Of a DNA stretch of 59,299 nucleotides, positions 1 to 59,299 are shown in pieces; position 1 is the first letter of the stretch; every line of letters begins with the position of its first letter. The notes under the pieces are model-generated. The model did no database searches. It saw only the letters and a program-made list of their open reading frames with translations, and was not told the DNA's origin. Made by a program: the position numbers and the translations under genes. The stretch lies in assembly GCA_016788565.1 (NCBI GenBank), contig JAEUSP010000134.1, positions 1 to 59,299 of the forward strand, read 5' to 3'. The DNA comes from Chlorobiota bacterium. Its GTDB lineage: Bacteria; Bacteroidota; Ignavibacteria; OLB7.

Positions 1-1
1 T

Positions 2-265
2 CGTGCCGAGACGCTTGGCGAGATGATCCGAGGTCATTGGGGCATTGAGAATCGTCTGCATTGGGTGAAGGATGTCCAGCAGAACGAAGACCGCAATGGC
101 ATTGGTCGTCGGGGTGCTCGCCTGGGGAACGCGCCGGAGAACATCTCGTTGCTGAAGAGTTGGGTGTTGTCATTGTTCCGCATCAAGGGGTATGATTCGA
201 TCAAGAATGCGACGATCACCTTCGCCAACAGAATCCCCTGCCTCCTTCAGCTTGTGATAACTTAA
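2..265 (+). CDS. ISAs1-family transposase, C-terminal part (cut by window edge)
   Basis: The reading frame is open from the first bases of the window to TAA at 263-265, so only the C-terminal ~87 residues are visible. The segment HWGIENRLHWVKDV followed shortly by ED is the conserved C-terminal signature of ISAs1-type DDE transposases, where the Glu of the catalytic triad lies. The stop codon overlaps the probable terminal inverted repeat at 261-273. Whether the upstream part is intact cannot be told. A diverged copy of the last ~80 bp recurs inside the element at 23417-23726, so this IS family has been active in the genome. Confidence 0.8.
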   Translation, partial: RAETLGEMIRGHWGIENRLHWVKDVQQNEDRNGIGRRGARLGNAPENISLLKSWVLSLFRIKGYDSIKNATITFANRIPCLLQLVIT

Positions 266-273
266 CAGCCCTG
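261..273. repeat. Right terminal inverted repeat of the ISAs1-like element
   Basis: The bases CTTAACAGCCCTG (reverse complement CAGGGCTGTTAAG) end the IS. The same terminus is found at both ends of the element at 55555-55786 and, degenerate, at both ends of the element at 23417-23726. The boundary is inferred from these shared copies because the left IS end lies outside the window. Confidence 0.6.
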
Positions 274-275
274 CC

Positions 276-297
276 GACCCGTCGGGGCGATGACGGG
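276..297. repeat. Palindromic intergenic repeat, family P2 (partial)
   Basis: The core GACCCGTCGGGGCGATGACG abuts the IS end. Related copies lie near 30473-30522, 41238-41262 and 55429-55462, the last being a perfect 16-bp palindrome. These look like mobile or regulatory intergenic palindromes rather than coding sequence. Confidence 0.55.
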
Positions 298-494
298 CGG
301 GTGAGTTTAGGAGAACGCTCCCTTGATTCTCGCAAATCAATTTGTTCCCAGTATAAAACACTTCCAAACCCTCCATTCCCCCCTCCCCCATTTCGGTTTG
401 GAACAGTTGGGCGGCCAGCCCGCCAACGTGCTTTTCGTATGTTTGCTGCTTCTGAAATAGCACGAAAGCAACAACACATACAGTACCTTTCAAC

Positions 495-1706
495 ATGAGC
501 GTTTTAGTCAACAAAAACACGAAAGTTCTGGTGCAGGGAATCACCGGAAGCGAGGGCACATTTCACGCATCGCAGATGCTGGAGTACGGCACAAACGTGG
601 TGGCCGGTGTCACACCGGGGAAAGGGGGGACGGAGTATCATCCGGCAGAATTTATCCGCCCGGTTCCGGTGTTCAACACCGTTAGCGAAGCGGTTGCCGC
701 CACCGGGGCCAATGCTTCGGTGATTTTTGTGCCGGCCCCGTTTGCCGCCGACGCAATCAAGGAAGCCGCCGATGCCGGAATCCCGCTGGTGATCTGCATC
801 ACCGAAGGAATCCCGGTGCAAGACATGGTGATGGTGAAAGCCTACTTGCAAGGGCGGAACACACGCCTAATCGGGCCAAACTGCCCAGGCATTATCACCC
901 CAGATGAATGCAAAATTGGCATCATGCCTGGCTTCATCCACAAACGGGGGAACGTCGGGTTGGTCTCCCGCTCGGGAACCCTTACCTACGAAGCCGTGAA
1001 GCAACTCACCGATGTTGGCTTGGGCCAAACCACCTGCATCGGTATTGGCGGCGACCCCGTGAACGGGACATCCTTCTTGGATGCCATCAAGCTGTTTAAC
1101 GAAGACCCCGAGACCGAAGCGATTATCATGATCGGCGAGATTGGCGGGTCGGCTGAAGAGGAAGCTGCAGAGTACATCGGCAAGCACGTGAAGAAGCCAG
1201 TGGTTGGATTCATCGCCGGACGCACCGCACCGCCAGGCCGTCGCATGGGTCATGCCGGAGCCATTATCTCCGGCGGCAAAGGGACTGCCGACGCGAAATA
1301 TGAAGCAATGCAGGCCGCCGGAATCACCACTGTGGACTCACCCGCCACCATGGGCGCGACAGTGTTGAAACAGCTTCAAGCCAAAAAAGGAAACGGAGCC
1401 GCCGCCAAACCAGCCGCTGAAGCCAAGCCAGCTCCGGCAGCCAAGCCAGCCGCTGAAGTTGCCAAACCAGCCGCCGCTGCCAAGCCAGCACCGGCAGCCG
1501 CTCCAGCCGTTGAAGCTGCCAAACCAGCTGCCGCCAAGCCAGCCGTTGCCGCTCCAGTTGCAGCCGAAAAAGCCAAAACAGCTTCGGCGAAATCGGAGGC
1601 AAAGATTGAGGCGGCCACCAAATCGGCACCAGTAAAAGCCGCCCCAGCAGTTGCTCCGGCAAAGAAACCGGCGGCCCCGGCGAAAAAAACTTCTTCAAAA
1701 AAATAA
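495..1706 (+). CDS. sucD: Succinate-CoA ligase (ADP-forming) alpha subunit with long Ala/Pro/Lys tail
   Basis: This is the CoA-binding, phosphohistidine-carrying subunit of the TCA-cycle enzyme that interconverts succinyl-CoA and succinate with nucleotide phosphorylation. The N-terminal Rossmann CoA-binding fold starts with [11 protein letters not shown] (residues 11-21). The CoA-ligase domain carries the active His253 in [14 protein letters not shown]. Residues 1 to ~296 match the whole family length (about 290). Residues ~297-403 are extra: a low-complexity run of AKPA/PAAK units ending KKTSSKK, resembling the basic tails of histone H1-like proteins. The partner sucC is not adjacent. No clear Shine-Dalgarno precedes the ATG. 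The enzyme call is secure; the role of the tail is unknown. Confidence 0.95.
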
Positions 1707-1710
1707 ATGC

Positions 1711-1742
1711 TGCTAACAAAACGGCGAATTGCTGTGTTAGCA
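1711..1742 (+). terminator. Weak hairpin after sucD
   Basis: An 8-bp perfect inverted repeat (TGCTAACA at 1711-1718, TGTTAGCA at 1735-1742) follows the sucD stop by a few bases. It lacks a U-tract, so termination is uncertain. Confidence 0.35.
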
Positions 1743-1887
1743 TAGTAGCGCAGAGAAGCTCGGGGCCGCTTCGGAAGACCAAGGTCGGACGGAGCGCCCC
1801 GGTTTCGTGACCAACCAGGTCGAAGCTCGGCTTCTGTGCTCGCGGTATCAATACAGGGCATCAATCACACATTCAACCAACCAACCA

Positions 1888-2253
1888 ATGCTCCACTCCG
1901 AACGGTTCCTAAAAATTGTGGAAGAAGCACAACAGCGCGTTGCCGAGCTTACGCCGGAAGAGACGCTGGCAATGCAGCAACGGGGGGAAGAGTTCCTGTT
2001 GATTGATACGCGAGAGGATCGGGAGTGGGAAGCAGGGCATATCGCCGGGGCAATCCACATCGGCAAAGGGGTGATGGAGCGGGACATCGAAAAAGCGGTC
2101 CCCGACGCTGAAACGCCCCTTGTCCTCTACTGCGGCGGTGGCTTCCGTTCAATCCTTGCTGCCGATGCCTTGCAGCGGATGGGCTACACCAACGTCCGCT
2201 CGATGAGCGGCGGCTGGCGCGGCTGGAACGACCAAGGCTACCCTGTTGAATAA
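1888..2253 (+). CDS. Rhodanese-like domain protein
   Basis: A single-domain, 121-residue cytoplasmic rhodanese; the family transfers sulfane sulfur through a persulfide on an active-site Cys. The usual blocks appear in order: LLIDTRE (37-43), EAGHIAGAIHI (48-58), the loop LYCGGGFRS with Cys82, and the C-terminal MSGGWRGW. About 35 residues precede the domain. The start is placed at the ATG at 1888 because codons further upstream (from 1807) encode an unconvincing extension. It lies between sucD and ndk on the same strand. The substrate is not predictable from sequence. Confidence 0.85.
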   Translation: MLHSERFLKIVEEAQQRVAELTPEETLAMQQRGEEFLLIDTREDREWEAGHIAGAIHIGKGVMERDIEKAVPDAETPLVLYCGGGFRSILAADALQRMGYTNVRSMSGGWRGWNDQGYPVE

Positions 2254-2364
2254 CCAGTTTGAATCACCAGTGAAACTCCCCGCTGCCCGATTGCCGCAGG
2301 GGGGGGCGATCACCAACCGAACTTTCCAACTCAGTTTCACACGAACCATTAACCACTGACCACT

Positions 2365-2778
2365 TTGGAACGCACACTTTGCATTATCAAGCCGGACGCA
2401 GTCCGCAAGAACGTCATCGGCCAAATCACGGCGATGATTACCGAAGCCGGATTCCGCATCCTGGGATTGAAGATGATTCAGATGTCGGGCAATGATGCCG
2501 GACGATTCTACGAGGTTCACCGCGAACGCCCATTCTACGGAAGCCTTGTTGAGTTTATGTCGGGCGGGCCGGTGGTGGTGATCGCCTTGCAGAAGGAGAA
2601 CGCCGTTGCCGACTACCGCACACTGATTGGCGCAACCGACCCCGCCGAAGCCGCCGAAGGAACCATCCGCAAGGTCCACGCCAGCAGCAAAGGCGAGAAC
2701 GCCGTGCATGGCTCCGACTCGGTAGAAAACGGCCTCCGCGAAATCAGCTTCTTCTTCGCCGAACGCGAATTGGCGTAG
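2365..2778 (+). CDS. ndk: Nucleoside diphosphate kinase
   Basis: Transfers the gamma phosphate between nucleoside triphosphates and diphosphates through a phosphohistidine. The 137-residue length is normal. The N-terminus [12 protein letters not shown] is the family hallmark and the active His115 lies in NAVHGSDS. The only start giving the canonical N-terminus is TTG at 2365, so TTG initiation is likely. The preceding leader contains AACCACTGACCAC, related to the heptamer repeats, and no obvious Shine-Dalgarno sequence. Confidence 0.95.
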
Positions 2779-3079
2779 CCAACGGCTGGGTGCCGGCGGC
2801 TGAGTCGTTGCTTGTTTTCAAAGAAAGGGGGTTAGCCCCTAATCCCCTTTCTCCTCTTCTTCGACAACCGATCCCCGAAACCCGATTTCCGACAACCGAT
2901 CCCCGATGTACGTCAGTGGTCAGTGGTCAATGGTCAGTGGTCAGTTGCAAAGAAGAAATTCTGAGCGAAGAAGAGAGCGAACACTGTTCTTGAACTTGAC
3001 AGTACCAATCGCCCGCAATGAACCGTAACCCGATTTCCGATTCCCGACAGCCGATTTCCGAAACCCGATTTCCGAAGCC
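2779..3079. other. Intergenic region made of short iterated repeats
   Basis: No gene is seen here. The region holds about five GTCAGTG-type heptamers at 2912-2947. It also has two stretches of iterated CCGATTTCCGA/CCGATCCCCGA units, at about 2865-2905 and 3028-3077. The second runs up to the ATG of the next gene, so that gene's leader is made of repeat sequence. Confidence 0.7.
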
Positions 3080-4075
3080 ATGACACGATGCAAATTTCTT
3101 CCGCTGCTGCTGGTTGCCGCAGCCGCCCTGGCCCAGCCAGCAATCGCACAAGAAACCGGAACAACAACGCCGGGGACGTTCAGTTTTGGGCCGCCGCTGC
3201 GTGGCAACGCGGTGTTTGCCTACGAGTTCAGCGAGCGGGTGAAAACCGTTGTGCGCGACACCAAAGGGGAAGTGCGCGACAGCACCGAGCGGAACATCCG
3301 CTACTACGTGACGATGCGCCAGGTGGTGCTGGATAAGGAGCAGAAATTGATGAAGATCGAGACGAACGTGGACTCGATGGTGATTGATTTCAGCAACAAA
3401 CTCAGCGGCGATTATATCTATTTCAACACCCAGCAGATGCCGTCGCAGTCGGTGATTCGGCACCGTGAGGTGTTTGCGCCGTCGGTGCTTGTCAACCGGA
3501 TGGTCTCCTTCCAGATCACCCCGTATGGCCAGGTCGTGAAAACCACCAGCCCCGGGTTGGACGACGTGAAGCAGCAGGCCAAAACCCCGGGAATCCCCGA
3601 TGCCGAATTCTCGCGCCAGCGGATCAAGCAAGTCTGCAACCCCGAATATCTGGCGTGGATGCTGCTCCCCTGGCGGGGGATGCTCCCGCTTGGCCAGGAC
3701 GTGCCGACCAACAAACCGATGCAGCAAAAATTTAACGGTGTGCTGGATCGCCTGACCTTCCAATCCACCGCAACCACAACCGTGCTGAGCGACAGCTTGG
3801 GCCAACGGCTACGCTTCACCGCCCCAATCGAAAACGCAACCAAGCAACCGGGAACCCTTTCGCTCTTCCCCGACCCGCTCACCATCTCTGGAATGAAAGG
3901 AAGCCTGACCGGTGAGTTGAAATTAGAGCAAGATGGCGTGGTCTCCGGTGGGTGGGTTGGCGCGACCGGAACCGCAACAACCACCGTGAAAGGTGAAAAA
4001 CTCACGCTCAGTTTCCAACACGAATTTTACTGCAAGCAGGTGGGCCTCACTCCATTCTTTGATGAAGTTGAGTAG
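3080..4075 (+). CDS. Secreted protein of unknown function
   Basis: The 331-residue product begins with a Sec signal peptide: a basic start, a Leu/Ala core and a probable cut after AIA near residue 24. The mature part is rich in beta-strand-like segments and Thr/Val, with no transmembrane helix, no catalytic motif I recognise and no T9SS tail. It is probably periplasmic or surface-exposed. It stands alone, followed by a strong terminator at 4142-4190. No family is assigned. Confidence 0.8.
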   Translation: MTRCKFLPLLLVAAAALAQPAIAQETGTTTPGTFSFGPPLRGNAVFAYEFSERVKTVVRDTKGEVRDSTERNIRYYVTMRQVVLDKEQKLMKIETNVDSMVIDFSNKLSGDYIYFNTQQMPSQSVIRHREVFAPSVLVNRMVSFQITPYGQVVKTTSPGLDDVKQQAKTPGIPDAEFSRQRIKQVCNPEYLAWMLLPWRGMLPLGQDVPTNKPMQQKFNGVLDRLTFQSTATTTVLSDSLGQRLRFTAPIENATKQPGTLSLFPDPLTISGMKGSLTGELKLEQDGVVSGGWVGATGTATTTVKGEKLTLSFQHEFYCKQVGLTPFFDEVE

Positions 4076-4141
4076 CTTCCAACAACCGAACGCCGCCGTC
4101 TGGCAACCTGCCACCATGCTGGGTGCGGCCAGAAAAAATTA

Positions 4142-4190
4142 AGCATAAGGCCATCCGATCAGCAGATCAAACGGTGGCCTTATGCTATTT
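4142..4190 (+). terminator. Rho-independent-type terminator
   Basis: A perfect 12-bp stem (AGCATAAGGCCA at 4142-4153, TGGCCTTATGCT at 4175-4186) with a 21-base loop is followed by ATTTTAT. It ends the transcript of the secreted protein upstream. Confidence 0.75.
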
Positions 4191-4228
4191 TATCAACGGC
4201 CAATTTCACAGCCACATTGTTGATTGAG

Positions 4229-4930
4229 ATGAGCACAGCTTCCCCTTCTTCCTCGGGTTCACGGCAGCCGCGGCTGCGCCGGTTTGCGATGCGTGGCGGC
4301 GGGCGTTCGGGTGTTGGGATGATTGCCGTTGTGGTCATCATGCTGCTGGTTGCGGTGTTTCTGGCGTGGCAAGTCTTCTTCTCGCCAGGCCGGACAACTT
4401 CGCGGGTGATAGATTTCAGCCAATCGGTGGAGAAGATTCAGGAGTTAGCCACGGTGAAAAGCCACCTTCGGTTTGCGGTGGTGGTTCGCGAGGAATCGGG
4501 GAACATCATCGTGCGGCGTTTTGCCGACCAGGCCCAGTACATCGGCATGGACAACGTGGGGTCGGCGCTGTTCCAGGACCCCACAATGTTTGTTGAACTG
4601 CATGGCGTAGCAACGTTCGGCGTTCGCCTGAACGACCTGCAGCACCGCATCACGCAGGATGACTCCGTTGTTACCATCCAGCTTCCAAAACCGGAATTGC
4701 TGGATGTGAAGCTGATTGCCGCCGACACCCGAATCATCGCCCAAATGAAAGGGCTGTTCCGCAGCACCAACAACACGCTGCTGCTTGCGGCCAACAACAA
4801 CGGGGAAGAATTTGTCCGGCAATATGCCGCCCAGGATACCGCAATGCTGGAGCTTGCCGCCCAGCGCGCACGCGATGTGCTATCGCTGTTTGTGCAGCAA
4901 TCGGGAAAGCAGGCGGCTTGGAAACCGTAG
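4229..4930 (+). CDS. DUF4230 family membrane-anchored protein
   Basis: About 233 residues. A Ser/Arg-rich N-terminus precedes one transmembrane helix (GMIAVVVIMLLVAVFLAW, about residues 30-48), then a soluble domain with EKIQELATVKSHLRFAVVV, typical of DUF4230 proteins. The N-in orientation would put the domain outside the cytoplasm. The ATG at 4229 is preferred over two in-frame TTG codons at 4217 and 4220. Its role is unknown. Only about 50 bases separate it from the DUF3891 gene, so the two and thiN may form one transcript. Confidence 0.8.
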   Translation: MSTASPSSSGSRQPRLRRFAMRGGGRSGVGMIAVVVIMLLVAVFLAWQVFFSPGRTTSRVIDFSQSVEKIQELATVKSHLRFAVVVREESGNIIVRRFADQAQYIGMDNVGSALFQDPTMFVELHGVATFGVRLNDLQHRITQDDSVVTIQLPKPELLDVKLIAADTRIIAQMKGLFRSTNNTLLLAANNNGEEFVRQYAAQDTAMLELAAQRARDVLSLFVQQSGKQAAWKP

Positions 4931-4979
4931 CTGGGCATGGCGATACGTTGCGCGACAATCATCAATCACTACCATCAGC

Positions 4980-5711
4980 ATGATTCTTCAAAAACATAAA
5001 CGGCAGATCACGGCAATCCGGCAGGAGGATCATGCAGCGTTTGCTGGGTTCTTGCTGGAGCATTGGTTAGATCATGGATTTCCGCATCACCCTGACCGTG
5101 AAGCAATCATCCGCGCCACGCGGGAGCATGATAACGGCTGGCATCAGTTCGACGCAGCGCCACGGCTGGATACCAAAACCAAACTTCCCGTTGATTTCCA
5201 GCGCGTCACCCCGGAAGAAACGTTCCAGATTTGGATGGAGGGAACCGCGCGCTTTGCCGAAACCGACCCGCTGGTTGCCTTGCTGATTACTCACCATGCC
5301 TACACCCTGCATGAGCATATCCACCGCCGCACCGGTATCTGGAAAGATTTTTTTATCGGCCTTGCCAAACGGCGGGGCGCGCTGCGCGATTCGCTGGGGT
5401 TGCAGCACAACGACATCGAACGCCTGTACTCTTACCTCCGCATGGCCGATCTCCTCTCGCTGCAATTCTGCATGAACCGGACGCTTGGTGCCGAACGCCC
5501 AGAACGCTACGCCGGCTACGCCTACCGCCGCGATGGAAACCAGTTCCAATTCCGCCCCTATCCGTTCACCAGCCGGCGGCTGACCTACGCGCTTCCAACC
5601 TATCCGCTGGAACGAACCGGCTACGACGACGTGAGCCAACTGCAATCGGCGATGAAGAAGCCAGTCATCGAGCAGATCACCATTGCCCCACTTGAGCGGT
5701 GGGATGAGTAG
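4980..5711 (+). CDS. DUF3891 family protein
   Basis: A 243-residue soluble protein with many conserved His and Asp residues: TREHDNGWHQFD, LLITHHAYTLHEH and MADLLSLQFC. This matches the DUF3891 family, whose layout recalls HD-type metal-dependent hydrolases. The ATG at 4980 is chosen because the in-frame extension upstream (to 4785) overlaps the preceding gene and looks non-coding. It ends two bases before the start codon of thiN, so the two are probably co-transcribed. Substrate unknown. Confidence 0.8.
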   Translation: MILQKHKRQITAIRQEDHAAFAGFLLEHWLDHGFPHHPDREAIIRATREHDNGWHQFDAAPRLDTKTKLPVDFQRVTPEETFQIWMEGTARFAETDPLVALLITHHAYTLHEHIHRRTGIWKDFFIGLAKRRGALRDSLGLQHNDIERLYSYLRMADLLSLQFCMNRTLGAERPERYAGYAYRRDGNQFQFRPYPFTSRRLTYALPTYPLERTGYDDVSQLQSAMKKPVIEQITIAPLERWDE

Positions 5712-5713
5712 AG

Positions 5714-6406
5714 ATGAGTAGAATGGAGTTGCAGCAAAACCATTGGGAGCAAGGGACGCTGCTACTGCTGAACGGCCAGCTGCCCCCTGCCCCGCAGCTG
5801 CAATCACTGTCGGCCCGGTTCCGGCGGGTTGTTGCTGCCGATGGCGCGGCGGTGGCGGCGGTGAAAAATGGAGTAACCCCCGATGCCGTGATCGGGGACC
5901 TGGACTCCGTCGGTGGGCAACGCACAAACTTGGAAGAGCTTGGGGTAACGGTGATTGAACGCCCCAGCCAGGAAGAAAACGATTTTGAGAAAAGCCTGAA
6001 GTGGTTGATTGAGCAAGGTGAAACCACCGTCACCATTGCGGGAATTGGCGGGGGGATGATTGACCACACGCTGAACAACTTCTCCATCGTGGCAAAATTT
6101 GCCCACCAACTCCAGCTGCGGTTTTTGCATGAGGGGAGCGTTGGCATTGTTGTGGTGGGGGATGCCCAGATTCCAGCCGTGCCGGGGCTTCGCGTCTCCA
6201 TCATTCCCCTTCCGGCTGCCACGATTACCACCATCGGGTTGGCGTGGGAGCTATCCAACCAGCAGTTAGCAATCGGCCAACGGGAAGGGGCCAGCAACAT
6301 GGCGGTGGCCAACCTGGTGAGTGTTCGGGTTCATCATGGTGTGGCCGCAGTGGTGGTGGGGGGGGATGCTGCAGAAAGTGCGCAGCGGGCAAACAACGGC
6401 GATTAA
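5714..6406 (+). CDS. thiN: Thiamine diphosphokinase
   Basis: Converts thiamine to thiamine diphosphate using ATP. Motifs of the catalytic domain appear in order: AADGA (41-45), GDLDS (61-65), EENDFEK (87-93) and GGGMIDHTLNN (about 112-122). The 230-residue length suits the family. The start lies just after the stop of the DUF3891 gene, indicating translational coupling. I see no TPP riboswitch in front of this gene or its upstream partner. Confidence 0.9.
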   Translation: MSRMELQQNHWEQGTLLLLNGQLPPAPQLQSLSARFRRVVAADGAAVAAVKNGVTPDAVIGDLDSVGGQRTNLEELGVTVIERPSQEENDFEKSLKWLIEQGETTVTIAGIGGGMIDHTLNNFSIVAKFAHQLQLRFLHEGSVGIVVVGDAQIPAVPGLRVSIIPLPAATITTIGLAWELSNQQLAIGQREGASNMAVANLVSVRVHHGVAAVVVGGDAAESAQRANNGD

Positions 6407-6598
6407 GACGCAGCCCTGGTTGCTCAGATACTCCGCTCATCTTTCCATTCGGCTGTTTCGCCGTAACCACTAACTTTGCAGGCGTGTTGTGCTGGTGTTC
6501 TTTCGTTCATCGGTGCTTCCCGCTGCTCCGCGCGATGATGCTTGGCCGCCCGTTGCGGTGGCTGCTCGCGGGTTCTCCCTCTCTCTCTACCATTGCTT

Positions 6599-9427
6599 AT
6601 GATGCTTGCTTCTTGCTACGCTGTTGCTGCTCGGTTCTGCTGGATACTCCTGTTGGTTGCTGTGGCCGTTGTGCTGCCGGAATTGGTTTCGGCACAAACT
6701 CCATCGCTGGACCCGTACACCGCTGGCCGCCACTACCTGCTTGCCTTCCCCGACACCGCGTCCACCATCACCGACCCGAAGCACCCCCCCCAGCAAAGCT
6801 CCAAATTTCTGATCTACGTGTACTCCGCCACCGATAGCACCACCATCACCGTTACCGACCCGGCCGGAACCACAAGCCGCACGGTTGGCGCGGGGAAGTT
6901 TGAGCAGTTTGCAATGGCCAACAGCCCGGTGATTACCGACATGGGGAAGCCGGTGGCAAACACGATTGAGGTGATGGCCAGCAATCCGGTGGTGGTCTAT
7001 TGCTACATGGTTACGCCGTTCGGGGCCGAGGCTTGGACCCCGGTTCCGGTGGAGTCGTGGGGGAACGATTATTATACAGCGGCCCGCCAAAGTGAGCTGC
7101 TGATTGACTACGCCCCGGGGGGCAACGACGCTCCTTCAGGAAGGCAGGTGCAAGGGGGGAACCAAATTTTGGTGATTGCAGCGCAGGATAGCACCCGCCT
7201 GAAAATCTTCCCGAACGGACAGCTTGCTGGGTTCATCAACACCTCCAACATTGTGCTGATGGCTGGCCAAGCCTACATGGTGCAAGGGTTGGCCGACACC
7301 GCCACCGGGGTTCGCGCCGATTTGGGCGGGTCGTTCGTCACCGCCAACAAACCGGTTGGCGTGCTGACCGGAAACACCCGCGCAATGAGCATTGACACAC
7401 TGGGTGGCGTTACCCGCAACTCGCTGAAAAATATGGCGGTGGAGTGGCTTGCCCCCGCCGAACAACATGGCGATGAATTTCTGTTTACCCCACCAACGGA
7501 TCCGGTGAAGCGCGCCGCCAGCTTGATCCGCATCTACGGAACCAGCGCCGATTTTAAGGACGGCTACTACAGCATTGACGATGCCGGAAACAGCCGCAGC
7601 TTCGGCGTGCTGAATCGGGGTTTTTTTGAGGACACCAACCGCACCGGAAAAGCCCGATTCTACAAGCCGCAAGCCCCGGTGCAAGCCATGCTAACGGTCC
7701 CGGGTTCCTCGCGGCTGATAAGCTCCTCCAAACTCTCCAACGGCAAAACCGCCTCCAACTACGAAACGTGGGGCGGATTCATGGCCGAGCTTACGCCGCG
7801 CAACCAGTGGGGAATCTTTGCCCCGTTTGTCACCCCTGCCGAGCCATCCGGGATGGAGCACTACCTGAACGTTGTGGCCGACGACGCACGCCGCAGCAAC
7901 ATCTTCTACAAAATTGGCGATGGCCCAGAGCAGCCCTTCCCGTTCCAAGCCACCGATGTTGCCGGAAGCGGCATTACGTGGGGGACGGTAAAAATTGAGG
8001 CGGGGAAAGAATGCTGGGTGCGGGGGGATGGGCCAACAGCACGGTTTGGCGGAATCGTCTATGGCTTCAAAAAAGGTGAGGAAGATTGGCGCCCCAACCA
8101 AGCAGTGCCGGAATATCAGGAAGAAGTTGCGCTGGCCTACGGCTATCCACTTTCTCCCCGCCGCCGTGTTGTGGGGCCTGGCGACTCACTCAGCATTGCC
8201 ACCACACCTTCCGGTTGTTGTGGGCTGCAAGTAAGCGTGCAAGCGGTGAACCAAAGCCCGGTTGGGTTGGAGTCGGTTGCGCTGGAAAACGGGGCCACCA
8301 ACACCACGCTGACGTTGGTGAACCCGACCACACAGGCGGAGTTGCTGCGAAGCACAACGGCCACCATCAGCTTGGGGCCAACCAACGGGGCATTGCCAGC
8401 GCAAGCCACTGTTTTATTCACCGACCGCACCGGCAAGGTCACTCGTGTCCCGTTCCGCTGCGCCCCCGATAGCCTTTCGCTCTCCCCTTCCAAAGGGATT
8501 GACTTCGGGCAAGTCCCCCCCGACACCCTCTGCATCGAAGCCGAGATCACGGCCATCAATCCGTTGCAGCAGAACCTTCCGGTGACGGACGTTCGGTTGC
8601 TTGCCGACACCGTAGGGTTCCGCATCGTTGCCGTGACACCGCCGGTGCCAACCGTGCTGAAGCCTGGGGAATTATTGAAAGTGAAAGTCTGCCTGCGGCC
8701 CGACCGCGACAGCACCAACTTCCGCGACAGCCTGCTGTTCCGCTACCCATGCGGCGTTGATACGCTTCCGCTTGCTGGGCTAAGTGCCACGCCGTGCATC
8801 GAAGTGGATACGCTGGATTTTGGGACGCTGCGGGAATCGGACGAGCCGGTTACGCTAACGCTGAAAATTTGCAACAAGGGGACCGGCCTGCTAACCTTCA
8901 ACGACGACGACGGAAGCGGGGTGATGAGCTGGTTGGTGGATAATTTCACCGTGGCAAAGGGGGATTTGGACCGCCTGAAAGCTGCGCGGCTGATCCCACG
9001 CGAGTGCATCACCATGGGGGTGACGTTTACGCCGAACGAGGTGGCCGACTACAACGCCTTTGTGCGGTTGCAATCGAACGCCGGGAATTGCAGCGACACA
9101 CTGATCTGGCTTGCGCAGGTGATCTCCGACACTGCAAGCGCGGCCCCCGACGACGCAGAGTTTGCTGGCTACTCACTCTTCCCAAACACCCCCAACCCAT
9201 TCAGCCAAGCAACGGAAATTCGCTTCAATCTTGGTCGAAGCGGAGTTGCGCGGTTGGAGGCTTTCGATATTTCCGGAAATCGTGTGGCGGTGATTGCCAA
9301 CCAGCAGTTATCGGCTGGGCAACATCGGCTGGCGTGGCACACCAACGGGGTGGCCGCCGGGCAGTACATCATCCGCATCACCAGCGGCCCCTGGCGGGCG
9401 GAGCAGCGGGTGACGGTGGTGAGGTGA
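6599..9427 (+). CDS. Large secreted protein: IgGFc-binding-like N-terminus, T9SS sorting domain
   Basis: About 942 residues from ATG 6599; an in-frame TTG at 6542 is a weaker alternative. A hydrophobic signal segment ends near SAQ. The first ~500 residues show the pattern of the IgGFc-binding protein N-terminal domain (repeated VMASNPVVVYCYMV-like and GGSFVTANKPVGVLTGN segments). A middle part resembles ASPM/SPD-2/Hydin beta-sandwiches (IDFGQVPPDTLC, DTLDFGTLRESDEP). The end is a T9SS type A sorting domain (YSLFPNTPNPFSQATEIRF, ending RVTVVR). It is probably exported by Sec and then T9SS and displayed on the surface, with a possible adhesive role. It is paralogous to the next gene. Its last ~100 bases are duplicated just downstream. 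Confidence 0.85.
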   Translation: MMLASCYAVAARFCWILLLVAVAVVLPELVSAQTPSLDPYTAGRHYLLAFPDTASTITDPKHPPQQSSKFLIYVYSATDSTTITVTDPAGTTSRTVGAGKFEQFAMANSPVITDMGKPVANTIEVMASNPVVVYCYMVTPFGAEAWTPVPVESWGNDYYTAARQSELLIDYAPGGNDAPSGRQVQGGNQILVIAAQDSTRLKIFPNGQLAGFINTSNIVLMAGQAYMVQGLADTATGVRADLGGSFVTANKPVGVLTGNTRAMSIDTLGGVTRNSLKNMAVEWLAPAEQHGDEFLFTPPTDPVKRAASLIRIYGTSADFKDGYYSIDDAGNSRSFGVLNRGFFEDTNRTGKARFYKPQAPVQAMLTVPGSSRLISSSKLSNGKTASNYETWGGFMAELTPRNQWGIFAPFVTPAEPSGMEHYLNVVADDARRSNIFYKIGDGPEQPFPFQATDVAGSGITWGTVKIEAGKECWVRGDGPTARFGGIVYGFKKGEEDWRPNQAVPEYQEEVALAYGYPLSPRRRVVGPGDSLSIATTPSGCCGLQVSVQAVNQSPVGLESVALENGATNTTLTLVNPTTQAELLRSTTATISLGPTNGALPAQATVLFTDRTGKVTRVPFRCAPDSLSLSPSKGIDFGQVPPDTLCIEAEITAINPLQQNLPVTDVRLLADTVGFRIVAVTPPVPTVLKPGELLKVKVCLRPDRDSTNFRDSLLFRYPCGVDTLPLAGLSATPCIEVDTLDFGTLRESDEPVTLTLKICNKGTGLLTFNDDDGSGVMSWLVDNFTVAKGDLDRLKAARLIPRECITMGVTFTPNEVADYNAFVRLQSNAGNCSDTLIWLAQVISDTASAAPDDAEFAGYSLFPNTPNPFSQATEIRFNLGRSGVARLEAFDISGNRVAVIANQQLSAGQHRLAWHTNGVAAGQYIIRITSGPWRAEQRVTVVR

Positions 9428-9804
9428 GGGGGGAGAGCAAGTTGTGGTCAGTTGTCAGTGGTCAGTTGCCAGTTGTCAGTTGCACGAACCTATTTGGCAT
9501 TCGGCATTTGGCATTCGGCATTTGGCATTCGACATTTCTCACCGCTTGCTACTTTCCTGAAATAGGGGCTTGTATCCAAGGCTGGCGTGGCACACCAACG
9601 GGGTGGCCGCCGGGCAGTACATCATCCGCATCACCAGCGGCCCCTGGCGGGCGGAGCAGCAGGTGACGGTGGTGAGGTGAGAGGGGGGGGCAAGTTGTGG
9701 TCATTAGTCAGTTGTCAGTTGCACGAACCTATTTGACATTCGACATTCGGCATTCGACATTTCTCACCGCTTGCTACTTTCCTGAAATAGGGGCTTGTAT
9801 CCAA
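9327..9804 (+). repeat. Tandem duplication covering the T9SS gene 3' end and following spacer
   Basis: Unit 1 (9327-9579, 253 bp) and unit 2 (9580-9804, 225 bp) are near-identical from GGCTGGCGTGGCACACC to GGGGCTTGTATCCAA. The 28-bp length difference equals exactly four heptamers: array GTCAGTT has 5 copies versus 3, and array GGCATTC has 6 versus 4. This shows a gene-end duplication followed by copy-number change in both heptamer arrays. Confidence 0.9.
9580..9678 (+). pseudogene. Orphan copy of the last ~32 codons of the T9SS protein
   Basis: It encodes LAWHTNGVAAGQYIIRI through VTVVR and a TGA stop, one residue different from the parent gene (Arg to Gln before VTVVR). It has no start or upstream domain of its own, so it is a by-product of the tandem duplication. 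Confidence 0.8.
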
Positions 9805-9982
9805 ATGTCTGTTGCGTATATTCGGGCTGCCGTAATTCTGCTTTAGATGATTGCGGCGTTTCTGTCTGGTGTTGGCCTGCTCTCCGTTGCTCCTTCCAAC
9901 AATCCCTACCAAGCAGGCCACGATTTCACGATTAGCCTTTCTGCATGTAGCTATTGATACCGCTCACCAAAACAACGCACCG

Positions 9983-12900
9983 ATGATGACAAGGCTACTG
10001 CTTGTTGCTGCGTTCCTGCTTGCCCTGGGAATGCCAGCTTCCGTGCACGCACAATTGCGTGAGAAAAACGGGGGGCCATCGTTGCTTGGGTCGAATGCCG
10101 AAGGGACCCACTTCATTGTTGGGTTTATGCAGAACGAGACAGGGGTCTGCAGCAAGGCTTCGATTTATCGGGTGATCTCCATTGCCTCGCGGTTCCAAAC
10201 GGAAGTCACCATCCGCTTCCCCGATCGCTCCATCGTGAAAAAAACTGTTCCCCCATTCCAAGTGTTCGAGCAGCGTGTGCCGGAATACTTTGAATGTTTT
10301 GGAGAAGGTGTTTTTGATTTGGGGATTGAGATAACCAGCACCGAACCGATCTCGGTCTATTGCTACAACAGCCGCTACCTAACCTCCGATGGCTATCTGG
10401 CGCTCCCGATAAGCTCATGGGGAACCCAGTACGTGAGTGCCAACTACTACCTTGACCACTACACCCCTTCCGACTCCAGCGAGGATTACTTCCAGTATCT
10501 GTGCGACAAAGCCCCGCGCGGCGGCGAGTTCGCGGTGATTGCTTCGCAGGAAACAGTGGTGAGCGTCTATCCAAAAACGAAAACTGCGGGGGGGCAACCT
10601 GCCGGGGCAATGTTCCAACGGGTGCTGCAGAAAGGGGACATCTTGCAGGTGCAGGATGGCGGGACCGTTCGTGGGGCAACCGATTTGACTGGGTCGGTGA
10701 TTATCGCCGATAAACCGGTGGGAGTACTCAGCGGCCACGTCCGCGCCGGAATCCCGATCCAGTTCGACACGAAGGATCACCTGATTGAGATGATTCCCCC
10801 GCGCGAAATGCTGAGCACCGAACACGTTCTGATCCCATTTGGCCAGCGCAACGCCGGGGATATTGTTCGGGTGATCTCCTCCGAACCGGGGGAAACAAAT
10901 GTCTCACTATCGGTTGGCGGTGTGGAGGTGGAGACGTTCGCGTTATCGGGGATGGGGGAGTGGGGTGAGTACCAGATGGATCAGCCCACGGTCATCACCA
11001 GCGATAAGCCGGTTCTGGTGACGCAATACTCCAAATCCAGCGGTGCCGACACTGCAAACGCTAATCGTCCGCCCAGGACACCGATGGTTCATCCGTTCGA
11101 CCCCGACATGATGGTCATCACCCCAACCGACCAGTACGTGAACGCCGCGGTGTTCCAAACCTTGCCGAACAAAGCCTCCAGCGACCCCCGCGCCGTTAAT
11201 CAGTTCGATGCTCATTATCTGACGGTTGTTGCCGAACAGGAGAGTTTCGCCAGCATCAGGCTGAACGATATGCGCCTTGCCGACCAGCTTGGCTTTGTTA
11301 CGGGAACAGTGGAGGGAGCGGCCCAGCCATATCGGTGGGCAACGGTTCGCATCGGCGACGGACAAACCCACGTGCTGACCAGCGACGGATTGTTTACCGG
11401 CTTTGTGTATGGTGTGGGTGAGTATGATTCCTACGCTTGGCCAATCGGGTCTGGAATGCGGAGGTTGCAGCAGACCGATGACAACGCCCCCACCATCACC
11501 GCCGTGCAGCAGTGCGACCGCTTCGCCGTTCGCGTGGCCGATAGCGGCATGACCCAAAGCGGATTGCGGAAAGTCTGGATGGTGGATTCGGCTTCCAGCA
11601 ACGTCCGTTTCCAGGGGAGCTTGCTGGTGCATGGGGACGATTACAACAACGCCACCGTGGCCACAATTGACCCCACGATTCCCGGAACAGCGCAGATTGT
11701 TGCCGAGGATTTGCAAGGGAATTTGGACACCTTCAACCTACGTCTTCCGGTAATTGCGCCGATCTTCTCCAGCGACTCCCTTCTCTTCTCCGACGTTCCC
11801 CCCGGCATCCTTGCCATGCGGGACCTAACGCTCTGGAACCACACCGGCCAGCCGATGCGGATTGACAGCGTGGCGCTGATAACCAACCGTGAGTTTATCC
11901 TTGCTGTGCGTTATCAGGGGGCGGTCGTGGAGACCGAGGGGGGGCTTCCGATTACCGTGACGTTCAAGTCGGATGAGGTCCAGAATTTTACCGACACCTT
12001 GCTGGTTGGTGCCAACTGCCGGGTCTATCGAATCCCCGTCGCTGCCCAGATGCCACTTCCCCAAATCGCAACCGAAGACTTGGAGTACTACGGCGTGCGT
12101 GCTGGCCGCGCAAAAACGATGCGGCTTCGGGTCTGGAATCCTGGGGTAAGCACACTGAAAATTGATAGCGTGGTGATGGGCCCCGGGGTCTTCAGCAACA
12201 TGACCGGAAACAACACTCCGTTTTTGCTGGAGGCAGGGAAAGATTCATCATTCCAGATTCGTTTTATCCCGCCGGCCACGGGTGATTTCACCGGAGCCGT
12301 CACCTTCCACAGCACCGCCGGGATTGCGATTGCGCGGCTGCATGGGGTGGGGCTGTATCCAAAACTGAGTATCGGCGGGTGGGATTTTGGAAAAATTCAA
12401 GTTGGCGACACCGGGATGACCCGGCTTCCGATTATCAACAGCGGGACCGACACGGCGTTCATCACGGGCATTGCTGTTGCCGACCCCGCAGCCTTCCCCA
12501 CGCCGCAGCCGAACTTCCGCGACACACTGCTGGTTGGCGACACAACGTGGGCAACCGTTGCCTTTGTTCCCGCTGCCGAAACGGGCTACCGCTCGGCGGT
12601 GTTCGTCAATAACGAAGATGGGCTGGAGGCAACCAACACACTGTTGGGAAGTGGATATTTGCTGAGCGCGGTGATTGAGGGCTACGATTGGAAGCAACGC
12701 TGGGTGGGTTCGGTCCACGACACGGTGGTGATGTTGCGGAACACCGGACGCGAACCAATAACGATCAGCAAGGTTTGGATTGATGCTGGCGATGTTGGTG
12801 ATTTCGAGGCCGAACCGCTTCCGGCTCCGATCACCCTGGCCGTTGGCGACACTGCCCCGGTTCTGGTGCGATTCAGCCCGCTGGTGGCGGGCCACCGCGA

Positions 12901-14032
12901 GTCGGTGATTGCTGCGGAAACGGATTCGCGCCAAACGCCAATCATCACCAACACCCTGCAAGGTTTTGGGCTGATTGCCCTGGCCAGCGATGAACTGCAA
13001 TGGGACAGCAGCGATAGCTACTCCTGCGACACACGTAGCGGCTTGCTGACGATTCACAACGACGGCAACACACCGCTAACCCTAACGGATATCCAACTGT
13101 TCAGCAACCCTTCGGTTGCAACCGCACTGCTTCCTGATGTTGGGACAGTAATTCCTGTGGGGGGGGATGTAGCAATCACCTTCACCCTCCCGTTCAACGG
13201 CGTTGCCGACACGGTGACGGGTGAGATAGCATGGAGTTATCAGGAGATACCGGGGACGTTCCGGCAGCAATTTGGGGTGCGCACCCGCCCGCAGCGAATG
13301 ACAATTCGGCCAATCCCTCCGGCGGTGGTTCCGAACGGCAGCACCTTCGATATCATCGTGGCGGTGGATAGCCTGTACTGGCAAAACCTTCCCGTAAGCG
13401 AAGCCACCGTGACAGTGGCCTACAATCCACGAATGGCAATGTTCAGCCGCGATCGTTGGGAAGCGGTGACAGCGGTTGGCTCCAAATTTTTGGATGCCGA
13501 ATGGATTCCCGCAGGCGCGCCAACGGTAGATACTTCGGGGCTGCTGACCATTCACCTGAAGCCACGCAACGGAGCAACGGCCTATCTGGATGATGCGCTC
13601 CTGCTCCCCATCCCGTTCAAGGTGTTTATCGCCCAGGATGCCGCCGACACCTTCCGGGTGGCGATGTCGGCTGGGCCGGCAAGCTGCACAAACTTGGCAT
13701 TGACCACCATCCCCTACCGTGTGGATAGCATCTGCGGGCTGTCGCATCGGCTGTTCTACTTTACCGGGAACCCTTACGCGCTGAAGCAAAGCACCCCAAA
13801 CCCAGCCGCCCACACTGCCGAAATTGAGTTCACCCTTGCGATGGACTCGCAAACAAAACTGGAAATTATTGCCGCCGACGGCCACACCGCGCTTGTGCCG
13901 ATTGATGGCTACTTGCCAGCCGGCGACTACCAACTAACGGTGGATGCAAGCCGCCTAAGCAGTGGGGTGTACTACTATCGTTTAACCTCCGGAGAATTTT
14001 CTTCGGTTCGGCCGATGGTCATACGCCGCTGA
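9983..14032 (+). CDS. Giant secreted protein: IgGFc-binding-like, Hydin-type repeats, T9SS sorting domain
   Basis: 1,349 residues from ATG 9983, chosen because MMTRLLLVAAFLLALGMP...HAQ is a clean signal peptide. The N-terminal ~500 residues parallel those of the gene upstream (EPISVYCYNSRY, GSVIIADKPVGVLSGH). Several beta-sandwich repeats follow, with choice-of-anchor or ASPM/SPD-2/Hydin character (LSIGGWDFGKIQVGDTG, LFSDVPPGILAMRDLTLWN). A cohesin-like stretch is at about 1,080-1,200. The C-terminus is a T9SS type A domain (KQSTPNPAAHTAEIEFTL, ending SVRPMVIRR). It is expected on the cell surface and may be an adhesin or matrix protein. No catalytic motif is seen. Confidence 0.85.
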   Translation: MMTRLLLVAAFLLALGMPASVHAQLREKNGGPSLLGSNAEGTHFIVGFMQNETGVCSKASIYRVISIASRFQTEVTIRFPDRSIVKKTVPPFQVFEQRVPEYFECFGEGVFDLGIEITSTEPISVYCYNSRYLTSDGYLALPISSWGTQYVSANYYLDHYTPSDSSEDYFQYLCDKAPRGGEFAVIASQETVVSVYPKTKTAGGQPAGAMFQRVLQKGDILQVQDGGTVRGATDLTGSVIIADKPVGVLSGHVRAGIPIQFDTKDHLIEMIPPREMLSTEHVLIPFGQRNAGDIVRVISSEPGETNVSLSVGGVEVETFALSGMGEWGEYQMDQPTVITSDKPVLVTQYSKSSGADTANANRPPRTPMVHPFDPDMMVITPTDQYVNAAVFQTLPNKASSDPRAVNQFDAHYLTVVAEQESFASIRLNDMRLADQLGFVTGTVEGAAQPYRWATVRIGDGQTHVLTSDGLFTGFVYGVGEYDSYAWPIGSGMRRLQQTDDNAPTITAVQQCDRFAVRVADSGMTQSGLRKVWMVDSASSNVRFQGSLLVHGDDYNNATVATIDPTIPGTAQIVAEDLQGNLDTFNLRLPVIAPIFSSDSLLFSDVPPGILAMRDLTLWNHTGQPMRIDSVALITNREFILAVRYQGAVVETEGGLPITVTFKSDEVQNFTDTLLVGANCRVYRIPVAAQMPLPQIATEDLEYYGVRAGRAKTMRLRVWNPGVSTLKIDSVVMGPGVFSNMTGNNTPFLLEAGKDSSFQIRFIPPATGDFTGAVTFHSTAGIAIARLHGVGLYPKLSIGGWDFGKIQVGDTGMTRLPIINSGTDTAFITGIAVADPAAFPTPQPNFRDTLLVGDTTWATVAFVPAAETGYRSAVFVNNEDGLEATNTLLGSGYLLSAVIEGYDWKQRWVGSVHDTVVMLRNTGREPITISKVWIDAGDVGDFEAEPLPAPITLAVGDTAPVLVRFSPLVAGHRESVIAAETDSRQTPIITNTLQGFGLIALASDELQWDSSDSYSCDTRSGLLTIHNDGNTPLTLTDIQLFSNPSVATALLPDVGTVIPVGGDVAITFTLPFNGVADTVTGEIAWSYQEIPGTFRQQFGVRTRPQRMTIRPIPPAVVPNGSTFDIIVAVDSLYWQNLPVSEATVTVAYNPRMAMFSRDRWEAVTAVGSKFLDAEWIPAGAPTVDTSGLLTIHLKPRNGATAYLDDALLLPIPFKVFIAQDAADTFRVAMSAGPASCTNLALTTIPYRVDSICGLSHRLFYFTGNPYALKQSTPNPAAHTAEIEFTLAMDSQTKLEIIAADGHTALVPIDGYLPAGDYQLTVDASRLSSGVYYYRLTSGEFSSVRPMVIRR

Positions 14033-14185
14033 TGTTGTAACTTCTGTCCCTTCACGGAGGTCTTGATTGCTGCCAGTGCCTAATCCAACCATGCGCTCCC
14101 CTTCTGTGGGTTGCAAACTTGGCAGCTCTCTTATCGTTCGATTCCTAAACAAACAATCCATATCAACTGCTGGAGAAGTTCCCCT

Positions 14186-14995
14186 ATGAAATTCCTTTCC
14201 GCTACGCTCTGCGCGTTGGCCATCGGTATGACCATCGGTAGCGAAATCACGCTTGCACAAGGGTCCAACCCGTTGGATCCAACGGTTCCACGGTCGCAAG
14301 TGCTTGTGGGGCCAACTGTTGGCATCACCCGCAACTACCACACCGGCGGATTCCGCACGATTGACGACCCCAACTGCCCGGTCTTCGAACAAGGCTCCGG
14401 CTGGGGCTTCTTGGTTGGGATGACTGCCGAGTTCCAACCTTCGCCAAACTGGAGCATCATTCCACGCATCTGCTACGACACCCGCCCGGGGCAGTTCACG
14501 CAGAATCTTCCCGATGCACAGGTGCTGCTGCCAGGCGCGACGCAGCCGGTGAACCAAACCGTGGAGACCTCCTCGGACATCACCTACAGCCTGCTAACAG
14601 CCGAGGTGTTGTACAAGTACGAAATCGCCAAAATCACAAAATCGCTGCGCCTTAGCGTGCAGGCCGGCCCGGTGTTCAGTTACGTGCTGGGTGGGAAGAA
14701 CCGCCAGGTGCAAGATTTGATCGAGCCACAAAACGCACGGTTCGTAAACCAGACGCAGCTGCCGGAAGAAAACAATGGCCGCCGTCTGATTCTGTTTGAT
14801 GGTGATATCCCAGAGCGTGAGTCCATCCGATTTTCGATGAAGGCCGGCATGGCTGTAGAAGTTGGCCTGTTCGGAAATGCTTGGATTATGTGCCCAGGCG
14901 TGTTCTACGATTACGGCCTGACCCAAGTCACCAAAGCCGAGAATTGGAATTTGAACAGCATCCTGTTCCAAGTGGATTTCCGCCGCGCATTCTAA
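14186..14995 (+). CDS. Outer-membrane beta-barrel protein, tandem paralogue 1
   Basis: 269 residues with a signal peptide ending at about LAQ. The mature part alternates short hydrophobic strands and turns and ends in an aromatic residue (VDFRRAF), as in outer-membrane barrels. The ATG at 14186 has a good Shine-Dalgarno (GGAGAAG about 8 bases upstream). It shares long identical blocks with the next gene (HTGGFRT, EPQNARF, EENNGRRL, LFDGDIP). It is first of four same-strand paralogues at 14186-17995. Possible roles are porin or surface receptor; the substrate is unknown. Confidence 0.8.
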   Translation: MKFLSATLCALAIGMTIGSEITLAQGSNPLDPTVPRSQVLVGPTVGITRNYHTGGFRTIDDPNCPVFEQGSGWGFLVGMTAEFQPSPNWSIIPRICYDTRPGQFTQNLPDAQVLLPGATQPVNQTVETSSDITYSLLTAEVLYKYEIAKITKSLRLSVQAGPVFSYVLGGKNRQVQDLIEPQNARFVNQTQLPEENNGRRLILFDGDIPERESIRFSMKAGMAVEVGLFGNAWIMCPGVFYDYGLTQVTKAENWNLNSILFQVDFRRAF

Positions 14996-15044
14996 ACACG
15001 CTATCTGGCCAGAATATCTGGCACGGTAACGTTCGCACAGTTCA

Positions 15045-15089
15045 ATCGCCGAGGCATCATCTTCCCGATGCGCCTCGGCGATTTTTTTT
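15045..15089 (+). terminator. Strong rho-independent terminator
   Basis: A GC-rich stem (ATCGCCGAGGCATC at 15045-15058 with GATGCGCCTCGGCGAT at 15067-15082, two-base bulge) is followed by a T run to 15089. It separates paralogues 1 and 2, so the tandem barrels are probably separate transcripts. Confidence 0.85.
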
Positions 15090-15213
15090 ATGGCCTCCAT
15101 TTTTCCTGCGACACTTCCCCCATTCGGGACTCTTTTACCTGGCAATCCGCTGGGCATTGTTTCATGTTGTTCGGCGGCTTCCTTTCAACCAACTATCCAA
15201 AAAGGTCACAACC

Positions 15214-16038
15214 ATGAACCGTCCCCGTGCTTCTCTGCTGCTGCTGTGTGGAATGTTCTTGCTGGATGCCAGCGGCCTGGTGGCGCAACGCTCCTACTCC
15301 ACCGACCCGAACCCGCTTGACCCAGGAAAACCCCGCTCCCAAATTGTGATTGGCCCCACCGTTGGCGTAACCCGAAACTGGCACACCGGCGGATTCCGCA
15401 CGGTGGATGATCCCAACTGCCCAATCTTCCAGCAAGGCGCGGGGTGGGGAATCTTGGCCGGGCTTACTGCCGAGTATCAAACCAAATGGCAATGGACGGT
15501 TGTTGGCCGCGTAAGCTACCAAACCCGCCCGGGAGCATTCCGCCAACATCTTCCCGATGTTGAGGTGATACTGCCCGGCAGCCAACGCCCCACCAACCAA
15601 ACCGTGCAGACCGATGCCAACATCACCTACAACCTGATTGCCGCCGAGCTTGCCTACAACTACCGGGTGGCGCGCCTTGCCAGCAACGTTTTTCTGAACG
15701 TGGAAGCGGGGCCGGCGTTCGGTTATGTGGTTGGCGGAACCAACCGGCAAATCCAAGATTTACTTGAGCCACAAAACGCCCGATTTCTGAACCCGGATGA
15801 TTATCCAGAAGAGAACAACGGGCGGCGGTTGGTGCTGTTCGATGGTGATATCCCAGGGCGCAACTCGGCACGGCTTTCAATGAAAGGCGGGGTGCAGTTG
15901 GAGATTGGATTGTTCAGAAACGAGTGGATTATGTACCCGGGAATCTACTTCGATTACGGCCTGACCCGCGTCACCAACAACGAAAATTGGAACCTGAACA
16001 CCGCCATGTTCCAAGTGGATTTCCGCCATGCGTTCTGA
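15214..16038 (+). CDS. Outer-membrane beta-barrel protein, tandem paralogue 2
   Basis: 274 residues, close to paralogue 1 across its whole length, sharing NPLDP, HTGGFRT, DDPNCP, TRPG and the VDFRHAF terminus. The signal peptide runs to about LVAQ. The ATG at 15214 matches the start of paralogue 1; an open frame further upstream crosses the terminator and is not used. The closeness points to recent gene duplication. No ligand-specific motif is visible. Confidence 0.8.
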   Translation: MNRPRASLLLLCGMFLLDASGLVAQRSYSTDPNPLDPGKPRSQIVIGPTVGVTRNWHTGGFRTVDDPNCPIFQQGAGWGILAGLTAEYQTKWQWTVVGRVSYQTRPGAFRQHLPDVEVILPGSQRPTNQTVQTDANITYNLIAAELAYNYRVARLASNVFLNVEAGPAFGYVVGGTNRQIQDLLEPQNARFLNPDDYPEENNGRRLVLFDGDIPGRNSARLSMKGGVQLEIGLFRNEWIMYPGIYFDYGLTRVTNNENWNLNTAMFQVDFRHAF

Positions 16039-16080
16039 TTGCTTCCGATGATGTGTCAGAGGGCAGAACCTGTGAGTAGG

Positions 16081-16118
16081 AGCGGGGGGCTTGCTCGTTT
16101 GCCAAGCAACCCCCCGCT
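16081..16118 (+). terminator. GC hairpin after barrel paralogue 2
   Basis: A 9-bp perfect stem (AGCGGGGGG at 16081-16089, CCCCCCGCT at 16110-16118) lies about 40 bases past the stop. It lacks a U-run, so it may slow or end transcription only weakly. Confidence 0.45.
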
Positions 16119-16162
16119 GTGTGCCGGAAACCATGACTCTCAACGTTATCTACTTCTCTACC

Positions 16163-16939
16163 ATGAACGATTTCTTCCGTACCCTCCCTTTGTGGGTTGC
16201 ATTGTCGGCAACCGTGGCTGCGCAACCTTCTGATGATGCCCCGGTTTGCGATCCCCCACAACCACAATGGCACGTTGGCCTAACTGGGGCCGTGCTGCTG
16301 AACTCATACCACCAAAGCATCGGCACCCCCGGCAATCCGGAACAGCGGACGGGGTTTGCTGCGGGTGTAGGGCTTGGATATGATCTGGGCACTGCAATTG
16401 ATGTGAGTGCCCGCGTGGAGTACCGCTTCATGCCCGGTAGAATCGTGCAAGTGGATGATACCCAGGTGCTGCTGCCAAACCATTTCACGCCGCAAACCCT
16501 CAGGATAACGAACACCACAGATATTCCTCAATTCCGTAGCGTTGATTTTTCGCTGGCAGCAGCGTTCAAGCCACGGCTGTCGTCGCGGGTGTCGGGTATG
16601 CTGGCGGCTGGCCCATTTTTCCGAAACGTGTTGGAAGGGGAGCGCAGCCAATACACCGATTTCCCTGCCGAGGCAAGGCCAGTCAATCCGGGCGGTTTGG
16701 AAACCGAAAACAACGGGCAGCGGCTGATCTTGCAGCCCTACGGCCCGATTCAGGAATTGAACAAGTTCCAAGCCGGAGTAACTGGCGGGCTTGGAGTTCA
16801 GTATCGCTACGGAAGCCTACAAATCACCCCAGCTATCTGGTACGACTACTCCCTCACCAACATCACCAACCGCCCGGAAGAAGATGGCTGGAAAGTCCAT
16901 TCGTGGGCGTTCCGGACGGATGTTCGGGTGGGGCTGTAA
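16163..16939 (+). CDS. Outer-membrane beta-barrel protein, tandem paralogue 3
   Basis: 258 residues from ATG 16163, which gives a short signal peptide (PLWVALSATVAAQ). It is more diverged than paralogues 1 and 2 but keeps the same plan: RFMPGRIVQVDDTQVLLP matches the TRPG...VLLPG segment, then ENNGQRLIL, WYDYSLTNITN and a C-terminal strand. Its end (EEDGWKVHSWAFRTDVRVGL) is closest to paralogue 4. A second in-frame ATG at 16133 is possible but spoils the signal peptide. Confidence 0.75.
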   Translation: MNDFFRTLPLWVALSATVAAQPSDDAPVCDPPQPQWHVGLTGAVLLNSYHQSIGTPGNPEQRTGFAAGVGLGYDLGTAIDVSARVEYRFMPGRIVQVDDTQVLLPNHFTPQTLRITNTTDIPQFRSVDFSLAAAFKPRLSSRVSGMLAAGPFFRNVLEGERSQYTDFPAEARPVNPGGLETENNGQRLILQPYGPIQELNKFQAGVTGGLGVQYRYGSLQITPAIWYDYSLTNITNRPEEDGWKVHSWAFRTDVRVGL

Positions 16940-17020
16940 CGCCCTGCTGTTCTGCTCTGGCGAGCCGGGAGGAAAGTAGGAGGTAGGAAATAGAAAGTAG
17001 AGGGGATGCCTGCGAATCGC

Positions 17021-17070
17021 GCCCTCCGCTCATGCTGAGCCCCGTCGAAGTATGAGCGGAGCCACCGAAC
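17021..17070. repeat. Palindromic intergenic repeat, family P1
   Basis: CCGCTCAT...ATGAGCGG forms an 8-bp stem around GCTGAGCCCCGTCGAAGT and is followed by GGCTCCGAAC-type sequence (GAGCCACCGAAC). Other copies in this window are at 41272-41321, 51790-51838 and 55824-55875. It lies between barrel paralogues 3 and 4. Confidence 0.7.
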
Positions 17071-17090
17071 AGCCCCAGCCCTATTCAGGG

Positions 17091-17170
17091 AAGAGTGAAG
17101 GGTGAAGAGTGAAATGGGAAGAATGAGAGAGAGCCAAAACCGGGAACTGACTAATGACCAATGACTAATG
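17091..17170. repeat. Heptamer-type arrays (GTGAAGA and ACTAATG)
   Basis: Iterated AGAGTGAAGGGTGAAGAGTG units at about 17091-17125 are followed by ACTAATG/ACCAATG units at about 17149-17170. Both are 7-base-period arrays of families that recur in other spacers (for example 23795-23834 and 36501-36537). Confidence 0.65.
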
Positions 17171-17209
17171 CCCACTGCTCGGCTTACCGAACCATCAACA
17201 CAACCAACA

Positions 17210-17995
17210 ATGAAACAGCTATTTCTTCTGCTCCTACTTCTCTCAACTATCAATTTCTCCACTGCTGTGGCGCAATCCGAAATTGGGGAAAATCGTGCGT
17301 TTTTTTTGGGAGTTACCGGGGGCTTACTCAGCAGTGAACATACCGGCGGCGGGGTTCCGCACGATACCGGTTATCTCCGCACGGTCAGCGGCAGGGAATT
17401 GGGATGTAGCGCGGGGATTGTGGCCGAGCAATCATTAAATCGGTGGCTGGGAATAAACGGGCGTTTGCAGTATCGCTCCATGCCGGGCGTCATCTACCAA
17501 GCACCGCCGGGTGAGCAACTCCTGTTGCCCGATAGTCGCCCAATATCCATTGACACCGTAACAACCACCGCCGTGCAATACAGCAATTTGGGTGTAGAAA
17601 TTCAGGCGGTGGCATATCCGATTGAATTTCTGGAAATGGGGCGGTTATTGTGCGGGATTGGTTCCTCCATTTCCACACCAATTACAGCAGCCAGAACGCG
17701 CTACCGTGGTGGACTGAGCTACCCAAGCCGCACACCGCTGGAAGACGCTGCGGCGGCATCTGCAGAAAATGGCAATCGGGCAACGCTCGGCAGCAACGAA
17801 GCAATTTCTGGGCTTCAACAATTCTGCGTGGAAATTGTTGGAAGCCTGGGTGTTGAATTAAAATTCGGAAATATCTATCTGGTTCCCCAGGCGGCCTACA
17901 ACCACGCGCTAACCAACCTCACCAGCCGCACGGAAGACAATGGCTGGAAAATACATTCGCTGGCATTTCGGGTGGATTGTAGAATGAAATTGTGA
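17210..17995 (+). CDS. Outer-membrane beta-barrel protein, tandem paralogue 4
   Basis: 261 residues with a clean signal peptide (LFLLLLLLSTINFSTAVAQ). It shares with paralogue 3 the blocks RLQYRSMPGVIYQ, LLLPDSRP, ALTNLTSRTEDNGWKIHSLAFRVD and the plan of HTGG near the N-terminus. The ATG at 17210 is preferred over an in-frame ATG at 17168 that lies in repeat sequence. Base composition is somewhat AT-richer than paralogues 1 and 2. It ends the barrel cluster; the next gene is convergent. Confidence 0.75.
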   Translation: MKQLFLLLLLLSTINFSTAVAQSEIGENRAFFLGVTGGLLSSEHTGGGVPHDTGYLRTVSGRELGCSAGIVAEQSLNRWLGINGRLQYRSMPGVIYQAPPGEQLLLPDSRPISIDTVTTTAVQYSNLGVEIQAVAYPIEFLEMGRLLCGIGSSISTPITAARTRYRGGLSYPSRTPLEDAAAASAENGNRATLGSNEAISGLQQFCVEIVGSLGVELKFGNIYLVPQAAYNHALTNLTSRTEDNGWKIHSLAFRVDCRMKL

Positions 17996-18009
17996 GTGAG
18001 ATGAGAGGG

Positions 18010-18091
18010 AAAATGGTACGGGGAGTTTTGTGGCCTTAGTTCTACGAGCTGAGCGTCTGGCCGCATTTTCTCCCCTTGCCATTTTTTTTTT
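18010..18091 (+). terminator. Terminator between convergent genes
   Basis: AAAATGGTACGGGGAG (18010-18025) pairs with CTCCCCTTGCCATTTT (18070-18085), 14 of 16 positions, with a loop of 44 bases that may fold itself. A T run to 18091 follows on the + strand. Confidence 0.6.
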
Positions 18092-18131
18092 GCAGAAAAG
18101 CAGTCGTGAAAAATTTGTGAAGTGACTTCTC

Positions 18132-19169
18132 TCACCCCCCCGTCATCACCTTGCTCTGCGTAAACTCCCCCATGGTATTGTGTACCGTTAATTGGAATAC
18201 ATAATTCCCTGCTGGAAGCTGCTTGTTTTTCTCCCAGGTAATTGCGTGGTCGCCGGCTTCCAGCGCGCCGCTGTACACGTTCGCCACATTTTTCCCTGAT
18301 AAATCAAACACCTGAAGGCTCACCTGCGATGCCTGTGTTAGGCCGAAGCGGAACGTGGTGGTGTCGCCGAACGGGTTTGGCCAATTCTGCTGAAGTTTGA
18401 ACTGCCCGCCAGTCTCCGGCTCAAGCTCGATAATCCCCGATTTCGGCGCGTTCATTCCAACAGTCAATGTTCCGATGTAGCCGCCAGCCGCCCCATCCTC
18501 GGTGATCGTCAGCATCTGATATTGGGTGTTATTCATGTCGCTAAAAATGCCGTCGGAGGCGTTGTTGGGAACGCTGGTGTTTTGGCCACGAGCAGAGTAG
18601 AGCGGGGTTTTATACACCGCTGTGGTGATTGCTTCCGGGAACGCCATTTGGCTGACAGCACTCAGCACCGAGCTGAGGTAAATCTCAAAATGGATATGAG
18701 TGACGCGCCCGTTGTACCAGCCCGGATAAATCGTGTGAAATTCCACTTGGCCGTTGCTGTCGGTCATCTGAATCCCACGCATAAACGTTTCCCCAACGGT
18801 ATTTATTCCCGGCTGCTGAAAACCGGAATAGACCCCATCTTTATCCGTCTGCCAAATATCTACCCGCGCATTTGGGATGGGGCGGCAATTATCGTTGATA
18901 TTCACGATGGTAAGCCGTACCGTCAGCGGAATCCCAGGCCGCCCTTCGGTGACATCTTGGCGGAATTTTGTGGAGTCCTTGCTGAGGTCCAACGGATACG
19001 GGCCGCGGGTTTCTTGCGGAATTAATACGCAATCGGTTCCGGCGGGAATTACGGTTTCATTTCCGGCTGGCGCGCTCCCTTCTGGCTTATCGGCGCAGGC
19101 TGCCGGGATGGGAAGCACAGCACCGGCGCTTGCTATCCCAATGGTTCTCAAAAATTCGCTTCGTTTCAT
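18132..19169 (-). CDS. Intradiol ring-cleavage dioxygenase-like protein with T9SS sorting domain
   Basis: 345 residues. The N-terminus MKRSEFLRTIGIASAGA is a Tat-like or Sec-like signal. The central domain matches intradiol dioxygenases (protocatechuate 3,4-dioxygenase beta type), with likely Fe(III) ligands Tyr114 (WQTDKDGVYSG), Tyr148 (TIYPGWY), His158 and His160 (THIHFEI). A T9SS type A domain follows (LQQNWPNPFGDTTTFRFGL, ending TQSKVMTGG). Family members open catechol-type rings with O2; here the enzyme would act outside the cell or on its surface. The start at 19169 gives the signal; codons further upstream lie in AATTGATAATTGAT repeats. Substrate unknown. Confidence 0.85.
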   Translation of the reverse strand: MKRSEFLRTIGIASAGAVLPIPAACADKPEGSAPAGNETVIPAGTDCVLIPQETRGPYPLDLSKDSTKFRQDVTEGRPGIPLTVRLTIVNINDNCRPIPNARVDIWQTDKDGVYSGFQQPGINTVGETFMRGIQMTDSNGQVEFHTIYPGWYNGRVTHIHFEIYLSSVLSAVSQMAFPEAITTAVYKTPLYSARGQNTSVPNNASDGIFSDMNNTQYQMLTITEDGAAGGYIGTLTVGMNAPKSGIIELEPETGGQFKLQQNWPNPFGDTTTFRFGLTQASQVSLQVFDLSGKNVANVYSGALEAGDHAITWEKNKQLPAGNYVFQLTVHNTMGEFTQSKVMTGG

Positions 19170-19179
19170 GAGAGGTTGG

Positions 19180-19279
19180 TAATTGATAATTGATAATTGA
19201 TAATTGATAAAAAGGTAAAGGAGCAAATGCGGGCTGCAATTGCTCCTTTATTCATTGCCAATTATCCATTATCCATTGC
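19180..19279. repeat. AT-rich iterated repeats (AATTGAT and ATTATCC)
   Basis: Tandem AATTGATAATTGATAATTG occupies about 19180-19209, and TTATCCATTATCCATTG occupies about 19261-19279. They flank the terminator at 19217-19249, so the leader of the dioxygenase gene is again repeat sequence. Confidence 0.6.
19217..19249 (-). terminator. Rho-independent-type terminator of the large T9SS gene
   Basis: A 10-bp perfect stem (AAAGGAGCAA at 19217-19226, TTGCTCCTTT at 19240-19249). On the - strand it is followed by ACCTTTTTATC. It lies about 30 bases after the stop of the gene at 19282-23073. Confidence 0.7.
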
Positions 19280-19281
19280 GG

Positions 19282-22200
19282 CTAGTTTTGCACCACAATT
19301 CGTTCGGCTGTTTCTGCTGCGGGGCTGATAATTCGCAGCAGGTACGCGCCGGCGGAAATGCTGGCCGGAAGCTGCAGAGTAACTCGCGAGATTGCCCCCG
19401 CCGATGTTTGCAGTTTATCGAACCGTGCGGCCACGTTGCCGCTGGCTCCGATTAACTCTATCCGTGCATCAGCCGGAAGGTCGCGGACTTCCAGGGTGAG
19501 GGTTCCGCCGGCACGGTTTGGTTGCGGACGGATTTGCAGAATGGAAATTCCCGCAGCCTTGTTGTTCGCGCCGGTTGTGGCCAGCACACGGTCGCAGTAG
19601 CCGTTGATAATTGTGACGGGGTCGGCACTCACCTTCGCAAAAATAGGCGGCAACGTTAGCGTGCTGGCCAACGGGTCGCCCGATTTCTGGACGGTAATCA
19701 CACGCCCTGCGCCGCCGTTGGCTACGGTTGAGTTCGGCATCACTGTTAGCCGCAACTCCATCACCTCCGTGCGTGTTCCGGCGGCAAACCGGATGATGCC
19801 GAGCGTATCCCCAGCCCGATACCCTTTCCCGGCAGGAACCGTGGCCGCTGTGTGCAGCAATGTTCCGTTGGCCGGGTCCGGGGTTGCGGTGAATCCGTCC
19901 CCCGATGCTCCAGCAAACAGTGCGTCGCCGCTGAATTGGAGGGTGAAAGCAAGTTGCTGAACTTCGGCAGCGTCAATATCCGTTGCGGCAATCACCGCCC
20001 CGCGAATCTCTTCCCCCCCTTCCACCAACGCTGGCAACCGGATAGCAACCGCAACCGCAGCCTGGCGGAAGGGAAGCTGGACGGCATGAACCGCTTGCGA
20101 CTCCACGGAGTTGTCGCGGTCGGCCACAAGGTCTCGCAGCAGCAACGTTCCGGCAATCGGTTTTTCGGGATCAATCACCCTGATGTTTGCCTGCGCGGTA
20201 AACGCCCCCCCTAAGTTGGTGATGGCAAATCCCGACACCAGATTCTCCTCATTGGTCAGCCGCAGCGACCCCAACCCACGGTCGTACAACCGCTGGTCGG
20301 TAATCGTGGCGGTGATGGTGGTGCGGTCGTTGGAAAGCGTGCCGGTAAAAACTGGCGCGTACACGTCGGGGGTGACAGGGTAGAAGTAGCAGTTGCTGCT
20401 CCGGTTCCCTGCAAGGTCCACCGCTTCCAAGCAGATGCTGTCCAGCCGGTTGAAGGCCAACGTATCAATCACCTGCACCTTGAAAAACGCCCGCTTATCC
20501 CCCGGCGAAAAAATGATGGGTGAGGCCAGCACCATATTGCTGCTGAGTTGCGTGACCGTGATTGCCCCCAACCCCACATCGTACTTGTACTCCTCGTTGT
20601 TGATGAAGTGAACATCGTTCACCTCCACGTCAGCAACCGAGCCGTAGGTTCCGGGGATTGGGGTGAAGATGATGTTCGGCGCAAGCGTGTCGGGGATTTT
20701 GGAGAAGCGCAGCGTGAAACGGGTTGCGTGCCCAACGGGAGTGGTCCGCCAAACGGAGTCGCGTACCTCCAAAGTTATTTCTGCATCGAATCGGGGATCG
20801 TTCACGCTGATAAACGGGAGGGATGCCACCGGCGCGCCGGGGGAAATCACTGGCGGCCTGAAGGTGACGTTGTTCCCCGGATTGGCAAGCTCCACCACCT
20901 CCAACAACCCACGATCCCAGGGGAGCGTGTCGGCCACAACCACATTCCAGCCCGGCGGGTCCGCGCTGAACTGCGCGCCAGCCTGCGGGGGGGCGGTGTC
21001 GGGAAGCGGGCAGTAGTTGAGGGTGAGTATCGTGTCGTTTCCGGCAAAATCGGCAACGCGGATTTGGGCTTGGCCAAGCTGCATGGTGTCAATCACCTGC
21101 AATCGGAAAGTGGCGCGGCGGTCGAACCGATTGATCGGCGTGCCGTTGTTATCGTAATTGATTTCCGGCGGGGTGAAATTCAGCAGTGGCCCCACAACCT
21201 CAATCAGCCCCAGACCGTGGTCGCCAGAAAATGTGAATTGGTTCACGCTATCCCCCACCGTGACTTCGTAGCTGCGCGCGTTGCAATCGCTTCCCCCTTC
21301 GGCACCGATTCCCAGCGTGGTAAACGTTGGCGGGAAGGTGTCGGGGCGGGGTCGGTAGATGATGGTATCGAATCTGCGGTTGCCGTTGCAATCGGCCACT
21401 TCGTAGATCAGCCGCCCGGCGATTGTGGTATCCTTCACGCGGGCAAACAGCAGAACTTGCTGGGCAGTGTCGCACCGCTGGAAGGGGAACGGATCGGCAG
21501 TGAAGGTGAAGTTCCCCCCCAGATTTTCCACCACCCGAATCGTATCAATGCCGGTGTCGAACTCAAAGTTCAGATGACGGTCGGCGGTGCGGGAAATCCA
21601 GAGCGCGGTCGTGTCGCGCACGGCACTGATCGGCTCAATCACCGGGGCCAGCGTATCCTTGGGCGGTGCCGGCGGCGGGTCAATAAATCCAATCACCGTC
21701 ACCAACGGCTCGCATGGTTCAGCAAACCCTGTGAAGGGTTCTTCCACCTTGTTCCGCCAGGAGAACCGGACGATTGCTTGGGTATCGGCCGAGTTGCGGT
21801 TGACGTTCAGCCGCCACCGCAGTTTTTGGGTTCCGCCTGGGCCAAGCTGGGTTCGTTGGATTTGCGGTGTGGATGGGTCCAGCGTCAGCCGCTCGGTCCC
21901 GTTGGGGATTGAGGTTATTGGCTGATCCAGACGGATGAACGGGGTTGCCGCGTACTGGATGCTGGTGTTGGAAACCCACATCTCAACATCGAACTGTTCG
22001 TAGTCGTAGGGGCCGTTTTTCACCGCTTGGGTCACCACCCGTTTGGTGCGGATGTCAATAAATACGCCACTGTTGCGGCAGGTGAACATATCGTTGCTGC
22101 CACGGTTGTTCAGCCCGAACGAAGTCCGTACCACCCCTTTTCCCACAAGGCTATCCCAGCGGGTAAGGGTTGCGCAATCCACAAAGCTCTCGGTTCCCAC

Positions 22201-23073
22201 ATCGCCCGGCGGATACCATGAGCTTTCGCGAAGCCGCCGCCAGTCATCAACCACAAACAGCGAGGGCGGGGTCAGCTTCACGCCACGGCGTGTGGTCCCG
22301 CGCAGTTTGTGGATTGGGAAGACGGTGTTCATAGGGCTTTCGGCAAGGAAATTGCCAACGTGGTAGAAGTCGGGCGGGGGATCGTAGGGGGGGGTGAAGA
22401 TGCGCCCTGGGGTGTTCACGTTCCAAAGTCCGCGGTCGCTCACCACCGATGTCTGGTCGCCAAACCCGCCACTGCTGAAATTGCTGGCTTGGCTGTTGTA
22501 GGTGTCCAGCATCAGCAAAATTCCAAGCCGAGCAAAGGAGTAGATGATCTTCTCATACTCGAACTCCAACAGCATATCTGCGCCGTCATCATAGACGCTG
22601 GTGGAGGCTTCGGGGACGAAGCGCATGGTGATGCGGTAGCCGTAGATATTCTTCCAGATTACGGCGATGGTATCGGCAGAAACATAGACGGAATCGAACG
22701 GCTTGAAGGGAACATTGCCGGTGGAGCTGCGTGGGCGCGGAATCACGCCGTTGCCGAAGCGATCAGGCACGTTGCAGGCGTAGCGGGTGGTTCCGTTGGA
22801 TTGATCCACGCGAAACACCACGTGGCTGGTGATCAGCGTGACCGTCTGGTACAGGAAACGATTGAACTGGCCCGCAGGCCCAGCCGTGATCCCGAACTTC
22901 CCGGAACGGTCGTTGGTGACAACGTTCGCACGGACAAAACGGTTTCCCACGCTGGTCACTTGCTGCGCCCGCAACAGCGGAACACTGCACACCAGAAATA
23001 TCCAGAAAAGAAAGCAAACCGCCCGACCACAATGCAGCGGCCAGCGGTGAAGGAGGTTGGTACTATGGTTCAT
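19282..23073 (-). CDS. Giant secreted T9SS protein, paralogue A
   Basis: 1,263 residues from ATG 23073; upstream in-frame codons (to 23124) only lengthen the signal region. A signal peptide ends near LRAQQ. The first ~400 residues form a domain shared almost block for block with the next gene (SGKFGITAGPAGQFNRFLYQ, ITSHVVFRVDQ, ADMLLEFEYEK, GILLMLDTYNSQASN). Repeated beta-sandwich segments follow, each ending in phrases like VADFAGNDTILTLNYC, then a cohesin-like domain (about 1,000-1,130) and a T9SS type A domain (LQIRPQPNRAGGTLTLEV, ending RIVVQN). It is expected on the surface; function unknown. Gene order and similarity show it arose by duplication with paralogue B. Confidence 0.85.
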   Translation of the reverse strand: MNHSTNLLHRWPLHCGRAVCFLFWIFLVCSVPLLRAQQVTSVGNRFVRANVVTNDRSGKFGITAGPAGQFNRFLYQTVTLITSHVVFRVDQSNGTTRYACNVPDRFGNGVIPRPRSSTGNVPFKPFDSVYVSADTIAVIWKNIYGYRITMRFVPEASTSVYDDGADMLLEFEYEKIIYSFARLGILLMLDTYNSQASNFSSGGFGDQTSVVSDRGLWNVNTPGRIFTPPYDPPPDFYHVGNFLAESPMNTVFPIHKLRGTTRRGVKLTPPSLFVVDDWRRLRESSWYPPGDVGTESFVDCATLTRWDSLVGKGVVRTSFGLNNRGSNDMFTCRNSGVFIDIRTKRVVTQAVKNGPYDYEQFDVEMWVSNTSIQYAATPFIRLDQPITSIPNGTERLTLDPSTPQIQRTQLGPGGTQKLRWRLNVNRNSADTQAIVRFSWRNKVEEPFTGFAEPCEPLVTVIGFIDPPPAPPKDTLAPVIEPISAVRDTTALWISRTADRHLNFEFDTGIDTIRVVENLGGNFTFTADPFPFQRCDTAQQVLLFARVKDTTIAGRLIYEVADCNGNRRFDTIIYRPRPDTFPPTFTTLGIGAEGGSDCNARSYEVTVGDSVNQFTFSGDHGLGLIEVVGPLLNFTPPEINYDNNGTPINRFDRRATFRLQVIDTMQLGQAQIRVADFAGNDTILTLNYCPLPDTAPPQAGAQFSADPPGWNVVVADTLPWDRGLLEVVELANPGNNVTFRPPVISPGAPVASLPFISVNDPRFDAEITLEVRDSVWRTTPVGHATRFTLRFSKIPDTLAPNIIFTPIPGTYGSVADVEVNDVHFINNEEYKYDVGLGAITVTQLSSNMVLASPIIFSPGDKRAFFKVQVIDTLAFNRLDSICLEAVDLAGNRSSNCYFYPVTPDVYAPVFTGTLSNDRTTITATITDQRLYDRGLGSLRLTNEENLVSGFAITNLGGAFTAQANIRVIDPEKPIAGTLLLRDLVADRDNSVESQAVHAVQLPFRQAAVAVAIRLPALVEGGEEIRGAVIAATDIDAAEVQQLAFTLQFSGDALFAGASGDGFTATPDPANGTLLHTAATVPAGKGYRAGDTLGIIRFAAGTRTEVMELRLTVMPNSTVANGGAGRVITVQKSGDPLASTLTLPPIFAKVSADPVTIINGYCDRVLATTGANNKAAGISILQIRPQPNRAGGTLTLEVRDLPADARIELIGASGNVAARFDKLQTSAGAISRVTLQLPASISAGAYLLRIISPAAETAERIVVQN

Positions 23074-23416
23074 GGTTGTGTTCAGAAGGGGAGGCTGAAA
23101 GTCCTTCGGCCCACGGTCTATCAATGATTGCTCCTGTTTCGGAAAGAGCGTGAATTAGCGAACAGTGCGCGTAAATCCAACAAGGTGACGGAAAAGGGAA
23201 AAGGGAAAGAACGAACCGGGTAGATGAGATGACAAGCAGAGCCAGGGGGATGGCGATTGACCGCTGGCAAACTACCACTTTACGGTAGCTGCGCAAGCAG
23301 GCGTTTCAGATTCTTTTTATCCGCTTCAATCGGTGTTCAAATGGTATGAGGCAAAAACCGGAAGGTAGGTTACGGTGGAATACAGCAATTCACGAAATAG
23401 GGGGCGGGGAGCGGGG

Positions 23417-23726
23417 GGCTGTTAAGAGTTTTGGAACGCAGTGTATTGGAGAGGCAAAGAAACGATGGAACGGATTCGACGAATGTCAGGCGAAGCCTGA
23501 CAGAGAAGAACACATTCCCCTCCTGTGGAGGGGTGGCAGGCGAAGCCTGACGGGGTGGTGGGGCTACGCAGGAGGATACTCCAACATCACGGCCAAAGAA
23601 CCACCCCGCCCTGGCGGGCACCCCTCCACAGGAGGGGAATGGAGGCGATGATGCGATCAAGAATGCAACGATCACCTTCGCCAACAACATCTCCTGCCTC
23701 CATCAACTTGTGATTACTTAACAGCC
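23417..23726. mobile_element. MITE-like, internally deleted relative of the ISAs1-like element
   Basis: The ends GGCTGTTAAG (23417-23426) and CTTAACAGCC (23717-23726) are perfect 10-bp inverted repeats matching the IS terminus at 261-273. The last ~82 bases (from 23645) align closely with bases 189-270, the 3' end of the transposase gene. The middle holds a perfect 23-bp inverted repeat: 23513-23535 against 23619-23641. It also has two copies of CAGGCGAAGCCTGAC. It has no open frame and would need transposase supplied in trans. Confidence 0.75.
23513..23641. repeat. Long imperfect hairpin inside the MITE-like element
   Basis: The 23-bp arms (starting CATTCCCCTCCTGTGG and its complement) are perfect. 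Inner blocks GGGGTGGT and ACCACCCC extend the pairing. The loop includes the small palindrome TCAGGCGAAGCCTGA-like sequence. A long-stem RNA could form if transcribed. Confidence 0.75.
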
Positions 23727-23915
23727 TTGGGGGGGGAGCGGGGGGCGGTGTGGTCATTAGTCATTAGTGACTGCCCGGCTTTGGCTCCCTCTTCCCATTT
23801 CACTCTTCACTCTTCCCATTTCACTCTTCACTTTGGCCCCCTCTCTCACCTGACGAAAGTGAGAGCAGCAGCAGCACACGTTTGGGAGCGTGCGCGCGGG
23901 GTGAGGGCAGGTGGA

Positions 23916-23959
23916 GAAAAAAACAGCGTGGGAGTTCCGGTTTGCCAGAACTCCCACGC
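23916..23959 (-). terminator. Rho-independent terminator of paralogue B
   Basis: A perfect 12-bp stem (GCGTGGGAGTTC at 23926-23937, GAACTCCCACGC at 23948-23959). On the - strand it is followed by TG and a T run (the A run at 23916-23923). It lies about 28 bases after the stop at 23987. Confidence 0.9.
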
Positions 23960-23986
23960 CAGAATCACAACTCTATCCAGAGCTTG

Positions 23987-26900
23987 TTATTCGGTCACGA
24001 TCACCTTCCCCCAATCCACTCCGGTCGCGCCGGTTAGCCGCAGGAAATAGACCCCGGGCGCCACCGTTGGCGGCAAGGTGAACTCCACTCCTGTCACGGT
24101 TTCGCCCCCCTTCGGCTCCAAGCGGAGTGTTTCGGCAAGTGAGCCGTCGGCGGTCACAAGCTCCAATCGAACTCCATCGGCTGGAAGCTCGCGGATCATT
24201 AACTGAAGCGTCCGCCCACCGCTTAGCCCAGCTGGTTGCGGGCTGATGCGGAGCAGTGCAAGCCCGGTTGCCTTCAGGTTGCCGCCGGTGGTGGCCAGCA
24301 CACGCTGGCAAACTCCGTTGTGATATCCCAACGAGTCGGACGACGGTTTGAAGAAGCTGGCCGGAACGGTGAGGACAGAGATCGCCGTATCGCCCGGGGC
24401 AGCATCGCTGAAGCTGGCCCCGATCCCGGCGTTCACCAACTGCGTGCCTGGCACAATCCCCACGCGGAACTCCGTCACGTTGGTGGAAGGAAGCGTTAGG
24501 AACCGAAGCACCGCAACGGTATCGCCAACGTGATACTGGCGGTTTGTTGGGCGCACATCCAACTTCAACACTCCGGTTCCTGCTGGCGTTGCGGTGGTGG
24601 TTGCCGTGACGCTGCGCACCCCCTTGTACTCAATCAACCCAGCATACTGCACATCGAACACCACCGAGCTTATCACCCCTCCCGGGAAGCTATCGGTCAC
24701 GGTAATCGGCGCGTCGAACTCCTTCTCACCTTCCATCACCGGCGGCACTTTCAGCAGGAATCCACTGGTGGGAAGGTAGAACGGAATCCGGCGGATATGG
24801 ATTGCCGATAGTTCGGGCGAAGCTGATGCGTCGCCGATCACATCCCGAATCACCAATGTTCCGGCCACCGGCTTGTTGGGATCAACCACCGTAATCCCCA
24901 CCGCAGTCGTCGCAGCCCCACGGAGGTCTGTCAGCGCAAAACTTGGGTCAAGGTTTACGGGATTTTCCAGCGTGACCGAACCAAGCCCGCGATCGTAGGG
25001 GCGGGAATCGGTGGCGGTTCCGGTGATGCTTGTGCGATCCACGGAAAGCTGTCCCCAAAAAATCGGGCTACGGGCATCGGGAACAACCGGATAGTAGTAG
25101 CAGCGTGTGCTCTTGTTTCCAGCAAGGTCAGTTGCTTCAAAACAGATGCTATCGCGGATGGTGCTTGCCAGCGTATCCAGCACCTCAATCTGGAATGTGG
25201 TCTGCATATCCCCCGCCGCAAACGCAATCGGCTGCGATGGGCGCACCCGCATATTTGGCGTTGTGCGTGCCGGATCAACGGTGATCGTGGCCAACCCCAA
25301 ATCGTACTTGTAGAGTTCGTTGTTGTTGACGTAATGGATGTCGTTCACCTCCACATCGGCCACCATTCCGGTGCTTCCCGGGTCGGGGGCAAACGTGGCG
25401 TTGGTGAAGTTCGGAGCCATGGTGTCGGGCGTTCCGAAGAACCGCATCGTGAGTGTGTCGGCATGGCGTGCGGGGTCGCTGCCGTAGTAGGTGTCGCGAA
25501 TGGCCAGCACCAGTTCGGCATCAATTTTATCATCCACCACTTGGAATGTTCCCAGCCCGGTGAAGGAGCGCATCCCCGGCACAATCGGCCAAACAACGCC
25601 GGCGGGGTCCTGGCCATTGAAGGTGATGTTGTTGTTCAGATTGCTGAGCACCGCAATCTCCTGCAACCCCCGATCCCACGCGGCTGTGTCGCTGGCTTCA
25701 ATCTGCCATTGCTGCCCGGTGGTTCCCACTGGGTTCACATTCCCAACTGGCGGCAACGTGTCGGGCAGGGTGCAGTAGGTGAAGGTGAGGATGGTGTCGT
25801 TCCCGGCAAAGTCGGCAACACGAACCCGGATGCTTCCATCCTGCATTGAGTCAATGACTTCGGCGCGGAACGTAGCGCGTTTATCGAACGGCTGCACCGC
25901 CGCACCGCCACGGTCGAAGTTGATCTCAATCGCCTTGAAGTTGACCGGTGTGCCAACAACCTCAATGGTTCCAAAACCATTATCCCCCGCTGCTGGCTCC
26001 TGGTTCAGGCTGTCGCTCAGGAACACCTCATACACCCGCGCATTGCAGAACGGAACTACATCGGGGGCGTAGATGGAGTCAACGTTTGGCTTGAACGTAT
26101 CGGGCCGCGGATTGTACGACACCGTGTCGCAGATGCTGTTCCCCTTGCAGTCGAAGATGCAGAACTCAAGGCGGCCAGGTTTGGTGGTATCCACCACGCT
26201 GGCAACCATGTTCAGCGTCAGGTTGGTATCGCACCGTTTGAAGTTCGGCGGAAGGATATCCAGCTTGAAGTTGTTGTTGTCGTTGCGGACAATCTGGATG
26301 CTGTCAATCCCGGAATCGTAGTTGAACCCAAGATGACGATCGTAGCTGCGGAAATTCCAGAAGGCGGTTTCGGCACGACCCGAGCCGGTAGCTTCCAGAA
26401 TTGGAGCCAACGTATCGGGCGGCGGGTTGGCTGGCGGGTCCTGGTAGCCGATCACCGTCACCAGCGGAGTACATCCATCACGGAACAGTTTCTCCGGCTT
26501 GTTTGCAGCTGGCTTCTGGTAGAACCGAAGCTGCACTAACGTATCCTTGGAGGCAGGGTCAATGTTCAGCAGCCAGGTCAGTTTTCCGGTTGAGCGTTCT
26601 TGCAATTGGATGTACTGGGTTGCTGGGGTAGAGGCATCCAACGTCAGCCGCTGGGTTCCGTCCGGCATGGATTGCAACGGAACCTGCAAGCGAATTTCAG
26701 GGGCGATATCATATTGGTGGTTCAGGTTGGTGATCCACATCTCAACCAACACTTGGGTTGGAGTATACGGCCCGTTTTTCACCTTCTGCGTCACCAATCG
26801 TTTTGCGCGGATGTCAACAAACAGGATGGAGTCGCGGCAGGTGTACAAATCGTTCCCTGACTTGTTGTTCAACCCAAACGCCGTGCGGACGGTTCCGCTT

Positions 26901-27826
26901 CCGGCAAGGTTCTCCCAACGCATAAGCGTGGCGCAATCCACCATTGGGTTATTTCCCACCGATGGCGGCAAATCCCAAGCTGCTTCGCGCAAGTGCGCCC
27001 AGTCGCTGATGGCAAACAGCGCAGGCGTGGTCAGTGGAGTTCCGTTGTGGCTGGTCCCACGCAGCCGGTGAATGGGGTAGATAGTGTTGAGCGGAAGGGA
27101 GTAGATGAAATTCCCGATATGGTAGAAATCGGGGATGCGGTCGGTCGTGTTGTTGGTGTTTCCAAACCGCTTCCCAGCAACAGTGGCTGGGAAGTAACCC
27201 TCACTTGTCAAGATTGACGATTGATCCCCCGACCCGCCGCTAAGGTTTGTGGCATCGCTGTTCACACCATCCAGCATTAGCAGAATGCCGAGAGTAACGT
27301 TGTTGAACGCCTTCTTTTCATACTGCCACTCAAGCAGCATATCGGCTCCGTTATCGTACGGGGTCAATCGCTTCTCGGGAATCCACCGCATCTTCACCTC
27401 ATATCCCCCAATGTTTTTCCACACCACCACCACAGTATCGGGGGATTGATACATGCTATCGTATGGGACAAACGGGACATCCTGCCCTTGGTATTTTGGG
27501 CGAACATTCATCCAAACGGTGGGGACGTTGCAGAAAAACCGTGGGGATTGCCCCGGCTGGTCAATCCGAAAAACCACGTGGCTGGTGATCTGCTCGCTGC
27601 TTTGGTACAGGAATCGTGCGGTGTTCCCTTCCGGGCCGGCGGTAATCCAGAATTTTCCTGACTTATTCTGCTTGGTGATGTTGGCTTGGATGTAGGGGTT
27701 GCCAACGTTCACAATGGTTTGTGCCGGAAGCACACCGCTTGCCAACGCAAGCAGTGGCAGCAGTGCAAATAAAAGTTGCCGCCACAGCAAAGTGCGTGGC
27801 GGCAGGCATTGGGTAGAACCTGTCAT
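23987..27826 (-). CDS. Giant secreted T9SS protein, paralogue B
   Basis: 1,279 residues from ATG 27826. The signal peptide runs through LLFALLPLLALASGVLPAQ. The domain plan equals that of the gene at 19282-23073: an N-terminal domain with SGKFWITAGPEGNTARFLYQ, then HVVFRIDQ, ADMLLEWQYEKKAF and GILLMLDGVNSDATN. These are followed by beta-sandwich repeats with RVRVADFAGNDTILTFTYC, a cohesin-like part and a T9SS domain (LRISPQPAGLSGGRTLQL, ending GKVIVTE). The upstream barrel gene ends 49 bases before this start, so the two are likely one operon. The barrel could be an outer-membrane partner; that is inference. Confidence 0.85.
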   Translation of the reverse strand: MTGSTQCLPPRTLLWRQLLFALLPLLALASGVLPAQTIVNVGNPYIQANITKQNKSGKFWITAGPEGNTARFLYQSSEQITSHVVFRIDQPGQSPRFFCNVPTVWMNVRPKYQGQDVPFVPYDSMYQSPDTVVVVWKNIGGYEVKMRWIPEKRLTPYDNGADMLLEWQYEKKAFNNVTLGILLMLDGVNSDATNLSGGSGDQSSILTSEGYFPATVAGKRFGNTNNTTDRIPDFYHIGNFIYSLPLNTIYPIHRLRGTSHNGTPLTTPALFAISDWAHLREAAWDLPPSVGNNPMVDCATLMRWENLAGSGTVRTAFGLNNKSGNDLYTCRDSILFVDIRAKRLVTQKVKNGPYTPTQVLVEMWITNLNHQYDIAPEIRLQVPLQSMPDGTQRLTLDASTPATQYIQLQERSTGKLTWLLNIDPASKDTLVQLRFYQKPAANKPEKLFRDGCTPLVTVIGYQDPPANPPPDTLAPILEATGSGRAETAFWNFRSYDRHLGFNYDSGIDSIQIVRNDNNNFKLDILPPNFKRCDTNLTLNMVASVVDTTKPGRLEFCIFDCKGNSICDTVSYNPRPDTFKPNVDSIYAPDVVPFCNARVYEVFLSDSLNQEPAAGDNGFGTIEVVGTPVNFKAIEINFDRGGAAVQPFDKRATFRAEVIDSMQDGSIRVRVADFAGNDTILTFTYCTLPDTLPPVGNVNPVGTTGQQWQIEASDTAAWDRGLQEIAVLSNLNNNITFNGQDPAGVVWPIVPGMRSFTGLGTFQVVDDKIDAELVLAIRDTYYGSDPARHADTLTMRFFGTPDTMAPNFTNATFAPDPGSTGMVADVEVNDIHYVNNNELYKYDLGLATITVDPARTTPNMRVRPSQPIAFAAGDMQTTFQIEVLDTLASTIRDSICFEATDLAGNKSTRCYYYPVVPDARSPIFWGQLSVDRTSITGTATDSRPYDRGLGSVTLENPVNLDPSFALTDLRGAATTAVGITVVDPNKPVAGTLVIRDVIGDASASPELSAIHIRRIPFYLPTSGFLLKVPPVMEGEKEFDAPITVTDSFPGGVISSVVFDVQYAGLIEYKGVRSVTATTTATPAGTGVLKLDVRPTNRQYHVGDTVAVLRFLTLPSTNVTEFRVGIVPGTQLVNAGIGASFSDAAPGDTAISVLTVPASFFKPSSDSLGYHNGVCQRVLATTGGNLKATGLALLRISPQPAGLSGGRTLQLMIRELPADGVRLELVTADGSLAETLRLEPKGGETVTGVEFTLPPTVAPGVYFLRLTGATGVDWGKVIVTE

Positions 27827-27875
27827 ATCGGTAGTTAGATGTTGGAATCGGAGAAGGGAAGGGGGGCGGGCTGGG

Positions 27876-28697
27876 TTAATCCAGCACGTACCGCCCGCCA
27901 ATCAAAATCTGGAATGAGTTCAGCCGAAGCTCGGGGTCGCCCACGTGCGGCATTAGCGGAAGGGTGTACATCAGCCGTGGGCCAATCCGAAGTTTCTTGC
28001 TTTCGGTGATCGGGAATTCCAACCCGGCGTAGAAGGCAAGATCAGCCGTGAAGCTGTTGACATCCTTCCGCTCTTCTGCTGGATAGACTTTTGAGTAAGG
28101 GTCGGAAGATTCGCCGTCGGCGTAGTACACATCGGAAAGCCCCAGCTCGTTAATCAGCACCGTGCGCGAGAGTATGTTTTTGGTGTACTGGCTGGTTCCA
28201 CCGGTCACAAAATTACCGCTTGCCCCAACGCCAGCATACACCGCTTTGCCGAAATAGTATTTCAAAGAGGGAAGAAAAAAGAACATGCTGGTGTTGAACT
28301 CACCCTGATTCTCAAAATCAACATCGGTGCGTACCAAGCCGTTGTTGGTGTTCAACAGAACGTTCTCGCGCGAGTTGTAGCTGCTGCTGACGCTTCGCCC
28401 CTGGAAGCCAAGCAACGCCTCGAACCTCAATTTGTCGCCGCTCAGTGGGTGGTCGTAGGCAAGGGCAATCACCCCGTTGATGGCCGCTCCTTCTTTGAAA
28501 TCGCCACACCCAGTCAGGTACTCTCCCGACTGCCATGCCGACGACAACCCAACTTCCAGCCCAATGCGTGGGTGGGTTTTAATCACTTCATCTAAGGGGT
28601 TCGACTGGGATAGGGCTACCGATGCTGAAAGCAGAAAGCAGGGAAGAATCAACGCAACAATGCGTTTCCCGAACGGTGAAGGCTGCACTAAGTTCAT
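27876..28697 (-). CDS. Outer-membrane beta-barrel protein
   Basis: 273 residues. The signal peptide is MNLVQPSPFGKRIVALI...ALSQS. The remainder alternates strands typical of a porin-like or OmpA-barrel fold (IGLEVGLSSAWQSG, FFLPSLKYYFGKAVYAGVGA, LAFYAGLEFPITESKKLRIGPRL). It ends with the strand SFQILIGGRYVLD, although the last residue is Asp rather than Phe. It resembles the barrels at 14186-17995 only in general plan. It is transcribed ahead of paralogue B and divergently from rsmB. Confidence 0.75.
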   Translation of the reverse strand: MNLVQPSPFGKRIVALILPCFLLSASVALSQSNPLDEVIKTHPRIGLEVGLSSAWQSGEYLTGCGDFKEGAAINGVIALAYDHPLSGDKLRFEALLGFQGRSVSSSYNSRENVLLNTNNGLVRTDVDFENQGEFNTSMFFFLPSLKYYFGKAVYAGVGASGNFVTGGTSQYTKNILSRTVLINELGLSDVYYADGESSDPYSKVYPAEERKDVNSFTADLAFYAGLEFPITESKKLRIGPRLMYTLPLMPHVGDPELRLNSFQILIGGRYVLD

Positions 28698-28991
28698 GGC
28701 GTTTGTTGTCAGTTACGGTGCAGGAAATGGTTGCCAGATAAACACACGAAGTCGGGTATCGGTTACGAGCATTGCCCCAACGGTGCGATTGCTTTGGCAC
28801 TGCGGCAGTGCGCCGCCGCGCCGATGAATATACCGAATCACCCCTGCCTGCTACAGGCCAAAAATGTTTGGGAGAAAATTGCTAATCAAAATGGCCGATC
28901 AAAACTGCCGATCAACATTGCCGATCACCGCATTGGTTCCCTTACAAGAGCCTTCCAACGCAAAGAACGTCACGCAAGCAACAGCAACCAG

Positions 28992-30377
28992 ATGAATCAT
29001 CCACAGCCACAATCGCCCACAGCAGCATCCGATGACCGCCATATCTACAGCACAGCACGCGGCATTGCCGTGAAAATCCTAACCCGTGTTGAACGGAGCG
29101 ATGCTTACTTAGATAAACTGCTGGGAGCCGAACTCAGCCAGTCGGACCTTTCCGATGCCGACAAACGGCTGCTGAACGAGATCACCACCGGCGTGCTTCG
29201 CTGGCGGGGCAGGTTAGATTGGGTGCTGACCGGGTTCTATCACGGTGAGTTCTCCAAATGTCTCTCCATCGTCAAAAACGCCATGCGGGTCGCGCTGTAC
29301 CAGATCATGTTTCTGGAACGCATCCCCCACTCGGCAGCGGTGAACGAATCGGTGGAGATTGTGAAACGGCTGAAGGGGGAGAAATCCGCAGCGATTGTCA
29401 ACGGCGTGCTCCGAAGCGTGATCCGCAAACTGAACTCCATCACTTGGCCCGACCGCTCCAGCGAACCCTCCTACTACCTTGCTGCGGTGCAGTCGCATCC
29501 GCAATGGCTGGTGCGGCGGTGGATCGAGGAGTTCGGAATGGCCGAAACCGGACACCTGTTAGAAGCCAACAACCAACGCCCACGGCTAACACTGCGGGTC
29601 AATCTGTTGCGCACCACGCGGGAAGCTGTGGAACAACAGCTTGCTGCCGACGGGATCAAAACCTCACGCTCCCCCTGGCTCCCTTCCGTACTGAACGTTG
29701 ATGGTGGGTTCAACATCAACGCAAACGGGGCATTTCGCCAGGGGTTGTTCACGGTGCAAGATGAAGGGGCAACCCTTGCCATGCACCTTGCTGCCCCTTC
29801 CCCCGGCATTCGGGTGATTGACCTTTGCGCCGCCCCCGGCGGAAAAAGCACCGCAATGGCCGAGCTAATGCAAGGCCAGGGCCAGGTGATCGCGCTGGAT
29901 AAATACGAGCCAAAGCTGAAGTTGATTGATGAAGCTGCCGAGCGGCTGGGGCTGGCTCAAGTGATACGCACCGCCATTGGTGACGCCAGCAACATCACCC
30001 TTCCCCCAGCCGACCTTGTGGTGGTGGATGCCCCTTGCTCCGGCTTGGGAACATTGAGCAAAAAACCAGACATCAAATGGAAGCGGGAGCCGGAGGATAT
30101 TCCGCAGCTTGCCGCGCTGCAACGTGCAATCCTTGCCAACGCAGCCAAGTTGGTGAAGCCGGGCGGGGTTCTGCTGTACTCCACCTGCACGATTGAGCGG
30201 CGGGAAAACCAAGAAGTGGTGGAAGCATTTTTGGCCGATCATCCTGAGTTTCGGTTGGAGCCAGCATCGGAATGGTTGCCGAAAGGGATGGTCACCCCGG
30301 AAGGCTTCATGCAAACACTTCCCCACCGCCACGGGCTGGATGGAATGTTTGCGGCGCGTTTGCGGCGGGGTGAGTAA
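28992..30377 (+). CDS. rsmB: 16S rRNA (cytosine(967)-C5)-methyltransferase
   Basis: Methylates C967 of 16S rRNA with S-adenosylmethionine. 461 residues: an N-terminal NusB-like RNA-binding domain (about 15-145), then a Rossmann methyltransferase domain with DLCAAPGGKSTAMAEL, the Cys349 of VVDAPCSGLG and the Cys399 of STCTIERREN, the two conserved Cys of the m5C family. The ATG at 28992 gives an N-terminus of normal length. Codons upstream to 28731 contain three GCCGATCA-type repeats and look non-coding. Divergent from the barrel gene. Confidence 0.92.
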   Translation: MNHPQPQSPTAASDDRHIYSTARGIAVKILTRVERSDAYLDKLLGAELSQSDLSDADKRLLNEITTGVLRWRGRLDWVLTGFYHGEFSKCLSIVKNAMRVALYQIMFLERIPHSAAVNESVEIVKRLKGEKSAAIVNGVLRSVIRKLNSITWPDRSSEPSYYLAAVQSHPQWLVRRWIEEFGMAETGHLLEANNQRPRLTLRVNLLRTTREAVEQQLAADGIKTSRSPWLPSVLNVDGGFNINANGAFRQGLFTVQDEGATLAMHLAAPSPGIRVIDLCAAPGGKSTAMAELMQGQGQVIALDKYEPKLKLIDEAAERLGLAQVIRTAIGDASNITLPPADLVVVDAPCSGLGTLSKKPDIKWKREPEDIPQLAALQRAILANAAKLVKPGGVLLYSTCTIERRENQEVVEAFLADHPEFRLEPASEWLPKGMVTPEGFMQTLPHRHGLDGMFAARLRRGE

Positions 30378-30472
30378 AGGGGAGTTTCGGTGGTCGGGGA
30401 TCGGGAGTCGGCATTTCAGCGGCTCGGCATGAGCAGAGAGCGGGGTTCGGTGGAATTTACTCCACCCCGTCA

Positions 30473-30522
30473 TCGCCCCGTCATCGCCCCGACAGGTCGG
30501 GGTCCTTGACGATGAAGGGGTG
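30473..30522. repeat. Palindromic intergenic repeat, family P2 (cruciform)
   Basis: An outer stem CACCCCGTCATCG pairs imperfectly with CGATGAAGGGGTG, and an inner stem CCCCGAC-AG-GTCGGGG is perfect. CCCCGTCATCG is repeated in tandem in the left arm. Confidence 0.6.
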
Positions 30523-30614
30523 ATAGCGTTTCAGTGACCCCCTTCTAATGTTCGCAAATCACTTTTGTTGGTTTTTACCGAACGTTATACCAGAACCATG
30601 CCCCAGAAATCAGC

Positions 30615-30656
30615 GTGGTTTGCGGCGGGCCATAACGGGCCACAGCCGCAAACCAC
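30615..30656. terminator. Hairpin between convergent rsmB and VWA-T9SS genes
   Basis: A perfect 12-bp stem (GTGGTTTGCGGC at 30615-30626, GCCGCAAACCAC at 30645-30656) with an inner GGGCC/GGCC pairing lies 27 bases after the - strand stop. A U-run is not evident, so efficiency is uncertain. Confidence 0.5.
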
Positions 30657-30682
30657 TGGTATATCTGGGATCATCGCCTCCG

Positions 30683-32365
30683 CTATTTCACCACTTGCAC
30701 CCCGTGGATTGCCGTCACGCCAGGGGTCGCAAGCCGGATGAAATACCGCCCCGCCGGAAGCGCGTCGGTGTTGATGGTTTGCTGATACTCACCCGATTCC
30801 AGCTCCCCTTCCAGCACGCTTTGCACAACCTGGCCGCTGACATCTATCACCGCCACAACAACCCGCCCGGGCTGGCTGATGCGGAACCGAAGCGATGCCG
30901 ATTCGCGCAGCGGATTTGGCGACACGGCAAGAATTGCGGTGCTGGCTTCATCGTTGGCGTTACTCACCCCGCTAACCCCTGTTTGCGGTGCGCGGTAGCT
31001 TCCGCTGCCGCCGCCGATGGTGGTGTCGTCGGGGATGATGAAGCCTGGCTCGACACGGCGCAGCGTTCCGTTGCGCCGCCCGTCGGGGGTGGTGTAATAG
31101 ACCGAGCAACACCCTTTCTCAAACACCAACTCCGCTATCGAAGCAAAAACGCTATCCATTGCCCCTGCATCGCGCACGCTGAAGTATCTCCCGCCGGTTT
31201 GGGCGGCAAGCATTTTCAGCGAGTCGTCGCTATCCAGCAGCAGCCCAATGGCAAACACCGGGATGTTCGCTTGCTTGGCCCGCTGGATTACCGTCTGGAT
31301 GCTTTTCACTGCCGAGCGGTTGTCCTCGCCATCGCTGAGTAGCACGATTGCGCGGCGCGGGTTTTGGCGTTGCTCAACCGCAGCAATCGCCGTCATCACC
31401 GCATCGTTCATTGCGGTGTAGCCTTCGGCGACCAGGTTGTCAATCGCAAGATTCAGCAAGGCGCGGTTGTTGGTCCAGGGCTGATCCAGCGTGGTGGCAT
31501 CGCTGAAGGAGAAGATGGAGGCTTCGTCAATCGCCGCCAGCTTTGCGGTGAATTTTTTTCCGGCGGCTTTTGTTTGCTCAATCCGTGTGCTGGTCCCGAA
31601 CGGGTCGCGCATGCTTCCGCTGCGGTCGAACACCATCGCCACGGAAACTGGCATAATTCGTTCGGCGCAGTTGATGCTATCAATCCGCACCGGGGTTCCA
31701 TCTTCGCTGAGTGTGAGTTTGCCAACTAAGTCTTCGTACCGAACGCCTTCGCGGCTGGCTTTCACCGAAACGCGGATGACCGGGAATCGTGAAGAATCCA
31801 CGCCGCACAGGTCAACCTCGTAGTTCGGCAACTCTTCCACCAGCACGTAAATCGTTCCGGTGTTGTTGTCGTGGGCATCGCGCTTCTGAAGGTTCTTGAA
31901 ATTCCAATCCACAATGGAGGTGCTGATTTTTCGTCCGGTCCCGGGCACAACCATGCTGTAGCGGTGGTCGCTGCGGTAGTTCAGTTTGGGGAAGGGTTTA
32001 TCATCCACCCGAAGCCCGTGCGAATCGTACATCCGGGAATCGCCAACGTAGATCGGGTAGCCTTCCGGGAAGATTCTCCACTCCAATTTATCCCACTCTT
32101 CTTTCGGGAAGGAGTAAATCCACACCGGGTCCACACTGCTGTTGATGGTGTCCTCCCACATGGAGTACGTCCCCCAAGCGGTGATGCGGTAGCGGTGGTT
32201 GGCGGAAGTGGAGTCGGGGGTGAAGAGTGTGTCGGCCGAGCGTGCGTCAAGGGTGAACAGGTGGGGAAATCGGCGTTGGGCCTGGGCCGGCGCGGCAAGC
32301 AGCAAGGATAGGAAAAGTGTGCAGAGTATCCCGGCGAACGGGACGCAGGTTCGTGGCTTGTTCAT
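30683..32365 (-). CDS. Secreted VWA-domain protein with T9SS sorting domain
   Basis: 560 residues from ATG 32365, which begins a clear signal peptide ending at QAQ. A ~200-residue N-terminal part of unknown fold precedes a von Willebrand factor A domain with an intact MIDAS start (AMVFDRSGSM) and the block RRAIVLLSDGEDN. The C-terminus is a T9SS type A domain (LAVSPNPLRESASLRFRI, ending GVQVVK). VWA domains bind metal and partner proteins, so adhesion or scaffolding outside the cell is likely. A Cys pair (KGCC) in the linker could form disulfides. It is transcribed downstream of the TlpA-like gene but behind a strong terminator. Confidence 0.88.
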   Translation of the reverse strand: MNKPRTCVPFAGILCTLFLSLLLAAPAQAQRRFPHLFTLDARSADTLFTPDSTSANHRYRITAWGTYSMWEDTINSSVDPVWIYSFPKEEWDKLEWRIFPEGYPIYVGDSRMYDSHGLRVDDKPFPKLNYRSDHRYSMVVPGTGRKISTSIVDWNFKNLQKRDAHDNNTGTIYVLVEELPNYEVDLCGVDSSRFPVIRVSVKASREGVRYEDLVGKLTLSEDGTPVRIDSINCAERIMPVSVAMVFDRSGSMRDPFGTSTRIEQTKAAGKKFTAKLAAIDEASIFSFSDATTLDQPWTNNRALLNLAIDNLVAEGYTAMNDAVMTAIAAVEQRQNPRRAIVLLSDGEDNRSAVKSIQTVIQRAKQANIPVFAIGLLLDSDDSLKMLAAQTGGRYFSVRDAGAMDSVFASIAELVFEKGCCSVYYTTPDGRRNGTLRRVEPGFIIPDDTTIGGGSGSYRAPQTGVSGVSNANDEASTAILAVSPNPLRESASLRFRISQPGRVVVAVIDVSGQVVQSVLEGELESGEYQQTINTDALPAGRYFIRLATPGVTAIHGVQVVK

Positions 32366-32494
32366 CGTGTAGTAACCTCCATCAAGAAAATACAACGTGG
32401 ATATGGTTCATGGATGCCGGATGCCAGATGACACAGCACTTTGCAGCAAGTTGACAGGGGGGAGGAAAGATTTTTTTTGAGCCAAACACTGAAC

Positions 32495-32539
32495 AAAAAA
32501 ATGCCACAGCCCGAACCACTGAACATGATTCGGGCTGTG
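32495..32539 (-). terminator. Rho-independent terminator of the TlpA-like gene
   Basis: A perfect 11-bp stem (CACAGCCCGAA at 32505-32515, TTCGGGCTGTG at 32529-32539). On the - strand it is followed by GCATTTTTTT (A run at 32495-32501). Positioned 25 bases after the stop. Confidence 0.92.
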
Positions 32540-32563
32540 TGATGTTGCTTGCTGAACGTGCGG

Positions 32564-34225
32564 TTAGTTCATCGCCTGCCCTTTCTCCAGATGCTTGGCA
32601 AGGGTTGCGTCTAAATCGCTTCCGCGAAGGTCCGACTCGGTGGCGATGATGGTTCCATCGGAGCCAACAAGGATCGGTTTCGGAATCCCCATCACCTCGA
32701 ACCGCTTCGATAAATCATTCTTGAATCCCTTCTCCACAAACGTGTGCAGCCAGGGCATCTTCCATTTCTTTTCGCGGAACGGCGCGATGTCGCCAACCTT
32801 GCCGTCGAACGATAAACTGAGCACCGTGAACCCGTTTTTCCCGTGGTACTTCTCCCACGCGGCATGAAGGCTTGGCATCTCGGCCACGCATGGGCCGCAC
32901 CATGTTGCCCAGAAATCTATCATGTAGGTTTTTCCCATCATGGATTGGCGGCTCACCTTCTCGCCAGTAAGCAGCGTCACCTCAAAATCGGGGATCATTT
33001 TCCCAATGCGGATTGCGGCATCGGGGTTGTACTCGGTAAGGGAGTATTCGGCACTCTCCAAATCGCCATAATTCTGTTTTAGCTGGGCATACAGCGTCCG
33101 CAGCTCCGTTTCGCGGTTGGCATGGAAGGCATCCGAGACCAGCGAAGAAAGCACCACGGCTTGAATCTCGCGGTCGGGGCTGGTTTCGATAAATTTCATG
33201 GCAGTTGTGGGCGCGCCTTTGCCATCAATGCCACGCGCAACGCGGGCCACTCCGTAAGGATTCACCCCCCAGATGGCCGATGTTGCCGGGGCCGTGGCAA
33301 GAATTTCCGTCGCCAATGCCGAGTCGGCATCCCCGATCAGAAACTGCGTTAGCGTCACCGCCGCAAACTGGCGCACGGTGGCATCGCCGTTGGTCCGCAT
33401 CTCTTCCGGCAAGGTCTTCATGCTTTCCAGCGAAAGGGATAGTGGCTTCGGTTGCTCCTTTCCTTCTTGGTGAGCTTTCATCATCGCCATCATCATGGTG
33501 CGGTAATCTTTTTTTGCCAACCGGCCCAGTTCGGCCATCCGTTCTTGTGCGCGGCTTTCTGGGCCGAAGGTTGCTTTGGCAGCGGTGGTGTTTTCGGTGG
33601 GGAGCGTGGCGGGGTCGAAGGTGATTGTGACCTTCCCTTTCTTCCCTTTTTTTACCACCATGATGGAGCGGTAGTCGCCGCCGCCATCATACACGTAGCC
33701 CGCACTGTTGGGGGCGTTCACGCTTCGCATCCCATCTCCATCGGTGGTTGCAATGCCAATAAGTTGGTAATGGAGTTCCCCCCCTTTTGCTGGGGCCTGG
33801 AAGGTAAATCGGCCATCCTTCCCCCGCGTCATCGGTTCGGCCGATTGAAAATTGAAGTCGTTCCAATCGCCGATAATCCAGACGGTATCGGGCTTGCGGT
33901 TGAACTGCAACTGAGCAAGGGTGGCATCAAGGGCGATGTTGGCCATGCCCTGGTTAATCACCAACGGAACGGTGTAGCCCTCGTGATCAACAGCGGTGAA
34001 CTGCACGTTCCAAACTCCATCCGAGGGGATGGTGAGCGTGTAGCGGCCATCGCGCCCAACCTCCACCGACTCCACAGGTTTCATGGAGTTTTGGCGAAGC
34101 AGATGAACGTGAGCAAGCACCGGCGCAGCCCCCGCAGCAGTTTTCACACTGCCGGTGACGCTAACCCCGGAAAACGCAATCGCTGGCAAGGCCAGCAGCA
34201 GCAGCAACGGAAGAAAACGCTTCAT
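32564..34225 (-). CDS. TlpA-like thiol-disulfide oxidoreductase with large N-terminal region
   Basis: 553 residues with a signal peptide (MKRFLPLLLLLALPAIAFSG). Residues ~25-110 look like a carboxypeptidase-regulatory or Ig-like fold. About 120-230 resembles a carbohydrate-binding or early-set fold (TVWIIGDWNDFNFQS). A helical middle follows, then a thioredoxin-like domain from ~410 with the redox centre FWATWCGPC (Cys443, Cys446) and the cis-Pro in MGIPKPILV. Such proteins reduce or exchange disulfides in the periplasm. The ATG at 34225 has a strong Shine-Dalgarno (AAGGAGGGGG), unusual for this region, and codons upstream to 34438 are rejected for that reason. Confidence 0.88.
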   Translation of the reverse strand: MKRFLPLLLLLALPAIAFSGVSVTGSVKTAAGAAPVLAHVHLLRQNSMKPVESVEVGRDGRYTLTIPSDGVWNVQFTAVDHEGYTVPLVINQGMANIALDATLAQLQFNRKPDTVWIIGDWNDFNFQSAEPMTRGKDGRFTFQAPAKGGELHYQLIGIATTDGDGMRSVNAPNSAGYVYDGGGDYRSIMVVKKGKKGKVTITFDPATLPTENTTAAKATFGPESRAQERMAELGRLAKKDYRTMMMAMMKAHQEGKEQPKPLSLSLESMKTLPEEMRTNGDATVRQFAAVTLTQFLIGDADSALATEILATAPATSAIWGVNPYGVARVARGIDGKGAPTTAMKFIETSPDREIQAVVLSSLVSDAFHANRETELRTLYAQLKQNYGDLESAEYSLTEYNPDAAIRIGKMIPDFEVTLLTGEKVSRQSMMGKTYMIDFWATWCGPCVAEMPSLHAAWEKYHGKNGFTVLSLSFDGKVGDIAPFREKKWKMPWLHTFVEKGFKNDLSKRFEVMGIPKPILVGSDGTIIATESDLRGSDLDATLAKHLEKGQAMN

Positions 34226-34314
34226 GGAATTGACCCCCTCCTTCGCAAAGGATTTTGGATTTGGTGTTGCCGTGCCACACGGCGACGGCAATGGTGTGGC
34301 GGGTACAGACAAAC

Positions 34315-34345
34315 GAACGCGCCGAAATTGCATTCCGGCGCGTTC
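34315..34345 (-). terminator. Hairpin after the esterase gene
   Basis: A perfect 10-bp stem (GAACGCGCCG at 34315-34324, CGGCGCGTTC at 34336-34345) lies about 30 bases past the esterase stop. On the - strand it is followed by GTTTGTCTG, so it is a moderate terminator. Confidence 0.6.
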
Positions 34346-34374
34346 ACAATCAAGGCATTGGCAAAGTTTTTTTC

Positions 34375-35103
34375 TTAAAACTTGCGTGAAAGGTAGTTCG
34401 GCAGCATTTCGCGCCAGGTTGGCCAATCGTGCATCCACTCCTTCCCCCAGAACTCAGTTTGGTGCGGAATGCCCTTGCGGTTCAGAATTTCGCTGATGCG
34501 GCGGGTTTCCCCTGGGGCTTCGTAGGCGCCTTGCCCGGTCAGGAAATGGATGTTCGATTTCCCCTGCAAGGTTTGCAAGTATCCACCGCCCAAGTTTGGC
34601 AGGTAGTGGACCGGGGAGTTGTAGAACACGTCTTCATCCCAGAAACCACCGCTGTACTGCTTCAGGTCGTAGATGCCGCTCATGCCGATTACTCCATCGA
34701 ACAGATCGGGGCGGCGGAACAGGACGTTGGCGGCATGGAACGCCCCCAGCGAAACGCCAGTGGTGACGATGGGCGTGCGGCCACGCTGCGAGTTCCAGAT
34801 GTACGGGACCACTTCATTTTCGATGTAGCGGTTGTACTGCTGGTGGCGCACCGCTTTTGCCCGCCCCGACATCCGTGGGTTCAGCCAGCTTTCGGCGTTG
34901 ATGGAGTTGATGGAGAAGACCTTGCACTTCCCCGCTTCGATCTGCGGGCGGATGGATTCGATCATGTAGAACCGTTCGTACTCCAAGTAGTCCGCCGCTG
35001 CCGACGGGAACATCAGAAGTGCGAAACCATAGGTTCCGTACACCGCAATTTCCATTTTGCGGTTAAGGCTTGGGCTGTACCAAGAGTCAAGGGATCGTTG
35101 CAT
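34375..35103 (-). CDS. Esterase-family alpha/beta hydrolase
   Basis: 242 residues without a signal peptide. The nucleophile elbow is TTGVSLGAFHAAN (Ser118 in GVSLG), followed by GVIGMSGIYDL, typical of the esterase D/putative esterase family. A C-terminal His lies in EWMHDWPTW. The related cytoplasmic enzymes hydrolyse small esters such as S-formylglutathione; the substrate here is unknown. The ATG at 35103 is chosen because the open frame further upstream runs through the tRNA gene and cannot all be coding. Confidence 0.85.
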   Translation of the reverse strand: MQRSLDSWYSPSLNRKMEIAVYGTYGFALLMFPSAAADYLEYERFYMIESIRPQIEAGKCKVFSINSINAESWLNPRMSGRAKAVRHQQYNRYIENEVVPYIWNSQRGRTPIVTTGVSLGAFHAANVLFRRPDLFDGVIGMSGIYDLKQYSGGFWDEDVFYNSPVHYLPNLGGGYLQTLQGKSNIHFLTGQGAYEAPGETRRISEILNRKGIPHQTEFWGKEWMHDWPTWREMLPNYLSRKF

Positions 35104-35348
35104 AAGAGAAACGGTTGATGTGTTGAACGGAAGGATTCCTGCGGAAAGTGGCGGCGAATTTAACAGGAACATCCGAAGATGCAAGAAGAAATTTAGCGGT
35201 GGGGCAATGAAGCTAAAAAAGGGCGAATCGCGCCCCAGAAATCGCATCACGCAGAAAAAAAATCGGCAATACCTTGTCACCGCAGCCCGGGGGAGAAAGC
35301 GGTTGTGCCGGTGGCCGGTGGCGTTGTATGTTTGTGCTGCTTGAGAAC

Positions 35349-35422
35349 GCGCCCGTAGCTCAGCAGGATAGAGCAACAGCCTTCTAAGCTGTGGGTCACT
35401 GGTTCGAATCCAGTCGGGCGCG
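35349..35422 (+). tRNA. tRNA-Arg (anticodon UCU)
   Basis: A full cloverleaf: acceptor GCGCCCG pairs with CGGGCGC, D stem GCTC/GAGC, anticodon stem ACAGC/GCTGT around loop CTTCTAA, and T arm ACTGG-TTCGAAT-CCAGT. CCA is not encoded after the discriminator G. It reads AGA codons. Confidence 0.95.
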
Positions 35423-35507
35423 CATGGCGGGGCAAAACTTCTGCTGCAAAGAAGCCTTTTCCGCAATGGATCAAGAATGGATCATGGTAGTTCACCAAGC
35501 ACAGAAG

Positions 35508-35530
35508 AAGGCCCCCGATGGCCTTTTTTT
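35508..35530 (+). terminator. Terminator after tRNA-Arg
   Basis: The stem AAGGCC (35508-35513) pairs with GGCCTT (35520-35525) and runs into a T stretch. It lies in the leader of birA, so birA probably starts its own transcript after it. Confidence 0.75.
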
Positions 35531-35602
35531 GTGCCGAATGGGATTATCTCAGTTAGGATTACTCAATTCCCCGATTCCACTTTCCCGCAAGTAGTAATTG
35601 TT

Positions 35603-36406
35603 ATGGCCGATCATCTTTGGCGTGTTGGGAATGATTCTGCCGAAAGTGAGCGTTTGGCGCGTGCTTGGCGGCTTTCCGGGTTCCGTTTCTACAACGAAGT
35701 GGATTCCACCCAAACCGTTGCCCGCCGCCTTGCCGAAGCCGACGCGCCAGCCTGGACGCTGGTGGCCGCCGACTACCAAACCGCAGGGCGCGGCCAGTAC
35801 GGACGGCGATGGTCTGCCGAGCCAAGTTCATCCGTGATGTTCTCCTTGCTGCTGCGCCCGCTTAGCCCAAACGCCATGGGGCTGCTTCCGATTCGGGTTG
35901 GAATGGCGGTGGCCAGCGCGCTCGATCGCTTCCTTCCGGTGGCCCCCAACTCCAAAGCCTACTCCTGGGTGAAATGGCCCAACGACATTATCCTGAACAA
36001 CGCAAAAGTTGGTGGCGTGCTGTGTGAAGGGAGCATCCGCGGCGAAAACTCCTACGCGATTATTGGGGTGGGGATCAACGTCCATCGGTTCCCACAAACC
36101 TGGATAGACCCCAACGGAATCCCCCCAACGTTCCTTGAACAACATATCCGTGGCTCCATTTCCCGGTTAGAGGTTCTGGGCGCGGTTGTGGACTCGATCC
36201 GCAACTGCCGCGATTTGGATTCGGAGGAGCTGAACCTACCTGAACTGGAAGAATTTGCCCTGCGCGATTGGCTTCGCGGGAAGACCCTCACCTCACCCAT
36301 TCATGGCCGGGTGGTGGGGATCACGCAACAAGGCTACTTAGTGGTGGAACGCCCCGACGGCAACAACGATTTGGTGCTCAGTGGCCGCGTTGCGGTGAAA
36401 TCATAA
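35603..36406 (+). CDS. birA: Biotin--[acetyl-CoA-carboxylase] ligase
   Basis: Activates biotin with ATP and attaches it to the biotin carrier protein of acetyl-CoA carboxylase. 267 residues with the biotinyl-AMP loop GRGQYGRRW (62-70), KWPND (124-128), and KVGGVLCE, IIGVGINV in order. It ends with a BirA C-terminal SH3-like domain. It lacks the N-terminal helix-turn-helix of E. coli BirA, so it is a plain ligase and not a biotin repressor. The ATG at 35603 gives this N-terminus; upstream codons overlap the terminator. Confidence 0.93.
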   Translation: MADHLWRVGNDSAESERLARAWRLSGFRFYNEVDSTQTVARRLAEADAPAWTLVAADYQTAGRGQYGRRWSAEPSSSVMFSLLLRPLSPNAMGLLPIRVGMAVASALDRFLPVAPNSKAYSWVKWPNDIILNNAKVGGVLCEGSIRGENSYAIIGVGINVHRFPQTWIDPNGIPPTFLEQHIRGSISRLEVLGAVVDSIRNCRDLDSEELNLPELEEFALRDWLRGKTLTSPIHGRVVGITQQGYLVVERPDGNNDLVLSGRVAVKS

Positions 36407-36586
36407 CTCAACTCACCCCACTTTTCTTCTCAGGCTTTGGGGAGCAGAGGGCTGGGTTCGTGGTGGTCATTGCTCATTGGTGAGTTCCCCTGCTTTGGCC
36501 CCATTTCACTCTTCCCATCTCACTCTTCACTCTTCAATTCGGTATTCCAACATTCCGCTGGCTTCAGCATGATGAGCCAGGCCCCG
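36407..36586. repeat. Spacer with heptamer-type repeats
   Basis: GTGGTCATTGCTCATTGGTGAG (about 36460-36482) and TTTCACTCTTCCCATCTCAC-type units (about 36501-36537) belong to the same iterated families seen at 17091-17170, 23752-23834 and 41331-41401. No gene is visible. Confidence 0.55.
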
Positions 36587-37258
36587 CTAAAACGTTGATG
36601 TCCCCCCCAGCGATAACTCTATCCAGTGGCGTTGGTGGGTCAGGTTGTAGCCAACCCGGCTTCTCAGCCCGAAATTGTGCATCGGGAACATTCCAACAAA
36701 CCTCACCCCGTTCGGGTTCATCACTCCAATCCACCCCTCGGCAAAAGGGGAAAGAGTTGCAAAATCAGTTGAGATGCCGCCGCCCCCAGCAACGCCAAAC
36801 CAGTAGAAGCGATTCTGGCCCAGCGGGGCAACTCGGTAATCAACCAGCCCCAGGGCGCGCACCAGCAACGGGTGTTCCCGGTCGAAATACCAGACGACTT
36901 CACCTTGCAACCGGGCATCGTAAAACCACCACCGTTTGCTGCGGTCGCCGCCGAACCCAATGCCAGTGGTAACGCCAACCCCTGTTCGCCACACTCCCTC
37001 TTCCTGCATCACGCTTAGCGATGGCGGAACCGCGGCGAACCCGCCCACCACAATCAACGATGGAATGGTGGCCGCAGCATAGAGTGATAACACAAACCGC
37101 TCGCCGTCGGTCATCCGAGCGTAGCGTGGTTTGGTGATGGTTAAGGTGTCGTACCACCGAACAGTATCCCCCTGCGGAGCTGGCTGGGAAGCGGATGGAG
37201 TAACAGAAGCAAGGGCAGAAAGAACCGTTGCCAGAAGAAGAATTGAGCGTTGGCGCAT
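36587..37258 (-). CDS. Predicted envelope protein of unknown function
   Basis: 223 residues from ATG 37258. A signal peptide (SILLLATVLSALASVTPSASQ) precedes a stretch with a Gly/Ala-rich hydrophobic segment (FVLSLYAAATIPSLIVVGGFAAV) and then strand-like repeats (GVGVTTGIGFGG, RWWFYDARLQGEVVWYF, FYWFGVAGGGGIS), ending WIELSLGGTSTF. The terminal Phe and strand pattern suggest a small outer-membrane barrel. It is divergent from the VWA lipoprotein gene and about 120 bases from it. Confidence 0.7.
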   Translation of the reverse strand: MRQRSILLLATVLSALASVTPSASQPAPQGDTVRWYDTLTITKPRYARMTDGERFVLSLYAAATIPSLIVVGGFAAVPPSLSVMQEEGVWRTGVGVTTGIGFGGDRSKRWWFYDARLQGEVVWYFDREHPLLVRALGLVDYRVAPLGQNRFYWFGVAGGGGISTDFATLSPFAEGWIGVMNPNGVRFVGMFPMHNFGLRSRVGYNLTHQRHWIELSLGGTSTF

Positions 37259-37378
37259 AGCTTCACCCAACGACGCGCACCGGTGCTACGCTCTTGTATT
37301 TGGTGCTGTTATATCGCTTCTGTTGCTGTGTCTTCCACTCCACAAACGCACGTCTCACATACCTAAACTTCCCTCACC

Positions 37379-38815
37379 ATGAAAACATTGTGGCTCCATC
37401 TTTCCATTCTTACCATTGCCCTAAGCGGGTTGTTGTCGTTTGGGGGGTGTGGCGTTCCTGGGCCGTTGGGGGCAACCGTTGGCGGGGCGCAGGACATTGG
37501 CTACGCACGGCGGATTATTGAATCGGGGGGGATTCCCGATTCCAGCTTTATTGTTGCCGAAGGGTTGTTCAGCGAACACGACATCCCCACCCCAACCGGC
37601 GATTGCAACGACTCACTCTGCCTTGCGCTTGGCTACGGCTACACCCCAATGATTGACGACGGCCAAGAAGCTCTGCTGATCCACTTGGGGATGACCTCCA
37701 CTCTGTCGCCGCAAGATTTCCACCGCCAAAATCTTCAGCTTGCGGTGGTGGTGGACCACAGCGGATCCATGGCCGACGGAAGCATGGAGTCGGTGAAGAA
37801 GGCGTTGCGCACGCTGGCAACAAAATTGGGGCAGGAAGATGAGGTGCTCCTGGTGCAGTTCGACGACGATGCCGACCTGATGATGGGCCCAACCCGCATG
37901 GGAAACCCCACGCAGTTCCTGCAAAATGTTGATAAGCTGGAGCCAGACGGAGGGACAAATATCGAGTCCGGACTCCGCATGGGATACGAGCAACTGGCCA
38001 AGCTGCCGGCGCGTGCTGGGGCAACAAAACGGTTGATGCTTTTCACCGATGCACGCCCAAACATCGGCGCGACCGACGAAGGGAGTTTCCAAGCGATCAC
38101 AAAGCAGTATGCCGACCAGGGTATTGGCCTTTCAGCATTTGGCGTGGGGGTTGATTTTGGGCAGGATCTGATCTATCACATCAGCCAGTTACGCGGCGGA
38201 AATTTTTTCTACTTGGGAACGCAGGAGCGGATTGCCACCGTGTTCGACAAGGAGTTCGACTACCTTGTCACCCCCATCGCCTACGATTTGAAGATCACGG
38301 TGAAGACACCGCAGGGCGCACGGCTTCAGCAAGTGTATGGCCTGCCAACATGGAAGCCGGGGGACCTTGACGCAGTGTTGAGTATCCCCACCGTCTTCCT
38401 CTCCTCCAACCGTGGCGCGATCATCCTCCGCTACCAAAGCCAGATGTTGGAGACCAGCTTGCAGTTCGATCCAGGGGAATCGTTAGGGAGCGGGACAATG
38501 GAGTACACCACCGTCAGCAACGTGAAGAAATCGCAGCAGATGCTGCTAAGCAACGCCACCGGAAGCGCGCTGAACAAAGGCCGGCAATACTTCACTCACC
38601 AGGGCACGCGGTTGGGCGCGGCCCTTACCAACACCTACTTGGGATTGCGCATTGCCTGCGCGCTGTTTGCCCAGGGGAACAAAACGGAGGCGTTGGCAGT
38701 GCTGGAGCGGGCAATCACCACCGTGCGTGATGAGAACATGATTCTGAACAATGAAGGGCTAACAAAAGAAGTGACGTTGATGGAGGAGTTGCGGAAGAAT
38801 ATCCAGGCGAAGTAG
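37379..38815 (+). CDS. VWA-domain lipoprotein
   Basis: 478 residues. The signal ends in a lipobox-like LSFGGC with Cys24 as the probable lipidated residue. A von Willebrand A domain spans about 118-290 with an intact MIDAS (VVVDHSGSM, Asp126/Ser128/Ser130), then DGGTNIESGLRMGYEQL and RLMLFTDARPN. A beta-rich part and a TPR-like C-terminus (NTYLGLRIACALFAQGNKTEALAVLERAI) follow, similar to the YfbK/Ca-activated-channel-like group. It is likely anchored in the periplasm or outer membrane, binding a protein partner through the metal site. Transcription stops at the strong terminator 38866-38908. Confidence 0.87.
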   Translation: MKTLWLHLSILTIALSGLLSFGGCGVPGPLGATVGGAQDIGYARRIIESGGIPDSSFIVAEGLFSEHDIPTPTGDCNDSLCLALGYGYTPMIDDGQEALLIHLGMTSTLSPQDFHRQNLQLAVVVDHSGSMADGSMESVKKALRTLATKLGQEDEVLLVQFDDDADLMMGPTRMGNPTQFLQNVDKLEPDGGTNIESGLRMGYEQLAKLPARAGATKRLMLFTDARPNIGATDEGSFQAITKQYADQGIGLSAFGVGVDFGQDLIYHISQLRGGNFFYLGTQERIATVFDKEFDYLVTPIAYDLKITVKTPQGARLQQVYGLPTWKPGDLDAVLSIPTVFLSSNRGAIILRYQSQMLETSLQFDPGESLGSGTMEYTTVSNVKKSQQMLLSNATGSALNKGRQYFTHQGTRLGAALTNTYLGLRIACALFAQGNKTEALAVLERAITTVRDENMILNNEGLTKEVTLMEELRKNIQAK

Positions 38816-38865
38816 CGGAAAGACCGGCATGGCAGGGAAGAAGCTGCTGGCGTACGCAAAAAGGG

Positions 38866-38908
38866 TGGGCAGACCCGCAAGTCAGTTGCGGGCCTGCCCA
38901 TTTTTTTT
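38866..38908 (+). terminator. Rho-independent terminator
   Basis: A long GC stem (TGGGCAGACCCGCAA at 38866-38880, TTGCGGGCCTGCCCA at 38886-38900, one mismatch) is followed by eight T. It cleanly separates the VWA lipoprotein from the cyclase module. Confidence 0.95.
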
Positions 38909-38989
38909 CTGGCAGGAATGCCCCTGCACATTGTTTCCTGCATCATATTTTCGGCAAACAATGTTCCATCCTTTCTACAACCATCTTCT

Positions 38990-41104
38990 ATGTCTGATAT
39001 CCTTGCCGAACTCCGCTTCGCCACCGAAGCCGCCGCCACCGTTATCGAACGCGCCCACGCCCTAAACCGACTTGCCGAGGAGTTGGAAAAGCAGAGCCAG
39101 TACCCCGAAAGCCTTGCCGCCGCCGAGGAAGCCTACGGGCTTGCTCAACAAGCCAAAGAACCTACTGCCGAAGCAAGGGCGTTGCTCTTGCAAGCGGCTG
39201 TGCATTTACGCAAAGGGAGCCATGCTGAGGCGTTACCACTCTTTGAGCAATCGCTGAAGCTCTACGAAGAGCTTGGCGACCGTTCCGGTGTTGCCCGTGC
39301 TTCTGGGAACATTGGGCTGGTGTACAATCGTCTTGCGGAGTACGGTAAAGCATTGGAGTATCACACTCGTGCACGTGCCCTGCATGAAGAGCTTTATAAT
39401 CGCTCTGGCATTGCCGATAGTATGAACGACATCGGCATAGTGTACCATAGGCTTTCGGATTACAGCAAAGCATTGGAGCATTACACCCATGCCCTTGATC
39501 TGCATGAAGAGCTTGGTGATCGTGACGGTGTTGCCCGTGCTTCCGGGAACATCGGGAATGTGTACTATCGCCTTTCAGATTACAGCAAAGCATTGGAGCA
39601 TTACACCCGCGCCCTTGCTTTGCATGAAGAGCTTGGTGATCGCCCCGGTGTTGCCCGTGCTTTCGGGAGCATCGGGAATGTGTACAACCGCCTTTCGGAG
39701 TACGGAAAAGCGTTGGAGTATTACACCCATACGATTGCCCTGCACGAGGAGCTGGGAAACCGTGTTGGTGTTGCCAATGTTACCGGAGACATTGGACTGG
39801 TGTACAATCGCCTTTCGGAGTACGGAAAAGCGTTGGAGTATTTCACCCATGCGCTTGCCCTGCACGAGGAGCTGGGAATCCGTGCTGGTGTTGCCAATGT
39901 TACCGGGAACATTGGGATTGCGTACAACAACCTTTCGGAGTACGCAAAGGCGCTGGAGTATTACACACGCGCGATTGCCCTACATGAAGCGCTTTGCGAC
40001 CGTAACGGCGTTGCCAGTGTTACCGGGAACATCGGGAATGTTTATTACGGCCTTTCGGAGTACGGAAAGGCGTTGGAGTATTTCACCCGTGCACTTGCTC
40101 TGAACGAAGAGATTGGCAAACGTGACGGTGTTGCTCATCTTACCGGGAACATCGGTTCACTCTACGCTCAGAAAGACTTCACTGACTACAACCCGGCCAA
40201 AGCCGAAACACTCCTCCAGCAAGCAATTACCCTCAACCAAGAATTGGGAACGAAGAAAAACCTTTATGAAAATCACCAAGCCTTAACCAACCTCTACGCC
40301 CAAGAACTCCGCTGGGAAGAAGCTCTGCAGCAGTACAAAAAATACCACGAGGCCTACGGGGAAGTTCACACCGAAGAGACGTTGAAAAAGGCAGCGCAGG
40401 TAGAGCAGCAACGCCAAGTTGCCGAACTGGAGAAACGCATTGCCATTGAACGCGCCCGTGCAAAAGCCACCGAAAAACTTCTCCACAAAACCCTCCCGCC
40501 AAGCATCGCCAACCGGATTATTTCTGGCGAACAAAACATTGCCGACCGCTTCGATTCCGCCAGCGTCCTGTTCGCCGATGTCGTCGGCTTCACCCCAATG
40601 ACCGCGCAGATGCCCGCCAGCGCGGTGTTGGAGTTCATGAACTTCGTCTTCGCCCACTTTGATGCCATTGCCGCCAAGCATGGCTGCGAGCGAATCAAGA
40701 CAATCGGCGACGGCTACATGGCCGTGTGCGGCGCGCCAGTGGAGTGCCTGGATCACGCAGAACGGATAGCCCGAATGGCGATGGAGATGCTGGTGGAGGT
40801 GAAGCTGCCAGCAAGCATCACCGAGTATCTGCCAGCAGGAGTGGAGTTTGAGATACGGATCGGCTTGCACACCGGAATCATCACCGGCGGGGTGATTGGA
40901 GTTGGGAAGCTGGCCTACGACATCTACGGCGACACCGTAAACACCGCCAGCCGGATGGAGAGCCACGGCGAAGCGGGGAAGATTCACGTGAGCCAGGAGT
41001 TTACGAATGCGGTTGGTGAGGTTTTCAGTTTTACGGAGCGTGGAGAGTTGGAGGTGAAGGGGAAGGGAGTGCTGCGGACGTATTTTTTGGAGGTGGTGGA
41101 GTAG
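38990..41104 (+). CDS. TPR-repeat class III adenylate cyclase (module 1)
   Basis: 704 residues, no signal or membrane segment. Residues ~25-95 are helical, then seven 40-residue TPR units (96-375, each like GDRxGVAxxxGNIGxVYxRLSEYGKALEYxTxALALHEEL) and one degenerate unit. A charged coiled coil (~440-485) leads into the cyclase domain (~490-704). Catalytic residues look complete: metal Asp530 (FADVVGF) and Asp574, substrate Lys570 (KTIGDG), Asp644 (DIYGD), Asn651 and Arg655 (VNTASR). Lys570 with Asp644 favours ATP over GTP, hence cAMP. The TPRs probably bind a partner that controls the enzyme. The ATG at 38990 excludes a Cys-rich non-coding extension. The next large gene is a P-loop ATPase. 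Confidence 0.92.
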   Translation: MSDILAELRFATEAAATVIERAHALNRLAEELEKQSQYPESLAAAEEAYGLAQQAKEPTAEARALLLQAAVHLRKGSHAEALPLFEQSLKLYEELGDRSGVARASGNIGLVYNRLAEYGKALEYHTRARALHEELYNRSGIADSMNDIGIVYHRLSDYSKALEHYTHALDLHEELGDRDGVARASGNIGNVYYRLSDYSKALEHYTRALALHEELGDRPGVARAFGSIGNVYNRLSEYGKALEYYTHTIALHEELGNRVGVANVTGDIGLVYNRLSEYGKALEYFTHALALHEELGIRAGVANVTGNIGIAYNNLSEYAKALEYYTRAIALHEALCDRNGVASVTGNIGNVYYGLSEYGKALEYFTRALALNEEIGKRDGVAHLTGNIGSLYAQKDFTDYNPAKAETLLQQAITLNQELGTKKNLYENHQALTNLYAQELRWEEALQQYKKYHEAYGEVHTEETLKKAAQVEQQRQVAELEKRIAIERARAKATEKLLHKTLPPSIANRIISGEQNIADRFDSASVLFADVVGFTPMTAQMPASAVLEFMNFVFAHFDAIAAKHGCERIKTIGDGYMAVCGAPVECLDHAERIARMAMEMLVEVKLPASITEYLPAGVEFEIRIGLHTGIITGGVIGVGKLAYDIYGDTVNTASRMESHGEAGKIHVSQEFTNAVGEVFSFTERGELEVKGKGVLRTYFLEVVE
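39275..40114 (+). repeat. Seven tandem 120-bp repeats encoding TPR units
   Basis: The 120-bp period corresponds to residues 96-375 of the cyclase. Neighbouring units are similar also at the DNA level (for example CATTGGAGTA/CATTACACCC...GCATGAAGAGCTTGG), indicating recent expansion. Shadow reading frames on both strands result from this periodicity. Confidence 0.9.
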
Positions 41105-41388
41105 CGTCGCTTGGCAAAGCAACGCCCCCGTCATTGCGAGGAGTCTTCGACGAAGCAATCCCGCGGGTTTCTGGGAAGCCATCGGACACCGTGCCAGCCG
41201 CAAGATCGCCACGTCGCTCAACGCTCCTTGTCGCAGACCCCGACCCGTCGGGGCGATGACGGTACTGCGCCGTTCGGTGGCTCCACTCATACTTTGACGG
41301 AGCTCAGCATGAGCGGAGGGCTGGGTTCGCGGGTGGTCAGTAGTGAGTTTCCGGCTTTGTCTTCATTTCACTCTTCTCATCTCACTCT
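41105..41388. repeat. Cluster of intergenic repeats before the zinc-ribbon ORF
   Basis: From left to right: CGTCATTGCGAGGAGTCTTCGACGAAGCAATC (a widespread bacterial spacer motif, about 41131-41162), a P2 copy (41238-41262), a P1 copy (41272-41321) and CACTCTT heptamers (about 41370-41401). No gene is supported. Confidence 0.65.
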
Positions 41389-41610
41389 TCACTCTTCAAT
41401 TCCCTCTCGCACCCCTTCATGCAAACTGCTTCCGCACTCGGTGCAAAAATTGGCGTACCGGTGCCGGATTACAGCATGGCAATGGCCACACAATCTGTCC
41501 AGCGGACTTCCGCAGCAGGGGCAGTAGTGATCCGTTGGGAAACAGACCACCCCACACGCTCCACAAACCCGCGAATCAGTCAGCGATGGAAACGGATGTT
41601 GGTTCAGCAT
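41389..41610 (-). CDS. Small double zinc-ribbon protein
   Basis: 73 residues. Eight Cys form four CxxC pairs: CGAC, CPCC, CGHC and CTEC, with spacing like double zinc ribbons (DZR). The hydrophobic and basic pattern between pairs (PLDRLCGHCHAVIRHRYANFC) fits the fold. It is antisense in the leader region between the cyclase and the ATPase. In many bacteria such ribbons are fused to the N-terminus of cyclase-ATPase proteins, so a stand-alone ribbon here fits the module. Its last codons run into the CACTCTT repeat. No Shine-Dalgarno was identified; expression is unproven. Confidence 0.6.
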   Translation of the reverse strand: MLNQHPFPSLTDSRVCGACGVVCFPTDHYCPCCGSPLDRLCGHCHAVIRHRYANFCTECGSSLHEGVREGIEE

Positions 41611-41783
41611 GGGAATCGGGAGTCGGGTTTCGGAAATCGGGAATTGGTGAGCGGAAAAAAAGATTTGCTGGCGAGTTGGCTGCTAACGGCTCACTCTCTC
41701 ATCTATCATATCTTCGCGTGGTCACGGTTTTGCCAGTTGCTGGTGACGCTGTGAGAACGAACCCACGTTTGCTGGCCGCATCC

Positions 41784-44700
41784 ATGAATCCCTTGCTTGA
41801 ACAATCTGATTCCCAACCGAACAGCTTCCATCACGAACGGCTTACCGGGTTCCTGAACCATGGAGTAATGCCGTTTGTGGGAAGAACCCAGGAGTTCCAG
41901 CAACTGCTGCTGTTTTGGCGCGGGACGTTGCAAGCCCACGGCCTGCGCGCCGCGCTGCTGACGGGGGAAGCGGGAATTGGCAAAAGCAGATTGGTGGAGG
42001 AACTGATGCCGCAAATCGCCCGCGAAGGGGGGACGGTGGTGCACATCCGTTTCTATCCTGAGTCGGCGATTCATCCGGCCCACCTTCTGGCCGATGCGTT
42101 GTGGGTATCGGCCAGCGCGCGCGAAATCGTGCGGGACCCCGCTCCGGACAATCTTCAGGGCTGCATTGTGGCGTTGCGGCGGTTGGTTCGGTTGCGGCCC
42201 ACGGTGCTGGTGGTGGAGGATTTGCATCTGCTTGTTGGCGATGCCGTCGGCGACTTCACCACGCTCCTTGCTTCACTTGCCGACGAACCCCTTTCGGTGA
42301 TCGGAACCACACGCCCCACCCCAATGCCTGCCGCCGGAATTTTGGCCCCCTACCTTGTGGAAGAGTTAGAGCTTCGGGGCATTGGCCAACCTGGCCTTCA
42401 GCAACTCTGGTTGGTGCTGTTCAACGATTCCCCTTCCCCCGACGTGATGGAACTGTTGCAGGAAGGAACCCGTGGGAACGCCCTGGCTGTCCGCTCGGCA
42501 CTGCGCCGCGCACTGAGTAGCGGGGCGGTGGAACGGGGCACCGGGCATTGGCAAGTATCCCCCCCGGCGTTTGCCTCGGTGGTGGAACGAAGCGTTGATA
42601 TGCTGGCCGTTGGGATGACCGCACACCTTCGCGAGGAGGAGCGCGCAGCCGTGCAGATGCTGGCATGGCTGGGGGAAGTGTTTGCCCGCGAAACTGCCCA
42701 GGCGTTGCTTGGCCCAAACGCACGTCTGCTGAATCAATTGCTGTTCAAGGGGATTCTGACAACCACCTCCAACGCACCCCGCCCGCTTCCCGGAAGCGAA
42801 AGCACTCACCCCCTGCTTGCGTTCACCCACACTCTGCTTCATCGCCAGCTTGCCGACACCGCACAGCCGGACATCCCCCGGCTTATCGAACTCCTTGCCG
42901 ACGACCTCCCGCTCTACTCCATCCTTCCCTGGCGGATATTGGCCCACTACCAGTTCCCAACGCTCCGGCTTGAACCCCAGCAGCTGGAACGCGCCATTGC
43001 ACGCGGGTTTGCAACCGCACGCAGCATTGAGCAAGGGGCCGATTGGCGGAATTCCAGCATCCCATTTCGTGCAGTGGCCGCCATTGCCGCCGCACGGGCA
43101 ACCGAATGGCCCGAAGAAGAATGGCTTCACTTAATATCTGAGCTGTACTACTACCGCCTGATGCTGCTTCGCCGCGATGCTCCAAATAAATCCGAGCCGG
43201 CGGTGGAAGGGTTTCTTCGGCTGACGGCGTTGGCAACGGAAGCCACAACATCCCCCACGCTTCGCGCCCAGCGATTGATGGCTCTTCGGTTCCAGTATCG
43301 CCTTTGCTGGGAGCGAGATCGCGCAATCCGCAACGATGTTTTTGAAGAAGCTGAGTCCCTTGTTGCTGCTTATCCCGAATTGCTTTACTCCCAGCAGTAC
43401 GCAACCTTTCTCAGCTATCCCACCAGCGTTGCCGCCCAACGTGCCGACAAACAAACCTGCCGCAACATTGAGTCGCGCGCCCAGCAGATTATTGACTCCG
43501 AACACTGCACTCCGCAGATCCGCCGGCAGTTGCACGACTCCGTCTTCCGGTATCTGATGCAGCATTACGCCAATGCCGAAGAGTACCGCCGGCGGCTGAA
43601 GCAACTGCAAGAATTTGAAGATGCAGGGATGAACGATTACTTGCTGAGCCACTTCAAATTGCTGCTGCTGTTTGAAGGGGGGATGATGGAGCAGATGATG
43701 AATCCCGCCCGCGCTTACGCTGCGGAAATGCACCGGAAAGGGATGCTGATAAACGCCTTCGATGTGCGGATGCGAATCCTTTGCGCGCGCAACGCCTTGG
43801 GGCTTCCGTTTGCGGCGTTGCTGCAGGAATTGGAGCAGATGTTTGCCGAGATTCCCGAAAACCACCGCGTCCGTTTGGAGGGGCAGCTTGGCTTTTTGAT
43901 GACCTTGACCGCTTGCTTCAACAACCGCCCGGACGAGGGCATTGCATTGCTGGAGCGCACGTTTCCGGAATGGCCCGCCACCTTCCCCATGCTGCTCCTG
44001 ACGGCACTGATGACCGATTCCCCCTTCCCCCAAACTGCCGGCCAATTTCTTGGTGATCCCTTGTTTTCCAGTGATGCCATGACCACGTTGGCCGCTTACG
44101 TCGTGAGCCAAAACCCCACCCAACGTGAGCAAGCCCGCGCCGCACTGCAAGAGGTTTATACCGAGCCGATCTACTCCGTGAAAATTGTCCTGTACTACCT
44201 AACCGCCATTGAATTAACCTGGTACGCCGAACGGAAAAACCTGGGGCTTGATGCGGCCAAGCAACTGCGCGAAGGGATTGATACGGTGCTGGAATGGATG
44301 GTGGGAAAACGACTTTCTGGATGGGCGCGCCCACTGCTGCAACGCTATGGGCGGGCAATGGAAACATCGGCGGCCCGCGCGTGGGAACAGAAGGTTGCGG
44401 AGATTGAACAGCAGCAGGGGGCCGCCGCCGAAACGGAGCAGCCCGTTGCCCCGCAGCCGTTACGGATCACCATGCTGGGGGCAATCACCGTGACGCGCCC
44501 CGGGGGCGTGGCCCAGCCAATCAGCGGTGCGCGTTCGCGGGCACTGCTTGGGCTGATGGTGGCCGACCAAATGCAGCGGCGGCGGTTGGATCGCCAGGAG
44601 TTTTGGCGGATTGCCGGCGGCGGCGGCGATGATGACCTTGAACACAGCCGCAAAGCGATGAACCAGGGGATACTGCGCCTGCGCGAAGCAATCACCCGCG

Positions 44701-45131
44701 AAGCCGTGAAGACCGACAGCGAAACCCCAACGCTCAACTTTGATCTGGTGCAGGTTGATCTGCTGCAAGCCTTGCAATCGCTGCGGGAAGCCGACGCGGC
44801 GGCGCGCGCTTCCGCTTGGGTGCGGGCGTTTGCCGCTGCCATGAAGGCTCTGGAAATTTCACGCGGCGAAGTCCCCTTCCCAACGCTCTACGACAACTTC
44901 TTTGAGGCAACCCGCGAGGATTTTGAAGACCAGTTGCGCTCCACCACACTTCGGGTTGCGCGCGGGCTGCTGCGCGAAGCGGACACCGCCAGCGCGGAAG
45001 CATTGCTGACCCGGCTGCATGGCATCATGCCAGAAGATGAAGAGACCGGAACACTGCTGCAGAAAGCCCTAATCGCCCTGGGCCGCCGCGCCGAAGCCGA
45101 GCGGGTGAGAATGCGGGGCGAGGTGGGATAG
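41784..45131 (+). CDS. P-loop ATPase with C-terminal SARP-like and BTAD domains (module 1)
   Basis: 1,115 residues. The N-terminal STAND/AAA-type ATPase has Walker A GEAGIGKS (61-68) and Walker B VLVVEDLH (141-148). A long helical, probably TPR-like middle spans ~350-880. From ~893 comes an OmpR-like winged-helix segment of the SARP kind (LRITMLGAITVTRPGG, ARSRALLGLMV, NQGILRLREA) and then a BTAD-like helical end (REDFEDQLRSTTLRVARGLL, AEALLTRLHGIMPEDEETG). In classical SARP/AfsR regulators these domains come first; here the order is reversed. The ATG at 41784 aligns with the start of the paralogue at 52105; the frame is open further upstream through repeats, which I reject. A regulator driven by nucleotide binding is likely. 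Confidence 0.8.
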   Translation: MNPLLEQSDSQPNSFHHERLTGFLNHGVMPFVGRTQEFQQLLLFWRGTLQAHGLRAALLTGEAGIGKSRLVEELMPQIAREGGTVVHIRFYPESAIHPAHLLADALWVSASAREIVRDPAPDNLQGCIVALRRLVRLRPTVLVVEDLHLLVGDAVGDFTTLLASLADEPLSVIGTTRPTPMPAAGILAPYLVEELELRGIGQPGLQQLWLVLFNDSPSPDVMELLQEGTRGNALAVRSALRRALSSGAVERGTGHWQVSPPAFASVVERSVDMLAVGMTAHLREEERAAVQMLAWLGEVFARETAQALLGPNARLLNQLLFKGILTTTSNAPRPLPGSESTHPLLAFTHTLLHRQLADTAQPDIPRLIELLADDLPLYSILPWRILAHYQFPTLRLEPQQLERAIARGFATARSIEQGADWRNSSIPFRAVAAIAAARATEWPEEEWLHLISELYYYRLMLLRRDAPNKSEPAVEGFLRLTALATEATTSPTLRAQRLMALRFQYRLCWERDRAIRNDVFEEAESLVAAYPELLYSQQYATFLSYPTSVAAQRADKQTCRNIESRAQQIIDSEHCTPQIRRQLHDSVFRYLMQHYANAEEYRRRLKQLQEFEDAGMNDYLLSHFKLLLLFEGGMMEQMMNPARAYAAEMHRKGMLINAFDVRMRILCARNALGLPFAALLQELEQMFAEIPENHRVRLEGQLGFLMTLTACFNNRPDEGIALLERTFPEWPATFPMLLLTALMTDSPFPQTAGQFLGDPLFSSDAMTTLAAYVVSQNPTQREQARAALQEVYTEPIYSVKIVLYYLTAIELTWYAERKNLGLDAAKQLREGIDTVLEWMVGKRLSGWARPLLQRYGRAMETSAARAWEQKVAEIEQQQGAAAETEQPVAPQPLRITMLGAITVTRPGGVAQPISGARSRALLGLMVADQMQRRRLDRQEFWRIAGGGGDDDLEHSRKAMNQGILRLREAITREAVKTDSETPTLNFDLVQVDLLQALQSLREADAAARASAWVRAFAAAMKALEISRGEVPFPTLYDNFFEATREDFEDQLRSTTLRVARGLLREADTASAEALLTRLHGIMPEDEETGTLLQKALIALGRRAEAERVRMRGEVG

Positions 45132-45302
45132 CGCAGGCGGAAGGGCCACGACTGATGAGCATAGCACTGCAATTCCATCAGCACTCTACTCTAATTTTTC
45201 CCTCCCCGCAACTCACCCCTGTATCCTTTCTTTTTTTGCTTTGTAGTTCCCCCGTACAAACGCCCGCTGGTCAAGGCAACCACACACGCTACAAACCTTT
45301 AG

Positions 45303-46910
45303 ATGAGGACAAAACAGATGCAACAACACACGCTGTTTGCACGGTTCCTGACGTTCCTGTTGGGAGCATTCCTGATGGTTGGGGTGGCGACTGCACAGCC
45401 TTACGGCGGCGGCGATGACCCAACCCGACCCGACCCCATGCTGGAACGATTAACCGCAATCCTTGATTCCCTTGCTGGTGGGGGATTCACCGGGAATCCA
45501 TGCGACCTGACCCCAGAGCAACGCCAAGCCTTCGACCAAATAGCCCGCCAAGAATTTGGGTTTGAGTTTGGTTGGAGCACTATCAACTGCGACAGCACGG
45601 ATATTCTGGTTGATCCGATTGACCCAAATGGCCAGCGCATCGCCGCCGTGTTGGACTCACTGTCCGGCGGCTTCTTCAACGGCGACCCGTGCAGCCTAAC
45701 CACCGAACAACGCCGCGCATTCGACAGCATTTCCCAAGCCGAATTTGGCTTCAATTTCGGTTGGGGAGAGATTGATTGCAGCGGCATCGGCGGCGGCGGC
45801 GACCCAACCAAAGACCGCATCATGGAGATTATTGACTCGGTTGCTGGCGGCGGCTTCACCGGAAACCCGTGCGACCTGACGCTGGAACAACGCCAAGAAA
45901 TTGACCGCAAACTTCAGCAAGAATTGGGGCTTGAATTTGGCTGGGGTGAGATCATCTGCGACAGCATTGGCATCCCGATTGACCCACATGGCCAGCGCAT
46001 CGCCACCGTGTTGGACTCACTGTCCGGTGGCTTCTTCAACGGCGACCCGTGCAGCCTTTCAACCGAACAACGCCGCGCATTCGACAGCATTTCCCAAGCT
46101 GAATTTGGCTTCAATTTCGGTTGGGGAGAGATTGATTGCAGCGGCATCGGCGGCGGGGGCGACCCAACCAAAGACCGCATCATGGAGATTATTGACTCGG
46201 TTGCTGGCGGCGGCTTCACCGGAAACCCGTGCGACCTGACGCTGGAACAACGCCAAGAAATTGATCGCAAACTTCAGCAAGAATTGGGATTCGATTTCGG
46301 ATGGAGTTCCATCAACTGCGACAGCATTGATTGGGGCGGCGGTTGGGGCGACACGCTCATCGTGGAGGACCCTTGCGGGGGGCTTACGCCGGAGCAGCTT
46401 CTGGTCATCTGCAAAATTTTGGAGGACGTTGCTGGCGGGAATTTCAGCGGCGACATCTGCGACCTGACGCTGGAACAACGCCAAGAAATTGACCGCAGGA
46501 TGATGGAAGAAATAGGGCTGAGCTTTGGGCTTGCTGATTTCCCATGCGGCGGCATTATCGCCCGCGACCCCAGCACCGGCAATGCTGGCAAAACCCGCCA
46601 AACGCAGCAAGCGATTGCGCGAATGGCAACGATAAACCGGCAGGAAAGCATCGAGGGGGTAAGCCTGCATCCGAACCCGGCGCGCACCACACTCACGGTG
46701 GCATTCAACATGAACCGCACGGCCCAAGCTGAGGTTGTTGTGGTGAACGGGTTGGGCGAAACGGTAATGGCCCGCAATCTGGGAACCTTACCGAACGGCC
46801 AGCACACCGCCAACGTAGATGTGAGCGAAATGGGAACCGGTGCGTACTTCGTGAAGGTGCAACTGAACGGGCGCACAATCCAAACCACACCGCTGCGGGT
46901 GGCACGCTAG
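45303..46910 (+). CDS. Secreted repeat protein with T9SS sorting domain
   Basis: 535 residues. A signal peptide ends near TAQ. Six units of about 45 residues follow, each with the plan DSLxGGxFxGxPCxLTxEQRxxxDxxxQxEFGFxFGWxxIxC. There are two Cys per unit, suggesting one disulfide each, and short linkers (DPIDPNGQRI, GGGGDPTKDRI). A T9SS type A domain ends the protein (VSLHPNPARTTLTVAF, ending TTPLRVAR). I recognise no named family for the repeat. The helical Glu/Gln stretch recalls Spy- or calcium-type helices only loosely. Start at ATG 45303 or, with GAGGA spaced before it, ATG 45318. Confidence 0.85.
   Translation: MRTKQMQQHTLFARFLTFLLGAFLMVGVATAQPYGGGDDPTRPDPMLERLTAILDSLAGGGFTGNPCDLTPEQRQAFDQIARQEFGFEFGWSTINCDSTDILVDPIDPNGQRIAAVLDSLSGGFFNGDPCSLTTEQRRAFDSISQAEFGFNFGWGEIDCSGIGGGGDPTKDRIMEIIDSVAGGGFTGNPCDLTLEQRQEIDRKLQQELGLEFGWGEIICDSIGIPIDPHGQRIATVLDSLSGGFFNGDPCSLSTEQRRAFDSISQAEFGFNFGWGEIDCSGIGGGGDPTKDRIMEIIDSVAGGGFTGNPCDLTLEQRQEIDRKLQQELGFDFGWSSINCDSIDWGGGWGDTLIVEDPCGGLTPEQLLVICKILEDVAGGNFSGDICDLTLEQRQEIDRRMMEEIGLSFGLADFPCGGIIARDPSTGNAGKTRQTQQAIARMATINRQESIEGVSLHPNPARTTLTVAFNMNRTAQAEVVVVNGLGETVMARNLGTLPNGQHTANVDVSEMGTGAYFVKVQLNGRTIQTTPLRVAR
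45615..46288 (+). repeat. 360-bp-offset long DNA repeat inside the T9SS repeat gene
   Basis: Bases 45615-45928 recur almost identically at 45975-46288. The repeat covers one pair of protein units plus its linker, so the gene grew by duplicating a two-unit block. The identity suggests a recent event or gene conversion. Confidence 0.9.
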
Positions 46911-47280
46911 AACGCGGGAACACCCCAAAGCAGACACAACAGGAACAACCGGTGCCGGAACTCCCCCTTGCTCCGCTGCTGCGGGCTACTCTAACAGTTG
47001 TCTTGACCAGACACAACCAGCAGAGGGGCGGGGGGAACAAGGCTTCGTTCGCGTGTAGAGGGGCTGCGCAAGCAGCCAAAGCGGTGAACCGAATCAGTGA
47101 ACCGAATCAGTGAGTAGTGAAGCACATCTTGCGGCGCAACAGAACGGGCAAGGGCTTGATGATCGTAGGATCACCAAGCCCTTGTTGTTTGGCTCAATTA
47201 TTCTCCAACTCTCTCTCTCTCTTCTTCACTTCAGCAGAGAGGATGATTGCCACACCAAGCCAGCCCAACCTGCGCCACCA
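46911..47280. other. Spacer between convergent genes
   Basis: No gene is seen. It has a direct repeat GTGAACCGAATCA twice (about 47082-47113) and the hairpin at 47149-47184. Confidence 0.6.
47149..47184. terminator. Hairpin between convergent genes
   Basis: A perfect 10-bp stem (CAAGGGCTTG at 47149-47158, CAAGCCCTTG at 47175-47184), with an inner GATC/GATC pairing, is followed on the + strand by TTGTTTGG. It may serve the T9SS repeat gene. Confidence 0.5.
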
Positions 47281-48777
47281 TCATTCAATTTTCACCGCCT
47301 CAAACCGGTACAGCTCGGCATCTTCGCGGCGATAGGCTTCGGTATCCAACCCTGCTTTCGGGCCAAGTTGGCGCAGCAGTGTGGTTCGGTCCCAGCCTTG
47401 CTCGGTGGCAACTTGCGGAAGGAACAGCCCGGTGGTTGTCCCAACGCGGAGATAGACTCCATCCCGCCCTGGCTCAATTTCAGCCGTATCCATCACCCGC
47501 CGAAAACGCGATAGCACCGTGACCTCATATTCCAACTCGGGCAGCTCTGCCGGGGTGATTGGTTGAAATCTGGAATCCTTCAAAGCCGCCATTGGGGCCA
47601 CGCGCTGCACCGTTGCCAGAAGCGACCCGTCCGGGATCACGTAGCCGATGCAGCCGCGCAACGCCTTCCGCTTGGTGATGGTGACAAATGCCGGATACTC
47701 CGCCGCAAGCCCCGCCGTCAGCGGGCGGTACGTTGGCGGCGCAACTCCATTGACGGAAGTTTCCACCATGCTGCGCGCTACTTTCAGCAGTCCGGCTCGC
47801 TCGGCATCGGTCAGCGTGGGGAGTAGAAACCCGGCAGAGGCACTCCCTTTCAGAATCAGACCGCTCAAATAGCCCACAACCCGGTCGGGGCGGGATGCCC
47901 CGGCAGCAACGTTCGATGAGTTCATGTAGCGAAGCGGGCGGGCGGCGGTCGCGCCAAGCTGCTCGGCGGCCATCATCACCGCCATCACTGGCCCGCCGCC
48001 GCACGCCTCCCACTGCTTCCCAAACAGCCGCATCCCCATCAGGTGGTAATCAAATCGGGAGAAGGCCCCAATCAAGCTGCTATCAAGGGCGGTGGCGGTG
48101 TCGTGGCGGTGGTAGTGGGAAAGATCACTGCTGGCAACCAACAGCACCCGTTTCCGGGAAGCGCGAACGGCGTTCGCCACGGCGCGCATCAGCCGATCCA
48201 CCGTGGGGAAATCTTGGCTTCCCATCACCACCGGGACAATCGGAACGCCAGGCTGCACAATCTGCAGAAACGGGAGCTGCACCTCAATCGAATGCTCACG
48301 CGATGTGGAATCCCAGGCGTGGCCTATCTCGGAAAACCCAACATTCTTCTGGCCGGTTGCCACCAGCCGTGCCAGCGCGGTATCCACCCGCACAATCCCC
48401 AGCGGCGTTGCGTACCCCAGCCCGTTAAAAACGGAAGCCCCGTAAAAGTAGCGGTAGTGGCTGGGGGAGATGATGATGATTGCATCGAACTTTTTCCCCT
48501 GCAACTGGCGGTAGGTTTCCCCGGCAACCCAGCCGCTGTACGGATAGCCTGCGTGGGGCGCAACAACGCCAACAATCTCTTCGCCAGCTGGCTTGGCGGT
48601 GGCGGCCCGCAAAAATTCCCCCACCCAACGCCGCAATGTGTCGGGGTTTGCGGGATAGAAGGACCCCGCCACCGCCGGGCTTCGGACTCCATGTTGGATA
48701 GAGTTCTGGGCCAACAGCCGTTGCGGAATTGATGCCAGCCAAAGCAGTGAAAGAAGCAAAACATGAAGACGGTTCAT
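47281..48777 (-). CDS. Secreted MEMO-AMMECR1 fusion (AmmeMemoRadiSam B and A)
   Basis: 498 residues. A signal peptide (LHVLLLSLLWLASIPQRLLAQ) precedes a MEMO-like domain (about 32-300: AVAGSFYPANPDTL, APHAGYPYSGW with His75, SPSHYRYFYG, SSDLSHYHRHD) and an AMMECR1 domain (about 325-495: YPAFVTITKRKALRGCIGY, APMAALKDSRF, GLFLPQVATEQGWD). In the AmmeMemoRadiSam system these normally accompany a radical SAM protein; none is near. MEMO resembles extradiol dioxygenases with His metal ligands. Export is unexpected for this system. The function is unknown in general. Confidence 0.9.
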   Translation of the reverse strand: MNRLHVLLLSLLWLASIPQRLLAQNSIQHGVRSPAVAGSFYPANPDTLRRWVGEFLRAATAKPAGEEIVGVVAPHAGYPYSGWVAGETYRQLQGKKFDAIIIISPSHYRYFYGASVFNGLGYATPLGIVRVDTALARLVATGQKNVGFSEIGHAWDSTSREHSIEVQLPFLQIVQPGVPIVPVVMGSQDFPTVDRLMRAVANAVRASRKRVLLVASSDLSHYHRHDTATALDSSLIGAFSRFDYHLMGMRLFGKQWEACGGGPVMAVMMAAEQLGATAARPLRYMNSSNVAAGASRPDRVVGYLSGLILKGSASAGFLLPTLTDAERAGLLKVARSMVETSVNGVAPPTYRPLTAGLAAEYPAFVTITKRKALRGCIGYVIPDGSLLATVQRVAPMAALKDSRFQPITPAELPELEYEVTVLSRFRRVMDTAEIEPGRDGVYLRVGTTTGLFLPQVATEQGWDRTTLLRQLGPKAGLDTEAYRREDAELYRFEAVKIE

Positions 48778-49012
48778 CGGGAAGCCAGGGAGCGGTTGGT
48801 TGGAAAAGAGAGTTGCCCGAAAATAGGCAACGGCATCTGGAAACCGGCATCCAGGATACAGGTCACGTGGTGCGTTTCATTTTGGTTGTGGCCGCCAAAC
48901 CACACGCAAGCCTTCCCCCACACAACTTTTTCACAAACTTCCCTTGCGCACGCGCCACCGGAAGCCGTATGTTTGCGCTCCCCAACAATCACGCTGGGGT
49001 CTCAATAGTGAT
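48778..49012. other. Spacer between MEMO-AMMECR1 gene and tRNA-Val
   Basis: No gene is seen. It should contain the promoter of the - strand MEMO-AMMECR1 gene and that of tRNA-Val. No boxes are called. Confidence 0.4.
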
Positions 49013-49086
49013 GGGCGATTGGCACAGTTGGTTAGCGCGCTTCGTTCACATCGAAGAGGTCGCAGGTTCAAGTCCTGCATCGCCCA
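49013..49086 (+). tRNA. tRNA-Val (anticodon CAC)
   Basis: A full cloverleaf: acceptor GGGCGAT pairs with ATCGCCC, anticodon stem CTTCG/CGAAG around loop TTCACAT, and T arm GCAGG-TTCAAGT-CCTGC. The D stem (GCAC/GCGC) has one A-C mismatch. CCA is not encoded after the discriminator A. It reads GUG codons. Confidence 0.92.
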
Positions 49087-49090
49087 CAGC

Positions 49091-49126
49091 AAACGCTGGT
49101 TCCGAAATCGGAATCAGCGTTTTTTT
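49091..49126 (+). terminator. Terminator after tRNA-Val
   Basis: AAACGCTGGTTCCG (49091-49104) pairs with CGGAATCAGCGTTT (49109-49122), with one G-T wobble, and runs into T residues to 49126. The loop is AAAT. Confidence 0.9.
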
Positions 49127-49506
49127 ATTTTGGTTGCCTAACTGGTTGCCCAACAAGTGGAAGTTTGGATCAGATCAAGTGATGAAATGGAAACGGAGGT
49201 CGAACGGCAAAAAAACAGCGACGGTACTATTCTGGCAAAAAGAAGCATCATCGTCGTCAGTTTGGGTTGCGGTTCAATCTCTTTGCCGCCATTTGCAACT
49301 TCGCACTCACCCTATCCTAACTTTCGCAGGAAGTCTATTAAATTTTATTCATTATGAGCATTTTTTGAAAAAAACTATTGCTTTGAAGTCTTGTAACATG
49401 GTATTTTTGCAATTGAAACTAACGAAGGCCCTTCCTAACGAAGGCCCTTCCTAACGAAGGCCCTTCCTAACTTACTTTCCATCATCACACTTAGGAGGGT
49501 TGAACT
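49127..49506. other. AT-rich leader region with iterated palindromes
   Basis: No gene is supported. The sequence is visibly AT-richer than its surroundings. It ends with the three-copy 16-bp repeat at 49421-49468 and a strong Shine-Dalgarno (GGAGGG) before the gene at 49507. Confidence 0.55.
49421..49468. promoter_or_regulatory. Three tandem 16-bp units, each with a small palindrome
   Basis: AACGAAGGCCCTTCCT is repeated three times without gaps. Each unit contains GAAGG-C-CCTTC, an 11-bp palindrome around one base. They end 38 bases before the ATG at 49507. The array could be a regulator binding site; the regular 16-bp spacing is unlike the 7-base arrays elsewhere. Confidence 0.5.
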
Positions 49507-50244
49507 ATGAACGTAGTTCCTCAAGTTCGTCGCTGCTTAATTGCAGTTCTGCTAATGCTGTCGGTGCAGGTAGCTTCTGGACAAATCACTTACCCGCCAC
49601 CCTGCTCTAACGACTGCCCACCGCCATTAGGCGGCCCATGGATTGGGCCAATAACCTATGGATTTTCCATGGCTAATTGCGCCGTCAGCGTTACGATACT
49701 CTATCGTTTTCCACAAGATGGATGCGGCAAGCAGGAGTTCTCCATCATTGATATCTCTATTAACCCAGTGGGTGGTTGTACTTTCCACGATGTGCTGGCC
49801 GAAGCAACGCGCCGACTTGTGAAATATAATCCTATGGGGTTTACACCACAAATATCTGGCGATCCATGCGCTGAAAATTGGAAGATGACAAATTCATCTT
49901 GCTGGAAGGAAGTTCATGAGCAAGTCACTCCAAATTTTATTCTGACACATTACCAACCTTGCTCAAGTGCCCACTGCTGTTATGTTATTATGAAGGTGTG
50001 CATTGACCCAGTTACTGGTGAACGTACAGGACAGAATATGGGGGTGTTCGGAACAACTGACATTCAATGCAATGGCGATTGCCCTTATTTCTCGTGCGAA
50101 TCAATGCAAGGTGCGTTCCCGCCAGTTTCAGGTATTCAACCGAACGAACCAGAGGATAAAAACATTTCTGTTGTTCCTGCAAGCCCAACAGATACCAATG
50201 ATTCCTCACTTGGGTCTTCATCAACAGCAGCCGCACACCAATAA
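49507..50244 (+). CDS. Cys-rich secreted protein of unknown function
   Basis: 245 residues. A signal peptide (LIAVLLMLSVQVASG) precedes a mature part with about 17 Cys, several in pairs (CSNDC, SAHCCYV, CNGDCPYFSC), so disulfides are likely. The C-terminal ~40 residues are Pro/Ser/Thr/Asn-rich. There is no T9SS type A motif. A good Shine-Dalgarno (AGGAGGG) precedes the ATG. Codons are AT-richer than those of most genes here, as in the next gene, suggesting separate ancestry or transfer of this pair. No family recognised. Confidence 0.75.
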   Translation: MNVVPQVRRCLIAVLLMLSVQVASGQITYPPPCSNDCPPPLGGPWIGPITYGFSMANCAVSVTILYRFPQDGCGKQEFSIIDISINPVGGCTFHDVLAEATRRLVKYNPMGFTPQISGDPCAENWKMTNSSCWKEVHEQVTPNFILTHYQPCSSAHCCYVIMKVCIDPVTGERTGQNMGVFGTTDIQCNGDCPYFSCESMQGAFPPVSGIQPNEPEDKNISVVPASPTDTNDSSLGSSSTAAAHQ

Positions 50245-50260
50245 TTTTCCAATAATCATT

Positions 50261-50289
50261 CGGGGTTATGGTTCAGCATCATAACCCCG
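50261..50289 (+). promoter_or_regulatory. Hairpin between the two island genes
   Basis: A perfect 10-bp stem (CGGGGTTATG at 50261-50270, CATAACCCCG at 50280-50289) with a 9-base loop lies 17 bases before the next ATG. Without a U-run it may be a processing site or a translational control element rather than a terminator. Confidence 0.5.
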
Positions 50290-50305
50290 ATGTACTTACA
50301 ACACT

Positions 50306-51655
50306 ATGAAAGCTACACACATACTCCCCCTTCTTCTCCAATTGTGCTTGATCTGCGGCAGCAATGCCCAAGAACAGCAAGGTGAATGGAGGCAAGTGGA
50401 TACCATCGTTGGAGTAAAATACATGGATATTTCTTGCGCCGACGATGAACATTGCATTGCTTCTTGCGATTCGGCGTGGTGGACTAGTTCTATCAGAAAA
50501 ACCACCGATGGCGGCAAAACATGGAAGAATGTTCTGCAAGAACGGCTAATTTTTGAACCAGGCGCGCCAGATTTACGCAGATTTTTTTCAATAGCCCACC
50601 CCACACCCATGCTACTGCTAACAATTTGCGATTCTGGTATCGGTTTTCGGTCGGTGGATGGTGGGGAAACGTGGAATGAATTTCGATTGCCGATGAGGAT
50701 TGGGTCAAACTATAAAATTCAAATGAGGGATGCGACCCACGGGTTTATCGCTGGCCCATACCAGCAACTCTATAGAACAGTTGATGGTGCGGAAACATGG
50801 CAAGCGGTACCATTGCCTGACTCATTAGGCAATTATAACATTGCCAAGGTTATTGATTTACCCCCAGATACGCTGATTATTTCGATTGTTAAAAGTGCCC
50901 CTCGAAAAATAATTCTGATAAAATCGTTCGATAATGGAGCAACATGGAGCTACCACGAACCACCCGAACTTCTTGCCTGCCCAAAAATTTCATTTCCTGA
51001 TGCACAGTATGGGTTTGCTGTTGGATTAAAATTCCTCAATGAGGCAGTCAGTGATGATGCTTTAGATATGTTTACGTATTCAACAGATGGCGGCGCAACG
51101 TGGGTTCCCCCAATTGGCGAGTGGCGCAATAAGGCTATGGGGCTAAGCGAAGTTCAATTTCTTGATCGCCTTCATGGTATTGCTGTTGGCCCTGGGGGGA
51201 AAATACTACGAACTGCCGATGGAGGGAAGCAATGGAATATCGAACGAACCCCGCTGGATACTCACTACATTTGCAACATCTCGGCATTAGAGTACCCTTC
51301 CCTGCGTACTGGGTACGTTGGTGTGGTTAATTTTCAGATGCTCCGTTGGTTTCCAACATCCTCCGGCAGCAATAATGATGTTGCTTTTCATCCCCACGCA
51401 ATGACGATTACACCGAACCTTATCAGCGGAAATTCGCCGTCATCGGTTACTGCAATAATTGACAACCCAGGAAATGTCCGAATCGAAATCATAAATTCCG
51501 CCGGTGAGCGATTATGGAGCCGTGATTATCCCGGTACTCAGCTTGGGGAATTTCACCAAAGTATCCAACCCGAACTCCCCTCGGGAACCTATTTTGTGCG
51601 GTTATTATCTGCTGATAAAATTATTGGGAACTCTGTGCTAACAGTGCTTCGATAA
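50306..51655 (+). CDS. Secreted YCF48/BNR-type beta-propeller with T9SS sorting domain
   Basis: 449 residues. A signal peptide (LPLLLQLCLICGSNAQ) is followed by repeated BNR-like blades with S/T-x-DGGxTW motifs (KTTDGGKTWKN, RSVDGGETWNE, RTVDGAETWQA, KSFDNGATWSY, YSTDGGATWVP, RTADGGKQWNI). The arrangement is like YCF48 and sialidase-type propellers. The C-terminus is a T9SS type A domain (MTITPNLISGNSPSSVTAII, ending NSVLTVLR). It is expected at the surface; a binding role is more likely than catalysis because no sialidase active-site residues are seen. It is transcribed after the Cys-rich gene and ends at a terminator. Confidence 0.85.
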   Translation: MKATHILPLLLQLCLICGSNAQEQQGEWRQVDTIVGVKYMDISCADDEHCIASCDSAWWTSSIRKTTDGGKTWKNVLQERLIFEPGAPDLRRFFSIAHPTPMLLLTICDSGIGFRSVDGGETWNEFRLPMRIGSNYKIQMRDATHGFIAGPYQQLYRTVDGAETWQAVPLPDSLGNYNIAKVIDLPPDTLIISIVKSAPRKIILIKSFDNGATWSYHEPPELLACPKISFPDAQYGFAVGLKFLNEAVSDDALDMFTYSTDGGATWVPPIGEWRNKAMGLSEVQFLDRLHGIAVGPGGKILRTADGGKQWNIERTPLDTHYICNISALEYPSLRTGYVGVVNFQMLRWFPTSSGSNNDVAFHPHAMTITPNLISGNSPSSVTAIIDNPGNVRIEIINSAGERLWSRDYPGTQLGEFHQSIQPELPSGTYFVRLLSADKIIGNSVLTVLR

Positions 51656-51667
51656 CAACCGCAAAGG

Positions 51668-51712
51668 AAAAGGCGGGGAACCGGATATTCCGATTCCCCG
51701 CCTTTTGTTTTT
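51668..51712 (+). terminator. Rho-independent terminator
   Basis: A perfect 13-bp stem (AAAAGGCGGGGAA at 51668-51680, TTCCCCGCCTTTT at 51694-51706) is followed by a T-rich stretch, 12 bases after the propeller stop. Confidence 0.93.
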
Positions 51713-52104
51713 CTCCAAAATTAAATTGACTCATCAAGGGCTAGCCTGCGAAAGGGGAAAACAGTAGGCAGGGCATCGGCCATTTCAATGTTCGGCGGCT
51801 CCGCTCATACTTCGACGGGCTCAGCATGAGCGGGGGCCAGATTCTCGGTGACTGCTGCACACTATACTCGGCGCAAATTGGTTTGCGAAATTCTACTCAG
51901 CCAGGTGTGGTATGGATACGCTTCGCAGGCCTTCGGCTCCCGCTTTCGCGGGAATGACAGTGATGAAGTTTTTCGCAAACCACTCTGTTTGGAGTATAAC
52001 CATAGATGAACCAGAAGTTTTTTGCACGTTTGCCGGCGTGGTGCAATCACTGGCGATCTCACCACTTGGCTTCTTCCATTTTTTGGTACCGCACTGCATA
52101 ACCG
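51713..52104. other. Spacer with P1 repeat and a CCCGCTTTCGCGGG hairpin
   Basis: No gene is seen. A P1 copy lies at 51790-51838. The palindromic CCCGCTTTCGCGGGAATGAC at about 51940-51959 is a motif common in spacers of other bacteria. The rest should hold the promoter of the ATPase at 52105, though no boxes are called. Confidence 0.6.
51790..51838. repeat. Palindromic intergenic repeat, family P1
   Basis: GTTCGGCGGCTCCGCTCATACTTCG and what follows match the copies at 41272-41321 and 55824-55875 in the same orientation, and the copy at 17021-17070 in the opposite orientation. Confidence 0.75.
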
Positions 52105-55100
52105 ATGTCACTTATTGACTTCATCAACCACGGCATCCTTCCGTTTACCGGAAGGGAGGGAATCACTGCACGAATCGCCGAAGCGGTTGGCCGCATCGCC
52201 GAAGCGCGCGGGCTGCACGCAATGCTGATGACCGGCGAGGCTGGCGCAGGCAAAACCAGGCTGATTGAAGAAGCGATCCGCCGCGCCGAAGAATCTGGTG
52301 TGGCGGTGATCCACGCCAAGCTCTATCCAGAATCGCCCACCGCAATCGCGCCAATGCTGAGCAACGCAATCTGGCGTTACACCATGGCCCACCCCACAAT
52401 CAACGTCAGTGCCGACGATACGCTCCCTTCGGTGGCTTCGGCATTGCGGCGGTTGGCGCGGCTGCGGCGGTTGCTGCTGGTGCTGGAAGATATCCACCTG
52501 ATTGCTGGCGAAGGGGTTGCCCAGCTTGCACTACTGCTGCAAGGGCTAAGCGATGAACAGATGGTTCTGCTGTGCGCTTCCCGCCCGGTGGAAATTCCCG
52601 TGCGCGGCGTGCTGGAACCTCACCTTGTTGATGAACTCCCCCTAGCGCCGCTGGATCGCGATAACATCCGGGAATTGTGGACGCAACTGTTCGACGATCC
52701 CCCCAGCGATGCGGTGATAGAGTTGGTGATGGCCACCACCGCCGGCAATCCGCTGGCAATCCGGTCGGGGTTGCGCGGGGCGTTGAATGCGGGCGCAATC
52801 GCCCGCGACGCACGCGCCGGGGTTTGGCGGATAAGCAACAGTGGCACAACGCTGAAAAGCGTTCTGGAGCGTGGTGTGGGGTCGCTTACCGAAGGGATGG
52901 CCGCGCACCTGCAACCGGAAGAACGGCGCGCCGCCAGCAGCATTGCCGCCCTGGGGGAAGTGGCCGCGCGGGAATCGGCAGCGGCCATGATTGGTGGCGA
53001 CCCGCGAACCATTGATATCCTGATGTTCAAAGGAATCCTGACGCAGCTGGATTCCCTGATCCCTCACCTTTCCGGAAACGCTTCGGCCTCGCCGTTGCTG
53101 GCGTTTACTCACTCCTTGCTTCACCGCCGCCTGGCCGATGACCAACAGGCCGACATCGTGAAGTTGGTGGAAGTCATCGCCACCGGGCTTCCGCTTTTTT
53201 CGGCAACGCCGTTCCAAATCATCGCCGTAACCGAACAGCTTCCGCAGCTTCCCATTTCTGGCGTGCGCGATGCAATCCAGCGCGGGTTGGATATCGCCCT
53301 TGAGCTTGACAACACCGCCGACTGGCCGCTGGCAATGCAAGTCTGGGAGGGGGCGCAACGGATGTTCCAACATATCGGGCCGCAGATGGAACCGGACCAG
53401 CAGCAAACGCTACACGCGCTGATGCTGATCCGCCGTGGCAACCTTCTGCACCGCGACCACGACGCGCTCAGGTCGGTGTTGGATCAGCTTCTTGAACTGA
53501 CCGCAACCCCCGCTAGCGACCAGATGTGGTTCTACCGTTTCTCGGCGTTGGTGAACCAACATCTGCAGCAATATCACCGCACTGGCGTGCCCGACCTTGA
53601 AGCGCGAAAAGGGGTGGAAGCATTGGTGAAAGAACGCCCCCAACTTCAGTTCACACAATCCTACGTCGCCTATTTGTGGCAACGGCTCTACATCAGCTCG
53701 CTGGCGAACAATCACCCAGCACAGCGCGAGGTGGAGGCGATGATGAACGACCTGATAGAGTCCGACCAGGCCAGCGATGAGTTCCGCGCAATGCTCCGCA
53801 ACGCACTCTACCCAATCCTGATTGACCTGTTTGAAACCGAAGCAGAGTTGAACACCCGATTGAGGATGTTGCAAGAACTGGAGCAGATGCCGCGCAGCAC
53901 CAACTACCCCGATATCCTCCACTGCAAACTTGTGATGTTGTTCACCATCGGCAGGATGGACGATGTGGCCACCACCGCCCAGGAAACGATTCACGTTGCG
54001 CGCGAACGGGGGTTGCTGCAGAACCTCTACTTCGCGCAGCGGTGCCACATTGCGGCCCAGGGGATGCTGCACTTGCCAATGGAACGCCTTGCTGCCGAAG
54101 CCAGCCAGGTTGCCAGCACCTTCGCCGAACCGCACACCGATCTGCAACGGAACCATTTTGCGTACCAGCTTTCGCTTGCGGCAACCGTGCGGGGTGAGTT
54201 CGATTGGGCCGAGCGGTTCGAGCAGGAATACATGAGCGATTGGAAGAAATTCACGCCGCTGCACCGCAGGGTTGTTCACGCTGTTCGGCAGGGCGATGGG
54301 TTGCCGGAATTACTGCAAGAAGAGATACCCGAAACTCCGCAGAACAGCCTGCTGCATCGGCTTATCACCCTGGTTGTTTCGGAGAACACCGCCCAGGCCG
54401 CCACACTGGCCGAAGAAATCCGGACGTATCTTTCCGAGCCAATCCTGACCCTGCCCAGCCTTGTCACCAACCGCGCACTGATAACGCTGATTCTTCACGC
54501 ACAGAAGCTCGTCCCCCTTCGCCCTCTTACCGACGGGCTTGCCCAAGATTTGCCGAACGCCGTTGCTGCCGACCTAACCTGGTGCCAGCAACACAACTTG
54601 CCGTTGGCAATGGCCGGCGCACTGAAGCAGTTTGAAGAAGTGATGCCGAAGCGGGACGCCGCACGCTGGCGCGCTACTCTGCAGGGGATGATGCGCGACG
54701 CGGCTCATCACCAGCAAGAAGCGGAGCCGCAGCAGCTGGCATTGAAGATGATTGGGACGATTGAGGTTTGCCCCCCGAACAGCGAAGCCGTGAAGCCGCG
54801 TGGCGAACGGCTGCGGGTGTTTTTGGGATTGCTGACGCTGGATGCGATGGTGGAAAAACGGCTAACGCAACGCGAACTCTACCGCCTTGCCGTGCCAGAC
54901 ATGAGCGACCCCGACGACATCCGTAAATCGGTGAACCTGACGGTGTATCGGCTGCGGGAGATGATGGGGCATCAGGCAATCCTTACCGACGGCGACACAC
55001 CACGGCTGAACCGTGCGGCCATCCACGTGGATATTCTGGATGCCTACGACCACCTGCAAACGGCAACCCGTGGGCTATCGGAAGGCGGGTTTGTGCGGGC

Positions 55101-55407
55101 GCAGGAAGCATTGCTGAAAGGGATTGCCATCACCGGCAGCGAGGTGATTTTCCCGACGTTGTTCGAGGAGTTTTTCCAGGCCGCGCGCCAGGACTACGAG
55201 AACCGCGTTCGCTCCCTTACGCTTCGCACTGCGCGCAGCCTGATTCGCGAAGGTGACAGCATCCGCGCCGAAGAACTTCTGGCCCAGGCCGTTGCCGCCA
55301 TGCCAGCCGATGCCGAGCTTCGCGAGCTTCTGCACGAAACACTACGCAAACTTGGCCGCAGCGTGGAAGCCGAGCGGGTGAAGATGGATGCAAAAAATCA
55401 ACCCTAA
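52105..55407 (+). CDS. P-loop ATPase with C-terminal SARP-like and BTAD domains (module 2)
   Basis: 1,100 residues, paralogous to the gene at 41784 from the start (FINHGILPFTGRE against FLNHGVMPFVGRT). Walker A is GEAGAGKT (44-51) and Walker B LLLVLEDIH (123-131). A long helical middle follows. From ~879 there is a winged-helix-like segment (ALKMIGTIEVCPP, GERLRVFLGLLTLDAM, NLTVYRLREMMG) and a BTAD-like end (RQDYENRVRSLTLRTARSLI, AEELLAQAVAAMPADAEL). The two copies are clearly diverged, so the duplication is old. The ATG at 52105 is well supported by the paralogue. It is followed by a perfect palindrome and then by the TPR-SLOG-cyclase gene. A nucleotide-dependent regulator is inferred. Confidence 0.82.
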   Translation: MSLIDFINHGILPFTGREGITARIAEAVGRIAEARGLHAMLMTGEAGAGKTRLIEEAIRRAEESGVAVIHAKLYPESPTAIAPMLSNAIWRYTMAHPTINVSADDTLPSVASALRRLARLRRLLLVLEDIHLIAGEGVAQLALLLQGLSDEQMVLLCASRPVEIPVRGVLEPHLVDELPLAPLDRDNIRELWTQLFDDPPSDAVIELVMATTAGNPLAIRSGLRGALNAGAIARDARAGVWRISNSGTTLKSVLERGVGSLTEGMAAHLQPEERRAASSIAALGEVAARESAAAMIGGDPRTIDILMFKGILTQLDSLIPHLSGNASASPLLAFTHSLLHRRLADDQQADIVKLVEVIATGLPLFSATPFQIIAVTEQLPQLPISGVRDAIQRGLDIALELDNTADWPLAMQVWEGAQRMFQHIGPQMEPDQQQTLHALMLIRRGNLLHRDHDALRSVLDQLLELTATPASDQMWFYRFSALVNQHLQQYHRTGVPDLEARKGVEALVKERPQLQFTQSYVAYLWQRLYISSLANNHPAQREVEAMMNDLIESDQASDEFRAMLRNALYPILIDLFETEAELNTRLRMLQELEQMPRSTNYPDILHCKLVMLFTIGRMDDVATTAQETIHVARERGLLQNLYFAQRCHIAAQGMLHLPMERLAAEASQVASTFAEPHTDLQRNHFAYQLSLAATVRGEFDWAERFEQEYMSDWKKFTPLHRRVVHAVRQGDGLPELLQEEIPETPQNSLLHRLITLVVSENTAQAATLAEEIRTYLSEPILTLPSLVTNRALITLILHAQKLVPLRPLTDGLAQDLPNAVAADLTWCQQHNLPLAMAGALKQFEEVMPKRDAARWRATLQGMMRDAAHHQQEAEPQQLALKMIGTIEVCPPNSEAVKPRGERLRVFLGLLTLDAMVEKRLTQRELYRLAVPDMSDPDDIRKSVNLTVYRLREMMGHQAILTDGDTPRLNRAAIHVDILDAYDHLQTATRGLSEGGFVRAQEALLKGIAITGSEVIFPTLFEEFFQAARQDYENRVRSLTLRTARSLIREGDSIRAEELLAQAVAAMPADAELRELLHETLRKLGRSVEAERVKMDAKNQP

Positions 55408-55428
55408 AAACTCACACTTCACCCCCTT

Positions 55429-55462
55429 CCATCATCGCCCCGACGGGTCGGGGCGATGATGG
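55429..55462. repeat. Perfect palindrome, family P2
   Basis: CCATCATCGCCCCGAC (55429-55444), GG, then GTCGGGGCGATGATGG (55447-55462): a 16-bp perfect stem with a two-base spacer, 21 bases after the ATPase stop. It may act as a transcription terminator or processing hairpin. Confidence 0.8.
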
Positions 55463-55554
55463 AGATTCGCTGTTCGGAGGACGGCATCCGGTGATCAGTT
55501 CTTCATTACCTCGTGCTTCAGCGTGAGGATTGTGCGAGTCCACCTCCACCCTTT

Positions 55555-55786
55555 CCCCCCAATCTTGGCAGGGCTGTTAAATGTTCCTTCTTGGCTCCCT
55601 CTCCCGATAAGCCGCGAAGCTGCAACCAACCTCACGGCGGGAGAGGGGGGCAAGAAAAAACATCAGAAAAAAGAACGAACGTCTGGGACGGTGTACAGAT
55701 ACTCTACCAGCGTCTGTCCCATGATTTTTTGCCCCCCAAGCTGCTCCCTCTTTGAACTCTTAACAGCCCTGCCCAGAATTGGGGGG
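55555..55786. mobile_element. MITE-like element with ISAs1-like ends
   Basis: GGCAGGGCTGTTAA (55567-55580) and TTAACAGCCCTGCC (55760-55773) are perfect 14-bp inverted repeats. Outward the match continues imperfectly through CCCCCCAATCTT and CAGAATTGGGGGG, giving ends of about 26 bp. The ends match the IS terminus at 261-273. The interior includes an inverted repeat around CCCTCTCCCG/CGGGAGAGGG and has no open frame. No target duplication was recognised. Confidence 0.75.
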
Positions 55787-55823
55787 ACGCGAAGCCCTTC
55801 AGGGCGAAGCAGGGGGGCGCGAT

Positions 55824-55875
55824 GTTCGGTGGCTCACGCTCATACTTCGACGGGGCTTCAGCATGAGCGGAGGGC
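55824..55875. repeat. Palindromic intergenic repeat, family P1
   Basis: The copy begins GTTCGGTGGCTCACGCTCAT and ends AGCATGAGCGGAGGGC. It has one extra base in the loop (GGGGCTTCAGC) relative to the other copies. Confidence 0.75.
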
Positions 55876-55987
55876 GGGATCCGGTGCAACCTCCATCACC
55901 CTCTTCAATTCGACATTCGACATTTGACATTCGCCATTCCCAGGCTTGCGCACCCGCTCGGCGTGGCGTAGTTTGCGCCCCTTGTTT

Positions 55988-58237
55988 ATGGCAGCAACCA
56001 ACCAACATATCACCAGCAGCGACCTGCTGAACCAGCAGTGGCTTGAGCGTATCATCCAGCTTGCCGAGCAATTAGTTCGGTCGGCACCCCACTTGTGGGT
56101 GGCGGAATCGGCCCTTGCTTCGCTCCTTCCTGAAACCGAGCACTCAGCACCTGACCTGTACGACGCGCTTGATGAAGCTGAACGCGCACGCGCCGTTGCC
56201 CGTGCGGTTGAGGCGTTGCGTGCGGTGGTTGCGTTGGGCCATGAGCTGGAGCCGCAGGCAAGCCATCGCGAAGAAGAGCCGGAGGCCGAAGAGCCAAACA
56301 TTGTGTTGGAGCAGTTGGCGCAATCGTCCGCCGGAAATTTGGGGTCGCTGCTGGCGTTGTGGCGCGCCCGGAAAACTGAGCAATGGGCGCGCTATCCAAA
56401 CATCTACCGCATTCTTGGCAAACGAATTTTGGACCTGGGGGAGCCGATCCTTGCCTACGATGTTCTGAACGAAGGCTTGGAGTATTGGCCCGCCGATGTG
56501 CGGATGCGGCAGCTGAACGCCCTTGCCCTTTCGCGAAGCGGCGCCACCGACAAAGCCAACGTGATTCTGTTCCAACTCTACCAAGAAGGCCACACCGACG
56601 AGGAGACGTTGGGGATGCTTGCCCGAACCCACAAAGACCTGTGGCAGCAATCGAACAATCCCGAAGAACAACAACGGCAGTTGCAGCAATCGTTTGGATA
56701 CTACTTCCAAGCCTACCAACTCAATCGTGGATACTACACCGGCATCAACGCCGCAACCGTGGCACTGCTGGCGAACAACACCCCCCACGCCCACACGATA
56801 GCCGAAGAAGTTCACCAGATGTGCATGCAGGAGTACCACAGCTCACCCGATGCCGCCACCAACTACTGGCTAACCGCCACCCTTGCCGAAGCCGCCCTGA
56901 TTCACGGGGACATTGAGGAAGCGGGGCAATGGTACAGCCGCGCTGCCCAGCTTGGCAGCGGGAAATACGGGAACCTGAACAGCACACGGCGCAATGCCTG
57001 GCTGATTCTGGACCACTTGCAGCTGGACCGCCGCACGATTGATCAGTACTTCCAATTCCCCACCGTGGTGGTGTTTGCCGGCCACATGATTGACCGCCCC
57101 GACCGCCCAATCCCACGGTTCCCGCCCCAGTTAGAAGGTGCGGTGAAACAGGCAATTCGCGAACGGCTGATTGCTTTGAACTGTGGCATTGGCTACTCAT
57201 CGCTGGCGTGCGGCGCGGATATTCTGTTCCAGGAAGCAGTGCTTGAGCTTGGCGGCGAATCGCACGTGGTGCTTCCCTACAACCGGAAAAATTTTATTGA
57301 AGACAGCGTTGGCTACCCCCCCGACGGGAATTGGGAAGAACGATTCGACCGCATCTGCCACGAAGCGACCGAAGTGCAAACCGCATCGCTGCAGAAAATG
57401 ATGGGGGGAAGCATGTCGTTCGAGTACACCAACCTTCTGCTGCATGGGCTGGCCAGCATCCGCTCCGAACAACTACAAACACGCCTGGCACCGTTGGCAG
57501 TGTGGGATGGAGGGCGCGGCGATGGCGTTGGCGGAACCGCCAGCAGTATCGAGCATTGGTGGTTCTGTGGGCGGCACGTGGAGCTGATTCACCTGCGTGC
57601 AATGCTGGAGCAGGTGATGGAAACACACGTGATGGCCAGCTTGCCCGATGAACCACCGGCAACGCCAGCCGACGATGAAGAAGACGATGGGCTGCGGGCC
57701 GAGATGATCGGGATGCTGTTTGCCGATGCCGTCAGCTTCAGCAAACTGACCGAGGAGGAGTTGCCGTTGTTCATCCGCACTTTTTTGGGTGAGATTGGCG
57801 ACCTGGTCAATAACTCCAACCACAAACCGATCATGCGGAACACTTGGGGCGACGGACTCTATCTTGTCTTCCCCGATGTCCGCAGCACTGGGCTGTTTGC
57901 GTTGCAGCTGTACGAACGAATCTGCACGGTTGATTGGTCCACCCGTGACCTTCCCGCAACACTCAACTTGCGGATTGCCCTGCACGCCGGCCCCGTCTAT
58001 TCCTGCATTGACCCCGTGACCGGAAACCCAAACTACATCGGCAGCCAAGTAAGCCACGCCGCACGGATTGAACCTGTCACCCCACCGGGCCAGGTGTATG
58101 CCAGCCAAGCGTTTGCCGCGTTGGCCGCCGCCCAGCGCGTCACCGAATTCACCTGCGACTACGTTGGCCAAACCCCGCTGGCAAAGGAGCACGGAACCTT
58201 CCCGACGTATCTGGTGCGGCGGAACGTTTCGGGGTAA
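55988..58237 (+). CDS. TPR/TRAFs-like, SLOG-like and divergent class III cyclase fusion (module 2)
   Basis: 749 residues, cytoplasmic. An acidic linker lies at ~85-105. Helical TPR-like or TRAFs-binding (DUF4071-like) repeats span ~135-345. A Rossmann-type SLOG/LOG-like domain covers ~355-500 (VVVFAGHMIDRP at 360-371, SSLACGADILFQEA at 404-417, HVVLPYNRKNFIEDSV at 426-441). A class III cyclase-like domain occupies ~572-745. Metal Asp580 (FADAVSF) and Asp622 (WGDG) remain. The substrate Lys is Asn618, the usual DxxG Asp is Asn682, and the catalytic Asn is Ser689 (QVSHAARIEP), with Arg693 kept. It may therefore make another nucleotide, or only bind one. Related fusions appear in nucleotide-centred conflict systems (established for SLOG and TRAFs domains); a defence role is inference. 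The ATG at 55988 is clean. Confidence 0.8.
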   Translation: MAATNQHITSSDLLNQQWLERIIQLAEQLVRSAPHLWVAESALASLLPETEHSAPDLYDALDEAERARAVARAVEALRAVVALGHELEPQASHREEEPEAEEPNIVLEQLAQSSAGNLGSLLALWRARKTEQWARYPNIYRILGKRILDLGEPILAYDVLNEGLEYWPADVRMRQLNALALSRSGATDKANVILFQLYQEGHTDEETLGMLARTHKDLWQQSNNPEEQQRQLQQSFGYYFQAYQLNRGYYTGINAATVALLANNTPHAHTIAEEVHQMCMQEYHSSPDAATNYWLTATLAEAALIHGDIEEAGQWYSRAAQLGSGKYGNLNSTRRNAWLILDHLQLDRRTIDQYFQFPTVVVFAGHMIDRPDRPIPRFPPQLEGAVKQAIRERLIALNCGIGYSSLACGADILFQEAVLELGGESHVVLPYNRKNFIEDSVGYPPDGNWEERFDRICHEATEVQTASLQKMMGGSMSFEYTNLLLHGLASIRSEQLQTRLAPLAVWDGGRGDGVGGTASSIEHWWFCGRHVELIHLRAMLEQVMETHVMASLPDEPPATPADDEEDDGLRAEMIGMLFADAVSFSKLTEEELPLFIRTFLGEIGDLVNNSNHKPIMRNTWGDGLYLVFPDVRSTGLFALQLYERICTVDWSTRDLPATLNLRIALHAGPVYSCIDPVTGNPNYIGSQVSHAARIEPVTPPGQVYASQAFAALAAAQRVTEFTCDYVGQTPLAKEHGTFPTYLVRRNVSG

Positions 58238-58538
58238 CGCCCCACCCAGCCACACCTGCCAGAATTTTGCCAGCACACCCCGGCCATGCTGCTTCCGTAG
58301 CCCCGCCATTTCCACCACCATCTGTACCGCTCTCCATCCTTCCTCGTCATTGCTTGCGGGTTCGGTGTGATTTCTGAAAAAATCACCCCACCTTCTCACC
58401 CGTTGGGGTGAACCACCTCACCCCGATTGCCCGCGATGTTGCAAGCGTTGCCGAACAAACCAACATCGTGTGGGCAACGAACAAGCAATCAACCGAGCAA
58501 TCAACCAGCAATCAACAGGGAGCAGAGAGAGAACAACC
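58238..58538. other. Spacer before the cytochrome gene
   Basis: No gene is supported in 301 bases. A run of AATCAACC/AGCAATCAACC direct repeats lies at about 58484-58518, just before a GGGAG-type ribosome site. Confidence 0.5.
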
Positions 58539-59213
58539 ATGCCAGCACACACCACCACACAATCGAACATGCGAGACAGGATCGTCACGGCCATTATCCT
58601 TGCTTGCTTCGCGCTGATCACCATTGCAATGGTCAGCTGCGGCAAAGCAGAATCGGGGGGGGGGAAGAAAGCCCAGCAACCGACGGCCACGGCCACAACT
58701 ACCGCCGCCACCGACTCCGCAAGCCAACACACGTCCCGCATCGAGCGGGGAAAGTACTTGGTCACGGTTGGCGCCTGCAACGACTGCCACACACCACTGA
58801 AAATGGGACCGAAAGGGCCAGAACGAGACATGGAAAAAATGCTGGCGGGCCACCCAGAAGGGCTTGCGCTTCCGGCTCCGCCAAAAGTTGATGGCCCGTG
58901 GGGAATGATGTTTACCGCCATGACCGGAACCGCTTACGCCGGCCCCTGGGGCATCACCTACTCCATGAACCTTACCCCCGACACCGCCACCGGGCTTGGC
59001 AACTGGAGCGAGCAAACGTTCCTGTTGGCGCTGAAGGAAGGGAAGCACTTTGGTGGATCGCGCCCAATCATGCCGCCGATGCCGTGGGAGATGTACAAGA
59101 ACATGACCGACGAGGATTTGAAAGCGATCTTCGCCTACTTGAAATCTATCCCTGCGGTGAAAAACAAGGTCCCAGAATACATGCCGCCCGCCGGGCCAAT
59201 GGCAAGCAAATAA
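58539..59213 (+). CDS. Lipoprotein c-type cytochrome
   Basis: 224 residues from ATG 58539; ATG 58569 is also possible and 58470 unlikely. A hydrophobic segment ends in a lipobox-like MVSC with Cys34, then a Gly/Thr/Ala linker (~38-62). One c-type heme site is present: Cys80-x-x-Cys83-His84 (GACNDCH), with RGKYLVTVGAC before it, as in cytochromes of the alcohol-dehydrogenase or sorbitol-oxidase group. A Met ligand may be among the PPMPW region near residue 190. It likely carries electrons in the periplasm from a dehydrogenase not seen in this window. No link to the cyclase module is evident beyond position. Confidence 0.88.
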   Translation: MPAHTTTQSNMRDRIVTAIILACFALITIAMVSCGKAESGGGKKAQQPTATATTTAATDSASQHTSRIERGKYLVTVGACNDCHTPLKMGPKGPERDMEKMLAGHPEGLALPAPPKVDGPWGMMFTAMTGTAYAGPWGITYSMNLTPDTATGLGNWSEQTFLLALKEGKHFGGSRPIMPPMPWEMYKNMTDEDLKAIFAYLKSIPAVKNKVPEYMPPAGPMASK

Positions 59214-59299
59214 CGGGCTGGATTTTTACGCAACAATCAACACACAGCACTCCAAATCAATCACCTATACTCCAACAAAAATGGTTTGCGAGAACCTAC

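What the first reader, a model, noticed from the sequence alone, without database searches (positions are those of the whole stretch)
55988..58237. Divergent cyclase fused to TPR/TRAFs-like and SLOG-like domains
The C-terminal domain keeps both metal-binding Asp residues and the transition-state Arg. It lacks the purine-specifying Lys (Asn618) and Asp (Asn682) and the catalytic Asn (Ser689). SLOG and TRAFs-like domains are known from nucleotide-centred conflict systems. The protein may sense a nucleotide with SLOG and make, or only bind, a non-standard cyclic nucleotide.
Basis: partly seen in the sequence, partly recalled or inferred. Interest (0 to 1): 0.75.

Follow-up and report, generated by a model that had tools for sequence, protein, structure and literature searches.

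The report
TIR-linked SLOG-gated divergent nucleotide cyclase
A bacterial signalling protein joins a nucleotide-sensing domain to an unusual cyclic-nucleotide-making domain, and its relatives repeatedly sit beside TIR immune genes and carry a domain type known to bind TIR-made signals, so it may relay one nucleotide signal into another.

Summary
ORF 55988-58237 (749 aa, Armatimonadota) is TPR-S/TRAFs-binding repeats (closest solved structure: ASK1 regulatory region), a SLOG domain (fold match to YpsA; no sequence-profile match) and a class III cyclase. Both metal Asps and the transition-state Arg are kept; the purine-specifying Lys and the catalytic Asn are gone.

New here: (1) the cyclase changes mark a whole family (NT-W-GD motif near-invariant in Cyanobacteria, Acidobacteriota, Chloroflexota and others), not local decay. 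In orthologs it is intact (E 1e-31 to 1e-33) and keeps, at exact spacing, all four residues with which phage RyDEP binds cADPR isomers; in the window protein it is a vestige. (3) A TIR gene lies within 7 kb of the family gene in 14 of 19 TIR-bearing genomes (0.25 expected; other cyclases in these genomes 2 of 129), with several different TIR architectures. (4) RyR occurs fused, or as an adjacent gene.

Best model: an ADP-ribose-type signal bound by RyR and/or SLOG gates the cyclase, giving a two-messenger relay. The window member lost RyR, and its genome has no TIR_2 hit, so its ligand is open. Product and catalysis are untested. New variant of a known kind.

The parts
55988..58237 (+). Full CDS, 749 aa: vestigial RyR - TPR-S - SLOG - class III cyclase
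   Evidence: sister ortholog 89% identical with the same start
56045..56251 (+). Vestigial RyR domain (aa ~20-88); RyDEP pocket positions read P, W, H, A instead of H, W, H, D; 7-residue deletion
   Evidence: Pfam RyR E 0.13, below cut-off; orthologs E 1e-31 to 1e-33; alignment
56471..56761 (+). TPR-S domain (aa 162-258)
   Evidence: PF20308 E 6.5e-21
56498..57007 (+). MAP3K TRAFs-binding-like TPR region (aa 171-340)
   Evidence: PF13281 E 8.8e-10; ASK1 central regulatory region 5ulm Z 23.0
57056..57622 (+). SLOG domain (aa 357-545), YpsA-like
   Evidence: 2nx2 YpsA Z 15.6, rmsd 3.4, 160 aa; viral DprA/YspA-type SLOG matches of model 2
57080..57094 (+). SLOG motif 1, GHMID (aa 365-369)
   Evidence: G and D invariant in 16 homologs, His near-invariant
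57209..57220 (+). SLOG motif 2, CGAD (aa 408-411)
   Evidence: G409 and D411 invariant in alignment A8
57698..58213 (+). Class III cyclase homology domain (aa 571-742)
   Evidence: PF00211 E 1.1e-6; family profile vs solved cyclases E 3e-13; fold Z 21.5 vs human soluble guanylate cyclase
57725..57727 (+). D580, metal-binding Asp 1
   Evidence: invariant in 22 family cyclases
57839..57841 (+). N618 in place of the purine-specifying Lys
   Evidence: Asn in 90% or more of 22 rows, Lys in none
57851..57853 (+). D622, metal-binding Asp 2 (N-T-W-G-D motif)
   Evidence: invariant
58031..58033 (+). N682 in place of the purine-specifying Asp
   Evidence: mostly N, S or T in the family
58052..58054 (+). 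S689 in place of the catalytic Asn
   Evidence: S, N, A, T or V in the family
58064..58066 (+). R693, transition-state Arg
   Evidence: invariant in 22 rows

Best explanation
The protein is a member of a conserved family of soluble, ligand-gated class III-type nucleotide cyclases. In the family, an ADP-ribose-type signal (for example a cADPR isomer made by the neighbouring TIR enzyme) binds the RyR and/or the SLOG domain; the ASK1-like TPR-S scaffold passes the change on; the C-terminal cyclase domains pair head to tail and turn an NTP into a cyclic nucleotide (or, less likely, only bind it), which drives a downstream response, probably antiviral. The window member is a derived one: its RyR pocket is lost, its genome has no TIR_2 hit, and only the SLOG input and the divergent cyclase remain. 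Shown here: architecture, folds, conserved residues, RyR pocket conservation in relatives, TIR/RyR gene linkage. Inferred: ligand, gating, catalysis, product, defence role.
For: Both metal Asps and the Arg are invariant across phyla, unlike a decaying domain. The cyclase fold is confident. SLOG is of YpsA type, the clade with cADPR sensors (PMC9503650). RyR in orthologs has E 1e-31 to 1e-33, with the RyDEP residues H75/W78/H100/D117 at identical spacing 0/+3/+25/+42 in every intact copy. RyR is fused, or encoded next door in G463, G575 and Priestia. TIR within 7 kb in 14 of 19 genomes, 0.25 expected, 5 of 9 lineages; other cyclases 2 of 129, Fisher p 9e-14. TIR architectures differ: TIR-WD40, ThsB-like TIR, TIR with nSTAND1, TIR-kinase-like. 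RyR is intact in the Acidobacterial rows and G575 where SLOG motifs are lost, and SLOG motifs are intact in the rows around the window where RyR is lost. Priestia plasmid: a PycTM effector gene, cyclase-TPR-S, RyR and a TIR gene lie together.
Against: No biochemistry. The catalytic Asn is not conserved and the base-specifying pair is replaced, so activity may be low or absent. In the window genome there is no TIR_2 hit and no intact RyR, so the NAD-signal part may not apply to this member. G115 and G137 lack RyR and have weakened SLOG motifs, and with G124 have no TIR. The neighbouring TIR proteins scanned show no cNMP-binding domain, so a dedicated cNMP effector is not seen at most loci.
Confidence: 0.45

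Rival explanations
1. The cyclase domain is catalytically dead but still binds an NTP and metal; the protein is a nucleotide-sensing scaffold that works by assembly (TPR-S plus SLOG), not by making a messenger.
For: Lys and catalytic Asn are missing in the window protein and most relatives; PMC7159879 reports inactive cNMP cyclases in conflict systems; DRHyd-TPR-S-SLOG relatives exist with no cyclase at all.
Against: Both metal Asps and the transition-state Arg are invariant across phyla; some members keep the Asn (L015, L034, L035, L068).
Confidence: 0.28
2. An ordinary cAMP- or cGMP-making cyclase with an altered base pocket, regulated by TPR and SLOG in cell physiology, not defence.
For: Nearest solved relatives by sequence and fold are ordinary adenylate/guanylate cyclases. 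The window genome has 15 PF00211 matches and 4 cNMP-binding proteins. No TIR_2 hit in this genome.
Against: The purine Lys is absent in all 22 family rows; TIR and RyR linkage in relatives; plasmid-borne relatives.
Confidence: 0.17
3. RyR (and SLOG) are off-switches: they hydrolyse or soak up TIR-made cADPR, and the protein is a brake or antidote for its TIR neighbour.
For: The RyDEP catalytic dyad H75/D117 is conserved in RyR-bearing orthologs; RyDEP cleaves 2' and 3'cADPR, while the other homologs tested did not cleave and six of eight bound it (PMC13232231).
Against: Leaves the conserved cyclase unexplained; RyR is lost in many TIR-linked members.
Confidence: 0.1

Closest known systems
Thoeris (ThsB TIR + ThsA SLOG-sirtuin)
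   Same: TIR gene beside a gene with a SLOG domain; nucleotide-signal logic
   Different: Output domain is a class III cyclase instead of a sirtuin NADase; extra RyR and TPR-S; the window genome has no TIR_2 hit
Pycsar (PycC cyclase + PycTM/PycTIR)
   Same: Class III-fold cyclase without the purine Lys; a PycTM gene in the Priestia cluster; TIR genes nearby at many loci
   Different: No match to PADLOC models for Pycsar cyclases; receptor domains fused to the cyclase; neighbouring TIR proteins have no detected CNBD; base-site residues F578/N618/W620/Y625 match none of the described clades
ASK1 central regulatory region / bacterial TPR-S proteins
   Same: TPR-S scaffold, fold Z 23
   Different: No kinase; cyclase output, SLOG added
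Phage RyDEP / RyR Repeat12 domain proteins
   Same: RyR domain with the same four ligand residues in orthologs
   Different: Host-encoded and fused or linked to a cyclase; vestigial in the window protein

Membership tests
Class III nucleotide cyclase | Cyclase homology domain fold | tested here: met
   PF00211 E 1.1e-6; Z 21.5 vs 8hbh
Class III nucleotide cyclase | Two metal-binding Asp and transition-state Arg | tested here: met
   D580, D622, R693 invariant in the family
Class III adenylate cyclase (canonical cAMP maker) | Purine-specifying Lys/Asp and catalytic Asn | tested here: not met
   N618, N682, S689; canonical in-window control has K, D, N
SLOG superfamily (YpsA clade) | SLOG Rossmannoid fold | tested here: met
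   2nx2 Z 15.6; viral DprA/YspA-type matches
SLOG superfamily (YpsA clade) | Match to an existing curated SLOG sequence family | tested here: inconclusive
   No Pfam match to E 1, no solved SLOG by profile to E 10; looks like a divergent subfamily
TPR-S / ASK1-type TPR | TPR-S profile and ASK1 regulatory fold | tested here: met
   PF20308 E 6.5e-21; 5ulm Z 23.0
RyR domain, window protein | PF02026 above cut-off with H/W/H/D pocket | tested here: not met
   E 0.13, residues P/W/H/A; orthologs do meet it
Pycsar | Cyclase matches a Pycsar cyclase model | tested here: not met
   No PADLOC match to E 1 for the window protein nor for the Priestia relative
Pycsar | Effector PycTM or PycTIR encoded beside the cyclase | tested here: inconclusive
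   Met in Priestia L068. An HD-PycTM gene adjoins it in the sister genome but sits on another contig in the window genome and is common in the class without the cyclase
Pycsar | Synthesis of cCMP or cUMP | not testable with these tools
   needs enzymology
Thoeris | TIR gene adjacent to a SLOG-bearing receptor/effector | tested here: not met
   Not met in the window genome: no TIR_2 hit. Met in 14 of 19 TIR-bearing relatives, but with cyclase and not sirtuin output
Anti-phage defence | Protection against phage | not testable with these tools
   needs phage challenge in a laboratory host

The most novel reading that the evidence does not exclude
A TIR-made ADP-ribose signal (cADPR isomer) is received by RyR and/or SLOG domains of this family and converted into a second, non-purine-standard cyclic mononucleotide: a two-messenger immune relay in one receptor-cyclase, with cellular RyR domains as bona fide cADPR receptors.
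Probability: 0.27. Interest if true: 0.9.

Novelty: new variant of a known kind. Interest (0 to 1): 0.7.

Why it matters
TIR-derived cADPR signals are known to activate SLOG-bearing ThsA and to be bound or cut by phage RyR proteins. A host-encoded family that fuses RyR and SLOG to a cyclase, beside TIR genes, would give RyR domains a receptor role on the host side and show that one nucleotide messenger can be relayed into another. The family is compact, soluble and present in cultured cyanobacteria and on plasmids, so the question is directly testable. It may also bear on the old question of whether animal RyR channels sense cADPR.

Tried and rejected
Local decay as the cause of the odd cyclase residues: rejected, they are family-wide. 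Pycsar cyclase by sequence: no match; Pycsar cyclase structures were not listed among PDB sequence matches to E 10, which does not exclude them. PycTM as the partner in the window genus: HD-PycTM is the divergent neighbour in the sister genome but is common in the class without the cyclase (14 of 61 genomes) and a rearrangement breakpoint separates the two in the window genome, so it is not used as evidence. The upstream AAA_16/BTAD-like regulator (52105-55407) as an operon partner: not conserved beside the gene in the sister genome. SLOG by sequence profile against solved structures: only chance hits. The first full-length model had a poor cyclase part (pLDDT 63.7) and was replaced for that part by a SLOG+cyclase model. 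A strict rule 'RyR lost when TIR is lost' fails: several TIR-linked members also lack RyR. Papers on TPR-S (Burroughs and Aravind 2020 and 2015) are not held; their content is from memory only.

Full report
OBSERVATION. The ORF at 55988-58237 (+) encodes 749 aa. Its start is supported by the 89%-identical sister ortholog. Pfam gives TPR-S (162-258, E 6.5e-21), MAP3K_TRAF_bd (171-340, E 8.8e-10) and Guanylate_cyc (571-742, E 1.1e-6), with a sub-threshold RyR remnant (E 0.13). NCBIfam and PADLOC give nothing. It is single-copy in its genome, which is an Armatimonadota (sister MAG named).

SLOG. No sequence profile recognises residues 355-545. Structure does: the full-length AF2 model aligns at 357-545 with B. 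subtilis YpsA (2nx2), Z 15.6, 160 aligned, rmsd 3.4. The SLOG+cyclase model (pLDDT 86.3, pTM 0.87) matches viral DprA-like and YspA/cpYpsA-type SLOG proteins. Family motifs are F-x-GHMID...RFPP, CGxDxLFxEA and W..RF. PMC9503650 places cADPR-sensing SLOGs in the YpsA-like clade. The TPR part matches the ASK1 central regulatory region (5ulm, Z 23.0).

CYCLASE. The fold is that of class III cyclases (best Z 21.5). In 22 family cyclases the Asps, the Arg and a T-x-G-D core are invariant; N618 and W620 are 90% or more; Lys is never at 618; position 689 is S, N, A, T or V. The in-window cyclase at 40544-41092 is canonical (KTIGD...YDIYGDTVNTASR), so the differences are not an alignment artefact. Compared by offset from the metal Asps, the described base-site residues of Pycsar cyclases are F60/K104/F109 (AnPycC, UTP) and F100/R142/Q144 (EaPycC, CTP) (PMC11224242). 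Here the equivalent positions read F578 (D-2), N618 (D-4), W620 (D-2) and Y625 (D+3), which is none of these. This leaves base choice open.

A MISSED DOMAIN. Orthologs (44-50% identical) in Okeania, Microcoleaceae, Chloroflexaceae and Pyrinomonadaceae/Acidobacteria begin with a RyR domain (PF02026, E 1e-31 to 1e-33). The phage enzyme RyDEP binds 2'/3'cADPR with H75, W78, H100 and D117 (PMC13232231). The spacing 0/+3/+25/+42 is reproduced with H, W, H, D in eight fused orthologs and in the separate Priestia RyR protein, and is visible in the stand-alone RyR ORFs of L061 and L062. In the window protein and its sister these positions are P, W, H/G, A and a loop is deleted.

GENE NEIGHBOURHOODS. 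A SLOG-profile search of about 780 genomes in phylum draws (draws overlap in part), plus the ortholog genomes, gave further TPR-S-SLOG-cyclase proteins, and DRHyd-TPR-S-SLOG proteins without cyclase (L003, L037, L038). TIR_2 was then sought in 24 carrier genomes. In 14 of the 19 with any TIR, one lies within 7 kb of the family gene, against 0.25 expected under uniform placement; collapsed to lineages it is 5 of 9, P about 2e-7. As a control for clustering, only 2 of 129 listed non-family class III cyclases in the same genomes lie that close (counted by hand from the listing, which is cut at its weak end; Fisher p 9e-14). In G487, G503, G563 and G555 the neighbouring TIR is the only TIR_2 of the genome. 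The TIR proteins differ: TIR-WD40 in cyanobacteria, ThsB-like TIR upstream in Pyrinomonadaceae, TIR with a nSTAND1-TPR gene, and TIR fused to a region matching kinase-type defence models. RyR is found either fused or as an adjacent gene: G463 and G575 and Priestia. On the Priestia plasmid, a PycTM effector gene, two unknown genes, cyclase-TPR-S and RyR run in one direction, with a TIR gene convergent. A Rhizobium plasmid relative fuses the NTWGD cyclase to NUDIX.

WINDOW GENOME. G000 has no TIR_2 hit and no RyR, 15 PF00211 matches, 4 cNMP-binding proteins and one HD-PycTM on another contig. The HD-PycTM gene adjoins the cyclase in the sister species, but the class-wide survey shows this gene type without the cyclase, so the adjacency is treated as unproven.

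COMPLEMENTARITY. Where SLOG motifs are degenerate (Pyrinomonadaceae L018-L020; G575), RyR is intact; where RyR is gone (window genus, G278, G323, G424, G503, G563 and others), SLOG motifs are intact; Okeania, Chloroflexaceae and G463 have both. G115 and G137 are exceptions, with neither clearly intact and no TIR. This suggests, without proving, that one nucleotide-binding input is enough.

MECHANISM. Most likely a ligand-gated receptor-cyclase: an ADP-ribose-type signal, made by TIR in most carriers, binds RyR and/or SLOG; TPR-S transmits; the cyclase homodimer makes a cyclic nucleotide of unknown base. For the window member only SLOG remains as input and the signal source is unknown. Rivals are a dead nucleotide-binding cyclase fold, an ordinary cAMP/cGMP cyclase, or a RyR-based off-switch.

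NOVELTY. All modules are known. From memory, Burroughs and Aravind (2020) predicted TPR-S as a sensor of NAD-derived signals; that paper is not held here, and the papers read here do not describe this combination. The fusion with RyR and SLOG, the conserved non-purine cyclase signature and the quantified TIR linkage are, as far as tested here, not described: a new variant of known nucleotide-immunity systems.

Noticed in passing
window 40544-41092: A second, canonical class III cyclase (within a 762-aa open frame) lies 15 kb upstream in the same window, with K, D and N intact; the genome has 15 PF00211 matches.
   Followed up: partly
window 52105-55407: 1100-aa AAA_16 protein with a weak BTAD match at its C-terminus, a possible STAND/SARP-like regulator, directly upstream of the cyclase but not conserved there in the sister genome.
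   Followed up: partly
L066 4980-6050: Rhizobium plasmid protein fusing an NTWGD cyclase to a NUDIX domain, with a gene annotated as a NUDIX hydrolase next door.
   Followed up: no
L068 2118-6741: Priestia plasmid cluster PycTM - two unknown genes - cyclase-TPR-S - RyR, beside a TIR gene: a candidate Pycsar-like system whose cyclase matches no PADLOC model.
   Followed up: partly
L014 4407-5798: HD-PycTM membrane protein divergent from the cyclase in the sister species; its 89% ortholog is on another contig (C34) in the window genome, so a rearrangement breakpoint falls between them.
   Followed up: yes
L003, L037, L038: DRHyd-TPR-S-SLOG proteins with the same SLOG subfamily but no cyclase; an ASK-like arrangement without a kinase.
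   Followed up: no
L023 5800-9345: In Okeania SIO3B5 the family gene is split in two by an inserted ORF (6979-8121, which has a homolog in L022), possibly a mobile element.
   Followed up: no
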